A stretch of 64,000 nucleotides of DNA from Bordetella pertussis 18323 (lineage in GTDB: Bacteria; Pseudomonadota; Gammaproteobacteria; Burkholderiales; Burkholderiaceae_B): contig NC_018518.1 in the NCBI RefSeq assembly GCF_000306945.1, positions 1,240,001 to 1,304,000 on the forward strand, in the 5' to 3' direction. A program made the position numbers and the translations under genes. Under the pieces are notes generated by a model. That model was not told the DNA's origin. It saw nothing but the letters and a program-made list of their open reading frames with translations, and made no database searches. The first letter of the stretch is position 1, and every line of letters starts with the position of its first letter. This document shows, one piece after another, positions 1 through 64,000 of the stretch.

Positions 1-129
<129 letters not shown>

Positions 130-143
130 TCCAGGATTCCAAC

Positions 144-794
144 ATGCAAGCATTCACCCAACACGAAGGCCTGGTGGCGCTGCTCGATCGCGAGAACGTC
201 GACACCGACCTCATCATCCCGAAGCAATTCCTCAAGTCGATCAAGCGCGCCGGCTTCGGCCCCAACCTGTTCGACGAACTGCGCTACCTGGACCATGGCG
301 AACCGGGCATGGACAACAGCAAGCGTCCGCTCAACTCGGATTTCGTGCTGAACCAGCCGCGCTACCAGGGGGCCTCGGTGCTGCTCGCGCGCAAGAACTT
401 CGGCTGCGGTTCCAGCCGCGAGCACGCGCCGTGGGCGCTGACGCAGTACGGTTTTCGCGCCATCATCGCGCCGTCCTACGCCGACATCTTCTTCAACAAC
501 AGCTTCAAGAACGGCCTGCTGCCCATCGTGCTGGGCGAGCTGGAAGTCGCGCGCCTGTTCGACGAAGTCAAGGCGTTCCCCGGCTTCAAGCTGAACATCG
601 ACCTGGAGCGCCAGGTCGTCATCGCGCCGGATGGCCGCGAGCTGGGCTTCGATATCGAACCGTTCCGCAAGTACTGCCTGCTCAACGGCCTGGACGATAT
701 CGGCCTGACCCTGCGCCAGGCCGACAAGATCCGCGCCTTCGAGGCCGAGCGCCTGGCGCGCCACCCGTGGCTGGAAAGCCGCCCGGTCGCCTGA
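144..794 (+). CDS. leuD: 3-isopropylmalate dehydratase small subunit
   Basis: The 216-residue product is the swivelling small subunit of isopropylmalate isomerase. It contains the diagnostic [11 protein letters not shown] signature at about residues 85-95, which helps bind substrate. The ATG at 144 is preferred to an in-frame TTG at 126 because the TTG overlaps the end of leuC and the family normally begins a few residues before a QHEGLVAPLDR-type motif. It sits between leuC and leuB in the usual leucine operon order and should form a heterodimer with LeuC. The length is normal for proteobacterial LeuD. Confidence 0.96.
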
Positions 795-875
795 CGCGTT
801 GCCTGCCGGCCCGCCGTCCGCGTTGATCGCGCGCGGCGGGCCCTTGCCTTGTTTTCTCGCTTACAGGAATTTTTC

Positions 876-1952
876 ATGACTCATCAGATCGCAGTCCTCC
901 CCGGCGATGGCATCGGCCCTGAAATCGTCGAGCAGGCCGAGCGCGTGCTCAAGGCGCTGGACCTGCCGCTCGAACTGCGCCAGGCCCCGGTGGGCGGCGC
1001 GGCCTTCGACCAATTCGAGCATCCCTTGCCGCCGGCCACGCTGGAATTGGCGCAAGGCTCGCACGCGGTGCTGTTCGGCGCCGTGGGCGACTGGAAGTAC
1101 GACACGCTGCCGCGCGAATTCCGCCCTGAGCAGGCTATCCTGGGCCTGCGCAAGGCGCTCGGACTGTTCGCCAACCTGCGCCCGGCGATTCTCTACCCCG
1201 AGCTGGCCAGCGCCTCCTCGCTCAAGCCCGAGATCGTGTCCGGTCTCGACATCCTGATCATCCGCGAACTGACCGGCGACATCTATTTCGGTACGCCGCG
1301 CGGCGTGCGCACGGCCGCCGATGGCGCCTTCGCCGGCGAGCGCGAAGGCTACGACACCATGCGCTACGCCGAGTCGGAAGTGCGGCGCATTGCCCGCATC
1401 GGCTTCGAGTCGGCCCGCAAGCGCAACAAGAAGCTGTGCAGCGTCGACAAGGCCAACGTGCTGGAAACCTCGCAGTTCTGGCGCGACCTGGTGATCGAGG
1501 TCAGCCGGGATTATCTCGACGTGGAGCTGTCGCATATGTATGTCGACAACGCCGCGATGCAGCTGGTGCGCAATCCGCGCCAGTTCGACGTGATCGTGAC
1601 CGGCAACCTGTTCGGCGACATTCTTTCGGATGAGGCTGCCATGCTGACGGGCTCGATCGGCATGCTGCCTTCGGCCTCGCTGAACGCCGCCGGCCAGGGC
1701 CTGTACGAGCCCAGCCACGGATCGGCGCCCGACATCGCCGGCCAGGGCATCGCCAATCCGCTGGCCACCATCCTGTCGGCCGCCATGCTGCTGCGCTATT
1801 CGCTGAACCTGGCCCCGCAGGCCGACCGCGTCGAGGCGGCCGTGCGCAAGGTGCTGGCCGACGGCCTGCGCACCGCCGATATCCACGAGGCCGGCACGAC
1901 CAAGGTGTCCACCTCGCAGATGGGCGACGCCGTGCTCAAGGCCCTGGGCTGA
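876..1952 (+). CDS. leuB: 3-isopropylmalate dehydrogenase
   Basis: The 358-residue product oxidatively decarboxylates 3-isopropylmalate with NAD to give 2-oxoisocaproate, the last pathway-specific step before leucine transamination. It shows the N-terminal [10 protein letters not shown] motif, the [10 protein letters not shown] segment and the cofactor-binding [12 protein letters not shown] motif near residues 275-287. An in-frame start at 849 exists, but the ATG at 876 follows a purine-rich ACAGGAA stretch and matches the family N-terminus. The gap from leuD is 81 bases, so the genes may still be cotranscribed. A hairpin with a T run follows. Confidence 0.97.
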
Positions 1953-1989
1953 GCCGCAGCGCCCGGCGCCGGTGCCGGGCGCGCCCACT

Positions 1990-2026
1990 GTGCGCAAGGG
2001 CCGCGATTTTTGCGGCTTTTTCGCAC
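1990..2026 (+). terminator. Rho-independent terminator after leuB
   Basis: A GCCGC/GCGGC stem (2000-2004 with 2012-2016) enclosing a T-rich loop is followed directly by TTTTT. An outer GTGCG/CGCAC pairing can extend the stem. It lies 37 bases after the leuB stop and should end the leu operon before asd. Confidence 0.65.
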
Positions 2027-2138
2027 AATTTGTCCCTATATTCTCGGATGCAGCGCAACATCGGTGCGCACATTCTGATAAATTGTCCAGGTTGCAGGTT
2101 CTTTTCTTTCTACCGATACCTTTTTAAGAGCTCTAGAA

Positions 2139-3269
2139 ATGACGCAAGCAGTAGGCCTCGTCGGTTGGCGCGGTATGGTCGGTTCCGTTCTCATGCAGCG
2201 CATGCGTGACGAGAACGACTTCGCACTCATCGAACCCGTATTCTTTTCCACCAGCAACGCTGGCGGCGCCGCGCCCGCCTGGGCCGAAGGCGCGGGCTCG
2301 TTGCAGAATGCCTACGACATCGACGCTCTTAAGAAACTGCCGATTATCGTCACCGCCCAGGGCGGCGACTACACCAGCGAGGTCTATCCCAAGCTGCGCG
2401 GCGCGGGCTGGCAAGGTATCTGGATCGACGCCGCCAGCACCCTGCGCATGGCCGACGACGCCATCATCGTGCTCGATCCGGTCAACCGGCCGGTGATCGA
2501 CGCGGCGCTCAAGCGCGGCGTGCGCAACTTCGTGGGCGGCAACTGCACAGTCAGCTGCATGTTGATGGGCCTGGCCGGCCTGTTCAACAACGACCTGGTC
2601 GAGTGGATGAGCTCCATGACCTACCAGGCCGCTTCGGGCGGCGGCGCGCAGCACATGCGCGAACTGCTCACCCAGTTCGGCCTGCTCAACCAGGCGGTCA
2701 AGCCTCTGCTCGACGATCCGGCTGCGGCCATTCTTGATATCGACCGCGGCGTACTGGCGCGCCAGCAGGACCCCTCGTTGCCGCAGGAGCATTTCGGCGT
2801 GCCGCTGGGCGGCAACCTGATCCCCTGGATCGACAAGGATCTGGGCGACGGCATGTCGCGCGAAGAGTGGAAGGCCGAGGCCGAGACCAACAAGATCCTG
2901 GGCCGCGGCGCGGCGTTCGGCACGCCGGCCACGCCCATCGATGGCCTGTGCGTGCGCATCGGCGCCATGCGCTGCCATAGCCAGGCACTGACCATCAAGC
3001 TCAAGCGCGATGTGCCGCTCGACGAGATCGAGGACCTGATCGCGGCCGGCACGCAATGGGCCAAGGTCGTTCCCAACACCAAGGAAGACACGGTGAAGGC
3101 GCTGACGCCGGTGGCCGTGACGGGCACGCTGGATATCCCGGTGGGCCGCCTGCGTAAGCTGTCGATGGGGCCGCAGTACCTGGGCGCCTTCACGGTCGGC
3201 GACCAACTGCTGTGGGGCGCGGCCGAGCCGCTGCGCCGCATGCTGCGTATCGCGCTGGCCGAAGCCTGA
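2139..3269 (+). CDS. asd: aspartate-semialdehyde dehydrogenase
   Basis: The 376-residue enzyme reduces aspartyl phosphate to aspartate semialdehyde with NADPH. This is the branch point to lysine and diaminopimelate, threonine and methionine. The N-terminal [17 protein letters not shown] is the dinucleotide-binding loop of the gammaproteobacterial-type Asd. The [13 protein letters not shown] motif holds the catalytic cysteine (Cys136). Placement between leuB and a fimV-like gene followed by truA is the usual betaproteobacterial order. The length matches the family, with no sign of damage. Confidence 0.97.
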
Positions 3270-3299
3270 CGCGCGGCGCCGGCGCGCATGGCAGGATAC

Positions 3300-3321
3300 A
3301 AGGGCGCCCGCGGGCGCCCTT
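3300..3321 (+). terminator. palindromic hairpin after asd
   Basis: A perfect 22-base palindrome built on AAGGGCGCCC and its complement lies 31 bases after the asd stop. It has the shape of a strong terminator stem but is followed by TGTCG rather than a T run, so termination is likely but not certain. Confidence 0.5.
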
Positions 3322-3439
3322 GTCGCAGGCGCGCCGTTTTCGACGGCAAGGGCCGCGGGTTTGTGAATCGTGGCCGATCCATTACACTTTTCCCCTGCAT
3401 TTGCCGGCCATTCGCTCTGACCACGGAATCCTCATAAAT

Positions 3440-5023
3440 ATGCGTTCGACCTTGCGCCCTCTGCAGCCCGCCCGCCGTTCACAGGCCCTTTCGTGGGCCC
3501 TCGTCCTGGCGCTGGGGGCCGGGGCCACGGGGGCCGAGGCGGCCCGGCTCGGGCATGCGCGGGTGGTTTCGCCGCCAGGCGCCGCCTTGCAGGTCGTGGT
3601 GCCCTTGCTCGAACTGAGCGCCGACGACCTGGCCACCCTGCAGGTTTCGCTGGCCGACGAAGCGGCCTGGCGCCAGGCCGGCCTGACTCCGCCGGTGCCG
3701 CTGTCCAGCGCCACCGTGCGCATCGAGCCGGGCGCCGACGCGTCGCGCCGCAACGTGCGTATTTCTTCCAGCCAGCCGCCTGCCGGCAACGCGGTCGACG
3801 TGCTGCTGGACCTGCGCTCGGGCGCCGGCCAGCGGCAGGTCCAGGTCACCGTCCTGGTGCCGCCGCGCGGCAGCGCTGCGCGCGTGGCGCCGGCCAGCGT
3901 CGGCACGCCCGCACCGGCCGGCCAGGCCAGCGCCGGCTCCATCGACGTGCGACGCGGCGATACGCTGTTCGGCATCGCCCAGCGCAATGCCGTGGCCGGC
4001 GCCAGCGTCTACCAGATGCTGGTGGCGCTGTGGCGCGCCAATCCCGAGGCCTTCATCCAGAACAACATGAACCTGGTGCGGGCCGGCGAGACACTCGACA
4101 TTCCCGACGCGGCCACGGTACGCGCCATCGATCCGGCCGAAGCGCGGCGCATCTTTGCCCAGCATGCCGAGGCCTTCGCGCGTTATCGCGGCCGCGCCGG
4201 CGCGCTGGCCGCGGGCGGCGCGGCCGTCAGCGGTACGGGCGAGGCCGGCGCGGGCCGGCTGGGCAGCGCGGCGCAGGCCGAGGCGGCCGGCGCCGCCACG
4301 GCGCAGGATCGCCTGCGCCTGTCCAGCGCACAGGGCGGCGCCAACGCGCAGGCCGATGCCGCGGGCGACGCGCGTGCCTCCAGCGGGCGCGCGCTCGATG
4401 ACGCGCAGCAGCGCGTCGAAAAACTGCAATCCAACGTCGATGCGCTCAGCCAGGCGGCCGGCGCCGGCAAGACGGCAAGCGGCGAGGGCAGCGCGCCCGC
4501 CAACGCATCGGCGGGCGCCGGCGGCCAACCCGGTGCCGATGGCAAGGCCGGCGCTGACGGCAAGCCCGGATCAGACGGCAAGCCGGGCGCTGACGGTAAG
4601 CCAGGCGCCGACGGCAAGCCGGGCGGTGCCGCCGCCGGCGCAGGCGCAGCTACGCAGGCAGGCGCGGCATCGGCAGGCTCGACGGGCGGCAATGGCGCCG
4701 CCGGCAGCGCTGGCGCGGGCACCGCAGGCAGCGGGCCTGCCGCCGCAGCGGCCAAGGGCGAGTCCTCGCAGGGCGGCATGCCCGGCTGGCTGGCTGACAA
4801 TCTGCTGGCCATAGTCACCGCCGTGCTGGCGCTGATCGTCTTCATCGTCGCCTGGGCCCTGCGCCGCGCCGGCGCCCGCCGCGACGACGACGACGAGGCT
4901 TCGGCGGCCTATCCCGAGCCCACGCTGGACACGGCTGCGCTCACGCGCAAACTGGACTCGATCAGTCTCGACCTGGACGAGCCGCCCACCGACGAACCCC
5001 GTCCGGGCGGCAAGCGAACCTGA
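3440..5023 (+). CDS. fimV: FimV-like LysM-domain membrane protein
   Basis: The 527-residue protein has a signal peptide (about residues 1-35, ending TGAEA), the FimV N-terminal region, a LysM domain at about 168-220 (RRGDTLFGIAQRN) that should bind peptidoglycan, and an Ala/Gly-rich low-complexity region. A single membrane helix follows (about 452-476) with a short acidic cytoplasmic tail. FimV proteins organise polar structures in related bacteria. This one is short and lacks the C-terminal TPR domain of Pseudomonas FimV. Residues about 364-396 form a collagen-like GxDGKPG repeat. I chose the ATG at 3440 because an upstream in-frame extension has no signal peptide at its start. truA starts 3 bases after the stop. 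Confidence 0.82.
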   Translation: MRSTLRPLQPARRSQALSWALVLALGAGATGAEAARLGHARVVSPPGAALQVVVPLLELSADDLATLQVSLADEAAWRQAGLTPPVPLSSATVRIEPGADASRRNVRISSSQPPAGNAVDVLLDLRSGAGQRQVQVTVLVPPRGSAARVAPASVGTPAPAGQASAGSIDVRRGDTLFGIAQRNAVAGASVYQMLVALWRANPEAFIQNNMNLVRAGETLDIPDAATVRAIDPAEARRIFAQHAEAFARYRGRAGALAAGGAAVSGTGEAGAGRLGSAAQAEAAGAATAQDRLRLSSAQGGANAQADAAGDARASSGRALDDAQQRVEKLQSNVDALSQAAGAGKTASGEGSAPANASAGAGGQPGADGKAGADGKPGSDGKPGADGKPGADGKPGGAAAGAGAATQAGAASAGSTGGNGAAGSAGAGTAGSGPAAAAAKGESSQGGMPGWLADNLLAIVTAVLALIVFIVAWALRRAGARRDDDDEASAAYPEPTLDTAALTRKLDSISLDLDEPPTDEPRPGGKRT

Positions 5024-5026
5024 TTC

Positions 5027-5839
5027 ATGTCTCGCATTGCATTGGGGCTGGCCTACGACGGCTCGGCCTGGCAGGGTTGGCAGACGCAGCCGCATGGCGT
5101 GACCGTGCAGGACCAGGTCGAAGCCGCGCTGGCTTCGTTCGCGGGCGGCGGCGGGCCGGTGGCGACGGTCTGCGCCGGGCGCACCGACACGGGCGTGCAC
5201 GCCGCCATGCAGGTCATTCATCTCGACACCGATTTGCAGCGTCGCGACGAGTCCTGGGTGCGCGGCGTCAACGCCTTTCTGCCGCCCAGCATCGTCGTGC
5301 AATGGGCGCGTCCGGTGAGCGAGGCCTTTCATGCGCGCTTCTCGGCGCGCTCGCGCACCTACGTCTATCTGCTGTGGCGCGGCCGCGTGCGGCCGGCGCT
5401 ATGGGCCGGCCGAGCCGGCTGGGCATTCCAGCCGCTGGACGTGCCGGCCATGCGCGCCGCGGCCCGCGCGCTGCTGGGCGAGCACGATTTCTCCAGTTTC
5501 CGCTCCTCGCAATGCCAGGCGCGCCATCCGGTGCGCACGCTCCACCGCCTCGACATCGACGAGCGCGGCGCATTCCTGGTGTTCACGCTGCGCGCCAATG
5601 CCTTTCTGCACCACATGGTGCGCAATCTGATCGGCGCCTTGCTGCAGGTGGGGCAGGGGCGCGAACCGGTGGCCTGGATGGATGCGTTGCTGTGCGCGCG
5701 CGACAGGCGGCTGGGCGCGCCCACGTTCATGCCCGACGGCTTGTATCTTTCAGCGATCGAATACCCGGCGGAGTTCGGTTTTGACGAACTCGACGGTGGG
5801 ATAACGCTGCTCTCGCCGTTCACGGGCGCTTTAGGGTAA
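5027..5839 (+). CDS. truA: tRNA pseudouridine(38-40) synthase
   Basis: The 270-residue enzyme converts uridines 38-40 in the anticodon stem-loop of tRNAs to pseudouridine. The catalytic aspartate lies in [11 protein letters not shown] (about residues 51-61). The N-terminal [18 protein letters not shown] and the later [13 protein letters not shown] segment are characteristic of TruA. It begins 3 bases after the fimV stop, so the two are almost certainly cotranscribed. Length is normal. Confidence 0.97.
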
Positions 5840-5984
5840 TCAGCAGGGCGGCAAGACCGCCCGATCCCGATATCATTGCGGACGAAAAAAAAAGCGGAAC
5901 CCTCTATCAGGTTCACCGCGTGCGGCCGTTTTACGCAAACGGTCCGCGCTCAGCGCATTCTTCCACACCCAGGAGACACCCGTA

Positions 5985-7079
5985 ATGCAACGCCGTTCGT
6001 TCCTCAAGCAGGCCACATTGGGCGCCGCCGCCGGTGGCGCAGCCCTGGCAGCCCCCCCCCTGGCGCAAGATTCCCCCACCATCCACTGGCGCCTGGCCTC
6101 CAGCTTTCCCCGCAGCGCCGATGCTATCTTCACGGGCGGCGAGAACCTGGCCAAATACGTAAGCGAAGCCACGGACGGCAAGTTCAGCATCCGCGCGTTT
6201 CCCGCCGGCGAGATCGTGCCCGCGCTGCAAGTCCTGGACGCAGTCCAGAACGGCACCATCGAGTGCGGCCATACCGCCTCGTACTACTACTTCGGCAAGG
6301 ATCCGGCGCTGTGCTTCGACGGCGCGGTGCCGTTCGGCCTGAATACCCGCCAGATGAACGCCTGGATGCGCCACGGCGACGGCCTGAAGCTGACGCGTGA
6401 GCTGTTCCAGAAGTACAACGTGGTCAATTTCCCGTGCGGTTACACCGGTACCCAGATGGGCGGCTGGTTCCGCAACGAGATCAAATCTGTCGACGACCTG
6501 AAAGGGCTGAAGTTCCGCGCCAGCGCGTTCGCCGGGGCGGTGCTCTCGCGCCTGGGGGTGGTGCCGCAGCAGATTGCCGGCGGCGATATCTATCCCGCCC
6601 TGGAAAAAGGCACCATCGACGCGGCCGAATGGATCGGTCCGTACGACGACGAGAAACTGGGCTTCCACAAGGTGGCCAAGAACTACTATTTCCCCGGCTG
6701 GTGGGAAGGCACGCTGCAGGTGTCGCTGTACGTCAACCAGGACGTCTACAACCAGCTGCCCAAGCATTACCAGGCGGCGTTGGCCCAGGCCGCGGCGGCC
6801 GCCACCAACGACATGATCGCCAAGTACGACGCCGAGAACCCGGCGGCCTTGCGCCGCCTGGTGGCCGAGGGCGCGCAGCTCAAGGCCTTCCCCAAATCCG
6901 TCATGGAGGCTTGCTATACCCAGGCCCAGGCGGTCTACAAGGAGTTCTCCGAGAAGGACCCGATGTTCAAGCGCGTCTACGACAGCATGGTGGCTTTCCG
7001 CGACAACGAGATCCCCTGGTTCCGCGTGGCCGAAGGCAGCTACGACGGGTTCATGGCGACGGTGGCGCGGGGCAAATAA
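5985..7079 (+). CDS. TRAP transporter substrate-binding protein (DctP/TakP/SmoM type)
   Basis: The 364-residue periplasmic protein captures its ligand for the DctQM membrane pair that follows. The N-terminus MQRRSFLKQA with a hydrophobic stretch looks like a twin-arginine export signal, which TakP/SmoM-type binding proteins often have. The body carries the DctP-family GGDIYPALEKGTIDAAEW segment. Related proteins bind 2-oxo acids or sugar acids, and the ligand here is not determined by sequence. Within the signal region, codons GCC-CCC-CCC-CTG make a C9 run at 6052-6060, an unusually long homopolymer in a coding region. An AGGAGA ribosome site precedes the ATG. Confidence 0.9.
   Translation: MQRRSFLKQATLGAAAGGAALAAPPLAQDSPTIHWRLASSFPRSADAIFTGGENLAKYVSEATDGKFSIRAFPAGEIVPALQVLDAVQNGTIECGHTASYYYFGKDPALCFDGAVPFGLNTRQMNAWMRHGDGLKLTRELFQKYNVVNFPCGYTGTQMGGWFRNEIKSVDDLKGLKFRASAFAGAVLSRLGVVPQQIAGGDIYPALEKGTIDAAEWIGPYDDEKLGFHKVAKNYYFPGWWEGTLQVSLYVNQDVYNQLPKHYQAALAQAAAAATNDMIAKYDAENPAALRRLVAEGAQLKAFPKSVMEACYTQAQAVYKEFSEKDPMFKRVYDSMVAFRDNEIPWFRVAEGSYDGFMATVARGK
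6052..6060 (+). repeat. C9 homopolymer in the TRAP binding-protein signal region
   Basis: Nine consecutive cytosines encode the Ala-Pro-Pro-Leu junction just after the putative Tat signal. The frame is intact here. A change of one base would terminate translation early, so the run is a candidate slippage site. Confidence 0.9.
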
Positions 7080-7290
7080 CCCCGTTTCGACGCGACGCGG
7101 GCCGGCCGGACCGCCACAGGATATAAAATTCCCAGGTTTGGCCCGGCGCGGCGCCCATCAAGAGCGGACGCGGCCCGTGGTTCCACGCACGGCGGCAACG
7201 GCCTGGCAACCCCAAAGCGGCCGCGTGCTTATCCCGGATGCCTGATGTCCAGGCGCCGGGCAAGAAGCCTTTTTTCAAAGTATTCCCATC

Positions 7291-7920
7291 ATGAAAGCAT
7301 TACTCGCCTTATCGCGCGGCATAGACGCGCTGAACCTGCGGGTCGGCCGGGCCGTGACATGGGTCACCTTGCTAGTGGTGCTGGTCAGCGCCGGCAATGC
7401 CGTGGTGCGCAAGGTGTTTCATAGCAGTTCGAACGCCTGGCTGGAACTGCAGTGGTACATGTTCGGCGCGATGTTCCTGCTGACCGCGGGCTACACGCTG
7501 CTGAAGAACGAACACGTGCGGGTGGACATTCTGTCCTCGCGGCTGCCGCGCCACAAGCAGATCTGGATCGAGATTTTCGGGGTGGTGTTCTTTCTGCTGC
7601 CGGCGTGCACCCTGATCATGGTTCTGTCGTGGCCGGTGTTCATGGATTCGTACCTGAGCGGCGAGCAGTCGTCGAACTCGGGCGGGTTGATCCGCTGGCC
7701 GGTCAAGCTGTTGATTCCGGTGGGGTTTGCGCTGCTGGTGCTGGCGGGGCTGTCGCACCTGATCAAGTGCATCGGGTTCTTGCGCGGGCAGTGTCCGGAC
7801 CCGACCGCGCGCGAGGGCAGCAAGAGCGCCGAGGAGCTGCTGGCCGAGGAGATCGCCCGCGAGGCGCTGGAGCGCGAGGCGAGCGTGCAAGAACAACGTA
7901 ATAACCACGAAGGCCGCTGA
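7291..7920 (+). CDS. TRAP transporter small permease (DctQ family)
   Basis: The 209-residue protein has four hydrophobic membrane segments in its first 160 residues and a charged C-terminal tail (EELLAEEIAREALEREA). Sequences such as NAWLELQWYMFGAMFLLTAGYTLLKNEHVRVD are typical of DctQ subunits. It pairs with the large DctM permease, which starts 2 bases after its stop, and with the upstream binding protein to import a carboxylate-like substrate driven by an ion gradient. The 211-base gap to the binding-protein gene shows no clear promoter or terminator. Confidence 0.93.
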   Translation: MKALLALSRGIDALNLRVGRAVTWVTLLVVLVSAGNAVVRKVFHSSSNAWLELQWYMFGAMFLLTAGYTLLKNEHVRVDILSSRLPRHKQIWIEIFGVVFFLLPACTLIMVLSWPVFMDSYLSGEQSSNSGGLIRWPVKLLIPVGFALLVLAGLSHLIKCIGFLRGQCPDPTAREGSKSAEELLAEEIAREALEREASVQEQRNNHEGR

Positions 7921-7922
7921 TC

Positions 7923-9590
7923 ATGGAGTTTCTGATAGCCAATCTGGCGCCGATCATGTTCGCGACGCTGGTGCTGTTCTTGCTGCTGGGTTTTCCGGTG
8001 GCGTTCGCGCTGGCGGCCAACGGGATTCTGTATGGTCTGGTGGGCATCGAGCTGGACCTGCTCAGCCCGGCGCTGTTCCAGGCCTTGCCGCAGCGGGTGT
8101 TCGGCATTATTTCCAACGACACGCTGCTGGCGGTGCCGTTCTTTACCCTGATGGGGCTGGTGCTGGAGCGATCGGGCATGGCCGAGGACCTGCTCGAGAC
8201 GATCGGCCAGGTGTTCGGTCCGTTGCGCGGGGGGCTGGCGATCGCGGTGGTGTTCGTGGGCGCGATGCTGGCGGCGACCACCGGCGTGGTGTCGGCCTCG
8301 GTGATCTCGATGGGACTGATTTCGCTGCCCATCATGCTGCGCTACGGGTATGACAGGCGGCTGGCCAGCGGGGTGATCGCGGCCTCGGGCACGCTGTCGC
8401 AGATCATTCCGCCCTCGCTGGTGCTGATCATCCTGGCCGACCAGCTGGGGCGCTCGATCGGGGACATGTACCGCGCGGCGATGGTGCCGGGGTTCGTGCT
8501 GGCGGGGGCGTACATCGCCTATGTGGTGATCGTCTCGCTGGTCAAGCCCTCGGCGGCGCCGGCGCTGCCCGAGGAGGCGCGCAGGTTTCGCGAGCCCAAC
8601 GGCTCGCGCGGGGGGCGTTCGCTGCTGGTGCTGATGCTGATTTCCTCGCTGTCGGCCTATGTGCTGGGGCAGTGGCTGGAGAACGACACGGCGCCGGTCG
8701 ACGAGCAGGTGGTGGTGAGCCTGCTGCTGTGGGGGCTGACGGCGTTCGTGATCGCGATCGCCAACAAGGTGTTCCGCCTGAAGATGCTCTCGGCGCTGGC
8801 CGAGCGGGTGACCTTCGTGATGATCCCGCCGCTGTTCCTGATTTTCCTGGTGCTGGGCACGATCTTCATCGGCGTGGCCACGCCCACCGAGGGCGGGGCG
8901 ATGGGGGCGGTGGGGGCGATCATCATGGCGCTGATCCGCCGGCGCCTGACGCTGGACCTGCTCAAGCAGGCGATGGACACGACCACCAAGCTGTCGTGCT
9001 TCGTGGTGTTCATCCTGGTGGGCTCGACGGTGTTCGGGCTGACCTTCCGCGGGGTCAACGGCGATCTGTGGGTCGAGCACCTGCTGATCGGGCTGCCGGG
9101 CGGGGAGTGGGGGTTCCTGATCGTGGTCAGCGTGCTGACCTTCGTGCTGGCGTTCTTCCTGGACTTCTTCGAGCTGGCGTTCATCATCGTGCCGCTGCTC
9201 GGCCCGGTGGCCGACAAGATGGGCATCGACCTGATCTGGTTCGGGATCATCCTGGCGGTGAACATGCAGACCTCGTTCATGCACCCGCCGTTCGGCTTCG
9301 CGCTGTTCTACCTGCGCTCGGTCGCGCCCAAGGACGCCTACAAGGACAAGATCACCGGCAAGGTCATCCAGCCGGTGACCACCGGCCAGATCTACTGGGG
9401 CTCGGTGCCGTTCATCGTGATCCAGCTGTTCATGGTGGCCGCCGTCATGCTGTTTCCCGGCATGGTCATGCACTACAAGGGCGGCCAGTCCACCGTCGAC
9501 CCGGCCAGCGTGAAGATCGAGATCGAAAGCAATTATGGAACTAATATCTATGGAGACGAAAGCTCCGATCCCGGGGCAGCGTTCAAATAG
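7923..9590 (+). CDS. TRAP transporter large permease (DctM family)
   Basis: The 555-residue inner-membrane protein has about a dozen hydrophobic segments and the DctM hallmarks (LLLGFPVAFALAANG, the TGVVSASVISMGLISLPIML region and the VATPTEGGAMGAVGA loop). It forms the ion-coupled translocation channel of the TRAP system. It is longer than a typical DctM of about 430 residues because of an insert around residues 210-290 and a C-terminal extension, which is common in the TakM/DctM branch with larger substrates. It follows the small subunit directly. trpF starts 14 bases downstream and may be cotranscribed. Confidence 0.94.
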   Translation: MEFLIANLAPIMFATLVLFLLLGFPVAFALAANGILYGLVGIELDLLSPALFQALPQRVFGIISNDTLLAVPFFTLMGLVLERSGMAEDLLETIGQVFGPLRGGLAIAVVFVGAMLAATTGVVSASVISMGLISLPIMLRYGYDRRLASGVIAASGTLSQIIPPSLVLIILADQLGRSIGDMYRAAMVPGFVLAGAYIAYVVIVSLVKPSAAPALPEEARRFREPNGSRGGRSLLVLMLISSLSAYVLGQWLENDTAPVDEQVVVSLLLWGLTAFVIAIANKVFRLKMLSALAERVTFVMIPPLFLIFLVLGTIFIGVATPTEGGAMGAVGAIIMALIRRRLTLDLLKQAMDTTTKLSCFVVFILVGSTVFGLTFRGVNGDLWVEHLLIGLPGGEWGFLIVVSVLTFVLAFFLDFFELAFIIVPLLGPVADKMGIDLIWFGIILAVNMQTSFMHPPFGFALFYLRSVAPKDAYKDKITGKVIQPVTTGQIYWGSVPFIVIQLFMVAAVMLFPGMVMHYKGGQSTVDPASVKIEIESNYGTNIYGDESSDPGAAFK

Positions 9591-9604
9591 GTAGCACGGT
9601 AGTC

Positions 9605-10261
9605 ATGCGTACACGCGTCAAGATCTGCGGGCTGACCCGCGAACAGGACATCGCCAGCGCCGTCCAGGCTGGCGCCGATGCCATCGGCTTCGTGTTCTAT
9701 CCGGCCAGCAAGCGCCATGTCGATCCTGCCCGCGCGGCGCAACTGCGCCGCGAGGTGCCAGCCTTCGTCGATGTGGTGGCCCTGTTCGTCAACCCGCGGC
9801 CCGACGAGGTCCAGGCGGTGCTGGACCACGTGGCGCCCGACCTGCTGCAGTTCCACGGCGACGAAACCCCGCAGGATTGCGGCCGCTACGGCCGCCGCTA
9901 CCTGCGGGCCTTTCGCGCCGGGGCCCCCGGCCTGGACAGCGCCGCCGGCCTGGCCGCGGCCTGTCGCCAATATGCCGACGCGGCCGGCTGGCTGTTCGAC
10001 AGCTACAGCGCAGGCTATGGCGGCAGCGGGCAGGGCTTCGACCACGGCCTGCTGGCCGGCGTGCAGGCCGATCCGGCCTCGTGCGCCATCGTGCTGGCCG
10101 GCGGGCTGCACCCGGGCAATGTCGCCGACGCCGTGCGCGCCGTGCGGCCGTGGGCGGTCGATGTCAGCAGCGGCGTGGAGGACGCGCCCGGCATCAAGTC
10201 GGTCGGCAAGATCCGGCAACTGATGGCGGCGATAAAAAGCGTCGACCAAGTTGCACGCTGA
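9605..10261 (+). CDS. trpF: phosphoribosylanthranilate isomerase
   Basis: The 218-residue TIM-barrel enzyme converts N-(5-phosphoribosyl)anthranilate to the carboxyphenylamino-deoxyribulose phosphate in tryptophan synthesis. It shows the catalytic cysteine in VKICGLT (residues 5-11), the FVFYPASKR motif, LLQFHGDE, and the phosphate-binding VDVSSGVE motif near the C-terminus. Many betaproteobacteria have trpB and trpA directly downstream. Here a tRNA gene and terminator follow instead, so trpF stands apart from its usual partners. Confidence 0.97.
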   Translation: MRTRVKICGLTREQDIASAVQAGADAIGFVFYPASKRHVDPARAAQLRREVPAFVDVVALFVNPRPDEVQAVLDHVAPDLLQFHGDETPQDCGRYGRRYLRAFRAGAPGLDSAAGLAAACRQYADAAGWLFDSYSAGYGGSGQGFDHGLLAGVQADPASCAIVLAGGLHPGNVADAVRAVRPWAVDVSSGVEDAPGIKSVGKIRQLMAAIKSVDQVAR

Positions 10262-10279
10262 AAAAAAGCCATATATAAT
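10251..10279 (+). promoter_or_regulatory. sigma70-type promoter of tRNA-Val
   Basis: TTGCAC at 10251-10256 and TATAAT at 10274-10279 are separated by 17 bases, an almost ideal housekeeping promoter. The tRNA begins 16 bases after the -10 element. The -35 element overlaps the last codons of trpF. Confidence 0.8.
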
Positions 10280-10295
10280 TCTTCTTCTTCTTTGC

Positions 10296-10372
10296 AGGCG
10301 GTTAGCTCAGTTGGTTAGAGCGCTACGTTGACATCGTAGAGGTCGTTGGTTCGAACCCAATACCGCCTACCA
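10296..10372 (+). tRNA. tRNA-Val (anticodon GAC)
   Basis: A complete 77-base cloverleaf can be folded. The acceptor stem AGGCGGT pairs with ACCGCCT. A D arm follows (GCTC/GAGC), then an anticodon stem CTACG/CGTAG with loop TTGACAT giving anticodon GAC. The T arm is GTTGG-TTCGAAC-CCAAT, with discriminator A and an encoded CCA end. It reads GUC and GUU valine codons. A strong promoter precedes it and a terminator hairpin follows. Confidence 0.97.
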
Positions 10373-10404
10373 GAGTTTTTTCGGTGCCGCAGGTATCGAA
10401 ACGG

Positions 10405-10435
10405 AAAACGCCAAGTCGCTGACTTGGCGTTTTTT
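10405..10435 (+). terminator. Rho-independent terminator after tRNA-Val
   Basis: A 13-base perfect inverted repeat (10405-10417 with 10421-10433, core ACGCCAAGTC) with a GCT loop runs into a T-rich tail. It lies 33 bases after the tRNA and should end its transcript. From here to the IS481 end at 10643 I see no gene or further structured signal. Confidence 0.85.
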
Positions 10436-10638
10436 GCCTGATCGCAGCTTCGCCCCGGACAGGATCTGCAACGAGGGCGCAAGATGCTGACTTCATTGCG
10501 CTCATCGTGGTGCTGACGTGGCCTGTATATCGTCGACCCGGGATTCTGGCAAGGTGGAGCTTTTTCCTGTGCTTCGTGTAATCTACACGCAGGAAATTCC
10601 TGGCTGATCATGCGTTGGCACTAAAAGCAGCGGCAGCG

Positions 10639-11589
10639 CTAGGTGTGAACTGTCAATAGGTTGTATTCGTCCAGGTTGAGTCTGGAGATGGGTACAGCGC
10701 GCCCGATGCCTTGGTGGGGTCGATGCCAGTTGTAGTGGTGTAGCCAGGATTTCATGGCATCGGCTCGGTGTTGGGAGTTCTGGTAGGTGTGAGCGTAAGC
10801 CCACTCACGCAAGGCCGACTGGATGAAGCGTTCGGCCTTGCCATTGGTCTGTGGGCGGTAAGGTCGGGTAAAGCGGTGCTTGATGCCCAGCTCATGGCAC
10901 AGCGCGGCGAAGGCGCGGCTGCGAAAGGCCGAGCCATTGTCGGTGAGCAAGCGCTGGATGGTCACGCCCAGGCGCTGGTAGTAGGCCACTGCGTCCTTGA
11001 GGAACTGGACGGCGCTGGGGAAGCGCTCGTCGGGGTGGATGTCGGTGAAGGCCACGCGGGCGTGGTCATCGATGGCCACGAAGACGAAGTCCCAGCCGGC
11101 CCCCTCAACGGTATCGCGTCGGTTGCCCGTGACCCGGTGACCAGGGCGCTGGATACGTCCCAGCTTCTTGATGTCGATGTGCAGCAGATCGCCGGGGGCC
11201 TGATGCTCGTAGCGCACCACCGGCTCGGCCGGCTCCAGGTCGGCCAGGTGCGACAGACCGGCGCGGGCCAGGACGCGGCTGACGGTGCTGGCTGACACGC
11301 CCAGCGCCTGGGCGATGCGCGCTTGGGTCAGCCGCTTGCGGCGCAGCTCCACGATAGCCAGCGCCTTGGCCGGCGCAATCGCTCGGGGCGAGACCGTCGG
11401 GCGCGAGGACGCATCGGCCAAGCCCGCCTGGCCCTGAGCCAGGAAGCGGCCCAGCCATTTGCGCACAGTCGGCGCGGTGACCCCATAGGCGCGGGCCGCT
11501 TCAGGCACACAAACTTGATGGGCGATCAATTGCTGGACCATTTCGAGTCGACGTAGGAAGGTCAATCGGGCATGCTTATGGGTGTTCAT
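10639..11589 (-). CDS. IS481 transposase (copy 1)
   Basis: The 316-residue DDE transposase has an N-terminal helix-turn-helix region (VCVPEAARAYGVTAPTVRKWLGRF) and an integrase-like core with the acidic residues in VFVAIDDHARVAF, LLTDNGSAF and NGKAERFIQSALREW. The product differs from copy 2 only in the last residue (Thr instead of Ser). That codon is split between the element end and the flanking target base. The TAG stop itself lies in the CTAG of the target site, outside the inverted repeat. Confidence 0.96.
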   Translation of the reverse strand: MNTHKHARLTFLRRLEMVQQLIAHQVCVPEAARAYGVTAPTVRKWLGRFLAQGQAGLADASSRPTVSPRAIAPAKALAIVELRRKRLTQARIAQALGVSASTVSRVLARAGLSHLADLEPAEPVVRYEHQAPGDLLHIDIKKLGRIQRPGHRVTGNRRDTVEGAGWDFVFVAIDDHARVAFTDIHPDERFPSAVQFLKDAVAYYQRLGVTIQRLLTDNGSAFRSRAFAALCHELGIKHRFTRPYRPQTNGKAERFIQSALREWAYAHTYQNSQHRADAMKSWLHHYNWHRPHQGIGRAVPISRLNLDEYNLLTVHT

Positions 11590-11686
11590 CCGGCCGGGCT
11601 CCTTGAGTGAACTGGGGGGGTGGCGATTTCCAGTTTCTCAAATCCGGTTCGGATGAACCATGCATACAACCTATTGAATCTTCACA
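10644..11686 (-). mobile_element. IS481, copy 1
   Basis: The 1043-base element has imperfect terminal inverted repeats: TGTGAACTGTCAATAGGTTG on the left and the complement of TGTGAAGATTCAATAGGTTG on the right. It matches the copy at 26103-27145 almost base for base in inverted orientation. The flanks are GCTAGG (10638-10643) and CCTAGG (11687-11692). Both contain the CTAG core of IS481 target sites but differ at the first base, so they are not a clean 6-bp duplication. The right flank falls on the stop codon of the neighbouring ABC ATPase gene. Confidence 0.95.
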
Positions 11687-11687
11687 C

Positions 11688-12458
11688 CTAGGCGGCCTCG
11701 ATCACCGATTGCAGGAACTGCTGCGTGCGCGGCTCGCGCGGCGCGGCGAACAACTGGGCCGACTCGGCGTCCTCGACGATATTGCCTTCGTCGAAGAACA
11801 GCGTGCGGTCCGAACTGCGCTCGGCGAATTTCATCTGGTGGGTGACGATGATCATCGTCATGGTGCGCCGGGCCGCCAGGTCGCGCAGAATCTGCAGGAT
11901 ACCGCCCACCAGTTCCGGATCGAGCGCCGACGTCACCTCGTCGAACAGCATGACCTCCGGGCACATGGCCAGCGCCCGCGCAATACCGACGCGCTGCTTC
12001 TGGCCGCCCGACAGTTGCGCCGGATAGGCATCCAGCTTGTCGCCCAGGCCCACCATGTCCAGGTACTCGCGGCCACGCGCCACCGCCTCGTCGCGCGACA
12101 GGCCCAGCACGTACAGCGGCGCTTCGATCACATTGCCCAGCGCCGTCTTGTGCGGAAACAGGTTGAAGTGCTGGAACACCATGCCGATCTTGCCGCGCAC
12201 CCGGCGCACATGGGCCGAGTTGGGCCCCATTTCGCGCCCTTGCGCGTCATGCCACATGGATTCGCCATCGATCTCGATCGCGCCGCTGGTCGGCCGGTCC
12301 AGGGTCATCAGCAGGCGCAGCAAGGTCGATTTGCCGGAGCCGGACGGCCCGATCACCGAGACGGTCTGGCCGGCCGGAATTTCCAGGTCTATGCCCCGCA
12401 GCACGTCCAGGTCGCCGTACCGCTTGCACAGTTTGGCCAAACGGATGCTTGCGCTCAT
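11688..12458 (-). CDS. amino-acid/compatible-solute ABC transporter ATPase (EhuA/GlnQ-like)
   Basis: The 256-residue ATPase powers the polar-amino-acid-type importer encoded upstream. Walker A GPSGSGKST is at about residues 37-45, the signature LSGGQKQRVGIARALA near 151-166 and the Walker B segment VMLFDEVTSALDP just after. The MWHDAQGREMGPNSAHVRRVRGKIGMVFQ insertion resembles ectoine transporter EhuA more than plain GlnQ. The start overlaps the permease stop by 4 bases. The TAG stop lies within the CTAG flank of IS481 copy 1, so the insertion sits exactly at the gene's end. Confidence 0.9.
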   Translation of the reverse strand: MSASIRLAKLCKRYGDLDVLRGIDLEIPAGQTVSVIGPSGSGKSTLLRLLMTLDRPTSGAIEIDGESMWHDAQGREMGPNSAHVRRVRGKIGMVFQHFNLFPHKTALGNVIEAPLYVLGLSRDEAVARGREYLDMVGLGDKLDAYPAQLSGGQKQRVGIARALAMCPEVMLFDEVTSALDPELVGGILQILRDLAARRTMTMIIVTHQMKFAERSSDRTLFFDEGNIVEDAESAQLFAAPREPRTQQFLQSVIEAA

Positions 12459-13126
12459 CTCTTGCCTCCATACAGTTTCAGGCGCGCCTCCAGGCGTCGC
12501 ACCCCCCAGGCCGCCACCAGGCTCAGCAACAGGAACAGCACGCCCACCAGCGTCAACGGTTCGGTATACCGGAATGTGGTCGACCCGATGATCTTGCTCT
12601 GCTGCAGCAGTTCGACCACCGTAATGGCCGACAGCAGCGGCGTGTCCTTGAACATGGCCACCAGGTAGTTGCCCAGCGCCGGCACCACGGGCGGAATGGC
12701 CTGCGGCAGCACCACGCCCACCGCGGTGCGCCAGCGCGACAGGTTCAATGCGGTGGCGGCCTCGTGCTGGCCGCGCGGCACCGCCTCGATGCCCGCCCGG
12801 TACACTTCGGCGCAATAGGCCGCATAGTGCAGGCCCAGCGCCAGGATGCCGGTGGTCAGCGGCGACATCTGCCAACCGGTGACCGGCAGCACGTAGAACA
12901 GGAAATACATCTGCACCAGCAGCGGCGTGCTGCGCACGAACTCGATCACCAGCGCCGTCAGGGCCGACACCGGCCAGAACGGCGAGCGGCGCAGCAGCGC
13001 CAGGGCCAGGCCGAGCGTCACGGCCACCAGCATGCCCAGCAGGGTCGCCTGCACGGTGATGGCCAGCGCCGAGCCGAGCATCGGCAGGATTTCGAGCGCG
13101 AACCCCCAATCGAAAATCGGACTCAT
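12455..13126 (-). CDS. ABC transporter permease (EhuD-like, HisM/GlnP family)
   Basis: The 223-residue inner-membrane protein has several hydrophobic helices and the family's cytoplasmic EAA loop (GQHEAATALNLSRWRTAVGVVLPQAI), through which it contacts the ATPase. The FVRSTPLLVQMYFLFYVLP segment is typical of polar amino-acid permeases. It overlaps the ATPase start and its partner permease by 4 bases at each side, showing tight translational coupling. Confidence 0.92.
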   Translation of the reverse strand: MSPIFDWGFALEILPMLGSALAITVQATLLGMLVAVTLGLALALLRRSPFWPVSALTALVIEFVRSTPLLVQMYFLFYVLPVTGWQMSPLTTGILALGLHYAAYCAEVYRAGIEAVPRGQHEAATALNLSRWRTAVGVVLPQAIPPVVPALGNYLVAMFKDTPLLSAITVVELLQQSKIIGSTTFRYTEPLTLVGVLFLLLSLVAAWGVRRLEARLKLYGGKR

Positions 13127-13764
13127 CGGACCTTGAACCTCCGCTCAAGCATCCGGATCCCGCCTGTGATCACCAGCGCCACCGCGAAATACAGCAGCAG
13201 CACCAGGGTGAAGATTTCGGTGGTGCGCAAGGTCTCGCTGCGCAGCAACTGCCCCCTGAACGTCAGATCGGTAATCGTGATGAGCGACACCAGCGCCGTG
13301 TTCTTGAGCAGTTCGATCAGCAGGTTGCCGGTGGGCGGCAGCATGGCCGGCACCGCTTGCGGCAGGATGATGCGCCATATCGTCCGCGCGCGCGTCAGGT
13401 TCAGCGCCACCGCCGCCTCGCGCTGCCCGGCCGGCACGGCCAGGATGGCGCCGCGCACCACTTCGGCGCCATAGGCCCCGGCATTGGCGCCCAGCACCAC
13501 GATTCCCACCAGCAAGGCCGGCAGCTTCATGCCGAACATCGGCAGCACGAAATAGAACCAGAACAGCTGCACCAGCGCCGACGTACCGCGAAACACCTCC
13601 ACATAGACCGCCGCCGGCGCCCGCAGCCACGGACTTGCGGACAGCCGCGCCAGCCCGGCGGCCAGCGCCAGCGGAATCGCCAGCGCCGCCGCCCCGGCGG
13701 CAATCCGCAAGGTGACCGCCAGACCGTCCAGCAAGGGCGGCAGCAGGGACCAGGTGTTGTCCAT
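13123..13764 (-). CDS. ABC transporter permease (EhuC-like, HisQ/GlnP family)
   Basis: The 213-residue partner permease has the same architecture as its neighbour: an FRGTSALVQLFWFYFVLP helix region and the EAA loop AGQREAAVALNLTRARTIWRIILPQAVPAM. The two permeases probably form a heterodimeric channel. It begins 12 bases after the stop of the binding-protein gene. Order and sequence resemble the ehuBCDA ectoine uptake operon, but the enzymes of ectoine breakdown are not seen here apart from a distant cyclodeaminase-family gene, so the substrate is uncertain. Confidence 0.92.
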   Translation of the reverse strand: MDNTWSLLPPLLDGLAVTLRIAAGAAALAIPLALAAGLARLSASPWLRAPAAVYVEVFRGTSALVQLFWFYFVLPMFGMKLPALLVGIVVLGANAGAYGAEVVRGAILAVPAGQREAAVALNLTRARTIWRIILPQAVPAMLPPTGNLLIELLKNTALVSLITITDLTFRGQLLRSETLRTTEIFTLVLLLYFAVALVITGGIRMLERRFKVR

Positions 13765-13776
13765 CGCCGTCCCCGC

Positions 13777-14697
13777 TTACTGGGCGGCGCACAACTTGGC
13801 TGCGGTCACATCGCCCGGCAACTCGCCGGCGGTAAAGCCGAATGGCTCGACCAGCTTGCGGTGCTTGTCGCTGCCCACGAATTTCTTCAGTTCGGCGTTG
13901 AACGCGTCGGCGAACGCCTGGTCATCCTTGCGAAAGGCGAAGGCGCCATAGCCGCGCACGCTCTTGCCATCGACCGTGGGATCGGTGAAAGGGTCGGCCT
14001 TTTCCAGCTTGTCGCCGGCGCTGGTCTTGTGCATCAGATCGTTGACGGTCAGCGCGGTCGCCGCATAGGCGTCGGCGCGTCCGGCCTCGATACCCGAGAG
14101 CGCGCTGACCGCGTCCGGAAACACCACCACCTGCCCGGCCGGAATCTCCTGCTTGGTCGCGTATTCCGCCTCGATGGCCCCGACGACCACGCCCAGCTTG
14201 GCCTCGCCGTTCTTCGCCACGTCGGCGTAGCTATGCAGATTCTTGGGGTTGCCCTTCTGCACCAGGAAAGCCTGCCCCACGCCATAGGTCGGGTCGGAGA
14301 ACGCAACCTGCTGGCAGCGTTCGGGCGTCACATACATGCCGGCGGCAATGATGTCGAACCGCTTGGCCTGCAGGCCCGGGATCAGCGACCCGAACTCGGT
14401 CAGGACGCCCTCGACCTCGTCGATACCCATGCGCTTGAGCACCACCCGGGCGATCTCGACCGACTCGCCGGTAACGCGCGCCTCTTTGCTGTCCATATAG
14501 GCATAAGGCGCCTCGTTGGCGTAGCCGATGCGGATCTTGCCCGCCGCCTTGGCGGCGTCCAGCGTGCTGGCGCTTTGCGCGGCCGGCTGCTGCGCGGCGC
14601 CGGGATCGCTCGAGTCCGAATCCGAACACGCAGCCAGCAGGCCCGCTCCCACCATCAGAAGTCCCCATTTCACGAAATTGAAACGACGCATGAGCAT
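13777..14697 (-). CDS. ABC transporter substrate-binding lipoprotein (EhuB-like)
   Basis: The 306-residue binding protein starts with a basic N-terminus and a hydrophobic stretch ending in LLAACS, a lipobox, so it should be anchored to the outer face of the inner membrane. The SBP_bac_3 fold is shown by IRIGYANEAPYAYMDSKEARVTGESVEIARVVLKRMG and the QVAFSDPTYGVGQAFLV stretch. It is the first gene of the EhuBCDA-like operon. An in-frame Met two codons downstream is an alternative start. Ligand candidates are ectoine-like or polar amino acids, inferred from family resemblance only. Confidence 0.88.
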   Translation of the reverse strand: MLMRRFNFVKWGLLMVGAGLLAACSDSDSSDPGAAQQPAAQSASTLDAAKAAGKIRIGYANEAPYAYMDSKEARVTGESVEIARVVLKRMGIDEVEGVLTEFGSLIPGLQAKRFDIIAAGMYVTPERCQQVAFSDPTYGVGQAFLVQKGNPKNLHSYADVAKNGEAKLGVVVGAIEAEYATKQEIPAGQVVVFPDAVSALSGIEAGRADAYAATALTVNDLMHKTSAGDKLEKADPFTDPTVDGKSVRGYGAFAFRKDDQAFADAFNAELKKFVGSDKHRKLVEPFGFTAGELPGDVTAAKLCAAQ

Positions 14698-14756
14698 GGT
14701 TTTTCCTCCTGAATAGTTCGGTATTGAAATAGATATGTCCCGAATAGTACGCTATA

Positions 14757-14780
14757 AAATCATTTGATCACGAATCATTT
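14757..14780 (-). promoter_or_regulatory. direct repeats upstream of the EhuB-like gene (possible operator)
   Basis: AATCATTT occurs at 14758-14765 and 14773-14780, 15 bases apart, in an AT-rich stretch 60-80 bases upstream of the binding-protein start. The spacing and position fit an operator or promoter region, but no known regulator site is recognised. Confidence 0.3.
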
Positions 14781-14786
14781 GACGAC

Positions 14787-14811
14787 AAAAAAGGCAGGCC
14801 CAAGGCCTGCC
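14787..14811 (-). terminator. Rho-independent terminator after the LivK-like gene
   Basis: On the minus strand an 8-bp stem GGCAGGCC/GGCCTGCC with a 3-base loop is followed by six T residues. It lies 47 bases past the stop of the LivK-like gene and insulates it from the downstream ABC operon. Confidence 0.88.
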
Positions 14812-14857
14812 CGCATTGCCGCGCCCAGGGAAACCGGCGCGTCACATCCTGAAACGC

Positions 14858-16018
14858 CTACGGCTGGCCAGCGTACGAAAAACGCCCGTTGCGTACCACG
14901 CCCATGACGCGCGCGCGCTCGTCGAAACCCTGGTGATTTTCGGCGCTGATATTGAGCACGCCATTGGGCACGGTAAGGTCGCGCGTATTCTCCAGCGCAT
15001 CGCGCAAGGCGGCGCGGAACTCGGGCGTGCCGGGCTTGGCGCCGGTCTTGAGCGCACGCGCCACCGCCGAATCGAGCAGGATCCAGGCGCCATAGGCGTC
15101 GCCGGCGAACTGGGTCAGGGTATTGGCGCCGTATTGGGCCTCATACTTGTCGGCGAATTCCACGGCCACTTTCTTGACCGGGTTGCTGTCGGGCAGCTCG
15201 CGCGCGACCACGCCCGGGCCGGTGGGAAAGAGGGTTCCTTCCACGTCGCGCCCACCGACTTGCAGGAACTCCAGCGTGCCGATGCCATGGGTCTGATACA
15301 CCTTGCCGGCGTAGCCGCGTTCGAGCAGGGTCTTCTGCGGCAACGCCGAAGGCGTTCCGGCCCCGGCGATCAGCACCGCCTCCGGCTTGGCCGCGATCAC
15401 CTTGAGCACCTGGCCCACCACCGAGGCGTCGGTACGCTGGAAGCGCTCTTGCGCCACGATCTTGAGGTCGTCGCCGGCCGCCTGCGAGAACTCCTTCCAC
15501 CAGCTGTCGCCATACGAATCGGCAAAGCCGATGAAGGCCACGGTCTTCACGCCCTTCTTTTTCATGTCCTGCACCAGCACGGACGCCATCAGGGAGTCGT
15601 TCTGCGGCATCTTGAACGCCCAGGCGCGCTTGGGATCGGACATGGGCTCGACGATCACCGCCGACGCCGCCAGGGCGATCATCGGCGTCTTGATCTCGGC
15701 CAGCACATCCAGGCCCGCCAGCGCGGCCGCGGTCGTGTTCGGGCCGACGATGGCGTCGACCTTGTCCTCGGAGGTCAGCTTGCGCATGTTCTTCACCGCG
15801 CGGCTGACGTCGGTGCCGTCGTCCAGCACCACGTAGCGGGCCGGCTCGCCGCCCAGCGTAGCCGGCCACAGGCGGATCGCGTTGTTGGTCTGGATGCCTA
15901 TCGCCGCCGCCGGCCCGGTCGTGGAGACGTCAACGCCGATGACGACTTCGGCCTGCGCGGCAAACGCGGGGACCAGGGCCGTGGCCAGGACGGCCAGGCG
16001 AGCGAGCAGAGTGGACAT
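14858..16018 (-). CDS. branched-chain amino-acid-type ABC substrate-binding protein (LivK family)
   Basis: The 386-residue protein begins with a signal peptide (MSTLLARLAVLATALVPAFAAQA) and has the type I periplasmic binding fold of the Leu/Ile/Val family (VVIGVDVSTTGPAAAIG, VDAIVGPNTTAAALAGLDVLAE). No LivHMGF membrane or ATPase genes adjoin it. Betaproteobacteria often carry such orphan binding proteins, which may borrow another transporter or act with neighbouring enzymes. The next gene upstream on the same strand encodes a cyclodeaminase-family enzyme 41 bases away. Confidence 0.87.
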   Translation of the reverse strand: MSTLLARLAVLATALVPAFAAQAEVVIGVDVSTTGPAAAIGIQTNNAIRLWPATLGGEPARYVVLDDGTDVSRAVKNMRKLTSEDKVDAIVGPNTTAAALAGLDVLAEIKTPMIALAASAVIVEPMSDPKRAWAFKMPQNDSLMASVLVQDMKKKGVKTVAFIGFADSYGDSWWKEFSQAAGDDLKIVAQERFQRTDASVVGQVLKVIAAKPEAVLIAGAGTPSALPQKTLLERGYAGKVYQTHGIGTLEFLQVGGRDVEGTLFPTGPGVVARELPDSNPVKKVAVEFADKYEAQYGANTLTQFAGDAYGAWILLDSAVARALKTGAKPGTPEFRAALRDALENTRDLTVPNGVLNISAENHQGFDERARVMGVVRNGRFSYAGQP

Positions 16019-16059
16019 GGTTCGAAAGCCCGTGGAAAGTAGTAAGAGGAAAATCGCCC

Positions 16060-17010
16060 TTATTGTGCCTGAACATCGCCCTGCCGCGCCTCGTATACCT
16101 GGGCGGCCAGCGTCAGGTCTTCCAGCGCGCTGCCCACCGCCTTGAACACGGTGATCTCGGCCGCATCGCGCCTGCCCGCCGCGCGGCCCGCCGCCAGGTC
16201 GGCCAGGGTGCCGCGGATCTGCGTGCGCGCCAGCGTGCCGGCCGCGAAGGCTTCGAGCAGGTCGCCGGCCTTGGTGGGCGCCTCATCGGTATCCACGTAC
16301 ACGGATGTGCCGGCAAAACACTGCGGGTCGGTTTCCTTCATTTCGGGCGTGAAACTGCCGATCAGGTCCAGGTGCACGCCCGGCCGCAGCCACTCGCCGC
16401 GCACCAGCGGCTCGGTGGACAAGGTGGCGCAGCTGACGATGTCGGCCTGCCCGACCGCGGCCTGCAGATCGGTGGCCGCCTGCGCGTCGAAGCCCTGCTC
16501 GCGCAATTCGGCGGCCAGGCGCTGCGCGCCGGCCGGCCGCACGTTCCACACCAGTACGCGCTCGATCGGGCGCACTGCGCGCATCGCCTGCGCCACCAGT
16601 CCGGCGATCCGGCCGGAGCCCAGGATCAGCAACACCCTGGCGTCGGCGCGGGCCAGGTACGAAGCGCCCAGCGCGACCGCCCCGGCGGTCCGATAGGCGG
16701 TCACGACGTCGCCGTCGACCTGCGCCAGCGGCACCCCGGTACGGGCGCTGTACAGCGTGTAGGTCGCATGCAGGCCGGGCAGCCCCTGGTGGGTGTTGGC
16801 GGGAAAGATATTGATGACCTTGACGCCGAAATAGCCGGCGTCGTTCCAGGCCGGCATGATCAGCGTCGTGCCTTGCGCGCCGCCGGACTCGATGGCATGG
16901 ACGTGGCGCGGCGGCACATGGGCGCCGCCGCGAAAGGCGTCGCGCAGGGCATCGATGACCGCCGTGAAGCGCAGCGCGCGGCGGGTGTGTTCAGCGTCGA
17001 TTTGCAGCAT
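16060..17010 (-). CDS. ornithine cyclodeaminase / mu-crystallin family protein
   Basis: The 316-residue protein belongs to the NAD(P)-binding ornithine cyclodeaminase family. Members include cyclodeaminases, pyrroline-2-carboxylate and imine reductases, and the ectoine-utilisation protein EutC. The dinucleotide-binding region shows VLLILGSGRIAGLVAQAMRAV at about residues 128-148. The core also carries FGVKVINIFPANTHQGLPGLHATYTLY and a conserved DGDVVTAYRTAGAVALGA. Context next to amino-acid binding proteins suggests catabolism of an imported amino acid. The exact reaction cannot be fixed from sequence. Confidence 0.85.
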   Translation of the reverse strand: MLQIDAEHTRRALRFTAVIDALRDAFRGGAHVPPRHVHAIESGGAQGTTLIMPAWNDAGYFGVKVINIFPANTHQGLPGLHATYTLYSARTGVPLAQVDGDVVTAYRTAGAVALGASYLARADARVLLILGSGRIAGLVAQAMRAVRPIERVLVWNVRPAGAQRLAAELREQGFDAQAATDLQAAVGQADIVSCATLSTEPLVRGEWLRPGVHLDLIGSFTPEMKETDPQCFAGTSVYVDTDEAPTKAGDLLEAFAAGTLARTQIRGTLADLAAGRAAGRRDAAEITVFKAVGSALEDLTLAAQVYEARQGDVQAQ

Positions 17011-17184
17011 GTGGCCTCCGGAAGAGCCTGCATTATCGCCCTGCCCGGCGCCGCGCGCGTACCCCTGGACACAGTTTGGCCATGTCTAGGGGGATATCAT
17101 GAAGCGAACCCGCCCCCGGGTTCCCGCATCGGCGACGCGCCGCCACCCGGCCGCCGCCGCGCCTATTCACCGCAAGGAGTCCCC

Positions 17185-17612
17185 ATGAAGAAAACCGCAT
17201 CCGCCGTCTGGAAGGGCGACCTCAAGTCCGGGCAAGGCACGATCTCGAGCCAAAGCGGCGCGCTGAAGAACCAGCCCTATGGCTTCAATACCCGTTTCGC
17301 GGACCAGCCGGGCACCAACCCGGAAGAACTGCTGGGCGCCGCGCACGCGGGCTGCTTTTCGATGGCGTTGTCCAATATCCTGGGTGAGGCAGGCCTGAAG
17401 GCCGACAGCATCGAAACCACGGCCGAAGTCACGCTGGACAAGACCGACGACGGCTTCACCATCACCGCCGTGCACCTGACCGTGAACGCGGTCGTGCCCG
17501 GCGCCACGAAGGACAGCTTCGCCGACGCGGGGCCGCCAAGGCCAAGGCCGGTTGCCCCGTGTCGAAAGTGCTCAATGCCAGGATCAGCATGGACGCCACG
17601 CTCAAGGGATGA
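17185..17612 (+). pseudogene. osmC: OsmC/Ohr-family peroxiredoxin, frameshifted
   Basis: Translation from the ATG at 17185, which has a clear AAGGAG site, gives a typical OsmC sequence: MKKTASAVWKGDLKSGQGTIS, then NPEELLGAAHAGCFSMALS with the first redox cysteine. At about 17529-17536 the frame breaks in GACGCGGGGCCGCC. Restoring it by removing two G or adding one base gives the expected AAKAKAGCPVSKVLNARISMDATLKG with the second cysteine and a stop at 17610-17612. The family detoxifies organic hydroperoxides through both cysteines, so the present product would lack the resolving half. It is either a pseudogene or a sequence error. Confidence 0.82.
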
Positions 17613-17674
17613 CGACATCGCCCCGCGGCGCCCGCAGGCCGGGCGCCAGCGCGCGTGGCTGGCGCAAGCCGGCG

Positions 17675-17875
17675 CTACTGGCGCCGATGCGCCGAAATCA
17701 CCGGATGCTGGCGCCGGCCCTCGTCCATGGCATGCAGGACTTCGCCGATTGCGTCGAGAAACCCGGCGGCGCCGGACTTGACCCGCCGCCACCCGCCGCC
17801 CCGCATGGGTACCAGGGTGGCGCGCCGGGCTGAAGAGGTGGCCGGCTCACCGTTGCTGCGTGTCGCGTCGCCCAT
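17675..17875 (-). CDS. hypothetical 66-residue basic protein
   Basis: A short minus-strand gene starts at an ATG preceded by CTCAAGGAGAGAATC, a strong ribosome-binding site at good spacing. The product is basic, has no signal peptide or membrane segment, and ends just before the frameshifted osmC. A segment FLDAIGEVLHAMDEGR could form an amphipathic helix. I do not recognise a family. The ribosome site is the main support that it is expressed. Being short and GC-rich, it could still be spurious. Confidence 0.45.
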   Translation of the reverse strand: MGDATRSNGEPATSSARRATLVPMRGGGWRRVKSGAAGFLDAIGEVLHAMDEGRRQHPVISAHRRQ

Positions 17876-17997
17876 GATTCTCTCCTTGAGAAAAGCGCGC
17901 TGAGAAACCGCATGCGATTCATCTTAGTCCTGCCCGTTGTGCAATGCAACGAAAAAAACGGCGCCGCAAGGCACCGTTTTGCCGTGCCACCGCGCTG

Positions 17998-19827
17998 TCA
18001 GAGCGCGTCGAGCGTATCGGGGTCGATGGGCAGGGCGCGGTTCAGGGCCGCGGCGACCTTGACCCGCAAGGCATTGGAATGGGCGCGCCGGACCTCGCGC
18101 TTGACGTCGAGCAGCTGCTGCGGGTGCATGGAGAATTCGGTCAGCCCCAGCCCGAGCAACAGGCGCGTCAGCCGCGCATCGCCCGCCATCTCGCCGCATA
18201 CGGCCACCGGCTTGCCGGCGCGCTCGCCCGCGTTGATGGTGTTGGCCACCAGGCGCAGCACGGCCGGATGCAAGGGGTCGTACAGGCCCGCCACATCGTG
18301 GTCGCCGCGGTCGATCGCCAGCGTGTACTGGATCAGGTCGTTGGTGCCGATGGACAGGAAATCGAGCGCCTGGACGAACGGTTCGATCGCGATCGCGATG
18401 GCCGGGATTTCGACCATGGCCCCCACCTCGACGCGCGCCGCATAGGGCTGGCCGCGCGCATCGAGCTCGCGGCGGGCGGACTCCAGCGCGGCGTACGTGG
18501 CGTGTACCTCGTGCATGTGCGCGATCATCGGAATCAGCACCCGCACCGGGCCATGGGCCGAAGCCCGCAGGATGGCGCGCAACTGCGTGGCGAACATCTC
18601 GGGCCGCGCCAGGCAATAGCGGATGGCCCGCTGCCCCAGCGCCGGATTGGTGGCGACCGTCGCCTCGTCATCGAGCGTCTTGTCGGCGCCGATGTCCAGC
18701 GTGCGGATCGTCACCGGCCGGCCCGCCATCACCTTCACCACCGATGCATAGGCCTCGTACTGTTCTTCCTCGCCGGGCAGGTCGGGCCGGCCCATGAACA
18801 GGAATTCGCTGCGGAACAGGCCGATGCCATGAGCCCCGCAGGCCAGCGACAGGCTGGCCTCCTCGGGCAGCTCGATGTTGGCATGCAGCACGATATCGAT
18901 ACCATCCAGGGTGACAGCCGGCTCGTCGCGCAGCAACGCCAGCTCGGCGCGCTCGTCGGCGTACACCCGCTGGCGCGCCTGGTACTCGGCCAGGATGCGG
19001 GCCGAAGGGTTGAGCACCACCACGCCGTCCGCGCCGTCGACGATCAGCATGTCGCCGTCGCGCACCAGTTCGCGCACATTGCCCAGCGCGACCACCGCCG
19101 GCACGCCCATGCTGCGCGCCACGATCGCGGTGTGCGAGGTCGGACCGCCCAGGTCGGTCACGAAGGCGGCGAAGCGCCCGCCGCGCAGCCGCAGCATGTC
19201 GGCCGGAGAAATATCGTGCGCCACCACCACCAGCGGATCATTGCCATCGAGCTGGGCGCCATCGGGCAGCATGGCCGAGGTGCCGGCCAGCACGTGCAGC
19301 GCCCGTTCGATGACCTGGCGCACGTCGCCGCCGCGCTCGCGCAGGTATTCGTCCTCCATGGCCTCGAATTGCTGGCCCAGGATCTGCCCTTGCGCGGTCA
19401 GCGCCCACTCGGCGTTGTAGTGCCGCTCGGCGATCAGCGCCAGGGCCTGCTCGGCCAGCAAAGGATCGCCCAGCAGCAGCCGGTGCACATTGAGCATGGC
19501 GCCCAGCTCGCGCGGCGCGTCCTCGGGCAGGGTGTCGGCCATCTGCAGCAGATCGGCCTGCGCCTTGGCCAGCGCCTCGGTCAGCCGCTGGCTTTCGGCC
19601 GCGGCATCCTCGGGCGCGATGCGGTAGTGGGCGACTTCGAGCGCCGCCGCACCCATGACCACGGCGCGGCCGATCGCGTAGCCGCGCGCCACGCCTTTGC
19701 CGTGCAGGCAGACGACCGGACCGGCGGCGATATCAGGAGAAAGGGATGGGATGGAAGAGCGCGTAGACGATGCAGCCCGCGCCGACGGCGGGCTGCCGGA
19801 ACCTGAGGTTTTGCTATTCCTGCTCAC
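17998..19827 (-). CDS. ptsI: phosphoenolpyruvate-protein phosphotransferase (PTS enzyme I)
   Basis: Enzyme I takes phosphate from phosphoenolpyruvate and passes it to HPr. The swivelling domain shows the phosphorylated histidine in DLGGPTSHTAIVARS. The PEP-binding domain shows GIGLFRSEFLFM, IRTLDIGADK and IGTNDLIQYTLAIDRGD, and the C-terminus has PVAVCGEMAGD. No ATG lies near the family start. I use the GTG at 19825-19827, which overlaps the ptsH stop region and gives 609 residues. An ATG at 19878 inside ptsH is the alternative. Both leave an extra stretch of about 35-50 residues ahead of the enzyme I domain. It forms an operon with ptsH and the EIIA gene. Confidence 0.92.
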   Translation of the reverse strand: MSRNSKTSGSGSPPSARAASSTRSSIPSLSPDIAAGPVVCLHGKGVARGYAIGRAVVMGAAALEVAHYRIAPEDAAAESQRLTEALAKAQADLLQMADTLPEDAPRELGAMLNVHRLLLGDPLLAEQALALIAERHYNAEWALTAQGQILGQQFEAMEDEYLRERGGDVRQVIERALHVLAGTSAMLPDGAQLDGNDPLVVVAHDISPADMLRLRGGRFAAFVTDLGGPTSHTAIVARSMGVPAVVALGNVRELVRDGDMLIVDGADGVVVLNPSARILAEYQARQRVYADERAELALLRDEPAVTLDGIDIVLHANIELPEEASLSLACGAHGIGLFRSEFLFMGRPDLPGEEEQYEAYASVVKVMAGRPVTIRTLDIGADKTLDDEATVATNPALGQRAIRYCLARPEMFATQLRAILRASAHGPVRVLIPMIAHMHEVHATYAALESARRELDARGQPYAARVEVGAMVEIPAIAIAIEPFVQALDFLSIGTNDLIQYTLAIDRGDHDVAGLYDPLHPAVLRLVANTINAGERAGKPVAVCGEMAGDARLTRLLLGLGLTEFSMHPQQLLDVKREVRRAHSNALRVKVAAALNRALPIDPDTLDAL

Positions 19828-20083
19828 CGAACTTATTGTCGAACAGAGTTTGAATTTCGGACAGCGCCTGGTCGGCATCGCTGCCCGAGGCCTCCAGCTT
19901 GACTGTCACCCCCAGCCCGGCGGCGAGCATCATCACGCCCATGATGCTCTTGGCGTTGACGCGCTGGGCGCCACGCGAAATGAAGATCTCGCTGCTGAAG
20001 CGGCTGGCCAGCTGCGTCAGCTTAGCGGCGGCCCGGGCGTGCAGCCCGAGTTTGTTGCTAATGACGATGTCTGAGCTAGGCAT
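19814..20083 (-). CDS. ptsH: phosphocarrier protein HPr
   Basis: The 89-residue phosphocarrier receives phosphate from enzyme I on the histidine of NKLGLHARAAAKL and passes it to EIIA. The region around the regulatory serine reads AKSIMGVMMLAAGLG. The ATG at 20083 (MPSSDIVISNK) fits the family start, while a longer in-frame extension to 20173 has no HPr similarity. It lies between the EIIA gene and ptsI on the same strand. No sugar-specific EIIB or EIIC is nearby. Confidence 0.95.
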   Translation of the reverse strand: MPSSDIVISNKLGLHARAAAKLTQLASRFSSEIFISRGAQRVNAKSIMGVMMLAAGLGVTVKLEASGSDADQALSEIQTLFDNKFGEQE

Positions 20084-20198
20084 AAGTTCTGATCTGGCAA
20101 TGGCGGCAGCCGCAATCCCGTGCCCGCCGGGTCGGACTGCCGGCCCGGCACGGCGGAACTGCTGCGCCATCAATTCACTCTCGGCGTTTTCTCGCCCG

Positions 20199-20597
20199 TC
20201 AGTCTACACGCAAGCAACCCTGGACGCCGCCTGCGAGCGCCTTTTCACGCGTCTCGGCCAGCGAAAGATTGCGATAAGTCAGGGCCCGCAACAGCATCGG
20301 CGTATTCAATCCCGCCAGCACACAGCACTGGATGCCCTGCGCCTGCGCATCGGCCACGGCGCGCTTGGCGATATTGGCCGGCGTGGCGCCGATCAGGTCG
20401 GTCAGGACCAGCACGCCCTGCCCCTGGTCCACGCGCAGGATATCCGCCAGTACCCGGGGCGCCGCGTCGTCGGGCAAATCCTCGGGATGGATATCGTGCA
20501 CGGCCAGCGCTTCGGTCGCGTCGCCCAGCACGTGGGCGACGCTCTCGCGCATGGCACTGCCCAGCGGGGCGTGCACGACGATAACGATGCCAGTCAT
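20199..20597 (-). CDS. PTS mannose-type EIIA component
   Basis: The 132-residue protein has the EIIA-Man fold, with the phosphorylated histidine in GIVIVVHAPLGSAM (residue about 10) and the GVLVLTDLIGATPANIAKR segment. The ATG at 20597 gives the normal family N-terminus. With HPr and enzyme I downstream it forms an incomplete phosphotransferase chain. In betaproteobacteria such chains are known or thought to regulate rather than transport sugars. It lies 10 bases after gshB, so the four genes probably form one operon. Confidence 0.92.
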   Translation of the reverse strand: MTGIVIVVHAPLGSAMRESVAHVLGDATEALAVHDIHPEDLPDDAAPRVLADILRVDQGQGVLVLTDLIGATPANIAKRAVADAQAQGIQCCVLAGLNTPMLLRALTYRNLSLAETREKALAGGVQGCLRVD

Positions 20598-20607
20598 AGC
20601 AGCAAGT

Positions 20608-21564
20608 TCAGCCGGCGGCGCTTTCCAGCGCCACGGCGAACATCTCCGGTACGTTGAAGCCCGTCTGTTCGGTGATCTCGACAAAACAGGTCGGGCTGGT
20701 GACATTGACTTCGGTAATGTAGTCGCCGATCACGTCCAGGCCCACCAGCAGTAGCCCGCGGCCGGCCAGCCGGTCAGCCACCGTGCGCGCCAGGTGCAGG
20801 TCGCGCTCGGACAGCGGCTGGGCCACGCCCCGCCCGCCGGCCGCCAGGTTGCCGCGCGTCTCGCCGGCCAGCGGTATGCGCGCCAGCGAATACGGCATCG
20901 GCTCGCCGCCGATGAGCAGAATGCGCTTGTCGCCCTTGACGATCTCGGGGATATAGCGCTGCGCCATGATCGTGCGCGTACCGTTGTCGGTCAGGGTTTC
21001 GAGGATCGCGTTCAGGTTGGGCTCGCTGCGCTGCAGGCGGAAGATCCCGGTGCCGCCCATGTCGTCCAGCGGCTTGACGATGACGTCGCCCTGCGCGGCA
21101 TGGAATGCCCTGATGCGCGCCATGTCGCGCGTGACCAGCGTAGGCGTGGTCAGATCGGGAAACTCGGTGATCGCCAGCTTCTCGGGATGATTGCGGATCG
21201 CCGCCCCGCTGTTGAACACGCGGGCCCCCTGCTGCTGCGCGTACTCGAGCAGATGCGTCGAATACACGTATTCCATGTCGAACGGGGGATCCTTGCGCAT
21301 CACCACCGCGTCGAAGCGCGCCAGCGGCGCCTCGTCGGCCGCGCCGGTTTCGCGCCACCAGTCATGCCCATGGAGGTCGGCGCCGTCGCGCAGCGCGATG
21401 GGCGCAAAGCGCGTCCTGACCTCGCCCGCATCGATATAGAGATCGCCTTGCAGCGCAACGCTCAGGGTGTGCCCCCGGGCCTGCAGCGCCTGCATCATGG
21501 CGACGGAACTGTCCTTGTACGCCTTGAGCAGCGGCAAGGGATCGATAATGAACAATACGTGCAT
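20608..21564 (-). CDS. gshB: glutathione synthetase
   Basis: The 318-residue ATP-grasp enzyme joins gamma-glutamylcysteine and glycine to make glutathione. It shows the N-terminal VLFIIDPLPLLKAYKDSSVAMM, the DPPFDMEYVYSTHLLE motif, the ATP-binding VIVKPLDDMGGTGIFRL, and the C-terminal GLDVIGDYITEVNVTSPTCFVEI motif of proteobacterial GshB. It is the first gene of the gshB-EIIA-ptsH-ptsI run. Length matches the E. coli enzyme. Confidence 0.97.
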   Translation of the reverse strand: MHVLFIIDPLPLLKAYKDSSVAMMQALQARGHTLSVALQGDLYIDAGEVRTRFAPIALRDGADLHGHDWWRETGAADEAPLARFDAVVMRKDPPFDMEYVYSTHLLEYAQQQGARVFNSGAAIRNHPEKLAITEFPDLTTPTLVTRDMARIRAFHAAQGDVIVKPLDDMGGTGIFRLQRSEPNLNAILETLTDNGTRTIMAQRYIPEIVKGDKRILLIGGEPMPYSLARIPLAGETRGNLAAGGRGVAQPLSERDLHLARTVADRLAGRGLLLVGLDVIGDYITEVNVTSPTCFVEITEQTGFNVPEMFAVALESAAG

Positions 21565-21657
21565 CTCGGCACCCGATACGTACGCCGCGCCACGAGCCCG
21601 CGCAGGCAGGATTGACTAGGCAGTTTGAAAGATGGGGCCGCACGGGCCGCACGCAAG

Positions 21658-21692
21658 CCGGCCCGGACGCCCCTCGAGGGCAACCGGGCCGG
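21658..21692 (-). terminator. hairpin after infC
   Basis: A 9-bp GC-rich stem, CCGGCCCGG with CCGGGCCGG, encloses a second small hairpin just after the infC stop on the minus strand. No T run follows, so it may be a weak terminator or an RNA-stabilising structure between infC and gshB. Confidence 0.4.
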
Positions 21693-21700
21693 GGATGGGA

Positions 21701-22246
21701 TCAGCCTGCCGCGTCGGGCTTGCCGACGGCCTTCTTGCGCGGCGCAAGCACCATGACCATCTGACGGCCTTCCAGCTTGGGCATCGCCTCGACCTGGGCA
21801 AGTTCGATCAGATCGTCGCGCACCCGCTCAAGCACCCGCATGCCCAGTTCCTGGTGGGCCATTTCCCGGCCACGGAAGCGCAGCGTGACCTTGGCCTTGT
21901 CTCCCTCTTCGAGGAAGCGGCGCAGGTTACGCAGCTTGACCTGGTAGTCGCCCTCGTCGGTCGCCGGGCGGAATTTGACTTCCTTGACCTGGATGACCTT
22001 CTGCTTCGACCGGGCCTCGGCCTGGCGTTTCTGTTCCTGGTACTTGAACTTACCGTAATCCATCAAGCGGCAAACCGGGGGATCGGCATTGGGCGCGATC
22101 TCGACCAGGTCCACGTCGCTTTGCTCGGAAAGACGGAACGCATCGGCAATCTTGACGATGCCCAGCTGTTCTCCGTCCAGGCCTATCAGACGCACCTCGG
22201 GGACGCGGATTTCACCGTTGATGCGTATGGCTTTTTCAGTGGCGAT
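21701..22246 (-). CDS. infC: translation initiation factor IF-3 (probable ATC start)
   Basis: IF-3 binds the 30S subunit and checks start-codon pairing. The 181-residue reading begins at an ATC codon (22244-22246) placed 8 bases after TAGGAG and gives [28 protein letters not shown], the normal family N-terminus. The first ATG/GTG/CTG-type alternative, at about 22195, would remove conserved residues. Rare start codons (AUU in E. coli) are typical of infC and let IF-3 repress its own synthesis. The rest ([40 protein letters not shown]) is complete. It follows thrS as usual, but rpmI and rplT do not follow. Confidence 0.93.
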
Positions 22247-22266
22247 GTTGACGACTCCTAGAAAGG

Positions 22267-24216
22267 TTAAGCAGCGCTCGCGAGTTGGGTGACATTGCGG
22301 CGGGTGGAGATATCCTCGGCCAGGCGCGCGATGAAATCATCGAGTGCGATGACGCCCAGATCAAGGCCACCCAATCCCCGCACCGCGACGGTGCCGTTTT
22401 GCATCTCCTTGTCACCAACGACGAGGAGATACGGGATTTTCTGCAGGCTGTGTTCACGGATTTTACGAGTGATTTTTTCACCACGCAAATCAGCCTGCAC
22501 TCTAAAGCCTTGTTTTTTCAGGCTTTGTGTTATTTGTGCCGCATATTCGGCGGAATGCTCGGAGATGCAGCATACCACCGCCTGCAACGGGGCCAGCCAG
22601 GGCGGCATGGCACCGGCATGGTTTTCGATCAGCATGCCGATAAAACGCTCCAGCGAACCGAGGATGGCACGGTGCAGCATGACCGGCGGACGACGCTGGT
22701 CGTTCTGGTCGACGTACTCCGCGCCCAGCCGCACGGGCATGGAAAAATCCACCTGAATCGTGCCGCACTGCCAGTGGCGTCCGATGGCGTCCTTGAGCGT
22801 GTATTCGACCTTGGGGCCGTAGAAAGCGCCCTCGCCCGGCGAGATCTCGAATTCGCAGCCGGTACGACGCAGGCTTTCCATCAGGGCGGTTTCGGCCTTG
22901 TCCCAGATTTCGTCGCTGCCGATGCGCTTCTCGGGACGCGTGGCGACCTTGTACAGCACCTCGGTAAAACCGAAGTCCTTGTAGACCTTCTGCAGCAAGG
23001 CGGTGAATGCGGCGCACTCGTCCTGCAACTGGTCTTCGGTACAGAAAATGTGGCCGTCGTCCTGGGTGAAACCGCGCACCCGCATCATGCCATGCAGCGA
23101 GCCGGACGGTTCGTTGCGGTGGCATTGCCCGAACTCGCCGTAACGCAGCGGCAATTCGCGATAGGAATGCAGGCCGGCATTGAAAATCTGCACGTGCCCG
23201 GGGCAATTCATGGGCTTCAGACCGTAGACCCGGTTTTCGGACTCGGTCGTGAACATGTTCTCGCGGTAGTTGTCCCAGTGGCCCGTCTTCTTCCAGAGCG
23301 TCAGGTCGAGGATCTGCGGCGCCTTGACCTCCTGGTAGCCGTTGTCCTGGTACACCTTGCGCATGTACTGCTCGACCTGCTGCCACAGCGCCCAGCCCTT
23401 CGGATGCCAGAAGATCAGCCCGGGAGCCTCGTCCTGGAAATGGAACAGGTCGAGTTCGCGGCCGATCTTGCGATGGTCGCGCCGTTCGGCCTCCTCGAGC
23501 ATGTGCAGATAGGCATCCTGGTCGTCCTTGCTCGCCCACGCCGTGCCGTAGATCCGCTGCAGCATCTCGTTCTTGCTGTCGCCGCGCCAGTAGGCGCCGG
23601 CCACCTTCATCAGCTTGAAGACCTTCAGCTTGCCGGTCGAGGGCACGTGGGGGCCGCGGCACAGGTCGATGAAATCGCCTTCCCGGTACAGGCTGAGGGT
23701 TTCGTTGGACGGAATCGAGGCAATGATCTCCGCCTTGTAGACCTCGCCGATGCCCTTGAAATAGGCGACAGCCTCGTCGCGCGACCATTCCTCGCGCGTG
23801 ACGACCTCGTCCTTGCGCGCCAGTTCGGCCATTTTCTTCTCGATTGCCTGCAGATCTTCCGGCGTAAAGGGGCGCTTATACGAAAAATCGTAGTAGAACC
23901 CGTTGTCGATCACCGGGCCGATGGTGACCTGGGCATCCGGGAAGAGCGACTTCACGGCATAGGCCAGCAGGTGCGCCGTGGAGTGCCGGATCAGGTCCAG
24001 GCCGTCGGCATCCTTGGCGGTAACGATGGCGAGCTGCGCATCATTGTCGATGCGGAAGCTGGTATCGACCAGCCGGGGCTCGGCGCCGTCGAAAGCGACG
24101 CGCCCGGCCAGCGCCGCCTTGGCCAGCCCGGCGCCTATGGATTGCGCAACCTCGGCCACCGTCACGGGACCGGGATACTGGCGCTGCGAGCCATCCGGCA
24201 AGGTAATTTGTACCAT
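22267..24216 (-). CDS. thrS: threonine-tRNA ligase
   Basis: The 649-residue class II synthetase charges tRNA-Thr. Domains in order are an N-terminal TGS domain (about 1-62), the editing domain with [11 protein letters not shown], the catalytic core with motif 2 ([29 protein letters not shown]) and the zinc-binding MNCPGH region, and a C-terminal anticodon-binding domain ([17 protein letters not shown]). infC starts 20 bases after its stop. Length is slightly above the usual 635-645. A terminator-like hairpin lies between its likely promoter and the start codon. Confidence 0.97.
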
Positions 24217-24242
24217 CGAAGGAATTCCTGGATTTGGAAACG

Positions 24243-24272
24243 AAAAACGCGGCTGCCTGGCCGCGTTTTGTC
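24243..24272 (-). promoter_or_regulatory. terminator-like hairpin in the thrS leader
   Basis: On the minus strand AACGCGGC pairs with GCCGCGTT around a 6-base loop and is followed by TTTTCGTTT, the shape of an intrinsic terminator. It ends about 27 bases before the thrS start codon. It would stop transcripts entering thrS unless bypassed, so it may be an attenuator. It could also simply end an upstream transcript. Confidence 0.5.
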
Positions 24273-24603
24273 TGGTGCCTTGTTGAGTATTTACCGCAAT
24301 GACGCGATACCAACCCGACGCATGAAATCATTAACGCGACTGAGTGCGGAAGATTCCGGTCGTAGTTCGTGTCGGGCGCAGCAGCATCTGGATCGTGCCT
24401 CGGATATGCGTCAAGGGTGGCACGCGGGTCGGCATGCCAAACGTCGCCAATTGTAGCACCTTTCGTCCCCGAACCCGCTGCGCCTGCCCCACACTGGATC
24501 TGTCTGATTTTCCAACGACTTATCGGACTCCTCTCAAAACCCTCGTAACCTGCCATGACAGCTGAGCTTGTCGCTCGTGACGCCAGGCATAGAAGGAGTC
24601 CCC
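24273..24603. other. intergenic region between divergent thrS and the response-regulator gene
   Basis: This stretch of about 330 bases holds no convincing gene. On the minus strand a TACAAT element (24450-24455) could be the -10 box of thrS, giving a leader of more than 200 bases. A 10-codon minus-strand open frame ([10 protein letters not shown]) lies just before the leader hairpin but has no threonine codons. On the plus strand an AAGGAG site at 24593-24598 serves the next gene. Confidence 0.5.
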
Positions 24604-25380
24604 ATGCCTCACCGCCTATCCCACGCCGCGCCAGTCCTCGCCGGGCAGGCCTGCGCGGCCCATCCTCCCGCCACCTATCCCTCCAGCGCCCAGCCCGCCG
24701 TGGCATCGGCGCGCCGCTACATGCTGCTATCCCGGCCCAGCCGCCGCCTGCGGGTCGCCATCCTGGACGACCACCCCGCCGTCGCGGTAGGCCTGAGCGC
24801 ATACCTGGGCGAACACGGCGACTTCGAGGTCGCGCTGACCGAGACCAACGCCGTGGCGCTGGCCCACCAGCTCAAGCGCCATCCTTGCGACGCGGCCGTC
24901 ATCGATTTCTTCATGCCGGCGCAAAGCTGGGACGGCGTGGACTTCATCCGCCGCCTGCGCCGCCTCTGCCCCGACATGGCCGTGATCACGATTTCGGCCG
25001 GCAAGGCGCACGAAACCGAGTACGCGGCCTTCCGCGCCGGCGCCAACGGTTTCCTGCCCAAGGGCGCGCCGCTGAGCCTGCTGGCCGAACTGATCCGCAC
25101 GACCGTCGTCAGCCGACGGGCGTTCTTCAGCGCCCGCACAGGCCAGTTGCGCGCCACCATCCCCGACCCGCCAGACTCCCGGCTCACCAATGCCGAGCGT
25201 GAAATCCTGCGCCAAATCGCGAAGGGCTTTTCCGTAACCCAGATATCCGGCCGCCTATTGCGCAGCAAGAAAACGGTCAGCACCCACAAGCGCCGCGCCA
25301 TGAAGAAACTGGGCCTGGCCGACGACCTCGCGCTGGCCCTGTACCTGAGCGAGAAATTCGAGCAAAACGTCTATGGCTGA
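24604..25380 (+). CDS. NarL/RcsB-type response regulator
   Basis: The 258-residue protein has a 45-residue N-terminal extension, then a receiver domain (about 50-170). The acidic pair is in AILDDHP, the predicted phospho-acceptor Asp101 is in AVIDFFMP, and the conserved lysine is in GFLPKGAP. A LuxR-type helix-turn-helix follows (LTNAEREILRQIAKGFSVTQISGRLL...KTVSTHKRRAMKKLG). The arrangement resembles RcsB/BvgA-like regulators. AAGGAG precedes the ATG at 24604. An HPt-like gene starts 5 bases after its stop, suggesting a phosphorelay pair whose kinase is not in this window. Confidence 0.85.
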   Translation: MPHRLSHAAPVLAGQACAAHPPATYPSSAQPAVASARRYMLLSRPSRRLRVAILDDHPAVAVGLSAYLGEHGDFEVALTETNAVALAHQLKRHPCDAAVIDFFMPAQSWDGVDFIRRLRRLCPDMAVITISAGKAHETEYAAFRAGANGFLPKGAPLSLLAELIRTTVVSRRAFFSARTGQLRATIPDPPDSRLTNAEREILRQIAKGFSVTQISGRLLRSKKTVSTHKRRAMKKLGLADDLALALYLSEKFEQNVYG

Positions 25381-25385
25381 ATCCC

Positions 25386-25778
25386 ATGGCCAAGCACCAT
25401 CAAGCCTCCGGGACCCTCTGCGTTCAATGGCTATGCCCTGGCCCGGCGCAGCAACGCGCCCTGCTGGAACTGGCGCTGCGCTGCCTGCGCGACGACCGTC
25501 TCGAAATCCGCCGCGCCCTGCGCCAGCGCGACAATGCCACGGTACGCGAGCGCCTGCATCGGGCCAAGGGCGCCATTTGCACCCTCTGGCCCGACCCCGA
25601 AACGCTGGCGCGCCTGGAGGCCGTGCACCGGCAGCTGCCCAGGCGCGGCAGCCAGCTGTGGAGCCAGGCCGCGGCGCTGGAAAGCCGTCTGCTGCAGCTC
25701 GAACAGGCCATGCTGGCCAGCCTGGATGCGCTGGGCGGCGACCCCATGGCGCAAGAGCAGCAGCCCGCGCCGCCCTAG
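25386..25778 (+). CDS. small HPt-like helical protein
   Basis: The 130-residue protein is mostly helical by composition. It contains RERLHRAKGAICTLW around residue 58, which resembles the histidine phosphotransfer motif (HxxKG) of HPt domains, including the following hydrophobic positions. It directly follows the response-regulator gene, so it may relay phosphate to that regulator. The C-terminus is a glutamine/alanine-rich helix. Family assignment is tentative. The stop overlaps by two bases the stop of the converging hemN fragment. Confidence 0.55.
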   Translation: MAKHHQASGTLCVQWLCPGPAQQRALLELALRCLRDDRLEIRRALRQRDNATVRERLHRAKGAICTLWPDPETLARLEAVHRQLPRRGSQLWSQAAALESRLLQLEQAMLASLDALGGDPMAQEQQPAPP

Positions 25779-26102
25779 ACGATGCGCGAATAGCTTGCGG
25801 CCGGCGCGGCCTCGCGCAGGTAGCGATCGAACGTCATGGCGACCGCCCGCACGAAATACCACCCCAGTTCGGTTACCTGCATCACCTCGGCGTCCAGGGT
25901 CACCAGCCCCAGTCCGGCCAGCTCCCGCAGGCGGGCCAGCTCAGGCCCGAACGCCGCGCTGGCGGGCGCGCCGGCCGACCCACCCAGCTCGGCCAGCGCC
26001 AGCCGGCCCCGGCACATCACCGCCATGATCAGCCGGCGCCGCAGCTCGTCGTCGGCCGACAGGCGCAGGCCCCGCTCGATGGGCAGCCGCGCCTGCGCTA
26101 GC
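25775..26102 (-). pseudogene. hemN: oxygen-independent coproporphyrinogen III oxidase, C-terminal fragment
   Basis: The reading frame from the IS481 boundary gives about 108 residues (LAQARLPIERGLRLSADDELRRRLIMAVMCRGRLALAEL ... VTELGWYFVRAVAMTFDRYLREAAPAASYSRIV). These match the C-terminal helical domain of HemN radical-SAM enzymes. The catalytic N-terminal three quarters, with the CxxxCxxC cluster site, are absent. On the other side of the IS lies an unrelated autotransporter. IS481 therefore interrupted the gene and recombination or deletion removed its 5' part. It cannot make active enzyme. Confidence 0.85.
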
Positions 26103-27145
26103 TGTGAAGATTCAATAGGTTGTATGCATGGTTCATCCGAACCGGATTTGAGAAACTGGAAATCGCCGACCCCCCAGTTCACTCAAGGAGCCCGGCCGGA
26201 TGAACACCCATAAGCATGCCCGATTGACCTTCCTACGTCGACTCGAAATGGTCCAGCAATTGATCGCCCATCAAGTTTGTGTGCCTGAAGCGGCCCGCGC
26301 CTATGGGGTCACCGCGCCGACTGTGCGCAAATGGCTGGGCCGCTTCCTGGCTCAGGGCCAGGCGGGCTTGGCCGATGCGTCCTCGCGCCCGACGGTCTCG
26401 CCCCGAGCGATTGCGCCGGCCAAGGCGCTGGCTATCGTGGAGCTGCGCCGCAAGCGGCTGACCCAAGCGCGCATCGCCCAGGCGCTGGGCGTGTCAGCCA
26501 GCACCGTCAGCCGCGTCCTGGCCCGCGCCGGTCTGTCGCACCTGGCCGACCTGGAGCCGGCCGAGCCGGTGGTGCGCTACGAGCATCAGGCCCCCGGCGA
26601 TCTGCTGCACATCGACATCAAGAAGCTGGGACGTATCCAGCGCCCTGGCCACCGGGTCACGGGCAACCGACGCGATACCGTTGAGGGGGCCGGCTGGGAC
26701 TTCGTCTTCGTGGCCATCGATGACCACGCCCGCGTGGCCTTCACCGACATCCACCCCGACGAGCGCTTCCCCAGCGCCGTCCAGTTCCTCAAGGACGCAG
26801 TGGCCTACTACCAGCGCCTGGGCGTGACCATCCAGCGCTTGCTCACCGACAATGGCTCGGCCTTTCGCAGCCGCGCCTTCGCCGCGCTGTGCCATGAGCT
26901 GGGCATCAAGCACCGCTTTACCCGACCTTACCGCCCACAGACCAATGGCAAGGCCGAACGCTTCATCCAGTCGGCCTTGCGTGAGTGGGCTTACGCTCAC
27001 ACCTACCAGAACTCCCAACACCGAGCCGATGCCATGAAATCCTGGCTACACCACTACAACTGGCATCGACCCCACCAAGGCATCGGGCGCGCTGTACCCA
27101 TCTCCAGACTCAACCTGGACGAATACAACCTATTGACAGTTCACA
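26103..27145 (+). mobile_element. IS481, copy 2
   Basis: The 1043-base element has the same terminal inverted repeats as copy 1 and lies in the opposite orientation. It is flanked on both sides by GCTAGC (26097-26102 and 27146-27151), which looks like a perfect 6-bp target duplication of the NCTAGN type. However, the left flank is hemN and the right flank is an autotransporter, so the sides did not belong to one gene. The match may come from recombination between two copies that used the same target hexamer. Confidence 0.96.
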
Positions 27146-27150
27146 GCTAG
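26200..27150 (+). CDS. IS481 transposase (copy 2)
   Basis: The 316-residue DDE transposase is identical to copy 1 except for the final Ser. An N-terminal helix-turn-helix region is followed by the catalytic core with DDHARVAF, TDNGSAF and the glutamate in NGKAERFIQS. An AAGGAG site precedes the ATG. The last codon AGC uses one element base and two flanking bases. The TAG stop is entirely in the target-site CTAG, as in copy 1. Confidence 0.97.
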   Translation: MNTHKHARLTFLRRLEMVQQLIAHQVCVPEAARAYGVTAPTVRKWLGRFLAQGQAGLADASSRPTVSPRAIAPAKALAIVELRRKRLTQARIAQALGVSASTVSRVLARAGLSHLADLEPAEPVVRYEHQAPGDLLHIDIKKLGRIQRPGHRVTGNRRDTVEGAGWDFVFVAIDDHARVAFTDIHPDERFPSAVQFLKDAVAYYQRLGVTIQRLLTDNGSAFRSRAFAALCHELGIKHRFTRPYRPQTNGKAERFIQSALREWAYAHTYQNSQHRADAMKSWLHHYNWHRPHQGIGRAVPISRLNLDEYNLLTVHS

Positions 27151-28637
27151 CGGCGCCGGCGAGCGGCGCATCGCCCGGCGCGCCTGCCATGCCGTCACCC
27201 GATGCCTTGCCGCACACGCCGCCTGCTTCAGGCGGCGATCGCGTGATCAGCGGGATCCTGCAGCAGGACCTCGGCAGTTGGCTGGCGCCGGATGCCGCAA
27301 AGCGCAGCCCCTCCGAGCCTGGCAAGGCGGCCGAAAAAATCGGGGTAATGCCGAACGAGGACCTCGGCAAGTGGCTGGTTCCGGGGGCGCAAAAGAACAA
27401 TCCGCCCGAGCCTGGCAAGACGCTGGACGAAATCCGTGCGGGTCTCGAAAAATGGGTGGCGCCCGGGTCCAAGCCGCCCGTCGAACCGGATCCGGACAAG
27501 GCGACGCAGGCGTATCGCAAAGACCTCGATAAATGGCTGGCGCCTCCGGCCAAGTCCGGCCCGCCCGAAGCGCCACCCGTCGTCCAACCCGAAGCGCCGC
27601 CGCAAGCGCAACCTGAGGCGCCGCCTGTCGTGCCGCCGCCGGCCGAGCCGCCAGCAGCTCGACCGCCGGCCGTTCCGCCCGCGCGGCCGGCCGGCGACGC
27701 GGTGTACGTGCCGGGCACGCGCACGCTGACGCCGACGGCCAACGCGGCGGTGGGCACGGCCAGCGCCGCGCAAGGTCTGTGGCAGGCCGAGATGAACGCG
27801 TTGAGCAAGCGCATGGGCGAGTTGCGCCTGACGCCGGTTGCGGGCGGCGTATGGGGCCGCGCTTTTGGCCGGCGCCAGGACGTCGACAACCGCGTGTCGC
27901 GCGAGTTCCGCCAGACCATCAGCGGTTTCGAACTGGGCGCCGATACCGCCTTGCCGGTGGCCGACGGGCGCTGGCACGTGGGCGCGGTGGCTGGCTACAC
28001 CAACGGCCGCATCAAGTTCGACCGGGGCGGCACGGGCGATGACGACAGCGTGCACGTGGGCGCTTACGCTACCTACATCGAGGACGGCGGTTTCTATATG
28101 GATGGCATCGTGCGGGTCAGCCGCATTCGCCACGCGTTCAAGGTGGACGACGCCAAGGGCCGGCGCGTGCGCGGCCAGTACCGCGGCAATGGCGTGGGCG
28201 CGTCGCTGGAACTGGGCAAGCGCTTCACGTGGCCCGGCGCCTGGTACGTGGAGCCGCAGCTGGAGGTGGCCGCCTTCCATGCGCAAGGGGCCGACTACAC
28301 CGCCAGCAACGGCCTGCGCATCAAGGACGACGGCACGAACTCCATGCTGGGCCGCCTGGGCCTGCACGTGGGGCGGCAGTTCGACCTGGGCGATGGCCGC
28401 GTGGTGCAGCCCTACATGAAGCTGAGCTGGGTGCAGGAGTTCGACGGCAAGGGCACGGTGCGCACCAACGACATCCGGCACAAGGTGCGGCTCGATGGCG
28501 GCCGCACCGAACTGGCCGTAGGGGTGGCTTCGCAACTGGGCAAGCACGGCAGCCTGTTCGGCTCGTACGAGTACGCCAAGGGCAGCCGCCAGACCATGCC
28601 GTGGACCTTCCACGTCGGCTATCGCTACGCCTGGTAG
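27146..28637 (+). pseudogene. autotransporter lacking its N-terminus (cut by IS481)
   Basis: From the IS boundary an open frame of about 496 codons encodes a proline-rich passenger, then a pertactin-type autotransporter beta-barrel (from about 27790) ending in the outer-membrane signature YRYAW. The passenger contains four tandem motifs of the form DLGKWLAPG (27266-27550). No signal peptide remains. The first internal Met (27189) would give a cytosolic product, so export is impossible unless the missing 5' part is restored. From memory it may be the gene called bapB beside tcfA in other strains, but I cannot confirm that. The barrel is identical to that of tcfA downstream. Confidence 0.82.
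27266..27550 (+). repeat. four degenerate D-L-x-K-W-L-A-P passenger repeats
   Basis: DLGSWLAP, DLGKWLVP, GLEKWVAP and DLDKWLAP recur at roughly 25-33-codon spacing, separated by charged Pro/Glu-rich linkers such as PSEPGKAAEKI and PPEPGKTLDEI. This is a diverged tandem repeat within the truncated autotransporter's passenger. Confidence 0.7.
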
Positions 28638-28680
28638 CGCATCGTATGGCGGGGTGCCTGTCCCCGCTGGGACAGGCACA
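27780..28680 (+). repeat. 901-bp direct repeat, copy A (barrel module and terminator hairpin)
   Basis: The sequence from TGGCAGGCCGAG through the barrel, stop codon and following hairpin is repeated at 30183-31083 with no difference that I can see. It ends sharply: 28681 onward and 31084 onward diverge at once. All reading frames of the two copies translate identically. Confidence 0.93.
28656..28677 (+). terminator. hairpin after the truncated autotransporter
   Basis: A 9-bp perfect stem GCCTGTCCC/GGGACAGGC with a 4-base loop lies 18 bases after the stop codon. It has no T run. The same hairpin follows tcfA because it is inside the duplicated module. Confidence 0.55.
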
Positions 28681-29020
28681 TCGCCGTACGCCGTCGACGC
28701 CAGCCTGCCAAGACGGTCTCTGTCCCGGGGCGGGAGGCTCACTGAGCCTCTCGCGCAGGTGCGTGTGTTTCGTGCGTGGATGGCGCTTATTTCCTTTGTA
28801 TTGGTTCGCAGCTTCGTTTTGCAGGCATGGCGAGTGCAACGGGAAATAAAGGGTGCGTCTGATAGTTGGGCAGTGGTGGTGTGTAGACACTCACCGACAG
28901 CAATGGGAGGACGGGTGCGTCATCCGCGACGTGCGGCGGTTCTCCACATTGATTCAGGCCGCTTCTTGCGCGTCGTGTCTTCCGGCAGCGGGAGCGTCAA
29001 TCCCCTTGAGACCAGAACCT
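28681..29020 (+). promoter_or_regulatory. tcfA upstream region
   Basis: This 340-base non-coding stretch precedes tcfA. It is less GC-rich than its surroundings and contains a TTTCCTT element at 28790-28796, similar to the TTTC-type half-sites bound by BvgA. TcfA is known to be Bvg-activated in B. pertussis, so a promoter is expected here, but I cannot place -10/-35 boxes with confidence. Confidence 0.4.
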
Positions 29021-31040
29021 ATGCACATTTACGGAAATATGAATCGAGCAACACCTTGCCGCGGTGCGGTGCGTGCCCTTGCGCTTGCCCTGCTGGGAGC
29101 GGGTATGTGGACACTTTCTCCTCCCTCGGCATGGGCGCTTAAGCTCCCGTCGCTGCTGACGGACGACGAGCTGGAGCTGGTTCTGCCGACTGGCATGTCT
29201 CTGGAGGATTTCAAGCGCAGCCTTCAGGAGTCCGCGCCGAGCGCGCTGGCAACGCCGCCGTCGTCTTCGCCTCCGGTTGCGAAGCCAGGTCCGGGCTCCG
29301 TTGCCGAGGCTCCGTCGGGGTCGGGCCACAAGGACAACCCATCCCCTCCCGTCGTCGGCGTCGGTCCAGGTATGGCGGAGTCGTCTGGCGGACATAACCC
29401 CGGCGTGGGGGGGGGGCACGCATGAAAATGGGTTGCCCGGTATAGGAAAGGTCGGCGGGTCTGCGCCCGGACCGGGTGGTCTGGGCCGCAATGACGAAAA
29501 CTCCGAAAGTTCGCTGAATCCGGGAACTCTCGGACCTTCGCCCGGCCCGGATACCAGTACGGGCTCGGGTCCCGACGCCGGCATGGCGTCCGGAGCGGGT
29601 TCGACGTCGCCCGGCGCATCGGGTGGGGCGGGCAAGGATGCGATGCCGCCCTCGGAAGGCGAGAGGCCGGACTCCGGTATGTCCGATTCGGGGCGGGGTG
29701 GCGAATCGTCGGCTGGAGGCTTGAATCCGGACGGCGCTGGCAAGCCACCGCGGGAGGAAGGCGAGCCGGGTTCCAAGTCTCCTGCGGACGGTGGCCAGGA
29801 CGGGCCGCCGCCGCCCCGGGACGGCGGCGATGCGGATCCGCAACCTCCGCGGGACGATGGCAATGGGGAACAGCAGCCGCCCAAGGGCGGCGGGGATGAG
29901 GGGCAGCGCCCGCCGCCTGCCGCCGGAAACGGTGGCAACGGTGGCAACGGGAACGCGCAGCTTCCCGAGCGCGGCGACGACGCGGGTCCGAAGCCTCCCG
30001 AGGGAGAGGGCGGCGATGAAGGTCCGCAACCGCCGCAGGGCGGCGGCGAGCAGGACGCGCCGGAGGTTCCTCCCGTCGCGCCGGCGCCGCCCGCGGGCAA
30101 CGGTGTCTATGACCCGGGCACGCATACCTTGACCACGCCGGCCTCTGCGGCGGTGAGCCTGGCCAGCAGTTCGCATGGCGTATGGCAGGCCGAGATGAAC
30201 GCGTTGAGCAAGCGCATGGGCGAGTTGCGCCTGACGCCGGTTGCGGGCGGCGTATGGGGCCGCGCTTTTGGCCGGCGCCAGGACGTCGACAACCGCGTGT
30301 CGCGCGAGTTCCGCCAGACCATCAGCGGTTTCGAACTGGGCGCCGATACCGCCTTGCCGGTGGCCGACGGGCGCTGGCACGTGGGCGCGGTGGCTGGCTA
30401 CACCAACGGCCGCATCAAGTTCGACCGGGGCGGCACGGGCGATGACGACAGCGTGCACGTGGGCGCTTACGCTACCTACATCGAGGACGGCGGTTTCTAT
30501 ATGGATGGCATCGTGCGGGTCAGCCGCATTCGCCACGCGTTCAAGGTGGACGACGCCAAGGGCCGGCGCGTGCGCGGCCAGTACCGCGGCAATGGCGTGG
30601 GCGCGTCGCTGGAACTGGGCAAGCGCTTCACGTGGCCCGGCGCCTGGTACGTGGAGCCGCAGCTGGAGGTGGCCGCCTTCCATGCGCAAGGGGCCGACTA
30701 CACCGCCAGCAACGGCCTGCGCATCAAGGACGACGGCACGAACTCCATGCTGGGCCGCCTGGGCCTGCACGTGGGGCGGCAGTTCGACCTGGGCGATGGC
30801 CGCGTGGTGCAGCCCTACATGAAGCTGAGCTGGGTGCAGGAGTTCGACGGCAAGGGCACGGTGCGCACCAACGACATCCGGCACAAGGTGCGGCTCGATG
30901 GCGGCCGCACCGAACTGGCCGTAGGGGTGGCTTCGCAACTGGGCAAGCACGGCAGCCTGTTCGGCTCGTACGAGTACGCCAAGGGCAGCCGCCAGACCAT
31001 GCCGTGGACCTTCCACGTCGGCTATCGCTACGCCTGGTAG
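29021..31040 (+). pseudogene. tcfA: tracheal colonization factor autotransporter, frame OFF at a G10 tract
   Basis: Translation from ATG 29021 gives a signal peptide (to about PSAWA), then KLPSLLTDDELELVLPTGMSLEDF, recognised as TcfA, and stops at 29425. The frame breaks at ten G residues (29407-29416). With nine it reads NPGVGGGTHENGLPG and continues about 672 codons to YRYAW. The passenger is Pro/Gly-rich and has an RGD motif (LPERGDDAG). The pertactin-type barrel starts near 30190. The protein is a Bvg-regulated surface adhesin that helps tracheal colonisation. As read, only about 134 residues would be made. The tract probably allows reversible slippage. ATG 29039 is an alternative start. 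Confidence 0.93.
29407..29416 (+). repeat. G10 homopolymer in tcfA
   Basis: Ten consecutive G residues sit in the passenger region. Nine (or twelve) would keep the upstream and downstream frames of tcfA joined, so ten puts the gene out of frame. Confidence 0.95.
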
Positions 31041-31083
31041 CGCATCGTATGGCGGGGTGCCTGTCCCCGCTGGGACAGGCACA
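30183..31083 (+). repeat. 901-bp direct repeat, copy B (tcfA barrel and terminator hairpin)
   Basis: This is the second copy of the module at 27780-28680, offset by 2403 bases. It carries the tcfA beta-barrel, its stop and the GCCTGTCCC hairpin (31059-31080). Upstream of 30183 the two autotransporters share no obvious nucleotide identity. Confidence 0.93.
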
Positions 31084-31136
31084 CCGTGCCGCAGATGTCA
31101 GTCCTCATGCGGGACAGGCGCCACAGGGCCTGACGC

Positions 31137-31922
31137 TCATCCAGGCGCGTTGCGCTTGCGCTTGGCAGGCGTCTTGCCGGAGGTCGGCGCAATCCCCGCT
31201 TCCTGCTGCGCCTGGCGGACGATGGCCTGTGCGGCCCATGTCACGACGTCCACGATGTCGTCCAGCTCCAGGTGCCAGATATCCTTGAGGATCAGGAAGA
31301 CTTCCGTGCCATACAGCAAGGACAAGGCGCGTATGACGCGCTGATGCGCGGCGGGCTCGAGCTGGCTGGCCAGCGGGGCCGTGACGTGCTTGAGGGTGTC
31401 GACGCGATGCCCGCGCACCAGGCGCGGCGTATCGGGGTTCTGTCCGGCGCTGGCTTCGGCGTACTGCTGCAAGGACACCATGATGGCCGCGCGCAGCGAG
31501 GCCTCGTGCTGCTGCAGGCGCGGGTAGGCAAAGCGCAGCAGCTCGTCGATGCGTTCGGCCGCGTCGTCGGATTGCGGCTGCCATTGCAGAATGGGCCCCA
31601 GGCTCTGGTCCACCACCGCGGCGATCAGCGCGCTCTGGCTGGGAAAGTAGCGGTAGGCGGTAGCGCGCGAGACCGCCGCGGCTTCCGCCAGTTCGGCCAC
31701 CGAAGGGGTGATGCCCTGGACCATCAGGCGCTGGGCGGTATCGAGCAAGGTCCTGCGCATGCGGGCCCGCGGACCGTGCGGCGGTTCGCCGCTGAGCGCG
31801 GCCTGCGGACTGGCCGGCGCGATCAACGGCACTGATTCGGGTAACGTCTGCGTTGCGGCCGTGTCGGCCGCCCCAGCGGATTGACGTGAGACACTAGTCT
31901 CAATATGATTCTTTCGTCTCAT
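31137..31922 (-). CDS. TetR-family transcriptional regulator
   Basis: A 261-residue protein starts at an ATG with AGGAAAA just upstream. A GTG at 31952 would add ten residues. After a long Ala/Pro-rich N-terminal extension (about 50 residues) comes the TetR helix-turn-helix ([47 protein letters not shown]). A ligand-binding helical domain and a basic tail ([12 protein letters not shown]) follow. It is divergent from the Tm-1-like gene, with about 67 bases between starts, and probably represses that operon. The inducer is unknown. Confidence 0.85.
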
Positions 31923-31989
31923 TTTTCCTGGCGTACTGTCTGCCGGAGACACCGGGATCCATCAGTGTAGCTCGCCCAGCGGAGGAGCC

Positions 31990-33198
31990 ATGCAAGAGAT
32001 CGAACAGCGGATTTACCTCGCCGCCACCTACGACACCAAGGGCGAGGAGGCGGAGTATCTGCGGCAGCTGCTGCGCCGCGACGGCGTCATGGTGGTGACG
32101 GTCGACGTGGCGACCAGCGGCCAGGGATCGCCGGCCATGGTGTCGGCCCAGGAGGTGGCGGCCTGCCACCCGCAGGGCGCGCAGGCCGTTTTCACGGGCG
32201 AGCGGGGCAGCGCCATCGTCGCGATGGCGCTGGCTTTCGAACGCTATCTGGCGGGCCAGCGCGATGTCGGCGCGGTGCTGGGCATCGGCGGCTCGGGCGG
32301 TACAGCGCTGGTTACGCCGGCGATGCGCGCATTGCCGGTCGGCGTGCCCAAGCTGATGGTCTCGACCATGGCCTCGGGCAACGTGGCGCCTTATGTCGGG
32401 CCGTCCGACATCGCCATGATGTATTCGGTGACCGACGTGGCGGGCCTGAACCGCATTTCGCGGCGCGTGCTGGCCAATGCCGCGGGAGCGATCGCCGGCG
32501 CATTCCGCCAGGCGCGCCAGCCCATCGCCGACGATGGCCGGCCGGCCGTGGGCATCACCATGTTCGGGGTGACCACGCCATGCGTGCAGCATGTGACGGC
32601 GGCGCTGCACGATCGCTACGATTGCCTGGTGTTCCACGCCACCGGCACGGGCGGCCAATCGATGGAAAAGCTGGCCGACAGCAGGCTGCTGGCCGGCGTG
32701 CTGGATCTCACCACGACCGAAGTCTGCGACTTCCTGTTCGGCGGCGTGCTGGCCTGCACCGACGACCGCTTCGGCGCCATCGCGCGCAGCGGCGTGCCTT
32801 ACGTGGGATCGTGCGGCGCGCTGGATATGGTCAATTTCGGCGCGCTGGACACGGTGCCGGCGGCCTGCCGCGAGCGCCTGCTCTACCCGCACAATCCGCA
32901 GGTGACGCTGATGCGCACCACGGCGCAGGAAAACGCCCGGCAAGGCGCGTGGATCGCCGAGCGGCTGAACCGCTGCGAAGGCCAGGTTCGTTTCCTGATT
33001 CCGGAGGGCGGGGTGTCGGCGCTGGATGCGCCAGGACAGGCATTTCACGACGAGGCCGCCGACGCGGCGCTGTTCCAGGCCCTGTACGACCATGTCCGTC
33101 AGACCGACAAGCGTCGCCTGGTGCGCGTGCCTTGCCATATCAATGATCCGCTGTTCGCCCGCGCCGCGGTCGAGCAGTTTCACGAAATCAGCCAATGA
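31990..33198 (+). CDS. Tm-1-like ATP-binding / UPF0261 family protein
   Basis: The 402-residue protein belongs to the UPF0261 family, related to the N-terminal half of plant Tm-1 antiviral proteins, which bind ATP. Features are [21 protein letters not shown] at the start, [42 protein letters not shown] and [15 protein letters not shown]. Bacterial members have no established reaction. GGAGG precedes the ATG. The next gene, 9 bases on, matches the C-terminal half of Tm-1, so the pair probably works as one unit. Confidence 0.83.
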
Positions 33199-33207
33199 GG
33201 TATCGCC

Positions 33208-34038
33208 ATGCCGCGTTTTGAACGCTCGGCCCTGCTCGACAAGTTCCAGGACATGGTGCGCCGGCGCCAGCCCATCGTGGGCGGCGGCGCGGGCACGGGC
33301 CTGTCGGCCAAGTGCGAAGAGGCCGGCGGCATCGACCTGATCATCATCTACAACTCGGGCCGCTACCGCATGGCCGGGCGCGGCTCGCTGGCCGGGCTGC
33401 TGGCCTATGGCAACGCCAACGACATCGTGCTGGACATGGCGCGCGAGGTGTTGCCGGTCGTGCGGCACACGCCGGTGCTGGCCGGGGTCAATGGCACCGA
33501 TCCGTTCTGCAATTTCGACGCCTTTCTCGACGAGCTCGCCCGGGTCGGTTTCTCCGGCGTGCAGAATTTCCCCACGGTAGGCCTGATCGACGGCACGTTC
33601 CGCGCCAATCTGGAAGAAACCGGCATGGGCTATGGCCTGGAGGTCGAGATGATCCGCCTGGCGCACGCCAAGGGCCTGCTGACCACGCCCTACGTCTTCG
33701 ATCCGGACCAGGCGCGCGCGATGACCGCGGCCGGCGCCGACATCGTGGTGGCGCACATGGGGCTGACCACGGGCGGCAACATCGGCGCGGAGACGGCGCT
33801 GTCGCTGGATGACTGCGTCGCGCGCATCGACGCGATCGCCGCCGCGGCGCTGGCCGAGCGCGGCGACGTGATCGTGCTGTGCCACGGCGGGCCGATCGCC
33901 ACGCCGCAGGACGCCGCCCATGTGCTGCAGCGCTGCAGGCATTGCCACGGTTTCTACGGCGCAAGCTCCATGGAGCGCCTGCCTGTCGAACAGGCGCTGA
34001 CGGCGACCACGCGCGCGTTCAAGCAGCTGAGTTTCTGA
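33208..34038 (+). CDS. phosphoenolpyruvate hydrolase-like TIM-barrel protein
   Basis: The 276-residue protein matches the TIM-barrel family named after phosphoenolpyruvate hydrolase, which also forms the C-terminal half of plant Tm-1. Typical segments are [81 protein letters not shown] and [14 protein letters not shown]. The substrate in bacteria is unknown. It follows the Tm-1-like gene closely and precedes an SRPBCC gene. Confidence 0.85.
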
Positions 34039-34105
34039 GGGCCGGCGGGGCCGCCGGCCCGCGCCGGGATGTGCAAGCAGGCGGCTGCGGCCGGGGAGAT
34101 TGTCC

Positions 34106-34558
34106 ATGAGTCATCTGGTATATGTCAGCCGTGTCGTCGCCGCGCCCATCGAGCGGGTGTGGCCGCATCTGCGCGACTTCAACGGCCTGTCGGCGTGGCA
34201 TCCGGGCGTGGCCGACAGCCGCCTGGAGGAGGGCGGGCGCGACGATGCGCCGGGCACGGTGCGCTTCCTGTCGCTCAATCCATCGGGCTACGTGCGCGAG
34301 CGTTTGCTGATGCTCGACGATGCGGGGCGGTCGCTGCGCTACGCCACCATCGAAACCGACCTGCCCATGCGCGATTATGTCGCCGGCGTGGATCTGTGTC
34401 CGGTTACCGAGGGCGGCGGCACGTTCGCGCAATGGTGGGCCGATTTCGACGTGGTGGCTGGCGCCAACCGGGACGAGGTGGCTCGCCTGGTGGGCGAGGG
34501 CGTGTTTGCCGCGGGCCTGCAGGCCCTGGACCAGTACCTGCGCGACCGGCAGGGATAA
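34106..34558 (+). CDS. SRPBCC-fold (polyketide cyclase/dehydrase-like) protein
   Basis: The 150-residue protein has the START/SRPBCC pattern: VYVSRVVAAPIERVWPHLRDFNGLSAWHPGVADSRLEEGG, a middle beta region with GTVRFLSLN and YVRERLLMLDD, and the FAQWWADFDV strand. A long C-terminal helix follows (ARLVGEGVFAAGLQALDQYL). Such proteins bind hydrophobic small molecules. The ATG at 34106 is preferred to a TTG two codons upstream. It is the third gene of the operon with the Tm-1 pair and converges on the LysR gene. Confidence 0.82.
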   Translation: MSHLVYVSRVVAAPIERVWPHLRDFNGLSAWHPGVADSRLEEGGRDDAPGTVRFLSLNPSGYVRERLLMLDDAGRSLRYATIETDLPMRDYVAGVDLCPVTEGGGTFAQWWADFDVVAGANRDEVARLVGEGVFAAGLQALDQYLRDRQG

Positions 34559-34565
34559 GGGCGGG

Positions 34566-35528
34566 TCAGGCGCGGCTGTTGCGGCCGGCGGGGCGGCAGC
34601 CCGCCGGCAGGGTTGCCTGCCGCACATAGGCGCGCAGCGTGTCGATGAGCGCCGCGGCGGCCGGGCTGAGCGCCCGCTCCTGGTGGCCGATGATGCAGAG
34701 CGTGCGCATCACCGTGGGGCGCGCCAGCAGGGCGAAGGCCAGGCCCGGCTCGCGCACCCGTTCGACCGCCAGCGCCGGCAGCAGGGCCACGCCCAGGCCT
34801 GCCTTGACCAGCGCCGCCTGCGAGGTGGTGCTGGAGGCTTCGTAGAACGGCGCGGCCGCTTCGATCGGCAGGTCGGCGCGCGCGCGCAGCAGCGCCATGA
34901 TGCCGGTCTCGTCCACGACCCCCACCAGTTTTCGATGGCTCAGGCGCTCCCAGCGCACATGGCCGTCGCGGCCCGGCTGGATGCTTGTGTCATCGGCCCG
35001 GTAGAGCACGCCGAAGCGGTCTTCCAGCAAGGGGTCGAACGCCAGCCCCGGCGCGTCGGCCCAGCGGCTGGTCAGGCCGAAGTCGACCTCCTGCGCGGCC
35101 ACCTGTCGCTGGATGCGTCCGGAGTTGTCGTCGCGCAGGTACAGGCGGATGGCGGGGTGGCGCCGCGCGAAGTCGGCCGCCGCCGGCGCGATCAGCTGGG
35201 TAATGGCCGATGGCGCGGCCGCCACGCTCACGCGGCCGCGTTCCAGCGCGCCGTAGCGCACCACATCCTCGATCACGCCGTCGAAATCGGCCAGCAGGCG
35301 CATCACGCGCGGCAGGAAATCCTGGCCGGCCGCGCTCAGCAGGACCTTGCGGCTGGTGCGCGCGAACAACTGGGTGCCCAGCGCGGTCTCCAGTTGCCGC
35401 ACCAGCGTGGTGACCGAGGATTGCGTCTGGAACAGGCGGCGCGCCGCATGCGTGAAACTGCTTTCCTGGGCCACGGCCACGAAGGCGGTCAGGTGCTTGA
35501 GCGTGACGTGCTTGGGCAGGCGATTCAT
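34566..35528 (-). CDS. LysR-family transcriptional regulator
   Basis: The 320-residue protein has the LysR N-terminal helix-turn-helix (TLKHLTAFVAVAQESSFTHAARRLFQTQSSVTTLVRQLETALGTQLFARTS) and a C-terminal effector domain of the periplasmic-binding type. It is divergent from the D-aminoacylase gene, about 100 bases apart, and so probably controls the D-aminoacylase and Bug genes. The AT-rich region around 35530-35590 likely holds the shared promoter. Confidence 0.92.
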   Translation of the reverse strand: MNRLPKHVTLKHLTAFVAVAQESSFTHAARRLFQTQSSVTTLVRQLETALGTQLFARTSRKVLLSAAGQDFLPRVMRLLADFDGVIEDVVRYGALERGRVSVAAAPSAITQLIAPAAADFARRHPAIRLYLRDDNSGRIQRQVAAQEVDFGLTSRWADAPGLAFDPLLEDRFGVLYRADDTSIQPGRDGHVRWERLSHRKLVGVVDETGIMALLRARADLPIEAAAPFYEASSTTSQAALVKAGLGVALLPALAVERVREPGLAFALLARPTVMRTLCIIGHQERALSPAAAALIDTLRAYVRQATLPAGCRPAGRNSRA

Positions 35529-35632
35529 TGCAAATTACGATAGATGGATAAAGTAAAACAATTTTTCATGATCGATGTTTGCGATGATACTGGACCCTTC
35601 CCAGGTTTGAGACAGGCCCGCAAGGGGTAGAC

Positions 35633-37075
35633 ATGCAGAACGCGGAAAAGCTGGATTTCAAGATTACCGGCGGCTGGATCATCGACGGCACGGGCGCGCC
35701 GCGCCGCCGCGCCGATCTGGGCGTGCGCGACGGACGCATCGCGGCGATCGGCGAGCTGGGCGCGCATCCGGCGCGCCACGCCTGGGACGCCAGCGGCAAG
35801 ATCGTGGCGCCGGGTTTCATCGATGTGCACGGCCACGACGACCTGATGTTCGTCGAGAAGCCGGACTTGCGCTGGAAGACCAGCCAGGGCATCACCACGG
35901 TCGTGGTGGGCAATTGCGGCGTGAGCGCCGCGCCCGCGCCGCTGCCGGGCAACACCGCCGCGGCGCTGGCGCTGCTGGGCGAGACGCCGCTGTTTGCCGA
36001 TGTGCCGGCCTATTTCGCCGCGCTCGACGCGCAGCGGCCCATGATCAACGTGGCCGCGCTGGTCGGGCATGCCAACCTGCGGCTGGCGGCGATGCGCGAT
36101 CCGCAGGCCGCGCCCACGGCGGCCGAGCAGCAGGCCATGCAGGACATGCTGCAGGCGGCGCTCGAGGCCGGCGCGGTGGGTTTCAGCACCGGGCTGGCCT
36201 ACCAGCCCGGCGCCGCGGCGCAGGCGGCCGAGCTCGAAGGGCTGGCGCGGGTGGCGGCCGAGCGCCGGCGCCTGCATACCAGCCACATCCGCGACGAGGC
36301 CGACGGCGTGGAGGCGGCCGTCGAGGAGGTGCTGGCGATAGGGCGCGGCACCGGTTGCGCCACGGTGGTGTCCCACCACAAATGCATGATGCCGCAGAAC
36401 TGGGGGCGCAGCCGCGCCACCCTGGCCAATATCGACCGCGCGCGCGAGCAGGGCGTGGAGGTGGCGCTGGATATCTATCCCTACCCGGGCAGCTCCACCA
36501 TCCTGATTCCCGAGCGCGCCGAGACCATCGACGATATCCGCATCACCTGGTCCACGCCGCACCCGGAGTGCAGCAGCGAGTACCTGGCGGATATCGCCGC
36601 GCGCTGGGGCTGCGACAAAACCACCGCGGCGCGGCGCCTGGCGCCTGCGGGCGCGATCTATTTCGCCATGGACGAGGACGAGGTCAAGCGCATCTTCCAG
36701 CATCCCTGCTGCATGGTGGGCTCGGACGGCCTGCCCAACGATGCGCGCCCGCACCCGCGCCTGTGGGGCAGCTTCACCCGCGTGCTGGGCCGCTATGTGC
36801 GGGAAGCCCGGTTGATGACGCTGGAGCAGGCGGTGGCCAGGATGACCGCGCTGCCGGCGCGCGTGTTCGGCTTTGCCGAGCGCGGCGTGCTGCAGCCGGG
36901 GGCCTGGGCGGACGTGGTGGTGTTCGACCCCGACACGGTGGCCGACCGCGCCACCTGGGACGAGCCGACGCTGGCGTCGGTCGGCATCGCCGGCGTGCTG
37001 GTCAATGGCGCCGAAGTCTTCCCGCAGCCGCCTGCCGATGGCCGCCCCGGCCAGGTGCTGCGCGCCGGCGCCTGA
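35633..37075 (+). CDS. N-acyl-D-amino-acid deacylase (D-aminoacylase)
   Basis: The 480-residue amidohydrolase hydrolyses N-acyl-D-amino acids to D-amino acids. It shows the KITGGWIIDGTGAPRRRADLGVRDGRI start, the metal-binding GFIDVHGHDD, the family TTVVVGNCGVSAAP motif (the cysteine is a zinc ligand), MVGSDGLPND near residue 360 and a C-terminal beta domain (PGAWADVVVFD). A Bug-family binding protein follows 50 bases on, presumably for uptake of a related acid. The exact acyl substrate is not predictable. Confidence 0.88.
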   Translation: MQNAEKLDFKITGGWIIDGTGAPRRRADLGVRDGRIAAIGELGAHPARHAWDASGKIVAPGFIDVHGHDDLMFVEKPDLRWKTSQGITTVVVGNCGVSAAPAPLPGNTAAALALLGETPLFADVPAYFAALDAQRPMINVAALVGHANLRLAAMRDPQAAPTAAEQQAMQDMLQAALEAGAVGFSTGLAYQPGAAAQAAELEGLARVAAERRRLHTSHIRDEADGVEAAVEEVLAIGRGTGCATVVSHHKCMMPQNWGRSRATLANIDRAREQGVEVALDIYPYPGSSTILIPERAETIDDIRITWSTPHPECSSEYLADIAARWGCDKTTAARRLAPAGAIYFAMDEDEVKRIFQHPCCMVGSDGLPNDARPHPRLWGSFTRVLGRYVREARLMTLEQAVARMTALPARVFGFAERGVLQPGAWADVVVFDPDTVADRATWDEPTLASVGIAGVLVNGAEVFPQPPADGRPGQVLRAGA

Positions 37076-37125
37076 GCGCGCCTGCTTTTTTTCCCTACGC
37101 ATCGATATTGAAACGGAGACATCCC

Positions 37126-38082
37126 ATGCGCAAGACCCTGGCCGTTCTGGCCCTGATGGCCGCGTTGCCCGCGGCGCACGCCGATTTTCCCGAGCGCCCG
37201 ATCACGCTGATCGTGCCGTTCCCGGCCGGCGGCCCGACCGATATCGTCGGCCGCGTGGCCGCGGCCAAGGCAGGTGAAATCCTCGGCCAGCAGATCGTGG
37301 TCGAGAACCGCACCGGCGCGGCGGGCACCATCGGCATCACCGCCACGGCGCGGGCCAAGCCCGACGGCTATACGCTGGGCCTGGCCACGGTCAGCACGCA
37401 CGGCACGGCGCCGCACCTGTTTCCCAACCTGGCCTACGATCCCATCAAGGACTTCACCCCGGTCAGCAACCTGGTGACCAGCCCCAACATCCTGAGCGTC
37501 AATCCTTCGTACCCGGCGGCCGACCTGACCGCGTTCGTGGCCCACGTGCGCGCCAATCCGGGCCGCGACGGCTACGCCAACGCGGGCGCGGGCGGCGTGA
37601 ACGACCTGGGCATGATCTGGTTCCTGCAGCTGATCGGCGGCAAGATGACCAGCATTGCCTACCGCGGCTCGGCGCCCGCGCTGACCGACGCCGTCTCGGG
37701 CGTGGTGCCGGTGATCTTCGACAACTTCCCCTCGTCGTTGCCGTACATCAAGAGCGGCCACCTGCGTCCGCTGGCCATCACCGGCGCGGCGCGCAATCCG
37801 CGCCTGCCCGAGGTGCCCACCTTCGCCGAACAGGGTTACCGCGATTACGACGTCACGGCCTGGTATGGCGTGGTCGCGCCGGCCGGCCTGCCGGACGCGG
37901 TGCGCGACAAGCTGGCCCAGGCGTTCGCCCAGGCCGTGCGCGATCCGGCCACGGCCGCGAAGATGGAGGAGACCGGTGCGTTCCCGCTGGGCAACACGCC
38001 GGCCGAGTTCGCCGCGCAGATCCAGGCCGAGCAGGCGCGCTGGAAGACCGTGATCGAGAAGGCCGACATCAAGCTGCAGTGA
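37126..38082 (+). CDS. Bug-family tripartite tricarboxylate transporter binding protein
   Basis: The 318-residue periplasmic protein has a signal peptide (MRKTLAVLALMAALPAAHA) and the Bug/TctC pattern (FPERPITLIVPFPAGGPTDIVGRVAA, VVENRTGAAGTIG, LTDAVSGVVPVIFDN, EVPTFAEQGYRDYDVTAWYGVVAPAGLP). Bordetella has many such proteins, which bind small carboxylates or amino acids. No TctAB membrane genes are adjacent. It appears cotranscribed with the D-aminoacylase. Confidence 0.93.
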   Translation: MRKTLAVLALMAALPAAHADFPERPITLIVPFPAGGPTDIVGRVAAAKAGEILGQQIVVENRTGAAGTIGITATARAKPDGYTLGLATVSTHGTAPHLFPNLAYDPIKDFTPVSNLVTSPNILSVNPSYPAADLTAFVAHVRANPGRDGYANAGAGGVNDLGMIWFLQLIGGKMTSIAYRGSAPALTDAVSGVVPVIFDNFPSSLPYIKSGHLRPLAITGAARNPRLPEVPTFAEQGYRDYDVTAWYGVVAPAGLPDAVRDKLAQAFAQAVRDPATAAKMEETGAFPLGNTPAEFAAQIQAEQARWKTVIEKADIKLQ

Positions 38083-38097
38083 CGGCGCGCGCGGCGC

Positions 38098-39477
38098 TCA
38101 GTACACGTCGCGGCGATAGCGCCCGGCGTGCTGCAGCGCCTGCAGCTGCGCCGGGCCGAGGATGTCGGCCAGCGCCTGGTGCACGCCTTCGGCCATGCCG
38201 TGCAGGCTGCCGCACACATAGACCGCGGCGCCCTCGCGTATCCAGTCGCGCACGCGTTCGGCGCGGTCGCGCAGCAGGTCCTGCACGTAGCGGCGCTGCG
38301 GCGCGTCGCGCGAAAACACCGCGTCCACGTATTCAAGCCAGCCTTCGCCGCGCCATTGCTCCAGCTCGTCGCGGCAGAACCAGTCGTGGGCGGCGCTGCG
38401 CTCGCCGAATACCAGCCAGTTGCGCCCGTGGCCGGCGCTGCGGCGCGCCTTGATGAGGGCGCGCAGGCCGGCCAGCCCGGTGCCGTTGCCGACCAGGATC
38501 AACGGGCGGGCGTCGGCCGGCGGATGGAAGTTGCGATTGGCGCGCACTCGCAGGTCGATGGCCTGGCCGGTTTGCGCGGTGTGCGTCAGCCAGCCGCTGC
38601 CCAGGCCCAGCGCGCCGTCGGCGGTGCGCATCTGGCGCACCAGCAGGTGCACTGCGCCATCGGCCGGCAGCGAGGCAATCGAATATTCGCGATGGGCATG
38701 CAGCGGGCTGTCGGGCGCATCGCGCGGGCCGATCTCGGCAATGTCGCCGGCCTGCCATTGCGGCGCCGTGCTGTGCGGCGGCGTCAGTTCGATGAAGTAG
38801 CAAGGCGCGCCCTGGCTGCCGGGGTTGAGCAGGGTGCGCCGCGCCAGCCGCCAGGCCTGGTAGGCGGGGGCCTGCCAGTCCGGCAGGTCGGTGCAGCCGG
38901 TTACCACGCCCAGGTGGTGTTGCCAGTGGCGCAGCGCCGCCGCGTCGCCGGCGTCGACTTCGACCAGGTCGAACAGCGGCGCGGCGCCGTTGGCGCGCAG
39001 CCAGTCGTCCAGGCGATGGCCGAAGCCGCAGAAGTGCGCGTAGCTGCTGTCGCCCAGCGCGAGCACGGCGTAGCGCAAGGCGCCCAGCCCGGCGCCGGAT
39101 TGCATGGCGGTGTCGGCGAACGGGGCGGCCGCGTCGGGCGGATCGCCTTCGCCGTAGGTGCTGACGATGAACAGCGCACGCGCATAGTGGCCGAGCGTGG
39201 CGGCGTCGATCTGCCCGAGCTCGGCCACGCGCGCTTGCAGGCCGCCGCTGGCTAGCGCCGCCGCGGTATGTTCGGCCAGTTCGGCGGCGAAGCCGGTCTG
39301 GCTGGCGTAGGCCACCAGGACGGTCTGCGGGCCGGGCCGGGCCTCGAGCGCGCGCAGCGCGCGAGCCTGGCTGGCGGCGCGCATGCGCGCCTGGCGCCAC
39401 GCCCACAGGTACAGCAACAGCCAGGCGAGCACGAGGCCGGCCGCGGCGAGCAGACGCGGATGGGGCGGCAGCGGCAT
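38098..39477 (-). CDS. membrane-anchored flavodoxin/FAD/NADPH reductase (CysJ-like)
   Basis: The 459-residue protein starts with a membrane helix (LLAAAGLVLAWLLLYLWAW), then a flavodoxin domain (VLVAYASQTGFAAELAEHTAAAL, STYGEGDPPD). The FAD domain (REYSIASLPADG, GSGWLT) and NADPH domain (ILVGNGTGLAGLRALI, YVCGSLHGMAEGVHQAL) follow. This is the order of sulfite-reductase flavoprotein or cytochrome P450 reductase. With PepSY and ApbE neighbours it more likely sends electrons to a periplasmic or membrane ferric-iron reduction step than to sulfite. Its start overlaps the ApbE stop. Confidence 0.87.
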   Translation of the reverse strand: MPLPPHPRLLAAAGLVLAWLLLYLWAWRQARMRAASQARALRALEARPGPQTVLVAYASQTGFAAELAEHTAAALASGGLQARVAELGQIDAATLGHYARALFIVSTYGEGDPPDAAAPFADTAMQSGAGLGALRYAVLALGDSSYAHFCGFGHRLDDWLRANGAAPLFDLVEVDAGDAAALRHWQHHLGVVTGCTDLPDWQAPAYQAWRLARRTLLNPGSQGAPCYFIELTPPHSTAPQWQAGDIAEIGPRDAPDSPLHAHREYSIASLPADGAVHLLVRQMRTADGALGLGSGWLTHTAQTGQAIDLRVRANRNFHPPADARPLILVGNGTGLAGLRALIKARRSAGHGRNWLVFGERSAAHDWFCRDELEQWRGEGWLEYVDAVFSRDAPQRRYVQDLLRDRAERVRDWIREGAAVYVCGSLHGMAEGVHQALADILGPAQLQALQHAGRYRRDVY

Positions 39478-40493
39478 CAAGGGCGGTCCAGCAGCGCGGC
39501 GAAGGCCGGCGTGGCGCGTACCTCGTGGCCCGCCGCGCCGCGCAGGATGAACAGGGCGGCCAGGTCGTGGCGCGCGGCGTAGTCGGCGCCGGCGGCCGCG
39601 CCCAGTACGCCCAGTGCGGTGGCCAGGCCATCGGCCAGCATGCATTCGGGATGGATCACCGTGACCGAGGCCAGGTCGTTGTCGAGCGGCTTGCCGGTGC
39701 GGGGGGCCAGCGTGTGCGCGTAGCGCCGGCCGGCCTGTTCGATGTAGCGGCGGTAATCGCCCGAGGTGGCGATCGACTGGTCGCGCAGCGGCACCGCCAG
39801 CGCATGCGCGCCGCTGGCATCGGGCACTTCGACCGCGACACGCCAGGGCAGGCCATCGGGCCGCACGCCATGGGCGCGCAGCTCGCCGCCCACTTCCACC
39901 AGGCAGGCAGTCACGCCCAGCGCGCGCAGGGCCAGCGCGGCGCGGTCCACGCCATAGCCCTTGGCGATGGATGACAGGTCCAGCCGTACGCCGCCGGGCT
40001 GCCAGGCGCGCCGGGCCTGGGCGTCCAGCCGTACCCGCCCGTGGCCGCAATCGGCCAGGGCCGCGGCGATCGCCGCGGCGGCCGGCGGTTCGTGCACGCG
40101 CGGTCCGGCGCCAAATCCCCAGGCGTCGACCAGCGCGCCGATGGTTGGGTCGTAGGCGCCGCCGCTGGCGTCGGCCAGGTCCAGCGCGTGCGACAGCACA
40201 TGGAACAGCGCTTCGGGCAGCGCCTGCCAGCCCGTCGCGGCGCGATTGAAGCGCGAGATGTCCGAGCCGGCCTCCCAGGTGCTCATCTGGGCCACGACCT
40301 CGTCCAGCGCCGCCGCGATGGCCGCCTGGGCCTGCTGGCGCGTCACGCCGGGCGGCAGGGCCAGGCGTGCGGACCAGGTCGTGCCCATGCTGGCGCCGGC
40401 CAGCGCCACCGGCTCGCCGGACAGGCGCGGCGGGGCCGAGGGCAGGCGCGCCGCCAGCGGCGGCGCGTAGGACGGTGGACGAGCCATGCTCAT
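39477..40493 (-). CDS. apbE: FAD:protein FMN transferase (ApbE family)
   Basis: The 338-residue protein matches ApbE, which attaches FMN covalently to proteins in the periplasm. Motifs include GASMGTTWSARLALP, SDISRFNRA, the GGAYDPTIGALVDAWGFG segment, LDLSSIAKGYGVDRAA, VEVGGELRAHG and IATSGDYRRY. No clear signal peptide is seen at the chosen start, which is unusual, so export needs a different start or route. It is the fourth gene of the iron-reduction-type operon, between a DUF4198 gene and the flavoprotein reductase. Confidence 0.9.
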   Translation of the reverse strand: MSMARPPSYAPPLAARLPSAPPRLSGEPVALAGASMGTTWSARLALPPGVTRQQAQAAIAAALDEVVAQMSTWEAGSDISRFNRAATGWQALPEALFHVLSHALDLADASGGAYDPTIGALVDAWGFGAGPRVHEPPAAAAIAAALADCGHGRVRLDAQARRAWQPGGVRLDLSSIAKGYGVDRAALALRALGVTACLVEVGGELRAHGVRPDGLPWRVAVEVPDASGAHALAVPLRDQSIATSGDYRRYIEQAGRRYAHTLAPRTGKPLDNDLASVTVIHPECMLADGLATALGVLGAAAGADYAARHDLAALFILRGAAGHEVRATPAFAALLDRP

Positions 40494-40497
40494 GCGC

Positions 40498-41298
40498 TCA
40501 GGGGCGCAGCACTTCCAGGGTCAGCGCGTACGACATGCGGCGCTTGGTGGCCGTGGGCACGCTGACCTTGTCGTCTTCGGCCTCGGTGTGCACCCAGTAC
40601 ATGCCGGGCTGAGGCCACTTGACCTGGAACTTGCCGTCGGCGTCGGTCTTGAGCTCGATCTCCTCGACCTTGTCGCGGTAGCGGCTGCCGTTGGGCACGA
40701 TTTCCATTTCCAGGCCGGCGGCGGGCTTGCCGTCGAGCAACATCTGGAAGGTGGCCGGCTCGTCGGAATACAGATCGTTCGGGTGCGAGACCGCCACCAG
40801 CTCCAGGCCCTTGCCGACCGGCTTGATCGCGCCGGGCTTGCCGGCGGTCACGAAGGTCTCGACGCGGCCCAGGCTCTGCGAGACTTCCAGTTCCTGCGCG
40901 TTGGCGGGCACCGCCGCGGCCATGCCTTCGGGCTTGCCGAAGTAGCGCTTGGGCTTGCCGTCTTCCTTCCAGCGCGCGAACACGCCGTCGTTGACCACCG
41001 CCACGCGATACGTGCCGTTCTGCTTGAGCTGCAGGTCGAAGGTGCTGCGGATCTTGCCGCGGCTGACATTCTCGGCCTGCGCGGCGCTGCCGTCGGGGGC
41101 GATGATGTCCAGGCCATCCAGGCGCAGCGGCGCATGGTTGAAGTAGAACTTGTCGTTGCCGACCGCGGCGTCCACGGTGATCCAGCTATCCACGCCGGAC
41201 AGCACCGTGGAAGAGGGCAGGACCCAGACGTCGTGCGCCTGCGCGGCGAGCGGCAGGGCCAGGGTCAGGGCGGCGGCCAGTTTGGCTACGGCTTTCAT
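40498..41298 (-). CDS. DUF4198 periplasmic protein
   Basis: The 266-residue secreted protein has a signal peptide (MKAVAKLAAALTLALPLAAQA) followed at once by HDVWVLPSSTVL. This is the start of DUF4198 proteins, which are found in Fur-controlled metal-uptake operons and with TonB systems. The domain is beta-rich (FQMLLDGKPAAGLEMEIVPNG, PGMYWVHTEAED). Its molecular role is unknown. Genes on both sides fit a conserved DUF2271-DUF4198-ApbE set. Confidence 0.88.
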   Translation of the reverse strand: MKAVAKLAAALTLALPLAAQAHDVWVLPSSTVLSGVDSWITVDAAVGNDKFYFNHAPLRLDGLDIIAPDGSAAQAENVSRGKIRSTFDLQLKQNGTYRVAVVNDGVFARWKEDGKPKRYFGKPEGMAAAVPANAQELEVSQSLGRVETFVTAGKPGAIKPVGKGLELVAVSHPNDLYSDEPATFQMLLDGKPAAGLEMEIVPNGSRYRDKVEEIELKTDADGKFQVKWPQPGMYWVHTEAEDDKVSVPTATKRRMSYALTLEVLRP

Positions 41299-41327
41299 GA
41301 GGGCGCTCCTAGTGGGGGAAAGGGATG

Positions 41328-41843
41328 TCAGGGCTTGAGGTCGACGGCGATGGCGCCCAGCTCGTGCTCGCCGCGGGCGGTGAGCTGCTGCGCCTGTTGC
41401 GGCGGCCAGTCGAAGGGCACGCGTACCAGCTCGCGGCCGCCGACCTCGCGGGCGGCCTCGACCACCACGGCGTATTTGCCGGGTTTGAGATCGGCCAGCG
41501 GCTTGGCGGTGCCGGCGAACGACAGGGCGTGCTTGCCCGCCGGACGCGTGGCGCCGCTGACGCCGTCGACCGGGAACTGCTGGTTGCGGCCGCTGCGGCG
41601 CCACCATTGGCGCATGTCCTTGAGCCATTCGGTGCCTTCGTTGTTCTTCTTGGCCACGTCGTACCAGACCGCCAGGTCGCCCGCCACGCTCTGGTCGGCC
41701 TGCTCGATCCAGATGGCCACGTACGGGCGGTGGTACTCGGCCACGTCCAGGCGGGGAATTTCGACGCTCAGGCCCAGGTCGGCCGCGTAGGCGGTGCGGG
41801 CCACCAGGCCGGCCAGCAGGACAGACAACAACAGTTTGCGCAT
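41328..41843 (-). CDS. DUF2271 periplasmic protein
   Basis: The 171-residue protein has a signal peptide (MRKLLLSVLLAGLVARTAYA) and a single DUF2271 domain (RPYVAIWIEQADQSVAGDLAVWYD, EWLKDMRQWWRRSG, FPVDGVSGATRPAGKH). DUF2271 proteins usually travel with PepSY membrane proteins and ApbE in putative reductase systems. It lies 29 bases before the DUF4198 start, within the same operon. Confidence 0.88.
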   Translation of the reverse strand: MRKLLLSVLLAGLVARTAYAADLGLSVEIPRLDVAEYHRPYVAIWIEQADQSVAGDLAVWYDVAKKNNEGTEWLKDMRQWWRRSGRNQQFPVDGVSGATRPAGKHALSFAGTAKPLADLKPGKYAVVVEAAREVGGRELVRVPFDWPPQQAQQLTARGEHELGAIAVDLKP

Positions 41844-41865
41844 AGTCCGATATCCAGTAAGACGG

Positions 41866-42495
41866 TCAATGAATGAATAGCAGTGCCAGCACGACCGGGA
41901 TGACCACGCCCAGCCCGACCATGGGCCAGGTGGCGGCGCGATTGCCGGCGTGCATTTTCAGCAGCACCAGTCCGGTGAGCGAAAACACCAGACAGGCCAC
42001 CGCGAAGATGTCCAGGAACCAGCTCCAGGCCAGGCCGGTGTGGCGTCCTTTGTGCAGGTCGTTCAGGTAGGCGATCCAGCCGCGGTCGGTGCGCTCGTAT
42101 TCCAGTTCGCCGCTTTGCAGGTCGATCGACAGCCAGGCGTCGCCGCCCGGCCGCGGCAGCGACACGTACAGTTCGTCGGGCGACCATTCGGGCTTGGCGG
42201 CGGCGCCGCGCGCATCGACATCGAGCTCGCGGTCCAGCCATTCGAGCAGGGCCGGCGGCAGGGCCGGCCTGGCGGGGGCGGCGGCGGCCAGTTCGGCGCG
42301 CAGCGGCGCCGGCAATTCCAGATGGCGGGTATCGACGCGCGCGCGCGACTCGATGTGCGAGGCGTTGTTCAGCGTCAGGCCGGTCACGGCAAACAGCAGC
42401 ATGCCCAGCAGGCAGAGCGCCGAACTGATCCAGTGCCATTGATGCAGCGTCTTCAGCCAGTAGGCGCGCCGTTTGGAGGAGGTTTTGCCGTCCAT
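41866..42495 (-). CDS. PepSY-associated membrane protein
   Basis: The 209-residue protein has an N-terminal YWLKTLHQWHWISSALCLLGMLLFAVTGLTLNN helix, a periplasmic PepSY-like domain (WLSIDLQSGELEYERTDRGWIAYLNDLHKGRHTG) and two further helices. The histidines in LHQWHW and DLHKGRHTG are typical haem or electron-transfer positions in this family. It is the first gene of a five-gene operon and lies just downstream of a Fur-box-like site. The context suggests ferric or ferrisiderophore reduction at the inner membrane. Confidence 0.87.
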   Translation of the reverse strand: MDGKTSSKRRAYWLKTLHQWHWISSALCLLGMLLFAVTGLTLNNASHIESRARVDTRHLELPAPLRAELAAAAPARPALPPALLEWLDRELDVDARGAAAKPEWSPDELYVSLPRPGGDAWLSIDLQSGELEYERTDRGWIAYLNDLHKGRHTGLAWSWFLDIFAVACLVFSLTGLVLLKMHAGNRAATWPMVGLGVVIPVVLALLFIH

Positions 42496-42527
42496 GGGAT
42501 TTCGTTTGTCAAGGTCGCGGATTCTAA

Positions 42528-42552
42528 CACTTAATGAGAATGAATCTTATAA
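42528..42552 (-). promoter_or_regulatory. Fur-box-like site upstream of the PepSY operon
   Basis: On the minus strand the region reads ATAAGATTCATTCTCATTAAG, with adjacent hexamers GATTCA/TTCTCA/TTAAG that resemble Fur boxes (GATAATGATTCTCATT type). It lies about 35-55 bases upstream of the first gene, where repressor binding would block transcription. It also lies upstream of the divergent NodI-like gene. Confidence 0.6.
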
Positions 42553-42641
42553 AAGCCTCGTTTTCATCCTGGCTTGCCGTATTTCAATCGGTTTCGCGCG
42601 CGTCCCGCGCGCACGTCGTGGACACGGATAGAATCGTCGCC

Positions 42642-43589
42642 ATGTCCTCCAACCCGGTTTCCGCTTCATGCGCGCCTGTGCTGCAGGTGCATGGCCTGAC
42701 CAAGCGCTACGGCGAGCGCGTGATCGTCGACGGCCTGTCCTTCGCGCTGCGGCGCGGCGAGTGCTATGGCCTGCTGGGCCCCAACGGCGCGGGCAAGACC
42801 ACCACCTTGCGCGCCTTGCTGGGCCTGACGCCGTTCGACGACGGGGCGGTCGAGGTGCTGGGCCACGCCGTGCCGGCGCAGGCCAGGCAGGCGCGGGCGC
42901 GCCTGGGCGTGGTGCCGCAGCTCGACAACCTGGACCCCGACTTCACCGTGGCCGAGAACCTGCTGGTATTCGGCCGCTACTTCGGCCTGAGCGACGCGCA
43001 GGTGCGGGCCAGGCTGCCGCAATTGCTGGCGTTCGCGGCCCTGGCCGCCAAGGCCGATGCCCGCATCGGCGAGCTCTCCGGCGGCATGAAGCGGCGCCTG
43101 ACGCTGGCGCGCGCGCTCATCAACGATCCCGACCTCATCATCATGGACGAGCCGACCACCGGGTTGGATCCGCAGGCGCGCCACCTGATCTGGGAGCGCC
43201 TGAAGGCGCTGCTGGCGCGCGGCAAGACCATCCTGCTGACCACGCATTTCATGGACGAGGCCGAACGCCTGTGCCACCGGCTCGGCGTGATCGACCACGG
43301 CCGGCTGATTACCGAAGGCGCGCCCCGGGCCCTGATCGAGCGCTGCCTGGAGCCGCAGGTGGTCGAGGTCTATGGCGATGACCTGCACGCCTGGCTGGCT
43401 GCGCACCGCGCGGCCTTGCCGGCGCGGGTCGAGGTGAGCGGCGAAACGGCGTTCTGCCATACGGACGACGCCACGCCCGTCGTGCAGGCGCTGCAGGGCT
43501 GGCCGGACCTGCGCTACCTGCACCGGCCCGCCAACCTCGAAGACCTGTTCCTGCGCCTGACGGGGCGCGGCATGCGGGAGGACGCATGA
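42642..43589 (+). CDS. ABC-2 type exporter ATPase (NodI-like)
   Basis: The 315-residue ATPase shows Walker [10 protein letters not shown], the signature [15 protein letters not shown], Walker [14 protein letters not shown] and the H-loop [12 protein letters not shown]-terminal extension (about 230-315) resembles NodI and DrrA-type exporters. The ATG at 42642 (MSSNPV) fits the family, and upstream in-frame codons overlap the Fur-like site. Its stop overlaps the permease start by 4 bases. The substrate is unknown. Rhizobial NodIJ exports lipo-oligosaccharides, but betaproteobacterial relatives are widespread. Confidence 0.9.
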
Positions 43590-44371
43590 GCGCGGGCGCC
43601 TGGGGCTGGCCGCCGCTGACGCGCCGCTGCGTGGCGGTGCTGCGGCGCAATTTCCTGGTGTGGCGCAAGACGGCCCTGACCACGGTGCTGGGCGATGTTC
43701 TCGACCCCGTCGTCGCGCTGCTGGCGCTGGGGTTCGGCCTGGGCGCGCTGCTGCCGGGCATCGAGGGCGTGCCCTACGTGACCTTCCTGTCGGCCGGCTC
43801 GATGTGCGTGGGGGCGCTGTACGGCGCCACCTTCGAGGCCACCTACAACGCTTTCTCGCGCCTGCACGTGCAGCGCACCTGGGACGCCATGCTGAGCACG
43901 CCGCTGGACCTGGACGACGTGGTCTGGGCGGAAATCCTGTGGGCGGCCGCCAAGGCGCTCAAGAGCGGCATCGCGATCCTGCTGGTGGTGGTGGCGCTGG
44001 ACATCGCGCGTGCGCCGACCCTGCTGTGGGTGCCGCCGGTGCTGGCCCTGGCCGGCCTGGCTTTCGCGTCCATGGCGCTGGTGGTCAGCGCACTGGCGCG
44101 CGGCTACGAGTTCTTCATGTATTACTTCACGCTGGGCGTCACGCCCATGGTGTTCCTGTCGGGGGTGTTCTTCCCCGCCTCGCAATTGCCGGCCGCGCTG
44201 GCCGGCCCGCTGCAGTGGCTGCCCGTGGCCCCGGCGGTCAACCTGATCCGGCCGCTCACGCTGGGGCAGGTGCCGCACGCCTGGTGGGCCGACGTGGCGC
44301 AACTGGCCGTGACGGCCGCGCTGGGCATCTGGCTGGTGGCGGTGCTGATGCGGCGCCGGCTGCTGCGTTGA
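43586..44371 (+). CDS. ABC-2 type exporter permease (NodJ-like)
   Basis: The 261-residue membrane protein has six hydrophobic segments and the ABC-2 family pattern ([102 protein letters not shown]). It forms the channel for the ATPase encoded just upstream and is translationally coupled to it. Confidence 0.91.
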
Positions 44372-44459
44372 ATGGCGCCCGCATGACAGGGGCGGCGCGG
44401 ACGTCTAACATGTTTCGTGGGCCCGCCTGGGCGGTTTTACGGTACTCAAGGAGAACGTC

Positions 44460-45020
44460 ATGGTCACGGATGCGGTGTTGAATCATGCAGGACGCGAGTG
44501 GGGCTGGGTGGCGTTGCGCGGCGTGGTGGCGGTGCTGTTCGGCCTGATGGCGGTCCTGATGCCCGGCATCACGTTGTCGGCGCTGGTGCTGGTATGGGGC
44601 GCCTTTGCGCTGGCCGACGGAATCTTCGCGCTGGTCGCGGGCTGGCGCATCCGCGACCAGGACAAGCCGTTGTGGCCGCTGATCCTGGTGGGCCTGACGG
44701 GTATCGCGGCCGGCATAGCGACCTTCGCCTGGCCCGGGCTGACCGCGCTGGTGCTGCTCTACATCATCGCGTTCTGGGCCGTGATCGGCGGGGTGTTCCA
44801 GATTGCCGCGGCGATCCGCTTTCGCAAGGACATCGAGAACGAGTGGCTGCACGGCCTGTCGGGCGCGCTGTCCATCGTCTTCGGGGCGCTGCTGCTGTTC
44901 CAGCCGGGCGCCGGCGCGCTGGCGCTGGTGTGGGTGATCGGCGTGTACGCGGTGCTGTTCGGCGTGCTGCTGCTGGCCTTGGCCTTCCGGCTCAAGAACC
45001 ACGTCGCGACGCCGGCCTGA
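44460..45020 (+). CDS. HdeD/DUF308 family membrane protein
   Basis: The 186-residue protein has six hydrophobic segments in the HdeD pattern (WGWVALRGVVAVLFGLMAVLMPGITLSALVLVWGAFALADGIFAL, then a repeat of the same design). HdeD in E. coli is part of the acid-resistance region, though most bacterial relatives have no tested role. AAGGAG precedes the ATG at good spacing. crcB starts 9 bases after its stop and probably shares the transcript. Confidence 0.88.
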   Translation: MVTDAVLNHAGREWGWVALRGVVAVLFGLMAVLMPGITLSALVLVWGAFALADGIFALVAGWRIRDQDKPLWPLILVGLTGIAAGIATFAWPGLTALVLLYIIAFWAVIGGVFQIAAAIRFRKDIENEWLHGLSGALSIVFGALLLFQPGAGALALVWVIGVYAVLFGVLLLALAFRLKNHVATPA

Positions 45021-45029
45021 GGAGTCTTC

Positions 45030-45416
45030 GTGCTGACCTACGCTCCGCTCAATTTCATCGCCATCGGCATCGGCGCGACGCTGGGCGCCTGGCTGCGCTG
45101 GGTGCTGGGCCTGCGGCTGAACGGCGCGGGCTGGCCCTGGGGCACCCTGACGGCCAATCTGGTCGGCGGTTATCTGATCGGCGTGATGGTCGCGCTGATC
45201 GCCAGCCATCCGGAATGGCCGGCCTGGATACGGCTGGCCGCGGTAACCGGCTTCCTGGGCGGACTGACCACGTTCTCGACCTTTTCGGCCGAGACCGTCG
45301 ACATGCTGGAGCGGGGTGTCTACGCGACCGCGGCGGCCTACGCCGGCGCGAGCCTGGCCGGTTCGCTGGCCATGACCGGGCTGGGGCTGGCGACCGTGCG
45401 CCTGCTGTTGCGCTGA
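45030..45416 (+). CDS. crcB: fluoride channel CrcB (Fluc)
   Basis: The 128-residue four-helix membrane protein exports fluoride as a double-barrelled dimer. It shows the GIGATLGAWLRWVLG, GTLTANLVGGYLIG (pore asparagine) and GFLGGLTTFSTFSAET motifs. The start is a GTG at 45030 with GGAG eight bases upstream. It follows the HdeD-like gene by 9 bases, and I see no fluoride riboswitch in that gap. Confidence 0.95.
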   Translation: MLTYAPLNFIAIGIGATLGAWLRWVLGLRLNGAGWPWGTLTANLVGGYLIGVMVALIASHPEWPAWIRLAAVTGFLGGLTTFSTFSAETVDMLERGVYATAAAYAGASLAGSLAMTGLGLATVRLLLR

Positions 45417-45438
45417 GCCCGGCGGCGGGCGCCAGGTT

Positions 45439-46770
45439 TCAGTCCGGCGTGGCCGCGCCGCCGAGCACGACGCGGGCGGCTTGCAGGCCGCTGCGCACCG
45501 CGCCTTCGAGCACGCCGGGGTAGCCCGTGTCGGTCCAGTCGCCGGCCAGCGCCAGCGAGCGCCATGGGGTGCTGTTCAGCGGCCGCGCCAGACCCGGCAT
45601 CGCGGCGAAGGTGGCGCGCTTTTCCACGAACAGTTCGGCTATCTCGACGGCGGGCATCGGGGCCAGGCGCGCCGGGTGGCGGCGGGCCTGTTCGGCCACC
45701 TGGCGCGTCAGGGCGGCGATGGCCTGCTCGCGGTCGGCAGCCGCCACGGCGCGCGCCGCGCTGACCACCACCGCCAGTTCGCCGCGCTCGCCACGGCCGG
45801 TCAGGCGCGAGCGGTCGAACAGCCACTGGCCGTGAAAGCCGCGCGCCGGTTCCTCGCGCAGCATCATCATGGGCTCGGGCAGGGGCCAGGGGCCGGCCAG
45901 GCGCAAATTCAACGTGGCGATGGGTTCGTAATCGAACGCCTGTAGGGCGCGCAGCAGCCCGCCGGAGCCTTGCTCGGCCAGCGCATGCTCAAGCAGGCGC
46001 GCCGCCACCTGGGGCGACACGGCCAGTACGGCCGCGTCGAACCGTTCGCCGTTGACCTCGACGCTGTGGGTCTGCGGCGTCAGACGCCGCACCGTGTTGC
46101 CGTAGCGCATGGTGGCCTGGCGGGCCGCCACGTCGGGCCACAGCGCCGACAGGTCGGCGTAGGGCAGCAGCAGATCGCTGTTGCGCCGGTGGCCGGTCAG
46201 GCTGTCGCGCAGGATGTGCGCGTACAGCAGGGCGCTGGCCTGCGCCGGCGGCGTGTTCAGGGCAGCCAGGCACAGGGGCGCCCAGACGGATTGGCGGATG
46301 CCGGCGGGCTGGCGGGTATGGTCCAGCAGCTGCGTGACGGTCCAGTCGCGCGGCGCCTGCCACTGCATCTGGCGCAGGTAGTGCATGAGCCGCACGGCGG
46401 CCACGCGCGAGCGCCAGGGCAGGCCGCGCGCCAGCAGCAGCGCGGCGGCGGCGTGCAGGGGGGCGGGCAGGGGCGGCGCCGACAGGCGAAAGCCGCCGTC
46501 CAGGCTGGCCAGCCGCAACGGCCGGCGCATCAGCAGCGCATCCGGGTTGCGTCCCAGGCGGCGCATCAGCGCCAGGGTTTCGCCATAGGCGCCCAGCAGG
46601 ATGTGCTGGCCGTTGTCCAGGTCGTCGCCGAACTCCGGGTGGACCACGCGGCGGGCGCGCCCGCCGGGCGTGCGCCCGGCTTCGAACACGGTGACCTTGG
46701 CGTCGGCCTCGCGCAGCGCCACGCTGGCGGCCAGGCCGGCCCAGCCCGCTCCGATGACGGCGACCTTCAT
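45439..46770 (-). CDS. hpnE: hydroxysqualene dehydroxylase
   Basis: The 443-residue FAD enzyme begins MKVAVIGAGWAGLAASVALREADAKVTVFEAGRTPGGRARR, a classic dinucleotide-binding fold. It ends with WRSLALAGDWTDTGYPGVLEGAVRSGLQAA, as in amine-oxidase/phytoene-desaturase relatives. With hpnD and hpnC upstream it completes squalene synthesis by removing the hydroxyl of hydroxysqualene. The ATG at 46770 overlaps the hpnD stop by 4 bases and is preferred to a longer form. Confidence 0.94.
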   Translation of the reverse strand: MKVAVIGAGWAGLAASVALREADAKVTVFEAGRTPGGRARRVVHPEFGDDLDNGQHILLGAYGETLALMRRLGRNPDALLMRRPLRLASLDGGFRLSAPPLPAPLHAAAALLLARGLPWRSRVAAVRLMHYLRQMQWQAPRDWTVTQLLDHTRQPAGIRQSVWAPLCLAALNTPPAQASALLYAHILRDSLTGHRRNSDLLLPYADLSALWPDVAARQATMRYGNTVRRLTPQTHSVEVNGERFDAAVLAVSPQVAARLLEHALAEQGSGGLLRALQAFDYEPIATLNLRLAGPWPLPEPMMMLREEPARGFHGQWLFDRSRLTGRGERGELAVVVSAARAVAAADREQAIAALTRQVAEQARRHPARLAPMPAVEIAELFVEKRATFAAMPGLARPLNSTPWRSLALAGDWTDTGYPGVLEGAVRSGLQAARVVLGGAATPD

Positions 46771-47630
46771 CGCGCCAGCCGGCGCACCAGGGGGGCGCCG
46801 CCGCTTACCCAGGTCTTCCAGGCCAGCCACAGCTTGCGCACGGGCGTCAGCGAAATGCGCTGGTGCAGCACCTGCCAGTCGTCGCGCTCGATTTCGTCGA
46901 GCAGCGCATGGTAGATGGCCGCCATCATCAGCCCGGGCCGCTGGGCGCGCCGGTCCGTCTCGGGCAGGGCCTGCATCGCCTCGCGGTACAGCCCGCGGGT
47001 GCGCTCGGCCTGAAAGCGCATCAGCGCGCTGAAGCGTTCGGAATGGACGCCGTTGAGGATATCGGCGGCCTTGACCTCGAATTGCTGCAGTTCATTGACC
47101 GGCAGGTAGATGCGGCCGCGCCGCGCGTCGTCGCCGACGTCGCGGATGATGTTGGTGAGCTGGAACGCCAGTCCCAGCTTGCCGGCATAGTCCAGCGTGC
47201 GCGCATCCTGGTAGCCGAACACGCCGGCCGACAATTCGCCGACCACGCCGGCCACGTGCCAACAGTACTTGCGCAGGCCGGGCCAGTCCAGGTAGCGGGT
47301 CTGGTCCAGGTCCATCTCCATGCCGTCGATGACGGCCAGCAGACGCTCGCGCGTGATGTTGCAATCGGCCAGGTGCGGCTGCAGCGCGCGCGTGACGGGG
47401 TGGTCCGGCTTGCCATCGACCATCTGGTCGACCTGCGTGCGCCACCAGGCCAGCTTGACGCGCGCCAGGGACGGGTCGCTGCATTCGTCGACCACGTCGT
47501 CGACCTCGCGACAGAACGCGTACAGCGCAGTAATGGCCCGCCGCCGCGCCGGCGGCAGGAACAGGAACGAGTAATAGAAGCTGGAGCCGCTTTTGGCGGC
47601 CTTTTCCTGGCAGTATTCGTCAGGGGTCAT
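46767..47630 (-). CDS. hpnD: presqualene diphosphate synthase
   Basis: The 287-residue enzyme condenses two farnesyl diphosphates to presqualene diphosphate. It carries the aspartate-rich FCREVDDVVDE motif near residue 40 and the second FQLTNIIRDVGDDARRGRIYLP motif, which bind magnesium and substrate. It lies between hpnC and hpnE in the standard HpnCDE order, with a 1-base gap to hpnC and a 4-base overlap with hpnE. Confidence 0.95.
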   Translation of the reverse strand: MTPDEYCQEKAAKSGSSFYYSFLFLPPARRRAITALYAFCREVDDVVDECSDPSLARVKLAWWRTQVDQMVDGKPDHPVTRALQPHLADCNITRERLLAVIDGMEMDLDQTRYLDWPGLRKYCWHVAGVVGELSAGVFGYQDARTLDYAGKLGLAFQLTNIIRDVGDDARRGRIYLPVNELQQFEVKAADILNGVHSERFSALMRFQAERTRGLYREAMQALPETDRRAQRPGLMMAAIYHALLDEIERDDWQVLHQRISLTPVRKLWLAWKTWVSGGAPLVRRLAR

Positions 47631-47631
47631 A

Positions 47632-48462
47632 TCAGGTGAAGGCGCGCCACAGCATGACGGCCCAATCTTTGGCGCCCAACTCGGGGCGATTCATGAAGAC
47701 GTCGTATCCGGCGTCCTCGATGCGTTGCAGGATGCGCAGGCCGCCCTGGACGACCAGGCGCAATTCCAACCCGATCCTGCCCGGCAGGCGGCGCGGCAGC
47801 GCAGCGCCAGAGTGTAGCAGCGCGCGCGTGCGCTGCACTTCGAAGGCCATCAGCTCGCGCCATTGCGGGGTCAGCCGGCAGGCTGCCAGGTCGTCGCGGC
47901 TGACGCCATGGCGGCGCAGGTCCTCCTCGGGCAGGTAGACGCGCTGCTTGCGCCAGTCGATGCGCACGTCCTGCCAGAAATTCACCAGCTGCAGGCCGGT
48001 GCAGATCGCATCGGCATCGCGCAGGTTGGCTTCGTCGACGGCGCCGTACAGGTGCAGCATCAGCCGGCCCACCGGGTTGGCCGAGCGCCGGCAGTAGTCC
48101 AGCAGATCGTCATGGGACTCGTAGCGCTTGACCGAGATGTCCTGCTCGAACGCCGACAACAGGTCGAAGAACGGCGTGATGGGCAACTGGTGGCGCGCGA
48201 TGGTGGCCGCCAGCGGGGTGAAGATGGGCGCTAGGTCGGCGCTGGCCGGCACGGCCAGCGTGCCGGGTTCGGCGCCGATGCGATGCAGCTCGGCGCGGAA
48301 GGCGGCCAGCTGGCGCAGGCGCTCGGCGTCCTCGGCGGCGCCTTCATCGGCGATATCGTCGGCGGCGCGGGCGAATCGATAGATATCGGTCACGGCGCCG
48401 CGCAACCGCCGCGGCAGCAGCAGCGAAGCAACGGGGAAATTCTCGTAGTGATCGATGGCCAT
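47632..48462 (-). CDS. hpnC: hydroxysqualene synthase
   Basis: The 276-residue squalene/phytoene-synthase-fold protein converts presqualene diphosphate to hydroxysqualene. Motifs are DIYRFARAADDIADEG and LQLVNFWQDVRIDWRKQRVYLPEEDL. It is the first gene of the hpnCDE operon. The squalene made may feed hopanoid synthesis, but no squalene-hopene cyclase is in the window. The divergent alanine racemase gene begins 129 bases upstream. Confidence 0.95.
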   Translation of the reverse strand: MAIDHYENFPVASLLLPRRLRGAVTDIYRFARAADDIADEGAAEDAERLRQLAAFRAELHRIGAEPGTLAVPASADLAPIFTPLAATIARHQLPITPFFDLLSAFEQDISVKRYESHDDLLDYCRRSANPVGRLMLHLYGAVDEANLRDADAICTGLQLVNFWQDVRIDWRKQRVYLPEEDLRRHGVSRDDLAACRLTPQWRELMAFEVQRTRALLHSGAALPRRLPGRIGLELRLVVQGGLRILQRIEDAGYDVFMNRPELGAKDWAVMLWRAFT

Positions 48463-48590
48463 ACGGATAGCGGGGGCAGGGCGGCATCAGCCGCCGGAAT
48501 GAGGCATTTTAGGGGAGGGCGGCGTATGGCGCCGCGGGCGGATCAGTTAGACTTGGCGGCAACAGGCCCGGGTGCCTCGGAAATCTCATC

Positions 48591-49718
48591 ATGCCGCGTC
48601 CCATATTTGCTTCGATCTCCCAGTCCGCCCTGCGGCACAACCTTGCCACCGTGCGTCGTCATCTCGATGACGTGGCGGCCAAGGCGGACGGCACGCCGCC
48701 CTCCATCTGGGCGGTCATCAAGGCCAATGCCTACGGCCATGGCATCGAACAGGCGGTGGCCGGTTTCTCGGCGGCCCAGGGCCTGGCCATGTTGGACCTG
48801 CAGGAGGCCGTGCGCTGCCGCGAAGCGGGCTGGGGCGGCCCTATCCTGCTGCTCGAAGGCTTCTTCCAGCCGTCCGACCTGGAAATCGTCGACCGCTATC
48901 ATCTCGCCACCACCGTGCATACGCGCGAGCAGTTCGACATGCTGGCGCATGCGCGGCTGTCGCGCCGCGTCGACATCATGGTAAAGCTCAACAGCGGCAT
49001 GAACCGGCTGGGTTTCGCGCCGGACGCCTATGGGTCCGCCTACGCGCGCGCGCAGCAGCTGCATGAGTACGGCGTGGTGGGCGGCATCGGCAAGATGACC
49101 CATTTCGCCTGTGCCGACGGGCCGCAGGGCGTGACCCAGCAGATGAACGTCTTCAACGGCGCCACCGCGCACCTGGCCGGGGCGACCAGCGTCTGCAATT
49201 CGGCCGCCACCCTGCGCTATGCCGACCTGGCGGTCGGCCACGACGGCCAGACCCATTGGGTGCGGCCGGGCATCTGCCTGTACGGCGCCTCGCCGTTCGC
49301 CGATGCCCAGGCCGGGGCGTTCGGATTGATTCCGGCCATGACGCTGCGCTCCGAGCTGATCGCCATCCAGGATATCCCGGCCGGCGCGGCGGTGGGTTAC
49401 GGCGCCATTTTCCGCGCCGACCGGCCGATGCGCATCGGCGTGGTGGCGTGCGGCTATGCCGACGGCTATCCGCGCCATGCCGGCACCGGTATGCCCCTGA
49501 CCGTGGGCGGCGTGCGCACGCGGCTGGTCGGCCGCGTGTCGATGGACATGCTCATGGTCGACCTGGATCCGGTGCCGGCCGCCGGTATCGGCACGCCCGT
49601 GGTGCTGTGGGGCGAGGACGGCCCGTCGGTCGACGAAGTGGCCGAGGCCGCCGGCACCATCGGCTACGAATTGCTGTGCGCGCTGGCCCCGCGCGTACCC
49701 GTGCGCCACGAAGGCTGA
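48591..49718 (+). CDS. alr: alanine racemase
   Basis: The 375-residue PLP enzyme interconverts L- and D-alanine for cell-wall synthesis. The PLP lysine (about Lys44) lies in WAVIKANAYGHG. Further motifs are VKLNSGMNRLGF, RPGICLYGASPF, the catalytic tyrosine in AVGYGAIFRA and RVSMDMLMVDL. It could equally be named dadX. Sequence alone does not separate biosynthetic from catabolic forms, and no dadA adjoins it. Confidence 0.95.
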   Translation: MPRPIFASISQSALRHNLATVRRHLDDVAAKADGTPPSIWAVIKANAYGHGIEQAVAGFSAAQGLAMLDLQEAVRCREAGWGGPILLLEGFFQPSDLEIVDRYHLATTVHTREQFDMLAHARLSRRVDIMVKLNSGMNRLGFAPDAYGSAYARAQQLHEYGVVGGIGKMTHFACADGPQGVTQQMNVFNGATAHLAGATSVCNSAATLRYADLAVGHDGQTHWVRPGICLYGASPFADAQAGAFGLIPAMTLRSELIAIQDIPAGAAVGYGAIFRADRPMRIGVVACGYADGYPRHAGTGMPLTVGGVRTRLVGRVSMDMLMVDLDPVPAAGIGTPVVLWGEDGPSVDEVAEAAGTIGYELLCALAPRVPVRHEG

Positions 49719-49869
49719 GCATTGTGCGGATCGCCGGCGGGCCGGCCTGCTGGCATGAATTGCTACGCAAGTTACATGACGCCGCCGGCCGGATGGTGTC
49801 TACTCTATACCCTGTCGTCGCGCGGCTGCCGGTCGCGCTGGCGGGGCAAACATGACGAGGTTTCAATCC

Positions 49870-50586
49870 ATGAAGGACAAATGCGTGCTGGTGACAGGTG
49901 CCACCAAAGGCATCGGCTGGGCACTGACGCAGCGGTTGACCGATCTGGGTTGCCACGTAGTGGGTATCGCGCGCAATACCGCCGATGTGGACTTCCCTGG
50001 CTATCTCTACGCCTGCGACCTGGCCGACGCCGGCCGCACCGAAGAGGTGCTGCGCGAGATCCGCGACAAATTCCCGGTCGATGCGGTGGTCAACAATGTC
50101 GGCATCGTGGCGCCGCAGGCGCTCGGCGAGATCGACCTGGCCACGCTCTACAGCGTGCTCGACCTGAACGTGCGCGTGGCGGTGCAGGTCACCCAGACCT
50201 TCGTCGAATCGATGAAGGTGCGGCGCAGCGGACGGATCGTCAATATCTGTAGCCGCGCCATCCTGGGAGCCTACGACCGCACCAGTTATTCGGCCGCCAA
50301 GAGCGCCCTGGTCGGGTGCACCCGCACCTGGGCGCTGGAACTGGCCGAGTATGGCGTCACCGTCAACGCGGTGGCGCCCGGCCCGGTCGAGACCGAGCTG
50401 TTCCGGCGCGGCCATCCGGCCGGCAGCGACGCCGAAAAGCGCGCCCAGGCTTCGATTCCCATGAAGCGGTTCGGTACGCCGGCCGAGGTCGCCGCCGCGG
50501 TGGCGTTTTTGTTGTCGGACGACGCCGGCTTCATTACCGGGCAGGTCCTGGGCGTGGACGGCGGCGGCAGCCTGGGCGGCCACTGA
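49870..50586 (+). CDS. short-chain dehydrogenase/reductase
   Basis: The 238-residue SDR shows the NAD(P)-binding VLVTGATKGIG near the N-terminus and VVNNVGIVAP in the middle. The catalytic Ser-Tyr-Lys set lies in NICSRAILGAYDRTSYSAAKSAL, and VNAVAPGPVETELF and GFITGQVLGVDGGGSLGG close the fold. The ATG at 49870 has GAGG nine bases upstream. An ATG at 49852 adds six residues. The substrate is unknown. No neighbour points to a pathway. Confidence 0.9.
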   Translation: MKDKCVLVTGATKGIGWALTQRLTDLGCHVVGIARNTADVDFPGYLYACDLADAGRTEEVLREIRDKFPVDAVVNNVGIVAPQALGEIDLATLYSVLDLNVRVAVQVTQTFVESMKVRRSGRIVNICSRAILGAYDRTSYSAAKSALVGCTRTWALELAEYGVTVNAVAPGPVETELFRRGHPAGSDAEKRAQASIPMKRFGTPAEVAAAVAFLLSDDAGFITGQVLGVDGGGSLGGH

Positions 50587-50599
50587 CCGGTTCCGCCTC

Positions 50600-51328
50600 C
50601 TATTGGCCGGGCGTACCGCCGTCGGCTGGCGCCAGCTGCTCGAGATCGGGCGGCAGGGCCAGCCCCGGCGCGGCGCGGCGCCAGGCCAGGACCTCCGCGG
50701 CCGCCTCCTGCGGCTTGCCCTCGCGCACCAGCGCGCGGATGCGCTCGACGCGTTGCGCATAGGCCGGATCGTCACGCTGGCGCGCTGACGCCGCCAGATT
50801 TTCCTGTTGCTGTTTTTCGGCCCGCACCGCGGGCGCGGCGCGCTGCGGCATATAGCCGCGCCGTGCCGGCGCGGCGTCCTGGGCCGATGATTCGGCCGCG
50901 GCCCCGCGTGCCGCCTCGGGCGCCAGCGCAGGCGGCAGGGCGGGCGCGGGCGCCGGCGCCAGCGCACCCAGCGGCGGCGGCGCGGCCAGGGCGGGATCGG
51001 GAGCGGGCGGTTCGGGCACGGCGTCGCGGGTGGCCTGGGCGGCCTCCTGCTCGGCCTGCAGCTCGACCTCGGCGGCGGGCTGCAGCGCGTACTGCTCCAG
51101 GTCGGTGAACACGAACAGGGCGCTCACCGCGACCACGCAGGCCGCCACCGCCCAGGCCGGGTGCCAGGTCGCGCGTGGCCGGCGGGCGCGCCGGTCGGCT
51201 TCGGCGGCGCGCTGGGCCTGCTCGCGGATCGAGGCGTCGAGCATGATGTCGGGCTCGTGGCGCGGCAGCTCGCGATACAGCGCGCGCAGGTCGCGATCGT
51301 CGTCGTCGGGCGGCAGGTGCGGGTTCAT
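50600..51328 (-). CDS. putative anti-sigma factor (single-pass membrane protein)
   Basis: The 242-residue protein has an acidic N-terminus (PDDDDRDLRALYRELPRHEPD), a basic region, one membrane helix (AWAVAACVVAVSALFVFT, about residues 58-75) and a long Ala/Pro/Gln-rich periplasmic part ending in a short helical domain. It starts 3 bases after the stop of an ECF sigma gene. Location and topology fit an anti-sigma factor, but no canonical anti-sigma motif is clear. Function is inferred from context. Confidence 0.68.
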   Translation of the reverse strand: MNPHLPPDDDDRDLRALYRELPRHEPDIMLDASIREQAQRAAEADRRARRPRATWHPAWAVAACVVAVSALFVFTDLEQYALQPAAEVELQAEQEAAQATRDAVPEPPAPDPALAAPPPLGALAPAPAPALPPALAPEAARGAAAESSAQDAAPARRGYMPQRAAPAVRAEKQQQENLAASARQRDDPAYAQRVERIRALVREGKPQEAAAEVLAWRRAAPGLALPPDLEQLAPADGGTPGQ

Positions 51329-51331
51329 GGC

Positions 51332-51910
51332 CTAGGGGCTCCTGGGGGCGCTCTCGGAGCTCAGCTCCTCGCGGATGCGCCGGGTGGCGTAGCGCAGGCG
51401 CGATTTGACGGTTTCGCGAGAGACACCGGTGACTTGCGCAATTTCTTCCACATCCAGATCGTGCTCCAGTCGCAGCAGCATTGCCAGTCTTTGTTCATCC
51501 GGCAGGCGCTCGATGGCCAGTTGCAGCCGGCGGCGCTGCTGGAACTCGGATAGCCGCGCCTCGGGCTGCTCGTGTTCGGCGGCGGGCACGCTGGCCAGCG
51601 CGGCCTCGGCCTGTTCCGGGGCGACCGGGGCGGGCTGGCGGCGATGGGCATCGACCAGCAGGTTGTGCGCGATCTGCAGCAGCCAGGTGGTAAAGCGCGC
51701 CTGGGGGCGGTAGCGGGCCCGGGCGTCGATGACGCGGCTCCAGGTTTCCTGGAAGATGTCGTCGGCCTGGGCGGCGTTGCGCGCACTGAGCAGGATGTAG
51801 CGGTACAGGCCGGCGCGGTGGCGGGCGTACAGGGCGTCGAAGGCGTCCATGTCGCCTTCGGCCCCGTAGGCCAGCATCAAGGCTTCGTCGGCGGCGCTCG
51901 CGGTGTCCAT
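51332..51910 (-). CDS. ECF RNA polymerase sigma factor
   Basis: The 192-residue protein has sigma region 2 (LYARHRAGLYRYILLSARNAAQADDIFQETWSRVIDARARY, then FTTWLLQIAHNLLVD) and region 4 (IERLPDEQRLAMLLRLEHDLDVEEIAQVTGVSRETVKSRLRYATRRIREEL). The ATG at 51910 gives a full-length family N-terminus. It lies between a von Willebrand lipoprotein gene (77-base gap) and a membrane protein likely to hold it inactive. Its regulon is unknown. Confidence 0.93.
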   Translation of the reverse strand: MDTASAADEALMLAYGAEGDMDAFDALYARHRAGLYRYILLSARNAAQADDIFQETWSRVIDARARYRPQARFTTWLLQIAHNLLVDAHRRQPAPVAPEQAEAALASVPAAEHEQPEARLSEFQQRRRLQLAIERLPDEQRLAMLLRLEHDLDVEEIAQVTGVSRETVKSRLRYATRRIREELSSESAPRSP

Positions 51911-51987
51911 GGCGGCGCAGTGTATCGCCTCGGCGGCGATTGCGCACGCCGCCGGGGCCGGCGCGGCTGCCAGGGCCGTCACCGTAA

Positions 51988-53702
51988 TCAGCGCGCCGCC
52001 GGCGTGCCCAGGCTGGCGGCCAGCTCGACCAGGTTGGCGAACTCGGCCTGCAGGCCCAGCGGGTCGGCGCCGCGCGATTGCCGCGCCAGCGCCGCGATGG
52101 CCTGCGGCGCGTAGCCGTCCAGGTACTTGCCGCCGCGCAGCCATTGCGCGAAGGCCGCCGCGGCCGCCGCGCGATTCAGGCGCGCGCTGGCGGCCGGCGC
52201 CGCCGCGTCGGCGGCCACCGGTTGTTCGATCAGGCGGCTGGCGCCGCCTTCGGGCGACTGGTAGCGGATGCGCACATAGGCCAGCTCGTCGCGCGGGCTG
52301 TCCGCGGCGCGGGCCGGCTGCCCGTAACGCAGGGCATCGATGCGCTGCGCTGCGCCCGCCGGCGTGATCTCGTACAGCGCCGTTACGTTGGCGCCGGCGC
52401 CCAGTTCGCCCGCGTCGACCGCGTCATTGTTGAAGTCCTCCCGCGCCAGGGCGCGCTTCTCGTAGCCGATCAGGCGGTACTCGGCCACCCGCGCCGGGTT
52501 GAATTCGACCTGCACCTTGACGTCCTTGGCGATGGTCAGCAGGGTCGCCGACAGCTCGCTGGCAAAGACCTTGCGCGCCTGCAGCAGGCTGTCGATGTAG
52601 TGATAGCTGCCGTCGCCGGCGTTGGCCAGCTGCATGGCCATGGCATCGTTGTAGTTGCCGCTGCCCAGCCCCAGGGTGGTCAGCGCGATGCCGCGCTTGC
52701 GCTGGCTGCCGACATAGTCCTTGAGCTGCGCAAGATCGGTGCGGCCGACGTTGAAGTCGCAGTCGCTGGCCAGCACGATGCGGTTGACGCCATCCTTGAC
52801 CAGGCCCTTGGCGGCCTCGGCGTAGGCCAGCTCCAGGCCGACGCCGCCATTGGTCGAGCCGCTGGCCTGCAGGCCGTCGATGGCCGCCAGGATCTGCGCA
52901 TGGCGATCGCCCGGCGTGGAGGGCAGCACCAGGCCGGCGCTGCCGGCGTAGGCGACGATGGCGACGCGGTCCTGCGCGCGCATCTGCGTCACCAGCTGGC
53001 GCAGGGCCGATTTGAGCAGCGGCAGCTTGGCCCGGTCGGCCATCGAGCCGGAGGTGTCGATCAGCAGCACCAGGTTGACCGCGGGAATATCCTGCGGCGC
53101 CACCCGGTATCCCTGGATGCCGACCAGCAGCAGCTGGCGCTGCGGATTCCAGGGCGCCGGCGCGATCTCGGTCGTGAGGGAAAAGGGGACGGCCGGCGTG
53201 GCGGGGGCCGGGTAGCCGTAGTCGAAGTAATTGATGAATGCTTCGGCGCGCACGGCGTCGGCCGGCGGCAGGCGGCCATCGTTGAGCAGGCGGCGCACAT
53301 TGCTGTACGAGCCGGTATCCACGTCCAGCCCGAAGGTGGAGACCGGCTGCTCCTGTGCCAGCTGGACAGGATTGTCCTGGTAGCCGGCATAATTTTCGCG
53401 ATCTTCCTGGATGACGGGCATGGGCGCCGGCATGATCCGCATGCGCGCCTGGTCGGCATGCAGGCGGGCTGCCGCGTGCGGCGCCGCAGGCAGATAGGTT
53501 TGCGCCGCCAGTTCGCGCTGCGGCGCGCCGGCCGGCTCGCTGCGCGGCGTCGCCGGCACGGCCTGGGGCGTCGGCTGGCCCGGTGCGGCGGCGGGCTGGC
53601 CGGCCGCACCCGCCGAAGGCGGTTCGGTCGGGCTGCAGGCGCTCAGCATGGCCAGGCTGAGCACGGTGCACAGCAGGGGGAGGGGCGTAGGATCGGCGTC
53701 AT
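51988..53702 (-). CDS. von Willebrand factor type A lipoprotein (YfbK-like), possible start frameshift
   Basis: The product of about 570 residues has a lipobox (LSLAMLSACS), a Pro/Ala-rich linker and the YfbK N-terminal region (STFGLDVDTGSYSNVRRLL). The VWA domain carries the metal-binding LLIDTSGSMADRAKLPLLK, and a C-terminal domain of the same family follows. The only ATG giving a good lipoprotein signal (53700-53702, MTPILRP) is one base out of frame with the rest. Adding a single C in the C4-T-C5 run (about 53677-53686) would join them. The in-frame alternative at 53793 gives an implausibly long, charged leader. It precedes the ECF sigma gene. Confidence 0.8.
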
Positions 53703-53828
53703 GGCGTCGGGTCTCGTGGTGGTGGATCGGTACTTGGTTAAACGCACGAGGGGGTCGGAAGGGGTTGATGGGCGAGGACAGAATTGCAAACAAACGTATC
53801 GCGCCTCGCTTGCCGGTAAACTGCCGGC

Positions 53829-55190
53829 ATGGCGAAATCCCGAACCATCTATGTCTGCGCCGAATGCGGCGGCACCAGCCTCAAGTGGCAAGGCAAGTGC
53901 CCGCACTGCTCGGCCTGGAATACCCTGGAAGAAACCGTGGAGTCCGCCGCGCCCTCGGCCGGCGGGCATCGCTACGCGCCCCTGGCGGCAGCCAGCCCGG
54001 TGCGCAGCTTGTCCGAAATCGAAGCGCGCGAGACGCCGCGCCAGCCCACCGGGCTGGACGAGTTCGACCGCGTGCTGGGCGGCGGGCTGGTCGCCGGCGC
54101 GGTGGTGCTGATCGGCGGCGACCCCGGCATCGGCAAGTCCACGCTGCTGCTGCAGGCGCTGGCCTCGCTGTCGGCCACGACCAAGGTGTTGTACGTCACC
54201 GGTGAAGAGTCGGCCGAACAGGTCGCGCTGCGGGCGCGCCGGCTGGGCCTGCAGACCGGCAATGTCGACTTGCTGGCCGAGATCCGGCTCGAGGCGATCC
54301 AGGCGGCCGTGTCCGAACAGAAGCCGACCGTGGCGGTGATCGATTCGATCCAGACGCTCTACAGCGGCGAGCTGACCGCCGCGCCGGGCTCGGTGTCCCA
54401 GGTGCGCGAATGCGCGGCGCAGCTGACGCGGCTGGCCAAGCAGACCGGCATCGCCATCGTGATGATCGGCCACGTCACCAAGGACGGCGCGCTGGCCGGA
54501 CCGCGCGTGCTCGAACACATCGTCGACACGGTGCTGTACTTCGAGGGCGACACGCATTCGTCGTTTCGCCTGGTGCGCGCGTTCAAGAACCGCTTCGGCG
54601 CCGTCAACGAGCTGGGCGTGTTCGCCATGACCGACCGCGGCCTGCGCGGCGTGGCCAATCCGTCCGCGCTGTTTCTCTCGCAGCACCAGCAGCAGGTGGC
54701 CGGTTCCTGCGTGCTGGCGACCCAGGAAGGGACGCGCCCGCTGCTGGTGGAAGTGCAGGCGCTCGTCGATACTTCGCATGCGCCCAATCCGCGCCGCCTG
54801 ACGGTGGGGCTGGAGGGTAATCGCCTGGCCATGCTGCTGGCCGTCATGCACCGCCATGCGGGCGTCTCGACCTACGACCAGGACGTATTCGTCAATGCCG
54901 TGGGCGGGGTGCGCATCACCGAGCCGGCGGCCGACCTGCCGGTACTGCTGGCCATCATGTCATCGCTGCGCGACAAGCCGCTGCCCGCCGGCCTGGTGGC
55001 GTTCGGCGAGATCGGCCTGGCCGGCGAGATCCGGCCCGCGCCGCGCGGCCAGGAGCGCCTGCGCGAAGCGGCCAAGCTGGGGTTCAGCGTTGCGCTGATT
55101 CCCAAGGCCAATGCGCCGCGCCAGCCTATCGAAGGGCTGGAGATATGGGCCGTGGATCGGCTGGACGCCGCCCTGGACAAATTGCGTTGA
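53829..55190 (+). CDS. radA: DNA repair protein RadA
   Basis: The 453-residue RecA-like ATPase helps process recombination intermediates by branch migration. It has an N-terminal zinc finger (Cys10, Cys13, Cys24, Cys27 in YVCAECGGTSLKWQGKCPHCSAW), Walker A GGDPGIGKSTLL and the RadA KNRFG motif in FKNRFGAVNELGVF. A C-terminal Lon-like domain (AVMHRHAGVSTYDQDVFVNAVGGVRI, VAFGEIGLAGEIRP) follows. It is complete and of normal length, and is divergent from the VWA lipoprotein gene. Confidence 0.97.
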   Translation: MAKSRTIYVCAECGGTSLKWQGKCPHCSAWNTLEETVESAAPSAGGHRYAPLAAASPVRSLSEIEARETPRQPTGLDEFDRVLGGGLVAGAVVLIGGDPGIGKSTLLLQALASLSATTKVLYVTGEESAEQVALRARRLGLQTGNVDLLAEIRLEAIQAAVSEQKPTVAVIDSIQTLYSGELTAAPGSVSQVRECAAQLTRLAKQTGIAIVMIGHVTKDGALAGPRVLEHIVDTVLYFEGDTHSSFRLVRAFKNRFGAVNELGVFAMTDRGLRGVANPSALFLSQHQQQVAGSCVLATQEGTRPLLVEVQALVDTSHAPNPRRLTVGLEGNRLAMLLAVMHRHAGVSTYDQDVFVNAVGGVRITEPAADLPVLLAIMSSLRDKPLPAGLVAFGEIGLAGEIRPAPRGQERLREAAKLGFSVALIPKANAPRQPIEGLEIWAVDRLDAALDKLR

Positions 55191-55212
55191 TGGCACGTCC
55201 GGGGAGCCTGTC

Positions 55213-55986
55213 TTGAGTCTGCTGGTAATCGCGGCCTGCCTGGCCAGTGGCGCGCTGATCGGTTTCATGGGTGGCGCGCTGGGCATCGGCGGCGGGCTGA
55301 TCGCCATTCCCGCGCTGGGGCTGCTGCTGGGCATGCCGCAGCAACTGGCCCAGGGCACGGCGCTCATCATGGTGCTGCCGACCATCATGATGGCGGTGCG
55401 CAAGTACCACCAGCATGCGCGCATCGATATGCGCGTGGCCGGCGCCGGCGCGGCGGGCGCCGTGGTGTTCACGTGGGTCGGCGCGCAATTGGCGCTGGGC
55501 ATCGCCTCGCGCACGCTGCGCCTGAGCTTCGCGGTGTTCCTGTTCTTCATCGCGCTGTTCTATGTCTACCAGACCGTGCGCAAGCGCGCCGCTGCCGCGC
55601 CGGCGGCGCCGGCGCGGCCCGCGCCTGTCCTGAGCCCGCCGCGCGCCAGCGTGCTGGGCGTGCTGTGCGGCACGCTGGGCGGGTTCTTCGGCGTGGGCGG
55701 CGCGGTGCTGGCCGTGCCCATCATCACTTCGGTGTTCCGCTTGCCGCAGACGATGGCCCAGGCGCTGGCATTGACGATGGTCATTCCCGGTTCGATGATC
55801 GCCCTCGTCACCTACACCTGGGCCGGACAGGCCGATTGGTGGATAGGCGTGCCACTGGCGGCGGGCAGCCTGGTGTTCGTGCCGGTGGGGGTACGGCTGG
55901 CCTATCGGCTGCCTGAACGCAAGCTGAGAGCCTGCTTTGCCGCCATGCTGTTTGCGACCGTCGCCTTGTTGATCTTCGAGGCCTGA
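55213..55986 (+). CDS. TauE/SafE-family (TSUP) permease
   Basis: The 257-residue membrane protein has about eight hydrophobic segments and the two family repeats (SGALIGFMGGALGIGGGLIAIPAL and LCGTLGGFFGVGGAVLAVPII). TSUP proteins move sulfite, sulfoacetate or other small organosulfur anions. No sulfur gene lies nearby, so the substrate is open. No ATG fits. I use TTG at 55213, which has GGGGAG ahead of it. It starts 22 bases after radA. Confidence 0.85.
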   Translation: MSLLVIAACLASGALIGFMGGALGIGGGLIAIPALGLLLGMPQQLAQGTALIMVLPTIMMAVRKYHQHARIDMRVAGAGAAGAVVFTWVGAQLALGIASRTLRLSFAVFLFFIALFYVYQTVRKRAAAAPAAPARPAPVLSPPRASVLGVLCGTLGGFFGVGGAVLAVPIITSVFRLPQTMAQALALTMVIPGSMIALVTYTWAGQADWWIGVPLAAGSLVFVPVGVRLAYRLPERKLRACFAAMLFATVALLIFEA

Positions 55987-56144
55987 TAGGCGCGGGATCA
56001 TGACGAGCGGTTAGCGACGGAAAAATTTCTTCCGTGCTCCGAACCTTTCACTGGACGCTTGCTCCAACGAATTATAGGTCACGCGGCATTTTGCCGCGCC
56101 TTGTATGTGCGGGCTCCCGCGCCCGAAAGATAGGAGTACACAAC

Positions 56145-56372
56145 ATGACGACTCAGTCCCGTATCGCCGCTTTCTTGTCCACCTCGGCCTTGTGCCTCGG
56201 GCTGGCGGCCGCGCCATCGGCGTATGCCGCGCAGAGCGACGCCCAGTCCGGCGCCAAGAGCAGCGTCAAGGCGCCGTCCGGCGGCAAGCACGCCAAGAGC
56301 GAGAAACACGCCAAGAGCGGCGCGCATCACGGTGCCCACCACGCCAAGACGGGCAGTACCTCCACCAAATAA
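56145..56372 (+). CDS. small secreted His/Lys-rich protein
   Basis: The 75-residue product has a signal peptide (MTTQSRIAAFLSTSALCLGLAAAPSAYA) and a mature part of about 47 residues rich in Lys, His, Ser and Gly (KHAKSEKHAKSGAHHGAHHAKTG). An AGGAG site stands 9 bases before the ATG. No family is recognised. Clustered histidines suggest metal or surface binding, but this is speculation. It stands alone between the permease gene and the converging MATE gene. Confidence 0.75.
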   Translation: MTTQSRIAAFLSTSALCLGLAAAPSAYAAQSDAQSGAKSSVKAPSGGKHAKSEKHAKSGAHHGAHHAKTGSTSTK

Positions 56373-56434
56373 TTTTCATGGACGCCGGTCCATGGCACGG
56401 GGCGCCGCGGGGGCGCCGCGCACCGGCGCCGCAT

Positions 56435-57841
56435 TCAGCCCCGGGCGAGCGCCAGCCGCGCGATCCGGCGGTACCAGTAGTGCAGCAGCACGGCCGACAA
56501 GCCCAGTCCGGCCATCGCCATCAGCCACATCGTGCCGGCGCCGGCCGGCGACCCGGGCATCAGCGCCGTACGTAACGGATCCAGGCCGCCGCGCCCCGGG
56601 CCGAATCCCAGCCACCATCCTCCCAGCAGGCCGACGCCGCCCAGCGCCACGGTTTGCAGCACCAGCGGCATGACGGCGACCTTGTGGGCGCGCAGCAGGT
56701 ACGAGTTGATGCATTGCATCGAGTCGCACAAGTGGAACAGCGGGATGATGGCCAGCAGCGACGCCGCCACCGCGGCGACTTCGAGATCGTCGGTATAGGC
56801 GGCGATGATGAGCGGGCGGCCGACCAGCAGCACGGCGGCGGTAAGCGCCGCGCCCAGCAGGCCCAGCGCCAGGCCGGCCATGCCGGTGCGGTGCGCCAGG
56901 TCGGGGCGGCCCGCGCCGATCGCTTGCGCGGTCAACGCGGCGGTCGCCACCCCCAGCGCCATCGGCATCATGTAGCACAACGCGGCCAGGTTGGACATGA
57001 TCTGGTGTCCGCCGGACACGTACGTGCCTTCGCGCGCTACCAGCAGGGCCATGAACGTGAACGCCGACACCTCGACCAGGTACGAGCCGCCCATCGGCAG
57101 GCCCAGGCGCAGCAGCTCTTTGAGCGCGCGCCAGTCGGGCCGCCCCACGCGCAGGCGGAAGCGGCGGTAATAGCGGTCGTGCGTGATGATCCACAGGCCG
57201 GCAGCCAGGCTCAGCCAGCCCGAGATGGCGGTGGCCAGGCCGGCGCCCACGGCGCCCAGCGCCGGCAGGCCGAACTTGCCGTAGATCAGCACCCAGTTGC
57301 AGAACGCCTTGACGAACACCGCCGCCAGGTTGATGCTCATCACCACCTTGGGACGCGATACCGCCGTGCCCAGGGCGTAGATGGTGCGAAACACCAGCGT
57401 GGCGGGCAAGGCCAGCACGAGGGCGCGCAGGTAGGCCGCCACCCGGTCGCGCACGGCCGGGTCCACGTCGCCGGACAGCGAGAGCCAGGCGTCGGGAAAC
57501 AGCATCAGGATCGCGCCCACCACCGACAGGCCCAGCGCCAGCCATACGCCCTGGCCCCAGGTGCTGCCGACTTCGCGCTGCTGGCCGGCGCCGAAGTGTT
57601 GCGCCAGGATGGGAATGAGGGCGTGCACCACGCCCATCAGGCCGACGAAAACCGTGATGTACACCGACACCGACAGCGACATCGCTGCCAGGTCCTGCGG
57701 GCTGGCGTGGCCGGTCATGGCGGTGTCGAGCACGCCGAAGGAGATGCCGGCCCACTGGCTGATCAGCACCGGCCATGCCTGGCGCGCGATGTCGCGCATG
57801 GTCGCGCCGAACCCGGGCGAGGGGGCGGCGGCAGGCGTCAT
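56435..57841 (-). CDS. MATE-family multidrug exporter
   Basis: The 468-residue protein has about twelve membrane segments and the MATE pattern: AWPVLISQWAGISFGVLDTAMTGHASPQDLAAMSLSVSVYITVFVGLMGVVHALIPILAQHFGAG, then a repeated half with RLGLPMGGSYLVEVSAFTFMALLVAREG. It should export cationic compounds using a sodium or proton gradient. Its ATG at 57841 overlaps the stop of the upstream glycosyltransferase gene by 4 bases, so the two are coupled. Confidence 0.93.
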   Translation of the reverse strand: MTPAAAPSPGFGATMRDIARQAWPVLISQWAGISFGVLDTAMTGHASPQDLAAMSLSVSVYITVFVGLMGVVHALIPILAQHFGAGQQREVGSTWGQGVWLALGLSVVGAILMLFPDAWLSLSGDVDPAVRDRVAAYLRALVLALPATLVFRTIYALGTAVSRPKVVMSINLAAVFVKAFCNWVLIYGKFGLPALGAVGAGLATAISGWLSLAAGLWIITHDRYYRRFRLRVGRPDWRALKELLRLGLPMGGSYLVEVSAFTFMALLVAREGTYVSGGHQIMSNLAALCYMMPMALGVATAALTAQAIGAGRPDLAHRTGMAGLALGLLGAALTAAVLLVGRPLIIAAYTDDLEVAAVAASLLAIIPLFHLCDSMQCINSYLLRAHKVAVMPLVLQTVALGGVGLLGGWWLGFGPGRGGLDPLRTALMPGSPAGAGTMWLMAMAGLGLSAVLLHYWYRRIARLALARG

Positions 57842-59574
57842 CGGGTGGGCGTGACGCGCAGCAGGCGGAAGACTTCGTGCCGGTCGGCGCGGCGGCCGCC
57901 GCGCCACAATTCGGTGGCGCCGTCGCTGTAGGCGGCGGTGCCGTCGCGCAGGCTGCTGTGGGTAGTCTGCTGCAGCACCAGCGTGCATTTGGAATCGTAG
58001 GTGAACGACATGTTGTCGAACACCAGGAACGAGGCGCGCTGCCCGCTGCCCAGACTCAGGCCGCGCATGCACTCGCCCGGCTGGAGGTTGGCCTGCAGCG
58101 CCTCGGCCAGCTGGCCCGATACGGTGCGGTAGCTGCGCGCATAGTCCACCGCGGGCTGCCACAGCAGCACCAGCAGGATCCAGGTGGCGGTCAGGCCGCC
58201 GGCCGACAGCACCGTGCCGCGCCACAGCGCCAGCGGACGGCTGCGCAGGCGCCAGACGACCAGCACGACCCAGGCGGCCGAGATGACCAGCGCCAGCGCG
58301 CTGGCCAGCCAGGAAATGGAGGCTTCGTAGCCCGTGGTCTGGCGGGCGATATTGCGCGAAATCTGCGCCGGCCAGCCGAAATGCAGCGCCACCCAGCCCA
58401 GCCAGGCGGTGGCCGCGGTAAGCGAAAAGCACATCACCGCGAACCAGTCCAGCGTATTGACCACGCCGCGCCGCAGCGTGGGCAGCGAGAAGGCGCCCAG
58501 GATGGCGCAAGGCACCGCCAGCATGGCGTACTCGGCGTCATTGGGCCCGTCCAGGAACAGCAGCATCAGCGCCGCGGTGGCGGCCAGCACCAGCGGCACC
58601 CAGATATGGGGCGCATACAGCCAGGCGCGCCAGCGCCAGATCGCCAGCAGGGCCAGCGGCCAGGTCGGCCACAGGTACCAGGGCAGGTCGCGCAGCGTGC
58701 GGCCGGTGATGCGCAGGTCCGGCCAGTCGTACGAGGCCAGGGTCCAGGTTTTCCAGTTGCGTATCCAGTAGTCGCTGCCCTCGGCCAGGGTGGCGGGCAG
58801 CCACCAGGCCAGCATCAGCGCGGCGGCGATCAAGGCCGCCCACGGCAGCCAGCGTACCCGCTGCCACAGCAGGCTGCGCGGGTAGAACGCCAGCACCGCG
58901 GCCACCATCACCGGCGCGGCGCCGATCCAGCCGCGCGTCAGGAAGGCGCCGGCCACCGCCACCCCCAGGGTGGTGGCGCCCAGGAAAGGGCGATCCAGCG
59001 TGCGGGCCATGGCGTAGAACGCGAGCGCCTGCCAGGCCATGATGGCCGGCACCACCGAGGTTTCGTGCAGGCGCTGCAGGATGCCCACCGTGGCCAGCAG
59101 CAGCAGCAGGGCTGCGTCGGCCAGCATGCGGCCGTAGTCGCGCGCCGCCGGCTCGCCGCCGAAAGGCAGTTTCAGCGGCTGGGCCTCGGCGCGCCGGCCC
59201 AGCAGATAGGTGCCGTACCAGACGCTGACCGTGGCGATGCCGAACCACAGCAGGTTGGGCAGGCGGCCGGCCGTGATATCGCCCAGCCATGGGCCGAACA
59301 GCCACATCGAGGCGCCGCCGACCCAGGTGATCATCGGGCCTTCCTCGGCGTGCGCCAGGTGCCCCACCTGCGGCAGCAGCCAGGTCATGCCGCCTTCGCG
59401 CAGCGCGGTGACCATGGTGGCCAGCCCGACCACGTCGTCGGTCTTCCACGGGTCGCGCATGAACAGGCCCGCCACGATATAGATCAGCGACAGGCCAAGC
59501 AGGACGAGCCGGGGCAGCTTGGCGGTAGCTTGCACCGTCAGCCGGGCCGGAGTAGAGCGCGAAATGGGAGACAC
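57838..59574 (-). CDS. GT-C family membrane glycosyltransferase (ArnT/PMT-like)
   Basis: The 578-residue protein has about a dozen membrane segments and an early luminal loop, LFMRDPWKTDDVVGLATMV, with the acidic residues of GT-C glycosyltransferases. The EGPMITWVGGASMWLFGPWLGDITAGRLPNLLW stretch resembles ArnT. Such enzymes move a sugar from a polyprenyl carrier to lipid A or protein. It is not obviously a lipid A aminoarabinose transferase, and the acceptor is unknown. It is coupled to the MATE gene. Confidence 0.8.
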   Translation of the reverse strand: MSPISRSTPARLTVQATAKLPRLVLLGLSLIYIVAGLFMRDPWKTDDVVGLATMVTALREGGMTWLLPQVGHLAHAEEGPMITWVGGASMWLFGPWLGDITAGRLPNLLWFGIATVSVWYGTYLLGRRAEAQPLKLPFGGEPAARDYGRMLADAALLLLLATVGILQRLHETSVVPAIMAWQALAFYAMARTLDRPFLGATTLGVAVAGAFLTRGWIGAAPVMVAAVLAFYPRSLLWQRVRWLPWAALIAAALMLAWWLPATLAEGSDYWIRNWKTWTLASYDWPDLRITGRTLRDLPWYLWPTWPLALLAIWRWRAWLYAPHIWVPLVLAATAALMLLFLDGPNDAEYAMLAVPCAILGAFSLPTLRRGVVNTLDWFAVMCFSLTAATAWLGWVALHFGWPAQISRNIARQTTGYEASISWLASALALVISAAWVVLVVWRLRSRPLALWRGTVLSAGGLTATWILLVLLWQPAVDYARSYRTVSGQLAEALQANLQPGECMRGLSLGSGQRASFLVFDNMSFTYDSKCTLVLQQTTHSSLRDGTAAYSDGATELWRGGRRADRHEVFRLLRVTPTR

Positions 59575-59632
59575 GGACGTAATGTAACCGACGAGCGTGG
59601 AACCGATGAGGGTTGGCGCGGCATGCCGCGAG

Positions 59633-59660
59633 GAAAAAAAAGCAGCCCGCAGGCTGCTTT
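59633..59660 (-). terminator. Rho-independent terminator after rpmE2
   Basis: On the minus strand a 9-bp stem AAAGCAGCC/GGCTGCTTT with a 4-base loop is followed by a run of T residues. It lies about 30 bases past the rpmE2 stop. Confidence 0.9.
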
Positions 59661-59689
59661 CTGGTGCGCCTCCCGAAGGAGCTTGCCGA

Positions 59690-59956
59690 TCAGGACGCCG
59701 ACTTGACCGTCCCGGCGGTGCGGGCGAAGCGGGCGCGGAATTTTTCCACGCGGCCGGTCTCGACGATACGCGTCTGCGCGCCGGTGTAGAACGGGTGCGA
59801 TTCGGACGTCACGTCGCACTTGAAGAGCGGGTACGTCTTGCCGTCGATTTCGACGGTTTCGCGGGTGTGGATGGTCGAGCGGGTGACGAACTTGTTGCCC
59901 GTCTGAACGTCCATGAACACCACTTCGCGGTATTCGGGGTGAATGCCTTCTTTCAT
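59690..59956 (-). CDS. rpmE2: 50S ribosomal protein L31 type B
   Basis: The 88-residue protein begins [29 protein letters not shown] and has the [11 protein letters not shown] motif near the C-terminus, as in type B L31. It lacks the CxxC pair of the zinc-binding form, having only one cysteine (FKCDV), so it is the zinc-independent type. In many bacteria such copies are repressed by Zur when zinc is plentiful, but no Zur site is evident here. It is a single gene with its own terminator. Confidence 0.96.
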
Positions 59957-60124
59957 GATAATTTCCCAGGTTAGCGGGTCGCCAGCCAGGCCGGGCAAGC
60001 AGCCCGGCGCACGGCCACGCGTCTTGCGTGGCGGCAACCAGGATGCGCCGTCTGGCAATGTATCCAAAAAACAACCCCGTATTCTAGCACGCATACCTGG
60101 CCCCGATACAAGGCCCGCGTGGCG

Positions 60125-60979
60125 TCAGAGATCCGTCCTCAATTTCCAGATTTCCGGAAACAGCACCACCTCCAGCATCTTGCGCAGGTAAGTGACGCCG
60201 GAGGTGCCGCCGGTGCCGCGCTTGAAGCCGATGATGCGCTCCACCGTGGTCACGTGGCGAAAACGCCACAGGCGGAAGGCGTCTTCCAGGTCGGTCAGCT
60301 TTTCGCCCAGCTGGTATTGGTTCCAGTAGCGCTCGGATTGCCGGTAGACGGTCAGCCAGGCCTGTTCGACCTGGTCGTCGGCCCGGTAGGGCTGGGTCCA
60401 GTCGCGCTGCAGCGCGCCGGCCGGCACGGCCAGGCCGCTGCGGGCCAGGAACCGCAGCGCCTCGTCGTACAGCGAGGGCGCCTCGAAGGCGGCGCGTACC
60501 TGCGCCAGCAGGTCGGCGCGGTGGGCGTGGGGCTGCAGCATCGCGGCGTTCTTGTTGCCCAGCAGGTATTCGATCTGGCGGTACTGATAGCTCTGGAAGC
60601 CGCTGGAGTGCGCGAGGTAGGGGCGCAGGGCCGAGTATTCGGGCGGTGTCATGGTGGCCAGCACATCCCAGGCCGACACCAGTTGCTCCAGGATCTTGCT
60701 GACACGCGCCAGCATCTTGAACGCCGGCTGCAGGCGGTCCTGCTGGATCGCGGCGATCGCCGCGCGCAGTTCGTGCAGCATCAGCTTCATCCACAGCTCG
60801 CTGGTCTGGTGCTGCACGATGAACAGCATTTCGTTGTGCTCGGGCGAGAGCGGGTGCTGGGCGCCCAGGAGTTCGTCCAGGTGCAGGTAGTCGCCATAAC
60901 TCATGTCGCGCGCGAAATCGAGCTGGGCTTTTTCGTCGTGCACGATGGCTTCGGGGCGTTGCGTAGGGGTGGGCTGCAT
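60125..60979 (-). CDS. kynA: tryptophan 2,3-dioxygenase
   Basis: The 284-residue haem enzyme opens the indole ring of L-tryptophan to give N-formylkynurenine. It shows [20 protein letters not shown], the [19 protein letters not shown] stretch, [20 protein letters not shown] and [30 protein letters not shown] (substrate and haem contacts). It follows kynB by 27 bases and should be cotranscribed. kynU, often between them in related bacteria, is not in this window. Confidence 0.97.
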
Positions 60980-61006
60980 GGTGGGTCCTGCTGCGTGAAT
61001 GGCGGG

Positions 61007-61636
61007 TCAGGCCAGTTCGCGCAACACGGCGCGCACCGGACTGGCGTCGGCCTGGACCAGCGCCAGCGGCAGCGCGATCAGTTCGTAATCGCCTTCGTCC
61101 ACGTCGTCCAGGCGGAGGTTCTCGAGTACGCGCATGTCGTGCCGCCGGATGGCGTGATGGCTGTCCAGGGTCTTGCTGGACGCGGGATCTATGCTGGGCG
61201 TGTCGATGCCGATCAGCGTGACGCCGCGTCCGGCCAGCCATTCGATGGTCTGGGGCGCATAGGCGGAGAAATCGTCCACCCACCATTGCAGCGCCGCGTG
61301 GCGCGCCGTGCGCACCAGTACCCGCGGCGGCAGGCCGGCCTGGGCATGCGCCAGGTGCTCGGGCAGGATGAGCGGGCCGCAGCCGATGGCGTGGATGACG
61401 CGACAGGGGCCCAGGAAGGGTTCGAGCGCGACGGCGCCTATGGCGGCCGCGCCATTCTCATAGTGCAGCGGCGCGTCGGCGTGGGCGCCGATGTGGGGCG
61501 ACAGGGTGATCTCGCTGACATTGACCGGGCAATCCGGCGTCAGCGACCATTTCCATTGCTGGCGATATGGCGTGTCGCCCGGGAAAACCGGCGAGTCGGC
61601 AGAAACCGGCGGTGAAATGTCCCACAGGCGCTTCAT
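61007..61636 (-). CDS. kynB: kynurenine formamidase
   Basis: The 209-residue cyclase-family metal hydrolase removes the formyl group from N-formylkynurenine. It has MKRLWDISPPVSADSPVFPGDTPY at the N-terminus and the metal-binding HIGAHADAPLHY motif at about residues 50-61. IGIDTPSIDPASSKTLDSHHAIRRHDMRVLENLRLDDV follows near the end. It is the first gene of the kynB-kynA unit. The start at 61636 gives the normal length. Together the two genes make kynurenine from tryptophan. Confidence 0.95.
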   Translation of the reverse strand: MKRLWDISPPVSADSPVFPGDTPYRQQWKWSLTPDCPVNVSEITLSPHIGAHADAPLHYENGAAAIGAVALEPFLGPCRVIHAIGCGPLILPEHLAHAQAGLPPRVLVRTARHAALQWWVDDFSAYAPQTIEWLAGRGVTLIGIDTPSIDPASSKTLDSHHAIRRHDMRVLENLRLDDVDEGDYELIALPLALVQADASPVRAVLRELA

Positions 61637-61722
61637 GAGAAAAAACGGTTTAGGGTTGAAATGACTGGCTCCTAGTCTAACGAACTGCCCGGAGTTTGGC
61701 GATGCCGGGATGCCGGGTCCCT

Positions 61723-62400
61723 TCAGAGGTGTCCTTGCGCGGCCATCGATACCGTGGCGGCGCCGGCCACGATGACGTGGTCGATCAGCCGCACGTCGAT
61801 CAGGGCCAGCGCCTGCCTGATCTGGCGCGTCATGGCGATGTCCGCGGCGCTGGCGGCGGCGGTGCCGCCCGGATGGTTGTGGGTCAGGATCAGCGCGGCC
61901 GCGTGGTGGCGCAATGCCTCGCGGACGATTTCGCGCGGGTAGATCTGCGCCTGGGTCAAGGTGCCGCGGGCGACTTCGGCGCAGATGATCAGCTTGAGCC
62001 GCGCGTCCAGGTACAGGGCGATGCAGTGCTCGACCTTGCGGTGGCCCAGGGCCGCCTGGCAATAGCGGCGCACCAGGTCGGGGTTGGCCAGGGCGTCCTG
62101 GCGCACCAGGTCTTCTTCGAGCGTGCGGCGGGCCAGTTCCAGCACCGCGGCCAGTACGCAGGCCTTGGCGGTTCCCAGTCCGGGCACCACCTGCAGCTCC
62201 GCCGGCGAGGTGCCGAGCAGGCCGCGCAGGCCGCCGAACCGGCGCAGCAGGTCGTGCCCCAGCTGGACCGCGTTGCAGCCCGCCACGCCGGTGCGCAGCG
62301 CCAGCGCCAGCAGCTCGGGATCGCTCAGCGTCGCGGCGCCGTGGCGCAGCAGGCGTTCGCGCGGCCAGTCGGCGCGGAGCAGGGGTTCGGGCAGACTCAT
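61723..62400 (-). CDS. radC: RadC-family (JAB domain) protein
   Basis: The 225-residue protein has the UPF0758/RadC fold. A helix-hairpin region (GLLGTSPAELQVVPGLGTAKACVLAAVLELARR) is followed by the JAB/MPN metalloprotease-like domain with LILTHNHPGGTAAASAADIAMTRQ. The family was once linked to DNA repair but its true role is unsettled. It is divergent from slpA, with only about 52 bases between starts. Confidence 0.93.
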   Translation of the reverse strand: MSLPEPLLRADWPRERLLRHGAATLSDPELLALALRTGVAGCNAVQLGHDLLRRFGGLRGLLGTSPAELQVVPGLGTAKACVLAAVLELARRTLEEDLVRQDALANPDLVRRYCQAALGHRKVEHCIALYLDARLKLIICAEVARGTLTQAQIYPREIVREALRHHAAALILTHNHPGGTAAASAADIAMTRQIRQALALIDVRLIDHVIVAGAATVSMAAQGHL

Positions 62401-62452
62401 GGCATAAGCTCTAAAATCAAACCTTTATTGGATTGCTATACGGTGACAGACC

Positions 62453-62929
62453 TTGAGCGCCGCCTCTGAGAATGTGAATGTTTTGGTCCGTCCGGACTCC
62501 TACCTCACCCTGCATTACCGCATCGTGCTGGCCTCGGGGCCTGCCGAGGGCTCGGTGTTCACGGATACCTTCGATGGTCGCCCGGCAACGCTGCAGATGG
62601 GCAGCGGCCAGTGGGCCCCCGGCCTCGAAGCCGCCTTGCTCGACCATGCGGAGGGCGAGCGCTTCAGCGTGGCGCTGGCGCCGGCTCAGGCCTATGGCGA
62701 GCGCAATCCGGACCTGATCCAGAAAGTGACGCGCGCCATGCTGGCCGAGCATGCGGGCGCCGATGCCACCTTCGAGCCCGGCGACCTGGTCGAGTTCGCC
62801 GCGCCCAATGGCGGGCGCTACTCGGGCGTGCTGAAGGAAATCAACGCCGATTGGGCGATGTTCGACTTCAACCATCCGCTGGCCGGCACCGCTTTGCGCG
62901 TGGATGTCGCCATCCTGGGAGTGCTGTGA
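62453..62929 (+). CDS. slpA: FKBP-type peptidyl-prolyl isomerase SlpA
   Basis: The 158-residue SlpA/SlyD-type chaperone has split FKBP halves ([25 protein letters not shown] ... [18 protein letters not shown]) around an IF domain. It ends with the family signature [21 protein letters not shown]. The start is a TTG at 62453 by comparison with E. coli SlpA. A GTG at 62474 is possible. It is followed immediately by ispH in the usual order, with the stop TGA and the ispH ATG sharing one base. Confidence 0.93.
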
Positions 62930-63906
62930 TGACCGCTGAAGTGACCGCCGCCGATGCCGAGGTCCTGCTGGCGCAGCCGCGTGGCTTCTGTGCCGGCGTG
63001 GATCGCGCCATCGACATCGTCGAGCGCGCGCTCGAGCTGCATGGCGCGCCGATCTACGTGCGCCACGAGATCGTCCACAACCGCTACGTGGTCGAGGATT
63101 TGCGCGGCAAGGGCGCCGTGTTCATCGACGAACTGGACCAGGCGCCCGCCGGCGCCATCGTGGTGTTCTCGGCGCACGGCGTGTCGCAGGCGGTGCGCGG
63201 CGAAGCCGAGGCGCGCGGCCTGCGGGTGTTCGATGCGACCTGCCCGCTGGTGACCAAGGTGCACATCGAAGTGGCGCGCATGCGCGCGGCCGGGCGCGAG
63301 ATCGTCATGATCGGGCACAAGGGCCATCCCGAGGTGGAGGGCACGCTCGGGCAGGCGCAGGGCGGCATGTACCTGGTCGAAACGGTCGAGGATGTCGCGG
63401 CGCTGCAGGTCAGCGATCCGGGCAACCTGGCCTACGTCACGCAAACCACGCTGTCGGTGGACGACGCCGCGGCGGTCGCGGGCGCGCTCAAGGCGCGCTT
63501 TCCGGGCATCGTCGAGCCCAAGAAAAGCGACATCTGCTACGCCACCCAGAACCGCCAGGACGCCGTCAAGCTGCTGGCGCCGGAGTGCGACCTGGTGCTG
63601 GTCGTGGGCAGCACCAACAGCTCCAATTCCAACCGGCTGCGCGAAGTGGCCGAGCGCAAGGGCGTGGCGGCCTACCTGATCGACGGCGCGCACGCCATCG
63701 ACCCGGCATGGCTGCAGGGCAGGCGCAGCATCGGCATCACGGCCGGCGCGTCGGCGCCCGAGGTGCTGGTGCAGCAGGTGGTCGAGCGCGTACGCGAGCT
63801 CGGCGCGGTGTCGGTGCGCACCATGCCCGGCCTGGAGGAGAGCGTGGCTTTCCCCCTGCCCAAGGGGTTGTCGCGCAAGATCGCCCAGACCGAATCCCTC
63901 GAATGA
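62929..63906 (+). CDS. ispH: 4-hydroxy-3-methylbut-2-enyl diphosphate reductase
   Basis: The 325-residue iron-sulfur enzyme performs the last step of the methylerythritol phosphate pathway, giving isopentenyl and dimethylallyl diphosphates. The three cluster cysteines lie in [24 protein letters not shown] and [14 protein letters not shown]. The substrate motifs [13 protein letters not shown] and [12 protein letters not shown] are present. It overlaps slpA by one base. These precursors would also feed the hpnCDE squalene route encoded elsewhere in the window. Confidence 0.97.
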
Positions 63907-63944
63907 CAACGACGCGCGGCGCAGCCCACGCAGCTGGAGGCAAA

Positions 63945-64000
63945 ATGGAGTTGTACAGCTATTTCCGCAGTTCGGCCGCCTATCGGGTGCGCATCGCTCT
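63945..64000 (+). CDS. maleylacetoacetate isomerase / zeta-class GST (partial)
   Basis: The window ends 18 codons into a gene starting MELYSYFRSSAAYRVRIA, the typical N-terminus of zeta-class glutathione transferases such as maleylacetoacetate isomerase (MaiA). The serine pair in RSSAAYRVR is the catalytic GSH-binding motif. GGAGG precedes the ATG by 7 bases. The rest is beyond the window. Confidence 0.82.
   Translation, partial: MELYSYFRSSAAYRVRIA

What the first reader, a model, noticed from the sequence alone, without database searches (positions are those of the whole stretch)
27780..31083. Two neighbouring autotransporters share an identical 901-bp barrel plus terminator module
27780-28680 and 30183-31083 appear identical through the translocator, stop codon and following hairpin. 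The passengers on either side are unrelated, and the boundaries are sharp. This is the pattern of recent gene conversion or of a cassette in which one export barrel is shared by different passengers. Recombination between the repeats would delete 2.4 kb and fuse the upstream passenger to the tcfA end, or spread barrel changes between genes.
Basis: seen in the sequence. Interest (0 to 1): 0.75.

Follow-up and report, generated by a model that had tools for sequence, protein, structure and literature searches.

The report
Shared export barrel, neighbouring Bordetella genes
Two neighbouring surface-protein genes of a whooping-cough bacterium carry letter-for-letter the same export-barrel end, most likely because recombination copies barrels between related genes; one of the two genes is a broken remnant, and loss of the other gene in patient isolates is already on record.

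Summary
The module is the type Va translocator, stop codon and a terminator-like palindrome. These are not two intact autotransporters: the upstream gene is a bapB remnant cut by IS481, its 5' part 0.8 Mb away, and tcfA lies in two frames in this assembly.

The left edge lies inside homologous linker (61/90 nt identical), which suits gene conversion between old paralogues. In Bordetella homologues passengers follow the locus (bapB, tcfA, BB3111), barrels do not: the nearest barrel is at another locus in 10 of 10 compared. The window's bapB and tcfA share nine residues against a B. bronchiseptica bapB/tcfA pair sharing the alternatives; no residue separates the loci in both. That is the mark of concerted evolution, though that second pair is not proven to be one genome.

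Crossing-over would delete tcfA (2,403 bp). tcfA deletions are reported in clinical isolates; one paper blames flanking repeats. So: real, largely explained, a known kind; barrel exchange among several loci is the part I found in no paper searched.

The parts
26103..27145 (+). IS481 copy, flanked by GCTAGC on both sides; it cuts off the 5' part of bapB
   Evidence: End sequences and outer flanks; transposase ORF 26200-27150; inverted second copy in the window at 10631-11691. The name IS481 is recalled, not from a call
27146..28637 (+). bapB remnant: 3' part of the passenger, linker and barrel, without start region or signal sequence
   Evidence: 93-94% identical to B. bronchiseptica P0002 from residue 111 or 103 to 617; residues 1-116 match at G000:C1:2063125-2063472(-), next to another IS481
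27690..27779 (+). bapB linker, homologous to but diverged from the tcfA linker at 30093-30182; the conversion edge lies at its end
   Evidence: 61 of 90 nt identical in register
27780..28680 (+). Identical module, copy 1: translocator (285 codons), stop, 43-nt 3' stretch with palindrome
   Evidence: Exact-match extension; PF03797 and TIGR01414; residues 3-284 align with the BrkA beta-domain structure 3qq2
28654..28679 (.). 26-bp palindrome, terminator-like hairpin; 97 such sites in the genome
   Evidence: the stretch 28638-28690 folds at -39.8 kcal/mol, z -6.75
28681..29020 (+). Intergenic stretch before tcfA, not shared with the other copy
   Evidence: Mismatch profile; sequence
29021..29425 (+). 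tcfA first piece: start, signal sequence and first part of the passenger; frame ends at 29425
   Evidence: ORF 28853-29425; residues 1-133 of B. bronchiseptica TcfA P0044 match at 83%
29424..31040 (+). tcfA second piece in another frame: rest of the passenger, linker and barrel (upstream limit approximate)
   Evidence: Open frame 29277-31040; translated from 29424 on without a stop; published phase-variable tract (PMC1891110, passages)
30183..31083 (+). Identical module, copy 2
31057..31082 (.). Palindrome at the end of copy 2

Best explanation
bapB and tcfA are old tandem paralogues with different passengers and a common translocator. Homologous (RecA-type) recombination between their barrel ends repeatedly copies one barrel over the other (gene conversion), so that barrels evolve together within a lineage while passengers stay locus-specific. 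The tract ends on the left where linker homology becomes too weak and on the right where homology ends after the terminator palindrome. In B. pertussis bapB was cut by IS481 and one part moved 0.8 Mb away, so its barrel is now a silent second copy. Its one likely present effect is as a recombination partner: crossing-over between the direct repeats would remove 2,403 bp, that is all of tcfA's own sequence. Shown: the identity, its edges, the broken genes, and the clash between barrel and locus in homologous proteins. Inferred: RecA, the direction of copying, the number and order of events, and that deletions in isolates use this repeat.
For: 901/901 identity in coding and 3' non-coding DNA, against at most 22-nt exact runs with six other own-genome loci. 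The left edge lies inside a 68% identical linker. Barrel pairs behind different passengers: window bapB/tcfA 285/285; P0002 bapB/P0041 tcfA 284/285; P0007 BB3111/P0044 tcfA 285/285; P0004 bapB/P0043 BB3111 283/285; P0003 bapB/P0005 BB3111 278/285. The nearest barrel of the same locus is 10-53 residues away; the nearest of all is at another locus in 10 of 10; mean differences within loci 42.5, between 38.8. Nine lineage-specific residues are shared by both loci, none is locus-specific. AU test rejects one clade for bapB (p 1.45e-6) and BB3111 (p 5e-60). In P0044 the likeness to BB3111 runs 14 residues further upstream into the linker, where the other tcfA linker compared (P0041) differs from P0044 at once.
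Against: The AU test does not reject one tcfA clade (p 0.066), and sets of identical rows were left free in these tests. No B. bronchiseptica DNA could be fetched, so synonymous sites were compared in the window alone. 'Another locus in 10 of 10' is also reached by 1154 of 5000 label shuffles: it shows absence of locus signal, not attraction. The long shared linkers of bapB and BB3111 (64 residues in P0003/P0005) are no clean conversion edge, since P0003/P0007 share the same 64 residues with 40 barrel differences. P0001, a bapB-type protein like the window's, differs from the window barrel at 3 residues: noise or a real difference.
Confidence: 0.8

Rival explanations
1. One recent duplication or cassette insertion placed the same barrel-plus-terminator behind a second passenger, with no repeated conversion.
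For: The tract ends one base past the palindrome, and the 3' end is shared as well; a shared module behind different passengers looks like a cassette.
Against: The linker upstream of both copies is homologous but diverged, so both genes already had this kind of end. B. bronchiseptica bapB and tcfA with the same passengers carry other barrels, 76-99% identical to the window's. Nine lineage-specific and no locus-specific residues.
Confidence: 0.08
2. The barrels were homogenised not inside one genome but by import of homologous DNA from other Bordetella strains.
For: The same barrel types turn up at different loci in proteins from different B. bronchiseptica assemblies.
Against: Import alone would replace like with like at a locus; a jump to another locus still needs exchange between paralogues (inference). 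PMC3994516 (passage) reports no gene gain in B. pertussis.
Confidence: 0.09
3. The second copy is an assembly duplication, or a consensus error that made two diverged copies look identical.
For: 18323 was sequenced at about 6-fold Sanger coverage (PMC3533505, passage), and repeats can be blended. P0001 differs from the window barrel at 3 residues.
Against: Both copies have unique flanks on both sides; inserts of 4-9 kb (same passage) span a 901-bp repeat; P0006, on a 5,818-base contig of unnamed strain, joins the bapB linker to a barrel identical at 285/285, and TcfA on contigs of 4.10, 4.13 and 4.13 Mb (P0010, P0014, P0008) has the same barrel.
Confidence: 0.02
4. Selection for one best barrel keeps the two identical without recombination.
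For: Barrels must insert through the same Bam machinery (general knowledge).
Against: Identity includes synonymous sites and 43 nt after the stop codon; one copy sits in a gene without start and signal sequence; barrels of the same loci elsewhere differ by up to 24%.
Confidence: 0.01

Closest known systems
tcfA deletion in B. pertussis clinical isolates (van Gent et al. 2007, not held; cited in PMC7481377 and PMC7490692, passages)
   Same: [quoted passage not shown] PMC7490692 (passage) lists 6 deletions among 784 isolates, a set that seems to include isolates chosen for lack of TcfA.
   Different: I could not read the original, so I cannot say that its repeats are these 901-bp barrels; conversion between barrels is not mentioned in the passages that I saw.
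Classical type Va autotransporters with a BrkA-like translocator (PF03797; BrkA 3qq2, Vag8 7akv)
   Same: The module aligns over nearly its whole length with the BrkA beta-domain structure (E 1.8e-77) and over its whole length with Vag8 (E 2.5e-68).
   Different: Other own-genome barrels of this kind are 68-76% identical in DNA and show no long exact run with this one.
SPATE autotransporters and other families with one translocator type behind many passengers (recalled; EspP appears)
   Same: Passenger varies, translocator is shared.
   Different: Here the sharing is exact between two neighbours and changes partner between lineages.
Gene conversion between paralogous outer-membrane protein genes, e.g. 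H. pylori babA/babB (recalled, no call)
   Same: Conserved ends of paralogous surface-protein genes serve as the recombining parts.
   Different: There the variable part is exchanged; here the barrel is exchanged and the passenger stays.

Membership tests
Type Va autotransporter translocator | C-terminal beta-barrel domain PF03797 / TIGR01414 above the curated cut-off | tested here: met
   Window remnant: 197.9 bits against 26; 302.1 bits against 16
Complete autotransporter gene (upstream copy, bapB) | Start, signal sequence, passenger and barrel in one frame | tested here: not met
   Residues 1-116 are missing here and match 0.8 Mb away beside another IS481
Complete autotransporter gene (downstream copy, tcfA) | Start, signal sequence, passenger and barrel in one frame | tested here: not met
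   Two frames in this assembly at a published phase-variable tract (PMC1891110); intact copies exist in other assemblies (P0010, P0014)
Gene conversion / concerted evolution of paralogues | Abrupt switch from diverged to identical inside homologous sequence | tested here: met
   68% in the 90 nt before, then 901/901
Gene conversion / concerted evolution of paralogues | Copies within a lineage more alike than orthologues between lineages | tested here: met
   9 lineage-specific residues against 0 locus-specific; the second lineage's pair is not proven to be one genome
Gene conversion / concerted evolution of paralogues | Barrel tree in conflict with the locus | tested here: met
   AU p 1.45e-6 (bapB), 5e-60 (BB3111), but 0.066 for tcfA, not rejected
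Gene conversion / concerted evolution of paralogues | Homogenisation inside single genomes other than the window's | tested here: inconclusive
Repeat-mediated deletion of tcfA | Direct repeats flank the gene | tested here: met
   Same strand, offset 2403; the only direct-repeat family of 60 nt or more listed in 64 kb
Repeat-mediated deletion of tcfA | Deletion junction inside the repeat in real isolates | not testable with these tools
   No reads of isolates at hand; van Gent 2007 not held

The most novel reading that the evidence does not exclude
In classical Bordetella the barrels of at least four autotransporter loci (bapB, tcfA, BB3111 and a BB3110-like gene) form one gene pool: the passenger is fixed by the locus, the barrel with its surface loops is dealt out among loci by conversion, and in B. 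pertussis a dead gene still serves as barrel donor and as a built-in excision partner that removes tcfA at a low steady rate.
Probability: 0.35. Interest if true: 0.5.

Novelty: new member of a known kind. Interest (0 to 1): 0.36.

Why it matters
It offers a simple, recurrent route by which a human pathogen can lose a colonisation factor, and it warns that identical barrels can confuse assembly and allele typing at this locus. If the exchange among several loci holds at DNA level, it is a natural test that autotransporter barrels are interchangeable between passengers, a long-standing question in type V secretion.

Tried and rejected
Chance or plain conservation: rejected. Single cassette event and assembly duplication: see rivals. 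Rfam: no family at the gathering score in 26000-31500. Two contig collections scanned for orthologous DNA gave nothing useful: genome contigs one Achromobacter barrel at 45% (records near the window's genome may be left out there), viral contigs no relative. In the genus search (15 genomes, the window's own among them) one other genome, G006, has a full-length barrel relative at 69% in DNA; five more have only short weak hits near E 1e-3. With TcfA P0044 at E 1e-60 again only the own genome and G006 match, G006 at one place, so no second bapB/tcfA pair. P0058, a protein in which the tcfA passenger is followed by a reverse reading of the bapB region, was set aside as a likely scaffolding error at the repeat.

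Rows dropped: of the 57 proteins, one search used 14 (plus two from the window) and one search used 8 (plus two). Left out: P0001 and P0006 (bapB type, 3 and 0 differences from the window barrel), P0014 and the other near-identical B. pertussis TcfA entries, P0030 (280 residues, tcfA, 3 differences from the window barrel), P0042, P0048 and P0051 (incomplete barrels), short fragments and distant barrels. Which locus a protein belongs to was taken from its passenger; only P0003 (BapB), P0007 (BB3111 family), P0030 and P0044 (TcfA) and P0048 (tracheal colonization factor) carry such a name from a source. Structure prediction was not run.
Full report
WHAT IS THERE. The window is part of a 4,043,846-base single-contig genome; that length is the one given for B. 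pertussis 18323 in PMC3533505 (table passage), and the gene downstream is tcfA. The 901-bp identity is exact at the stated coordinates and is the only direct-repeat family of 60 nt or more that the repeat finder lists in the window. It holds the 285-codon translocator, the stop codon and 43 further bases, and ends one base past a 26-bp palindrome. The module starts about where the solved BrkA beta-domain chain starts (residue 3 of the module aligns with residue 2 of chain 3qq2).

EDGES. Upstream of the tract the two genes stay alignable: 61 of 90 nt identical in register over 27690-27779, then fading. Downstream of 28680 they do not match in register. So the right edge is the end of homology, while the left edge is a switch inside homologous DNA. 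That is what a conversion tract between old paralogues looks like; it is less expected of an inserted cassette.

STATE OF THE GENES. The upstream gene is the 3' part of bapB (93-94% to the B. bronchiseptica protein P0002 from residue 103-111 on). Residues 1-116 match at 88% at G000:C1:2063125-2063472 on the other strand, 0.8 Mb away. Both parts abut an IS481 at a GCTAGC; the IS481 beside the 5' part has a different hexamer on its far side. The simple reading is an IS481 insertion into bapB followed by exchange with another IS481 copy (inference). P0001, which stands for 78 sequences and lies on a 24,224-base contig of unnamed strain, begins inside the same IS481 end, so the junction is probably not limited to 18323. 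tcfA is in two frames here, at a homopolymeric tract reported as phase-variable (PMC1891110, passages); intact TcfA proteins of 647 residues exist in other assemblies (P0010, P0014). PMC3294513 (passages) gives 18323 the allele tcfA1.

RELATIVES. Protein searches gave three B. bronchiseptica bapB alleles, several tcfA alleles, a third locus (BB3111 family by the source of P0007; P0005 of B. parapertussis and P0043 assigned by passenger) and a BB3110-like gene (P0042, P0051; this label is mine). Passengers group by locus: local scores 548-1495 within bapB, tcfA and BB3111, at most 111 between these three; the BB3110-like P0042 scores 209-244 with tcfA passengers. Barrels do not. Window bapB and tcfA: 0 differences; P0002 bapB and P0041 tcfA: 1; P0007 BB3111 and P0044 tcfA: 0; P0004 bapB and P0043 BB3111: 2; P0003 bapB and P0005 BB3111: 7. 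The nearest barrel of the same locus is 10 to 53 residues away. The stretch shared upstream of the barrel is 0, 0, 14, 46 and 64 residues in the order window pair, P0002/P0041, P0007/P0044, P0004/P0043, P0003/P0005. The 14 residues in P0044 look like conversion reaching into the tcfA linker. The longer stretches say little, since bapB and BB3111 linkers are alike even where barrels differ (P0003/P0007: 64 residues shared, 40 barrel differences).

TESTS. In a tree of 16 barrels the labels are scattered: tcfA needs 4 changes (shuffled mean 4.3), bapB 4 (3.6), BB3111 3 (2.7). One-clade trees are rejected for bapB (p 1.45e-6) and BB3111 (p 5e-60), not for tcfA (p 0.066), with identical rows left free. 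In 10 full-length barrels the mean difference within a locus is 42.5 and between loci 38.8; the nearest barrel is at another locus in 10 of 10, which shuffled labels also reach in 1154 of 5000, so the result is absence of locus signal, not attraction. Comparing the window pair with the P0002/P0041 pair, nine residues are lineage-specific and shared by both loci, none is locus-specific and shared by both lineages. This is the pattern of concerted evolution, with the caution that P0002 and P0041 are not known to be from one strain.

AGE. With 2.24e-7 changes per site per year and a split of the 18323 branch 2,296 years ago (PMC3994516, passages), zero differences in 901 bp bound the last homogenisation at about 7,400 years (95%); the chance of no difference after 2,296 years of independent drift is 0.40. 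Ongoing conversion in B. pertussis is thus not needed to explain the identity.

CONSEQUENCE. The repeats are direct and flank all of tcfA's own sequence, so crossing-over would remove 2,403 bp and leave the bapB remnant with one barrel. [quoted passage not shown] It cites as [27] a 2012 paper in whose text a search finds no tcfA; the fitting source is van Gent et al. 2007 (title from the reference list), which is not held. PMC7490692 (passages) lists 6 tcfA deletions among 784 isolates; the same text speaks of 10 deletion and frameshift mutants from a dedicated search, so this is no prevalence. That these deletions used the barrel repeat is my inference.

NOVELTY. Ten paper searches were answered; one search failed. 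Of these, some bear on barrel sharing or conversion at these loci; their listings show no paper on it, and in the papers opened I saw passages only. They cover open-licence papers, so absence from print is not shown. Gene conversion between paralogues and repeat-mediated deletion are known kinds; the set of Bordetella loci that trade barrels would be a new member, and of more interest if confirmed in DNA of complete genomes.

Noticed in passing
28654-28679, 31057-31082; 97 sites in G000: A 26-bp palindrome GTGCCTGTCCCNGCNGGGACAGGCAC occurs at 97 sites in the 4.04-Mb genome with at most 2 mismatches, while the reversed control gives 0. It ends both copies of the module; no Rfam family matches at the gathering score.
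   Followed up: partly
26103-27145 and L032 (G000:C1:2061500-2066500): bapB is split by IS481 and its two parts lie 0.8 Mb apart on opposite strands, each beside an IS481. Near the 5' part lies an open frame whose protein looks like ClpB (name recalled, no call).
   Followed up: partly
protein P0058 (one contig of 156,125 bases): A predicted protein has the tcfA passenger followed by what looks like a reverse reading of the bapB linker, joined at the start of the repeat; probably a scaffolding error at the repeat, though a real inversion is not excluded.
   Followed up: partly
protein P0001 (24,224-base contig): A bapB-type protein differs from the window barrel at three residues. Many TcfA entries on contigs of about 24,168 bases carry one to a few changes, which looks like sequencing noise.
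   Followed up: no
PMC4504479 reference 27: The paper's statement on tcfA deletion cites a 2012 article in which a text search finds no mention of tcfA; the citation seems misplaced.
   Followed up: yes
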